Part shown: in pieces, positions 1-10,087 of the stretch
Layout of the letters: every line of letters starts with the position of its first letter
Position numbering within the stretch: position 1 is the stretch's first letter
Assembly: GCA_012512355.1 (NCBI GenBank)
Contig: JAAZEI010000112.1
Location: 1 to 10,087 of the forward strand
DNA length: 10,087 nucleotides
Direction: 5' to 3'
From: Clostridiales bacterium
GTDB lineage: Bacteria > Bacillota > Clostridia > Christensenellales > Aristaeellaceae
Made by a program: the position numbers and the translations under genes
The notes under the pieces: model-generated
Database searches by the model: none
What the model saw: only the letters and a program-made list of their open reading frames with translations
What the model was told of the DNA's origin: nothing

Positions 1-60
1 GAAGGTCTTTCCCGATAAGATAAAGAAGATTTAAAGCAGTATCAGGAATAAAATATGGTT

Positions 61-106
61 AAAAAAAACAAAACGCATCCTGTCATGTGAAAACAACAGG
101 ATGCGT
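61..106 (-). terminator. Intrinsic terminator of the grd operon
   Basis: Arms 73-83 (ACGCATCCTGT) and 96-106 (ACAGGATGCGT) form a perfect 11-bp stem with a 12-nt loop. On the minus strand the stem is followed by a T tract (TTTGTTTTTTTT, 72 to 61). It lies 18 nt after the grdD stop codon, which is what is expected for the end of the operon. Bases 1-60 beyond it show no gene or motif that I recognise. Confidence 0.93.
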
Positions 107-124
107 GGGTTGATTAGTTGAGGG

Positions 125-1285
125 TCAGCTGCTGAGGTAGCCACTCTTTGTGAGCGCATCAGTGGCTTGTTGCAGATTGTGCTGAGACACCAGGATGATG
201 GGGCCGGTACAGCCCATGCCTGATTGGGCATAGATGTTCTTTTCCCACAGAAGTTCAACAGCGCTTTCCAGATCCATGACATCAATCCCCGCAATATCTT
301 CGGTTACCACTTCAGTGGCAGGGGCTGTAGCAGGCTTGCGGGTTGCGGTTGATTTTTTATAGGACAGGCAGTTCTCCAGCAGATCTTTCAATCCGGCTTT
401 GTTGGCTAAGGAGAACTCTCTGGCAGCAGTTGCTTTGTAATCATTTTCTGCCAGGGCAGCGCCATAGCGCAGCGCACCTGCTATAACACTGGCACCGCTG
501 GCCCTGGAGACGATAAGCACCAGCTGATCATATTGCTCGCAGATGCCCGGACCATAGCCATAGCCAAGAGACTCATATTCCCCACCGCTGGCAAAGCTGG
601 ACAGCATCTTGATGACCAAATTGCCGGTGAGGCTGTCTGTCACCATCACATCAGGCGTGCCTGCCAGAATATCATTGCCGCGCATGATGCAGCCCCCATC
701 AGAGCGCTTGGAGCTGGCCAATTTGACTGGGTAGCCTTGTTCAATAAGTTTTTTCAAAATGATTTCCGTCTGCCTGGCCCCGTCAATGTTGAGGATGCCC
801 AGGCTAGGGTCTTCACACCCACAGGCTTTCGCTGCAATGATGCCATAGATGGCGCCAAGTACCATGGCCTGCAAACGATCTACTGATGCTGTGCCGGTTG
901 TAGTGGCGATAAACATCTCGCGTCCATTGGCAGGGATAACGGCACGGCCCACTGTAGCCACCCCGATGGGGAAGGGGTAGTGCATGGTGACGGCGCCTGA
1001 TATGTCACCATTTAGCAGCAGTTTCTCCATCAACTGCCGCGCTTCATCTTCGCTGTGAACAGGCAGGCAGCTTAAGTTCTCTGCCTGCAGGGTGCCGATG
1101 TAGACAACATCTACTCCTTGTTTTGCTGCAAGCATTGCGCCCTGCAGGGTATTTTCTTCGCCCAATTCACTGCCAAGACCGGTCAAAGCGATTTTGGGTC
1201 TCTCACCCATGTGCCCGCTTTCCAGTGCTTGCGCCATTTCCAGAAAGGTTTCATGAATCAGGGCTTGTACGTTTTTGTTAGGCAT
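125..1285 (-). CDS. grdD: Glycine reductase component C, alpha subunit GrdD
   Basis: This is the smaller subunit of component C, the cytoplasmic complex that turns the acetyl group delivered by selenoprotein A into acetyl phosphate. The protein has 386 aa, the normal family length. The N-terminal part (about 1-305) resembles the PlsX-like phosphate acyltransferase fold, with the motif ALTGLGSELGEENT near 33-46. An Ala/Thr/Pro/Lys-rich linker follows (about 310-330). The C-terminal part carries Cys359 in SGMGCTGP, which matches the acetyl-thioester cysteine reported for GrdD of amino-acid-fermenting clostridia. The ATG at 1285 is chosen because GGAGGAG precedes it closely; the open frame runs further upstream into grdC without a ribosome site. 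It overlaps the grdC end by 8 nt (ATGCCTAA), so translation is probably coupled. It stops with UGA just before the terminator. Confidence 0.95.
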   Translation of the reverse strand: MPNKNVQALIHETFLEMAQALESGHMGERPKIALTGLGSELGEENTLQGAMLAAKQGVDVVYIGTLQAENLSCLPVHSEDEARQLMEKLLLNGDISGAVTMHYPFPIGVATVGRAVIPANGREMFIATTTGTASVDRLQAMVLGAIYGIIAAKACGCEDPSLGILNIDGARQTEIILKKLIEQGYPVKLASSKRSDGGCIMRGNDILAGTPDVMVTDSLTGNLVIKMLSSFASGGEYESLGYGYGPGICEQYDQLVLIVSRASGASVIAGALRYGAALAENDYKATAAREFSLANKAGLKDLLENCLSYKKSTATRKPATAPATEVVTEDIAGIDVMDLESAVELLWEKNIYAQSGMGCTGPIILVSQHNLQQATDALTKSGYLSS

Positions 1286-2831
1286 GCTCTCCTCCTGCAG
1301 AGTCAGACAGAGAGTTTGCAAAATTTCGCAGAGCCTCTGCGATGAGTCCGCGAACTTCAGTTTTTGAAATACCCTGTTGCGGTGCTGCCAGTCCGCGGTT
1401 TGTTCGAAGAACAAAGGAAATGCCGTCAAACAGGTTGGTCATCCTGCCCAGGAACAGACTGCCCTTGCCGATGATCATCGCTGTTTTAATGATGCCGTCC
1501 AAAATATCCTGACGTGCGAAGCCAAGATAAGGTGCACCCGAAGGGATATGTCCCTGAGTGGGCGCCCAGCCAGGCATACCGTGCTTTAGGATAAAGCTGT
1601 TAAGCTCGCCGCGCTCAATTTCCCCGCTTTTGACAGCCAGCGCGGCAATCATTTTGAAATTTGACTGCGGCACATCCCCTGCGCCAGCAGGTTTGGTGAT
1701 ATCGGGGTTTTGCATCTCAGCTGCATATTTATCGATGTCAGCAATCTTCATGCCACCCTTTTCAAGCGGCGACAGCACCAGGCTGGTGATCACCGCCTGG
1801 GGAGAAGAGCCGGTGCCCACAGTATGACGGCCAATTAAATCCAGGTCAATTTCAGGATTTATGCCATCATTTTGGATGACAAGGGCGGCAAAGCCACCCA
1901 ATACATCTTCCAAAACCGGCATCTCTTTTTTGACATGGCTCTTGGCGTTCATTCCTAATTTTGCGGTAGATCCTCCTGAAGTGACAATCACCTTTTTGAA
2001 AGTTCCTGCCTTCACCAGAGAAGCCGCCAGGACCATTGCGTGAGCAGGGGCTGCGCAAAATGCGCGGATATCGCAGCCGGTGGCATTGCTGAGACCTGCG
2101 ATTTCGGCAGCTGCCTTGGCAAAGTTGCCGCCGCCCCGTTGGTTCATATCGCCGCAGGCTTCTTCGCTGCAATCTATCACATAATCGATTTCCTCGGTGT
2201 TGAGGCCGCTGCTGTGGATTAAATGCAGCAAGGACAGCACGCTGGAGGCCTTGCTCACCAGATTTTCGTGTACGACATGGGCCGTCAGATTGATATCCAC
2301 ATCGTGGGCTGGTTTGATATAACCCACAAGCTGACCCAGGTGATAAAGGCCCAGAGCATGTTCATGTTTTACTGCGTGCGCAATTTGATCTTCATCAATG
2401 CCTTCTTTTATTCGATCAAGGTTCTCGCTTCGCATCAAAGGATGTTTTGCCAGGGAGGGTTTTGTGGTGCTGACGAAATCGCGGGAGAGATACACCAGGT
2501 CAAACACATCGCAGATTTGGAGCAGCAGCAGGAATTCATCCTGCGGCATGATTTCCCCATAACGCCCAAATCGTTCAGCTTCATTGAGAGGGTTAGGATA
2601 CCAGGGCTGTTCACGAACAGATAATTCTTCGGGGGTGATGCTGCCGATATAGGTTTGATTGGGGGCATAACAGAGCGCATCCTCATAGCTGCGAATGTGT
2701 GCCGGGAGGGCCTTTAAATAGGCAGACTCCGGGTTGGCTGCCTGTTCGGTGGTTTGGGTTGAACCGTTATGGAGCACCATGTCGGGTACGTGCACCAAAA
2801 CATAGCTGGTTGCAGCCAGGACGCTGTTCAT
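1278..2831 (-). CDS. grdC: Glycine reductase component C, beta subunit GrdC
   Basis: This is the larger subunit of component C. Together with GrdD it takes the product from the Se-carboxymethyl group of GrdA and releases acetyl phosphate. The protein has 517 aa, close to the usual length of about 510. It looks like a FabH/thiolase-fold protein: DIRAFCAAPAHAM (254-266) aligns with the catalytic cysteine region of ketoacyl-ACP synthase III, which suggests Cys259 as the active cysteine, and a GHIPSG segment with His428 lies near the C-terminus. The alignment is by eye and the catalytic roles are inferred. The start is the ATG at 2831, with GGAGG 5 nt upstream; an in-frame ATG 21 nt earlier lacks a ribosome site. 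It follows grdA after a 147-nt gap with hairpins and overlaps grdD by 8 nt. Confidence 0.95.
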   Translation of the reverse strand: MNSVLAATSYVLVHVPDMVLHNGSTQTTEQAANPESAYLKALPAHIRSYEDALCYAPNQTYIGSITPEELSVREQPWYPNPLNEAERFGRYGEIMPQDEFLLLLQICDVFDLVYLSRDFVSTTKPSLAKHPLMRSENLDRIKEGIDEDQIAHAVKHEHALGLYHLGQLVGYIKPAHDVDINLTAHVVHENLVSKASSVLSLLHLIHSSGLNTEEIDYVIDCSEEACGDMNQRGGGNFAKAAAEIAGLSNATGCDIRAFCAAPAHAMVLAASLVKAGTFKKVIVTSGGSTAKLGMNAKSHVKKEMPVLEDVLGGFAALVIQNDGINPEIDLDLIGRHTVGTGSSPQAVITSLVLSPLEKGGMKIADIDKYAAEMQNPDITKPAGAGDVPQSNFKMIAALAVKSGEIERGELNSFILKHGMPGWAPTQGHIPSGAPYLGFARQDILDGIIKTAMIIGKGSLFLGRMTNLFDGISFVLRTNRGLAAPQQGISKTEVRGLIAEALRNFANSLSDSAGGEHA

Positions 2832-2867
2832 AATACCTCCAGTAGTGGTCATTTAGTATTTTTGAGT

Positions 2868-2921
2868 AAAAACAGGGGAAGGGCGAGTCATGACTATGGG
2901 AAGACACGCTCCAGCCCCTGT
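2868..2921 (-). terminator. Possible attenuator or partial terminator between grdA and grdC
   Basis: On the minus strand ACAGGGG (2921 to 2915) can pair with CCCCTGT (2878 to 2872), directly followed by a run of five T (2872 to 2868). The loop is 36 nt and contains the palindrome AGTCATGACT. The stem has only 7 bp and the loop is long, so termination would be partial at best. A partial stop here would lower grdCD relative to grdA. This is structural inference only. Confidence 0.4.
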
Positions 2922-2936
2922 CTGCACGGTTGTGTA

Positions 2937-2970
2937 AAGACCCCACTACATGCCTTGTTGGCAAGGTCTT
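2937..2970 (-). other. Two alternative small hairpins just after grdA
   Basis: CCTTG (2966 to 2962) and CAAGG (2957 to 2953) form a 5-bp hairpin with a CCAA loop. A competing 6-bp pairing is AAGACC (2970 to 2965) with GGTCTT (2942 to 2937). They share two bases, so only one can form at a time. They could protect the 3' end of the grdA message or be chance pairings. Confidence 0.35.
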
Positions 2971-2978
2971 ATAGCGGG

Positions 2979-3449
2979 TCAGTACTTGCTGTGTTCGTTT
3001 CGGATGGCGGTCATTTCGCTGACGATATTATCGACATCCAGCACCATTTCCATCATACCGATTTGTTCGTCGTAGATTGTTTCGTCAAGTTGACTTTTGA
3101 TTGCTTCCTCGCACACATGATAAACGCTCAGTCCTAACTGGACTCCGGTCAATGGACCTGCGAATGTGGGATCACCGGCTGTGACGGTTTCCGCCGCAAG
3201 GCCTGCGGCTTCACCTTCTGCTGCACCCAGGATGACAATGATGTTCTCCGGGCCATACTTCTGTGCCAGATCTTTCACGCGCTTCTGATTTTCAAGGTCC
3301 ATTGCGCCCGCGCTCGTTCAGACAAAGCATTCCGTTGATGCAAACACGATCTGCGCACCAGTGCCTTTGAAGCACTCTTCGATAGCCGGGGCAGGGATAC
3401 CATCTCTGTCGCCGATGATGATGAGTTTTTTATTCTTCAGCAAGCTCAT
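2979..3449 (-). CDS. grdA: Glycine reductase selenoprotein A (GrdA), with in-frame UGA = Sec44
   Basis: GrdA is the small redox-active carrier of the glycine reductase complex. Its selenocysteine accepts the carboxymethyl group from component B, delivers it to component C, and is then reduced by thioredoxin. The full protein has 156 aa including Sec, the normal family length. It begins [17 protein letters not shown] and carries the family motif [15 protein letters not shown], with Cys41 and Sec44 as a CxxU pair. The UGA is at 3320-3318. A standard translation would cut the gene there and call a false start at the Met codon at 3302; the reading frame, family length and motif show one gene. The ATG at 3449 has GAGGAAAA upstream. 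The gene also ends in UGA. No convincing SECIS stem is visible by eye; only a weak GCG-CGGG-CGC pairing lies just after the Sec codon. Confidence 0.96.
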
Positions 3450-3493
3450 AGATTTTCCTCTTTTCTTAAATAATACTGATGGTTCTATATAAG

Positions 3494-3527
3494 GCTGCCT
3501 AAACTTGATTAAATCAGCTTAGTCAGC
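3494..3527 (-). other. Stem-loop in the trxA-grdA gap
   Basis: In the 90-nt gap between trxA and grdA, CTAAGCT and AGTTTAG pair (7 bp with one G-U) around a 10-nt loop. An outer GCTG/CAGC stem extends it across a single A/G mismatch. No T run follows, so it is not an ordinary terminator. An RNA processing or stability element that separates the grdA message from trxBA is one possibility. Confidence 0.5.
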
Positions 3528-3539
3528 TGCTTATCATTT

Positions 3540-3857
3540 TTAGAGATGACGTTTGATCATATTTTCAATATTTTCGTGTGTGCAATCCTCTTTCACCAAT
3601 TCCTGAATTTTTTCACCGCCATGGTATATTGCCATCACGGGCAGTCCCAGCACCTTCTGCCCAATCGCCAGCCGGCGGGCTTTGGTGGTATTCAGGGACG
3701 CGAATTTGATTGAAGAGCCGTATCTTTCAGACATCTTTTCCACAAATGGCGTCAGCGCCTGACAGGGAACGCAGCTGTCGGAGTAGAAATCTACAAATAC
3801 TGTATCTTTGGACTGGATAACTTCTTCTTCGAAGTTTTCTTTTGTTAATTCAACCAT
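3540..3857 (-). CDS. trxA: Thioredoxin with CVPC active site
   Basis: This is a 105-aa cytoplasmic thioredoxin. It would reduce the oxidised selenoprotein A after each turnover of glycine reductase. The active site is SDSCVPC (Cys29 and Cys32), and the cis-proline is in LGLPV (Pro73). The common WCGPC is replaced: the Trp is Ser and the Gly is Val. CVPC sites are known from thioredoxins of glycine-reducing clostridia, so this is typical for the context. The start is the ATG at 3857 with GGAGG 4 nt before it; an in-frame ATG further up (3932) lies inside trxB and would add an unlikely leader. The gap to trxB is 13 nt, so the two are co-transcribed. Confidence 0.93.
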   Translation of the reverse strand: MVELTKENFEEEVIQSKDTVFVDFYSDSCVPCQALTPFVEKMSERYGSSIKFASLNTTKARRLAIGQKVLGLPVMAIYHGGEKIQELVKEDCTHENIENMIKRHL

Positions 3858-3870
3858 ATATCCTCCGTTC

Positions 3871-4878
3871 TTACCCCACAGGGGAGGTGTGCATGACAGC
3901 CAAAGGCTGCTGTAAAATTGTTTGCCCGGCATTCACCAGACAATATCCTTCGATATAGGCATTTGCTTCCATGGCGGCTATCGCGCCATCTGACGCTGCC
4001 GTAATCACCTGGCGCAAACTCTTTTCCCTGATGTCGCCTGCCGCAAACACACCTGGAATTTCAGTGTGCATATTGTCATCCGTGATGATATAGCCGTTTC
4101 TGAGATCCAGCTGTTTGGCGAACAGGCTGCTTTCGGGGATATAACCTACAAAGCAGAATACGCCGAAGGTGCCATCTTCTTCATTGGCGTGAATCACGGT
4201 TTCTTTGCCGCTCTTCAGGTTTTTGATGGTCATTTTTTCCAGGATGCCATCGCCCTCAAGCTGAGTGATCACACAATCCCACATGAAGTCCAATTTGGGG
4301 TTCTGAAAGGCTCTGTCCTGGATGGATTTGATGGCACGCAGCTGGTCCCGCCGATGGATGACCGTGACTTTACGGCCATATTTGGCCAGGTAGATGGCTT
4401 CTTCAACCGCTGTATCGCCGCCGCCAATGACATAGATGTCCATGTCCTCAAAGAAGGCCCCGTCGCAGGTGGCGCAATACGATACACCCTTGCCAATCAG
4501 TTCTTTTTCGCCAATGCATCCAATTGGACGGGGATGCGCGCCCGAGGCGATGATGATGGACCTGGCCGCATATTCGCCCTTTTTGCCTTTAAGTCGCTTA
4601 ATATCTCCTAGCAAATCAGCTTCAACTACCGTATCATAAACCTTTTCTGCGCCAAACCGTTCTGCCTGCTCAACCATCCGACCTACCAAAGAGGGGCCGC
4701 TTTCACCGAGTAGACTTCCCGGATAATTGTCTATTTCTGCTGTGATGACAATCTGGCCGCCGTCCTTTTCCTTTTCAATCAGGAGGGTACTGAGCCGAGC
4801 CCGTCCGGCGTAGATCGCTGCGGACAAACCAGCAGGGCCTGCGCCGATGATGATCACATCATAAATCTTGTCTTGCAT
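3871..4878 (-). CDS. trxB: Thioredoxin reductase (NADPH-dependent type)
   Basis: This flavoprotein passes electrons from NADPH through FAD and a disulfide to thioredoxin, here feeding glycine reductase. The protein has 335 aa. Visible parts are the FAD site GAGPAG (12-17), the redox-active CATC (135-138, in SYCATCDG), the NAD(P)H site GGGDTA (152-157), HRRDQLRA (175-182), whose arginines fit the NADPH 2'-phosphate contact, and the FAD motif GDI (281-283). The intact HRR motif argues against the ferredoxin-dependent type found in some clostridia. About 20 residues at the C-terminus (from about 314, ending TSPVG) go beyond the normal family end. GGGAGA precedes the ATG. It starts 20 nt after the grdB stop. 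Confidence 0.94.
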   Translation of the reverse strand: MQDKIYDVIIIGAGPAGLSAAIYAGRARLSTLLIEKEKDGGQIVITAEIDNYPGSLLGESGPSLVGRMVEQAERFGAEKVYDTVVEADLLGDIKRLKGKKGEYAARSIIIASGAHPRPIGCIGEKELIGKGVSYCATCDGAFFEDMDIYVIGGGDTAVEEAIYLAKYGRKVTVIHRRDQLRAIKSIQDRAFQNPKLDFMWDCVITQLEGDGILEKMTIKNLKSGKETVIHANEEDGTFGVFCFVGYIPESSLFAKQLDLRNGYIITDDNMHTEIPGVFAAGDIREKSLRQVITAASDGAIAAMEANAYIEGYCLVNAGQTILQQPLAVMHTSPVG

Positions 4879-4898
4879 ATTTCATTCTCTCCCTTGCT

Positions 4899-6212
4899 TT
4901 ACTCAACCTCAAATACCGTCTGCTCAGTCACTTCGGTGGTCAGGGCATTGAGCGCAGTTTGGATGATGCGCCGTCTGATGCCTTTTTCTTCCTCCATGGA
5001 TAGCGCAGGGTTGCCAAGGGGATGGGGAATGGCGATGGCCGGAACAATCCGGTTAGCGCCAACCGTCAGAGAGATAGGAGTTACTGTACAAATGTGAACT
5101 ACGGGAATGCCCGCACGTTCAATTTCTTTAACCATCGTTGCGCCGCAACGTGTGCAGGTCCCTCACGTGGATGTCAGGATCACAGCCTGAACATTCTCCT
5201 TAAGCAATTCTTTGGAAAAATCTTCTGCAAAAGCTTTGGAAGACTTGACCGAAGTACCATTTCCCACAGTAGAGAAGAAGTAACGGTAGAGGGAACCAAT
5301 TTTGCCCTGGGCTTCAAATTCCCGCAGGGTATCCAGCGGCAGCACCCGATCGGCGTCAGCATTTGCATAGGAAGGATCATAGCCGCCATGCGCTGTGGCA
5401 TGGGTTGCCTGCGTCAGATCATTGATGCCATGCAAGTCATATTTGCCATACTTTGTGGCGCTTGAGCTCTCGATATGATCGGGGTTGCCCAGGGGTACGA
5501 TACCGCCTGACGTGACCAAAGCAATCTTGGCTGATCTGATATCCTTCAGGGCGGGTCGTGGATCTACCCGGTCAAAGTTTGGCATGGGGCACTCTGTGGT
5601 GAAGGATTCGCCTTTTAGCTTTTTGAGCAGCATATCCACTGCTCGTTTTGAGCCTCGTTCTTTTTCAAAGAGGTTTACGCGGATGCCTTGGGGGATATAG
5701 CCCTCTTCAACTGAAGATGCAATAGGTTCTTTGCGCGCCAATTTTAAAGCCAGGACAGCCATTTTTTTGACGGCGTCGCGCATGCCCACCGCGCTGTTGC
5801 GGGTGGATATGATGTACACAGAAGACTTGTACATATCGACGCCTGGATTTTCTTCGTACATGCCAGTGATGGCTGGGATGCCAAGCTGCTGCTGTACAGC
5901 TTCGGCCATGGCACCGCAGGCAACGCCATAGCGTCCTGCGTTAAACGCGGGTCCGGCAATGAACAGATCCGGTTTTGCATCTTCGACCATAGCCAATAAA
6001 TCCGCTTTGGCTTCCTCCATGTGTTCATTAAAATAGGAGTCGCCGCATATAACGGTTCTCACTATTTCTGCAGCCTCACCAAAAGCAGCGTTGAAAGCCA
6101 GACCCGGACCAATATGGCCTTCACGGTATTCGGGTTGTACATGCGCCATTTCCTCGCCGCCTATCTGGGCGAAGAACTGGTTAATATAATGAACCACCCT
6201 TATCTTGTTCAA
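4899..6212 (-). CDS. grdB: Glycine reductase component B selenoprotein (GrdB family), in-frame UGA = Sec350
   Basis: This is the substrate-handling selenoprotein of component B. Glycine bound to the pyruvoyl group of GrdE is cleaved and the carboxymethyl group is passed to GrdA. The full protein has 437 aa including Sec350; the UGA is at 5165-5163. The motif after it is U-GTC-TRC (Sec350, Cys353, Cys356), followed by the conserved stretch GATMVKEIERAG and VGANRIVPAIAIPHPLGNP. A standard translation would break the gene at the UGA. The start is TTG at 6212 with AGGAGAGG 7 nt upstream, giving MNKIRVVHYINQFF, the expected family N-terminus. The sarcosine and betaine paralogues GrdF and GrdH are close in sequence; the glycine form is preferred because the operon has grdX and a glycine riboswitch. 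A 31-nt gap separates it from grdE. Confidence 0.93.
5136..5150 (-). promoter_or_regulatory. SECIS-like hairpin in grdB
   Basis: On the minus strand CGTTGC and GCAACG form a perfect 6-bp stem around a GGC loop. It starts 12 nt after the selenocysteine UGA (5163-5165), with the loop 19 to 21 nt from it. This fits the usual distance of bacterial SECIS elements, which SelB binds to direct Sec insertion. The codons here also encode the conserved TRCGAT motif, so part of the pairing may come from protein constraint. Confidence 0.6.
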
Positions 6213-6243
6213 GTGTTATCCTCTCCTTTCCAATAAATATTCT

Positions 6244-7524
6244 TTAACGTGCACTCAGATGAGCAAACCCTACTTCGCTGGTTGCTCCCAGTATTGCCTG
6301 GAGCTCTACATCAATGGAACCATCCGGGTGTTTGTTCTGATCCCATCCTCCGGCGATGATGCCGACATAATCTTCTGTTCCGATAACTTTGTCCATTTTG
6401 GGCAGTGTGATGACCTGGTTGGCATTGCCGCAGGTGACCAGCGCATCTGCTGATTCATGCGCGTCGGCCAGGGATTGGGAAGAACCATCTTGGCCGGCGT
6501 ATTCATCGGTGATGACAACAGTTTTGATACCTTTTGCTGATATTTTTCGGCAGTTCATCATCAGGTCAGTATCGGGGTTTCCAAAGCCTTCTTCAGATAT
6601 AATGACGCCATCCAGCGACAGGAACTCGCAAAGTTTCGCTGTCCAGTCAGAGGAGCGAACCTTGTCGGCCAGATAAACATTTTCGTTGGTGATAATCATG
6701 GCGGCAAAATTCAGATCCTTGCCGTGACGATGGTACAGATCATGAACAATGGGGTTGTTCTGATGAACGTAAGTTGTGTTTTTGTCGCAGGCAGACACGC
6801 AGTTTCCGGAAATAATCGCGCCGTCCATCACCTCCGTGGGCGAAATAATTGTAGGGACTATTCGCTTGGCATCCACGCCGTAGACATAGGTATCGTGCAT
6901 CAAGCCTTGGCTTTGCAGCATTTGTACATAACCCACGCGCGGCAGATTCGGGTATTTTTGATTGCCATCCATGAGCGATAGGGTTTCAAATACATCTATT
7001 TGATCGGGTTCCATGTTTCTGACCAACTCCCCCAAATATACAGCGGTTCTCAGTCCGGCTTCTCGAAGCGCACGCTCATGTTCATGCGGCTCTGTGCCTT
7101 CTTTGGGGCTGATAACCAACACCAGATTAAAAGTTTTTGAAAAAGGGGTGTATTGCGCGCCGATGCCGCTCATATCCAAGATGCCTTCCTGGAAACCGAC
7201 AATTTTACCGGTGGTGACGACTGCTGCTCCTTTGAGCACATGGGTTCTGCCGCTTCCTACTGTGTCGACAGGGGCGATCACTCCGGGGAAAACACCGCCG
7301 GAGCCTTTCACCTTCACTCGTGGCTCAATGACATCTTTGACCGGCGTGATGCGCACGTTTTCACCCGGTCTGGCCAGGTCAACCTGCACGCTGGCAAGGC
7401 GTTCATCTTTGAGGACAATGGCTTTTATCTCTTGTTTATTTACAACCAGGGTGCCATCTTTAACCAGGGATATTTCCCCAAATCGGATGTCAGTGATGTT
7501 AATGTAACCAAGTTCTAAACTCAA
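6244..7524 (-). CDS. grdE: Glycine reductase component B proprotein GrdE (pyruvoyl precursor)
   Basis: This proprotein is cleaved in the cell into two subunits of component B. Cleavage occurs before a cysteine that becomes a pyruvoyl group, which binds glycine as a Schiff base. The protein has 426 aa, the normal family length. The cleavage site is Asn241-Cys242 in SGNCVSACDKNT, the position known for this family. Other conserved blocks are VIEPRVKVKGSGGVFPG (65-81), HDTYVYGVDAK (210-220), EEGFGNPDTDLMMNC (311-325) and ITLPKMDKVIG (372-382). The start is TTG at 7524: GGAGG lies 8 nt before it, no in-frame ATG is near, and the resulting N-terminus MSLELGYINI fits the family. It follows grdX after a 95-nt gap with a hairpin. 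Sarcosine and betaine homologues (GrdG, GrdI) are similar; the context favours GrdE. Confidence 0.94.
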   Translation of the reverse strand: MSLELGYINITDIRFGEISLVKDGTLVVNKQEIKAIVLKDERLASVQVDLARPGENVRITPVKDVIEPRVKVKGSGGVFPGVIAPVDTVGSGRTHVLKGAAVVTTGKIVGFQEGILDMSGIGAQYTPFSKTFNLVLVISPKEGTEPHEHERALREAGLRTAVYLGELVRNMEPDQIDVFETLSLMDGNQKYPNLPRVGYVQMLQSQGLMHDTYVYGVDAKRIVPTIISPTEVMDGAIISGNCVSACDKNTTYVHQNNPIVHDLYHRHGKDLNFAAMIITNENVYLADKVRSSDWTAKLCEFLSLDGVIISEEGFGNPDTDLMMNCRKISAKGIKTVVITDEYAGQDGSSQSLADAHESADALVTCGNANQVITLPKMDKVIGTEDYVGIIAGGWDQNKHPDGSIDVELQAILGATSEVGFAHLSAR

Positions 7525-7532
7525 AATGGAAA

Positions 7533-7537
7533 CCTCC
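7533..7537 (-). promoter_or_regulatory. Ribosome binding site that fixes the TTG start of grdE
   Basis: The minus strand reads GAAGAAGGAGGTTTCCATT before the TTG. The GGAGG core is 8 nt from the TTG, and no ATG or GTG in this frame lies at a usable distance. It therefore decides the start of grdE. Confidence 0.85.
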
Positions 7538-7577
7538 TTCTTCCTGTGATGATCAGATGGTCAAGATTTTATCATTG

Positions 7578-7601
7578 GATGACTGATAAGCGCTAGTCAT
7601 C
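7578..7601 (-). other. Stem-loop between grdX and grdE
   Basis: GATGACT and AGTCATC form a perfect 7-bp stem around a 10-nt loop in the 95-nt gap. No T run follows on the minus strand (CAATGATAAAATC), so it is not a standard terminator. It could stabilise or help process the message upstream of grdE, or it may be chance. Confidence 0.45.
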
Positions 7602-7619
7602 TGAGTCTGAATGCTCTTT

Positions 7620-8045
7620 TTAGTTTGGAGTATTTGGAGCAGCTGTATGAGAGCGCTCCAAGTTCATCCCTTCAATTGCTGAAAGAATTAGCGTCAGATC
7701 GATGAGTTGAAAATCTTTCAGTATATTTGGCGTTGCCTGATGTGTGATGAGCGCAGAGCATCTGCACAAAGCAATGCTGTGCTCTATCATCATCAGTGAA
7801 TCTGTACAAAGCGGCTTTTGTGCCAAGTCGGACAAACCTATGGATTTATAAGGAGTTTGGTTTGGCTTGATACTGCCGGAAAGCGGATGTGTACAGAGGC
7901 GATAGCCAAGGTGTACAAGGTCCCGCACCTTCATCATCAGCTCGTTAAGTGTCCCTGCGCAATAATCCACTGCACAGGCCTTTCGAACATCCAACGATTG
8001 CTCAACCAGATGATTATTTGTCAGCACCCTCACCTGTTTATCCAT
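7620..8045 (-). CDS. grdX: GrdX family protein, accessory to glycine reductase
   Basis: This is a 141-aa soluble protein of the GrdX family, usually encoded at the head of glycine reductase operons. Its function is not established. The family signature is clear: VRVLTNN (5-11), KVRDLVHLGYRLCTHPLSGS (39-58), KPNQTPYKS (60-68) and a C-terminal DFQLIDLTLI (111-120). The start is the ATG at 8045, because homologues begin a few residues before the LTNN motif. The open frame runs up to 8315 but that part is the riboswitch RNA. The purine-rich GAAAGG ends only one base before the ATG, an unusually short spacing, so initiation may be weak or need an alternative site. It has no signal peptide or membrane segment. 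It is the first gene behind the riboswitch. Confidence 0.88.
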   Translation of the reverse strand: MDKQVRVLTNNHLVEQSLDVRKACAVDYCAGTLNELMMKVRDLVHLGYRLCTHPLSGSIKPNQTPYKSIGLSDLAQKPLCTDSLMMIEHSIALCRCSALITHQATPNILKDFQLIDLTLILSAIEGMNLERSHTAAPNTPN

Positions 8046-8098
8046 GCCTTTCAGAAATACAAAATCAGAATACCTATTCTCTGTGTAAAACCTGAAAG
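8046..8098 (-). promoter_or_regulatory. Riboswitch expression platform before grdX (anti-Shine-Dalgarno pairing)
   Basis: CTTTCAG in the core of aptamer 2 (8098 to 8092) is a perfect complement of CTGAAAG (8054 to 8048), which directly precedes the grdX ATG; a G-U pair extends it to 8 bp. In the ligand-bound aptamer CTTTC instead pairs with GAGAG of P2, which would free the ribosome site. A second option is the hairpin AGAAT-AGGT-ATTCT (8080 to 8067), which shares two bases with P1 of aptamer 2. Both predict that glycine turns expression on. This is inferred from pairing only. Confidence 0.55.
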
Positions 8099-8255
8099 AT
8101 TCTCGCGCGTTTGCGCGATTGCTTCGACGGTGACTGTGCTCTCCAGAGTTCTGTCCCGTTTTCAGTCCTTTTTCCTGAGATCTTCGTGCCCACCCGGTAG
8201 GAGGATAAGCACTTATTCCTTCGGCAGCAATACTTGTTGCATTCTTCTGAAAACG
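8079..8255 (-). promoter_or_regulatory. Tandem glycine riboswitch (two aptamers)
   Basis: Read on the minus strand, this leader matches the glycine riboswitch. Aptamer 1 (8255 to 8157) is closed by a perfect 9-bp P1 (CGTTTTCAG with CTGAAAACG) and holds TGCCGAAGGAA and ATCTCAGGAAAAAGGACTG. Aptamer 2 (8148 to 8079) is closed by CTCTG/CAGAG and holds TGGAGAG, ACCGTCGAAGCAA, a TCGCGC/GCGCGA hairpin and AATCTTTCAGG. An 8-nt linker (GGACAGAA) joins them, as in known tandem forms, and the leader TGTCTGG can pair with it to give the leader-linker kink-turn. The target would be the whole grd operon, so glycine would induce its own breakdown. Aptamer 1 has a weak P2, see findings. Confidence 0.87.
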
Positions 8256-8312
8256 ATCAACCAGACAATATTTAGTTCTTATGGCAAGTATATGATATTG
8301 GCAGCAATACTT
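8223..8312 (-). repeat. 13-bp direct repeat around the operon promoter
   Basis: AAGTATTGCTGCC occurs twice on the minus strand, at 8312 to 8300 and 8235 to 8223, with 77 bp between equivalent positions. The first copy lies in the spacer of the candidate promoter; the second lies in the P3 region of aptamer 1. It could be a duplicated regulatory site or the scar of a local duplication. Confidence 0.6.
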
Positions 8313-8315
8313 CAA
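8287..8315 (-). promoter_or_regulatory. Candidate sigma-A promoter of the grd operon
   Basis: On the minus strand a -35 box TTGAAG (8315 to 8310) is followed after exactly 17 nt by a -10 box TATACT (8292 to 8287). Transcription would start near 8280, about 25 nt before aptamer 1, which suits a riboswitch leader. It is preferred over the alternative upstream because of the spacer and position. Confidence 0.55.
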
Positions 8316-8318
8316 GTG

Positions 8319-8348
8319 ATTATTTTGATAAACTTAAAATTTTGTCAA
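8319..8348 (-). promoter_or_regulatory. Alternative candidate promoter of the grd operon
   Basis: A perfect -35 box TTGACA (8348 to 8343) is followed after 18 nt by AATAAT (8324 to 8319), five of six matches to the -10 consensus. It lies 29 nt upstream of the other candidate; one or both could be used. Confidence 0.4.
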
Positions 8349-8394
8349 AATAATTGCGAAGGACCTTTTATAGCTTATCATTAAGTTCAATGAA

Positions 8395-8440
8395 TAGAGA
8401 AAAGCGCCGAAACGCTTGAAAGTTCAAGTGTTTCGGCGCT
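8395..8440 (-). terminator. Terminator after korB, possibly bidirectional
   Basis: Arms 8403-8420 and 8423-8440 pair over almost their full 18 nt with one G-U wobble; the innermost bases must open to form the loop. On the minus strand TTTTCTC follows the stem, giving a terminator 28 nt after the korB stop. On the plus strand GCTTTTT follows, but no plus-strand gene is near. It separates the kor unit from the grd operon. Confidence 0.88.
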
Positions 8441-8468
8441 GCTTTTTATGATTGATGCGGGTTAGTTT

Positions 8469-9347
8469 TTATGGTTCTCTTGACTTGGGGATGCTTTCCA
8501 ATGACTCCCGCATGAAGCCATCAATCACCGACAGATCATTGCGCCGGCCTGCCAGCACCTGTCCATCTTTTAGTGATGGATTATTCTCATGATAGGTTGG
8601 CAGCTGCTTTTCATACAGTACACCGATGGGAATTCGTTCATCCAGTTCCTCGGAAAGTGCCATTGCTTTTTCCAGGTTGCTCGTATCATGACTATCATCC
8701 AACTCATACACACGGCTGTTGTACCAGGCAAAGGTATTGAGTTTATTGAAGGTAACACAATTTTGCAGGATGTCTACCAAGGCATAACCTTTATAGTTGA
8801 TGGCGCGCTTCATTAATTCTACCAGATGCTCGGGGTGGCCGCTGAAGCCGCGGGCTACAAAACCCGCACCGGCGGAAAGTGCCATCAGCAGTGGGTTGAA
8901 GGGAATATTGGTGCTGCCTTGCACTTGAACATCCGTGACCATACCTACCATGGTGGTGGGGGAGGCTTGGCCCTTGGTGAGGGCATAGAGCTGATTGTCA
9001 TGTACAAAATGCGATATGTCCACATTTCGGCGGATATTGTGAATGAAGTGATTGCCTCCTTCACCGTAACTATCCCCGTCGCCGGTATTAATAATAACCG
9101 TCAGCTTAGGGTTAACAATTTTAGCGGCCGCCGCCGGGGGCACCGCGCGCCCATGAAGGCCGCAAAAGCTATTGGTTTGAAAGTACTGAGGAGTCTTGGC
9201 AGCCTGACCGATGCCGCCTAGAATCAGCACATCATGGGGATCGAGATTGAGGGATTCCAAGGCGCTCTTGAGCGATTTTAAAATCCCGAAATTACCACAG
9301 CCCGGGCACCAGGCTGTTTCAAGTGTATTGTATGTGCGCCTGTCCAT
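8469..9347 (-). CDS. korB: 2-oxoacid:ferredoxin oxidoreductase, beta subunit (KorB type)
   Basis: This is the thiamine-diphosphate-binding subunit of an oxygen-sensitive enzyme that decarboxylates a 2-oxoacid, makes an acyl-CoA and reduces ferredoxin. The protein has 292 aa, normal for the family. Visible motifs are WCPGCG (13-18, iron-sulfur cysteines), the thiamine diphosphate motif GDGDSYGEGGNH (89-100), NQLYALTKGQASPTT (118-132), and further candidate cluster ligands Cys62 and Cys197. The ATG at 9347 is preceded by GGAGGG 6 nt upstream, inside the korA end. The korA stop and this start share a base (TGATG), so the pair is translationally coupled. The substrate (2-oxoglutarate, or another amino-acid-derived oxoacid) cannot be told from sequence. 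Confidence 0.9.
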   Translation of the reverse strand: MDRRTYNTLETAWCPGCGNFGILKSLKSALESLNLDPHDVLILGGIGQAAKTPQYFQTNSFCGLHGRAVPPAAAAKIVNPKLTVIINTGDGDSYGEGGNHFIHNIRRNVDISHFVHDNQLYALTKGQASPTTMVGMVTDVQVQGSTNIPFNPLLMALSAGAGFVARGFSGHPEHLVELMKRAINYKGYALVDILQNCVTFNKLNTFAWYNSRVYELDDSHDTSNLEKAMALSEELDERIPIGVLYEKQLPTYHENNPSLKDGQVLAGRRNDLSVIDGFMRESLESIPKSREP

Positions 9348-10087
9348 CAGAATCCCTCCTCGGAGACGCGCAGGGCGATTTCTTCGCCGCTCAGCTGTCT
9401 GCCGTCATATTTCAGTACGCTTGCTTTTGTTTTGATTCCGGTGACCTCACGGACCAGAGAAGCCAGCTGGCCTGTATAGTTTTGCTCTACATTAATAACA
9501 GCCTTTGCTTTTGCAGCCATTTCCTCAAGCAATTTATGAGGCAAAGGCCAGATGTCGCCAAAGACCAGGGCGCCGTAGGTTTGATTACCTTTTTGATTCA
9601 GCAGTTGCACAGCCTCCTCCAAAGGACCATACATGGAGCCCCAGCCAATTAATAATACTTGCGGATTAGTCTGGCCCAAAAGTTCCGGCTCCTGCAAATC
9701 CTCTTTAAGCAGTTCAAGCTTGCCCATCCGCTTCTCCATCATGAGGTTGCGGGTTTGCGCATCCTCGATGATGCGGCCATATTCGTCATGTTCGTCAGAA
9801 TCGGCAGCCGCAAATCCTCTTTTATCCCCGGGAATAATCCGTGGTGAGATGCCGCTGTCTGTATAGCGGTAACGGGCGTATTCTCCCTGTGATGCAATAT
9901 CTTCGGGTTCGTAGGCTTTGATGCCTTCTGTTTTGAATACCGGAGTTGAAGTCGTGGAATCAGCCAGGTATTGATCGCTAAGTAAAATAACAGGAATTTG
10001 GTATTTTTCCGCCATGTCAAAGGCACGGATGGTCTGTAGGTAGGCGTCCTCATGATGACGCAGGGCGATGACCATGCGCGGAAACTC
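9347..10087 (-). CDS. korA: 2-oxoacid:ferredoxin oxidoreductase, alpha subunit (KorA type), 5' end missing
   Basis: This is the C-terminal 246 residues of the partner of KorB; the gene continues past the right edge, so the first visible Met is not the start (the frame is open to the last base, reading EFPRMVIALRHHEDAYLQ). Family features are the stretch HHEDAYLQTIRAFDMAEKYQ, then PVILLSDQYLAD near the left part, DEHDEYGRIIED in the middle, and a C-terminal domain with LLIGWGSMYGPLEEAV, which fits the domain II region of KorA. Many members carry a fused gamma domain at the N-terminus, which would lie outside the window. It ends with UGA, one base overlapping korB. The likely role is oxidation of amino-acid-derived oxoacids to supply reduced ferredoxin. 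Confidence 0.88.
   Translation of the reverse strand, partial: EFPRMVIALRHHEDAYLQTIRAFDMAEKYQIPVILLSDQYLADSTTSTPVFKTEGIKAYEPEDIASQGEYARYRYTDSGISPRIIPGDKRGFAAADSDEHDEYGRIIEDAQTRNLMMEKRMGKLELLKEDLQEPELLGQTNPQVLLIGWGSMYGPLEEAVQLLNQKGNQTYGALVFGDIWPLPHKLLEEMAAKAKAVINVEQNYTGQLASLVREVTGIKTKASVLKYDGRQLSGEEIALRVSEEGF

Follow-up and report, generated by a model that had tools for sequence, protein, structure and literature searches.

Among the systems described so far, the grd operon of C. difficile (CD2357-48) is alike in its genes, with a glycine riboswitch ahead of grd genes that include trxA and trxB. There, glycine is reported to induce grd transcription (PMC11477304, PMC10880999), so the novelty that the first-pass annotation implied for this association is lower. 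The two loci differ in that the published glycine effect is on transcription, while the lineage described below has no strong terminator. In mechanism, a parallel is offered by the gcvT gene of N. gonorrhoeae, which carries a translational tandem glycine riboswitch whose mechanism is reported to be supported by mutation (PMC13104608). In its OFF state the pocket strand of aptamer 2 is paired with the region before the start codon; moreover, aptamer 2 is the less conserved one, and the element is described as having no terminator (PMC13104608). However, it is a proteobacterial gcvT element without a kink-turn/P0, with a 73-nt P3 loop and, by the same account, with sRNA control too, whereas the target studied here is grdX and P0 is present. 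The tandem glycine riboswitch of B. subtilis is likewise an ON switch in which aptamer 1 is dominant, and mutation of its aptamer-2 pocket is reported to leave regulation intact (PMC5666159), but its platform is an intrinsic terminator, as also seems to be the case for gcvT leaders in the window's own lineage. Finally, the NAD+-I (nadA) riboswitch also has tandem domains, the second of which bears the ribosome-binding site and is reported to need far more ligand, although it responds to a different ligand and is an OFF switch (PMC7708056).

The window, that is, the whole stretch of DNA analyzed here, comprises 10,087 nucleotides of a Clostridiales bacterium. Eight genes on one strand follow the riboswitch, namely grdX, a grdE-type gene, grdB, trxB, trxA, grdA, grdC and grdD. 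The promoter, the genes and the end of the operon are listed below (L numbers denote compared leaders or loci, WIN the window).

8287 to 8315, minus strand: sigma-70-type promoter TTGAAG-17-TATACT, from a consensus scan; similar hexamers with a 17-nt spacer are seen by eye in L006 and L007.
7620 to 8033, minus strand: grdX, likeliest start GTG at 8033; NF038093, 102.7 bits (cut-off 40).
6244 to 7524, minus strand: grdE-type subunit, with a TTG start and its own GAAGGAGG site; best NCBIfam model NF040793, 663.3 bits, below the cut-off of 780.
4899 to 6212, minus strand: grdB, a selenoprotein gene with an in-frame TGA; TIGR01917, 701.3 bits (cut-off 602.2).
3871 to 4878, minus strand: trxB; TIGR01292, 353.9 bits (cut-off 343.45).
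3540 to 3932, minus strand: trxA; NF047697, 152.2 bits (cut-off 140); frame given from the first possible start, profile match from residue 26.
2979 to 3437, minus strand: grdA, a selenoprotein gene with a TGA read as Sec; NF040748, 266.5 bits (cut-off 130).
1278 to 2852, minus strand: grdC (reductase component C beta); NF040746, 777 bits (cut-off 450).
125 to 1429, minus strand: grdD (component C alpha); NF040747, 527.7 bits (cut-off 350); frame given from the first possible start, profile match from residue 55.
73 to 106, minus strand: likely operon terminator, a 14-pair stem followed by TTTTGTTTTTT.

The riboswitch had been placed between a promoter and grdX, and a promoter-like site and a grdX gene indeed lie on its two sides. 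From this promoter, the transcription start would fall near 8280. A better consensus match, TTGACA at 8348, is absent from L006 and L007 by eye. The gene upstream encodes a 2-oxoacid:acceptor oxidoreductase beta subunit, and a strong hairpin (8440-8403) lies after it. For grdX itself, the candidate ATG 8045 was rejected as the likeliest start, since AAAGG would be only 1 nt away from it and L007 has an in-frame TGA 6 nt before the corresponding GTG (by eye), which rules out a start further upstream in that leader. A SECIS_4 match (5125-5162, 60.1 bits, gathering score 38) adjoins the TGA of grdB, and a sub-threshold RNA-OUT match at 68-108 (30 of 41 bits) is in fact the hairpin of the operon terminator. 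For the two component-B subunits the best-scoring models are those of sarcosine reductase, both below cut-off (GrdG, 663.3 against 780 at 6244-7524; GrdF, 702.4 against 800 at 4899-6212), and the GrdB model TIGR01917 for glycine reductase is over its cut-off (701.3 bits); whether the substrate of component B is glycine or sarcosine is worth a check. In two other genomes, genes for selenocysteine tRNA are located at most about 700 bases upstream of grdX (L061:955-1048 and L080:744-836).

We compared the window with seven related grdX leaders, which together form a lineage of eight from two genera (WIN, L006, L007, L008, L009, L010, L051 and L052). The sensing part of the leader consists of the following elements.

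8262 to 8264, minus strand: P0/kink-turn leader strand CUG, pairing with the linker CAG at 8153-8151 in the RF03166 alignment and in the free fold.
8157 to 8255, minus strand: aptamer 1, with a 9-bp P1 and intact pocket strands CCGAAG (8224-8219) and AUCUCAGG (8181-8174); RF00504, 46.3 bits.
8079 to 8148, minus strand: aptamer 2, with a 5-bp P1, the pocket adenines replaced by UC (8127-8126) and the bulged U of P3a kept; RF00504, 32.4 bits.

The first-pass annotation had placed two glycine aptamers on the minus strand here and had tied this claim to an RF00504 match above the gathering threshold. In the covariance-model search both aptamers exceed the gathering score of 32 (8153-8259 for aptamer 1 and 8071-8156 for aptamer 2, both on the minus strand), and the downstream genes, grdX and the grd genes, are those of glycine metabolism. 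The P1 lengths it gave were also right, with pairs between 8255-8247 and 8165-8157 in aptamer 1 and between 8148-8144 and 8083-8079 in aptamer 2. Its reading of the core fared less well. GGAGAG, claimed for both aptamers, occurs in aptamer 2, but aptamer 1 reads AGAAGA, a G-to-A change in J1/2 found in the window alone, where the seven relatives have GGAGA. The CGAAG assigned to aptamer 2 is out of register and mostly belongs to a P3a strand rather than to the glycine pocket. When the register is set by the P3a pairs (GAAG with CUU and, past the bulged U, C), aptamer 2 reads CCG-UC-GAAG against the canonical CCG-AA-GGAG. Its relatives have CCG-GC-GAAG in four cases (L006, L007, L008 and L051) and CCG-AA-GAAG in three (L009, L010 and L052). 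Thus AA and the bulged U are both present in aptamer 1, whose pocket strands are invariant in all eight leaders, while aptamer 2 retains the bulged U, a residue reported as crucial for glycine binding (PMC13104608), and has UC in place of AA. The 281-nt leader is also more stable in folding than each of 200 shuffles (z -2.58). That this is a real glycine riboswitch ahead of a glycine reductase operon is well supported; it is predicted to be an ON switch, with glycine, on these computations, as its presumed ligand.

The replaced pocket raises the question of the ligand. Aptamer 2 could be a variant akin to glycine-GGAnGA (RF03166) with a changed ligand, so that the element would not respond to glycine alone. 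The pocket adenines are replaced in five of the eight lineage leaders; six other grdX leaders (L018, L061, L082, L090, L106 and L117) read AC, L061 in both aptamers, and three of these (L061, L082 and L117) belong to the group that is sister to the lineage, with weak support (87/76). C is likewise the second-position base of the RF03166 consensus, and glycine-riboswitch variants that reject glycine are on record (PMC9481103, citing Weinberg 2017). However, the RF03166 tandem model, which spans 8077-8264 with an E value of 9.5e-12, reaches 63.9 bits where its gathering score is 110, and aptamer 1 is canonical, whereas the model consensus has an altered pocket in both aptamers: aptamer 1 keeps AA and has a bulged U where that consensus has A. 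The model also scores grdX leaders with canonical pockets highly (L031, 114.3 bits), and the aptamer-2 pockets of gcvT leaders drift too in these genera, which suggests decay. We consequently rejected RF03166 as the true class and regard a changed ligand as very unlikely. Two side observations concern this model and the AC pockets. Many tandem riboswitches whose pockets are canonical score higher with RF03166 than with RF00504, the highest value being 114.3 bits at L031:1244-1417, and the RF03166 model can thus mislabel ordinary tandem glycine riboswitches. The six AC-pocket leaders, from Oscillospiraceae-type and other genomes, keep a terminator, and their pockets may reflect recurrent erosion or a change of specificity.

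GrdX is present in 91 of the 398 sampled genomes of the phylum. Glycine-clan RNAs were found upstream in 21 of the best-scoring 30 grdX loci at E values up to 0.05 (14/20 and 7/10; L032 and L033 among the 30 have identical leaders), and in 20/20 of the named grdX loci scanned, a set drawn from 80 of 300 matches and not at random. Glycine riboswitches are thus frequent in the sampled grdX leaders, as befits an association already known. In the family of the window, GrdX occurs in 12 of 308 genomes, a count that includes the genome of the window. Eight of these have the tandem riboswitch of the lineage, and two (L012 and L013) have a riboswitch with a terminator. A motif search found no riboswitch in L044 and L045, both from one genus, and Rfam gave no glycine match for L011, which is the L044 locus.

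We then turned to the region between aptamer 2 and grdX. From 123 extracted grdX leaders, 23 without the aptamer motif and 9 duplicates were removed, leaving 91 for comparison. The motif filter is imperfect (L067, one of the 23, has an Rfam match), and the pocket-motif heuristic gave some spurious rows (e.g., L010, L052, L064 and L072), so the named rows were read by eye. A terminator was defined as a hairpin of -11 kcal/mol or lower followed by a U-tract, and the tests were made with the ATG start for the window and L006 and then repeated with GTG. By this definition, 81 of the 83 leaders from outside the lineage have a terminator after the riboswitch, and 0/8 of those from inside it do; when the 83 regions were shuffled once each, 2 terminators appeared. 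In the two outside leaders that lack one, L080 and L083, the one-hairpin rule seems by eye to have missed a stem-loop and the U-run behind it, and the true count outside may be 83/83. No strong intrinsic terminator was found between riboswitch and grdX in the eight lineage leaders, and the window thus falls outside the terminator-type grd/gcv ON riboswitches. Under a laxer U-tract rule, a hairpin followed by a poor U-tract appears in L010 (-10.9 kcal/mol) and in L052 (-17.8 kcal/mol), where weak termination may occur; L007 has one of -10.2 kcal/mol under either rule.

Transcription attenuation must still be weighed here, since terminators are the rule in the other grdX leaders. It would require the short CAGAG...UUCUG hairpin with AUUUUGUAUUU to act as a weak intrinsic terminator, by which glycine would control the whole operon, as is presumably the case in leaders that have a terminator. 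This hairpin uses the same P1 strand of aptamer 2, and CAGAG...CUCUG-G-UUUU persists in L008 and L051. But the hairpin is weak (-3.5 kcal/mol in the window; -6.1 in L008 and -6.6 in L051 under the laxer rule) and its U-tract is broken, whereas the gcvT leaders of the same genera, read by eye, have a GC-rich hairpin in 6/6 cases, followed in four by an evident T-rich tail. Attenuation is accordingly improbable in our judgment.

Instead, the leader is predicted to hide the ribosome-binding site of grdX, by means of three short elements.

8091 to 8098, minus strand: aptamer-2 pocket strand CUUUCAGG, predicted to double as anti-ribosome-binding-site strand; pairs with CUGAAAG in the free fold.
8066 to 8070, minus strand: UUCUG, alternative partner of the aptamer-2 P1 3' strand CAGAG (8083-8079), forming the inner helix of the OFF hairpin in minimum-energy folds.
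8047 to 8054, minus strand: CUGAAAGG, likely grdX ribosome-binding site, hidden in the predicted OFF state.

CUUUCAG (8098-8092) and CUGAAAG (8054-8048) of the window can form 7 bp with each other, the same complementarity between aptamer-2 pocket strand and ribosome-binding region that marks the N. gonorrhoeae type. The free fold of the window leader (-74.4 kcal/mol) contains both this helix and the CAGAG/UUCUG helix, and GAAAGG is paired with the pocket strand at a mean probability of 0.83. When aptamer 2 is forced to form, the secondary-structure energy is -62.0 kcal/mol, 12.4 above the free fold, and AAAGG becomes unpaired with a probability of 0.98-1.0. The mean pair probability is 0.82-0.83 in six of the eight lineage leaders, the others being L007 (0.03) and L052 (0.22), while it averages 0.035 in the 83 other grdX leaders, of which five exceed 0.3 (L013, L016, L083, L090 and L109).

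The pairing partner varies by subgroup and still pairs with the invariant strand: it is CUGAAAG in the window and L006, CUUGAAAG in L008 and L051, and CUGAC-AG-GAAAG in L010, where a longer strand ending in GUCAG is used. The number of dinucleotide shuffles, of 500, that reach the duplex energy is 15 for the window, 21 for L006, 6 for L008, 3 for L051, 13 for L010, 92 each for L009 and L052 and 256 for L007. In other words, five leaders lie beyond about 96% of their shuffles, two (L009 and L052) are weak, and L007, which belongs to the same genus as the window and has a mismatch in the pairing, shows nothing. In L009 the strand pairs with GGAAGG and a GGGAGG nearer the ATG lies outside the helix, so that its pair probability of 0.83 may concern the wrong ribosome-binding site. 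The spacing of 13 nt from AAAGG to the GTG of the window is also long and weighs against the translational model, as does the J1/2 change in aptamer 1 of the window. An alignment of this region for covariation counts was set aside because indels shift the ribosome-binding sites against one another.

Taking these results together, we consider it likely that this tandem glycine riboswitch works on grdX as a translational ON switch. In the absence of glycine, aptamer 2 would open in its 3' half, its CUUUCAG would pair with the grdX site CUGAAAG and the P1 3' strand CAGAG with UUCUG, giving a single long hairpin that would block ribosomes. Glycine would bind mainly to the intact aptamer 1, and the tandem fold would keep aptamer 2 closed through P0 and inter-aptamer contacts. 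With aptamer 2 closed, the pocket strand and P1 would be occupied inside the aptamer, and the ribosome-binding site would be free. Both aptamers and the two alternative pairings are computed, and we infer the direction of the switch and the role of aptamer 1. A gap of 12.4 kcal/mol is much for a ligand at equilibrium; tertiary contacts or folding during transcription must therefore help. The eroded pocket of aptamer 2 need not abolish function, since the corresponding mutation is reported to be tolerated in B. subtilis. At the level of titles and abstracts, in a literature whose subscription part was largely out of reach, we found no earlier report of a translational grd riboswitch, and by analogy the arrangement in the window and that in Neisseria look convergent.

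The phylogeny of GrdX bears on how often this change took place. In a tree of 88 rows (without L012, L013, L019, L043 and L120) the eight form one group with support 99/96, and in a tree of 38 chosen rows that includes L012 and L013 they again form one group (99/95), so that a single change of platform suffices. Their sister group (87/76, weak) comprises Oscillospiraceae-type loci with terminators (L061, L082, L104, L117 and L119). The idea that the platform changed inside one bacterial family was dropped, because the lineage is not closest to the other GrdX proteins of its family (L012, L013, L044 and L045) but clusters, with weak support, with those Oscillospiraceae-type loci. Different families may have exchanged the grd operon.

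The aptamer-2 pocket strand is the same in 8/8 grd leaders though the pocket adenines are lost in 5/8. By comparison, 5 variants of the strand occur among the 6 leaders of gcvT from these two genera (gcvT was identified by NF001567, 431.5 bits, in the window's genome, and the other five were recognized from the sequence start). In these few species, the pattern is what one would expect if the grd strand were kept because it pairs with the ribosome-binding site, and not solely because of glycine. A degraded relic without regulatory effect, to which the eroded aptamer 2 and the one J1/2 change of the window might point, is scarcely credible, for long invariant blocks persist in both aptamers across the 8 species, and P0 and the platform pairing are kept in most. 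The gcvT element of the window's genome is a second tandem glycine riboswitch (G000 contig C53:9452-9623, L001), with a GC-rich hairpin and a TATTTT tail, whose aptamer 2 reaches only 27.3 bits; five relatives have a similar arrangement, the second aptamer being without a match at E 0.01 in four of them and scoring 41.9 bits in the fifth (G088).

The first-pass annotation had proposed that one element controls all eight genes. The riboswitch does lie before the operon, but control of the whole operon is not established: the predicted platform hides the grdX site, there is no strong terminator, and grdE starts 95 nt past grdX behind its own strong GAAGGAGG site. As the platform would act on the grdX site and grdE has its own ribosome-binding site, control of eight genes is unproven. 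On the translational model direct control would be limited to grdX, and the other seven genes could be affected only indirectly, via Rho polarity or mRNA stability. In one such version, blocked translation would lead to Rho-dependent termination in grdX and thereby shut the downstream genes too. The genome has a rho gene (536.3 bits, cut-off 509.45), and there is a reported precedent in the Mbox of M. tuberculosis (PMC12810186); however, N. gonorrhoeae gcvT is reported to have kept its glycine response under Rho inhibition (PMC13104608). We think this addition rather unlikely, and it is compatible with the translational ON switch, a refinement of it and not a full rival. More generally, it should not be taken for granted that a riboswitch ahead of an operon controls all of it.

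A fuller version of the translational model can be put forward only tentatively. Aptamer 2 would be the moving part and no longer a sensor, aptamer 1 alone would read glycine, and the pocket strand would have been kept as the anti-ribosome-binding-site strand. Only the translation of grdX would be switched, coupling GrdX to glycine apart from the reductase subunits, and the arrangement would have arisen once, replacing the terminator of other grd leaders.

In summary, the locus carries a real glycine riboswitch in a known context, together with what is predicted to be a lineage-specific translational platform resembling that of Neisseria. Here a riboswitch would keep its sensor and swap its output, with the terminator-type grd leaders as outgroup and the terminator-type gcvT leaders of the same genera as control. 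Should this be confirmed, the mechanism known from Neisseria would have appeared here independently.
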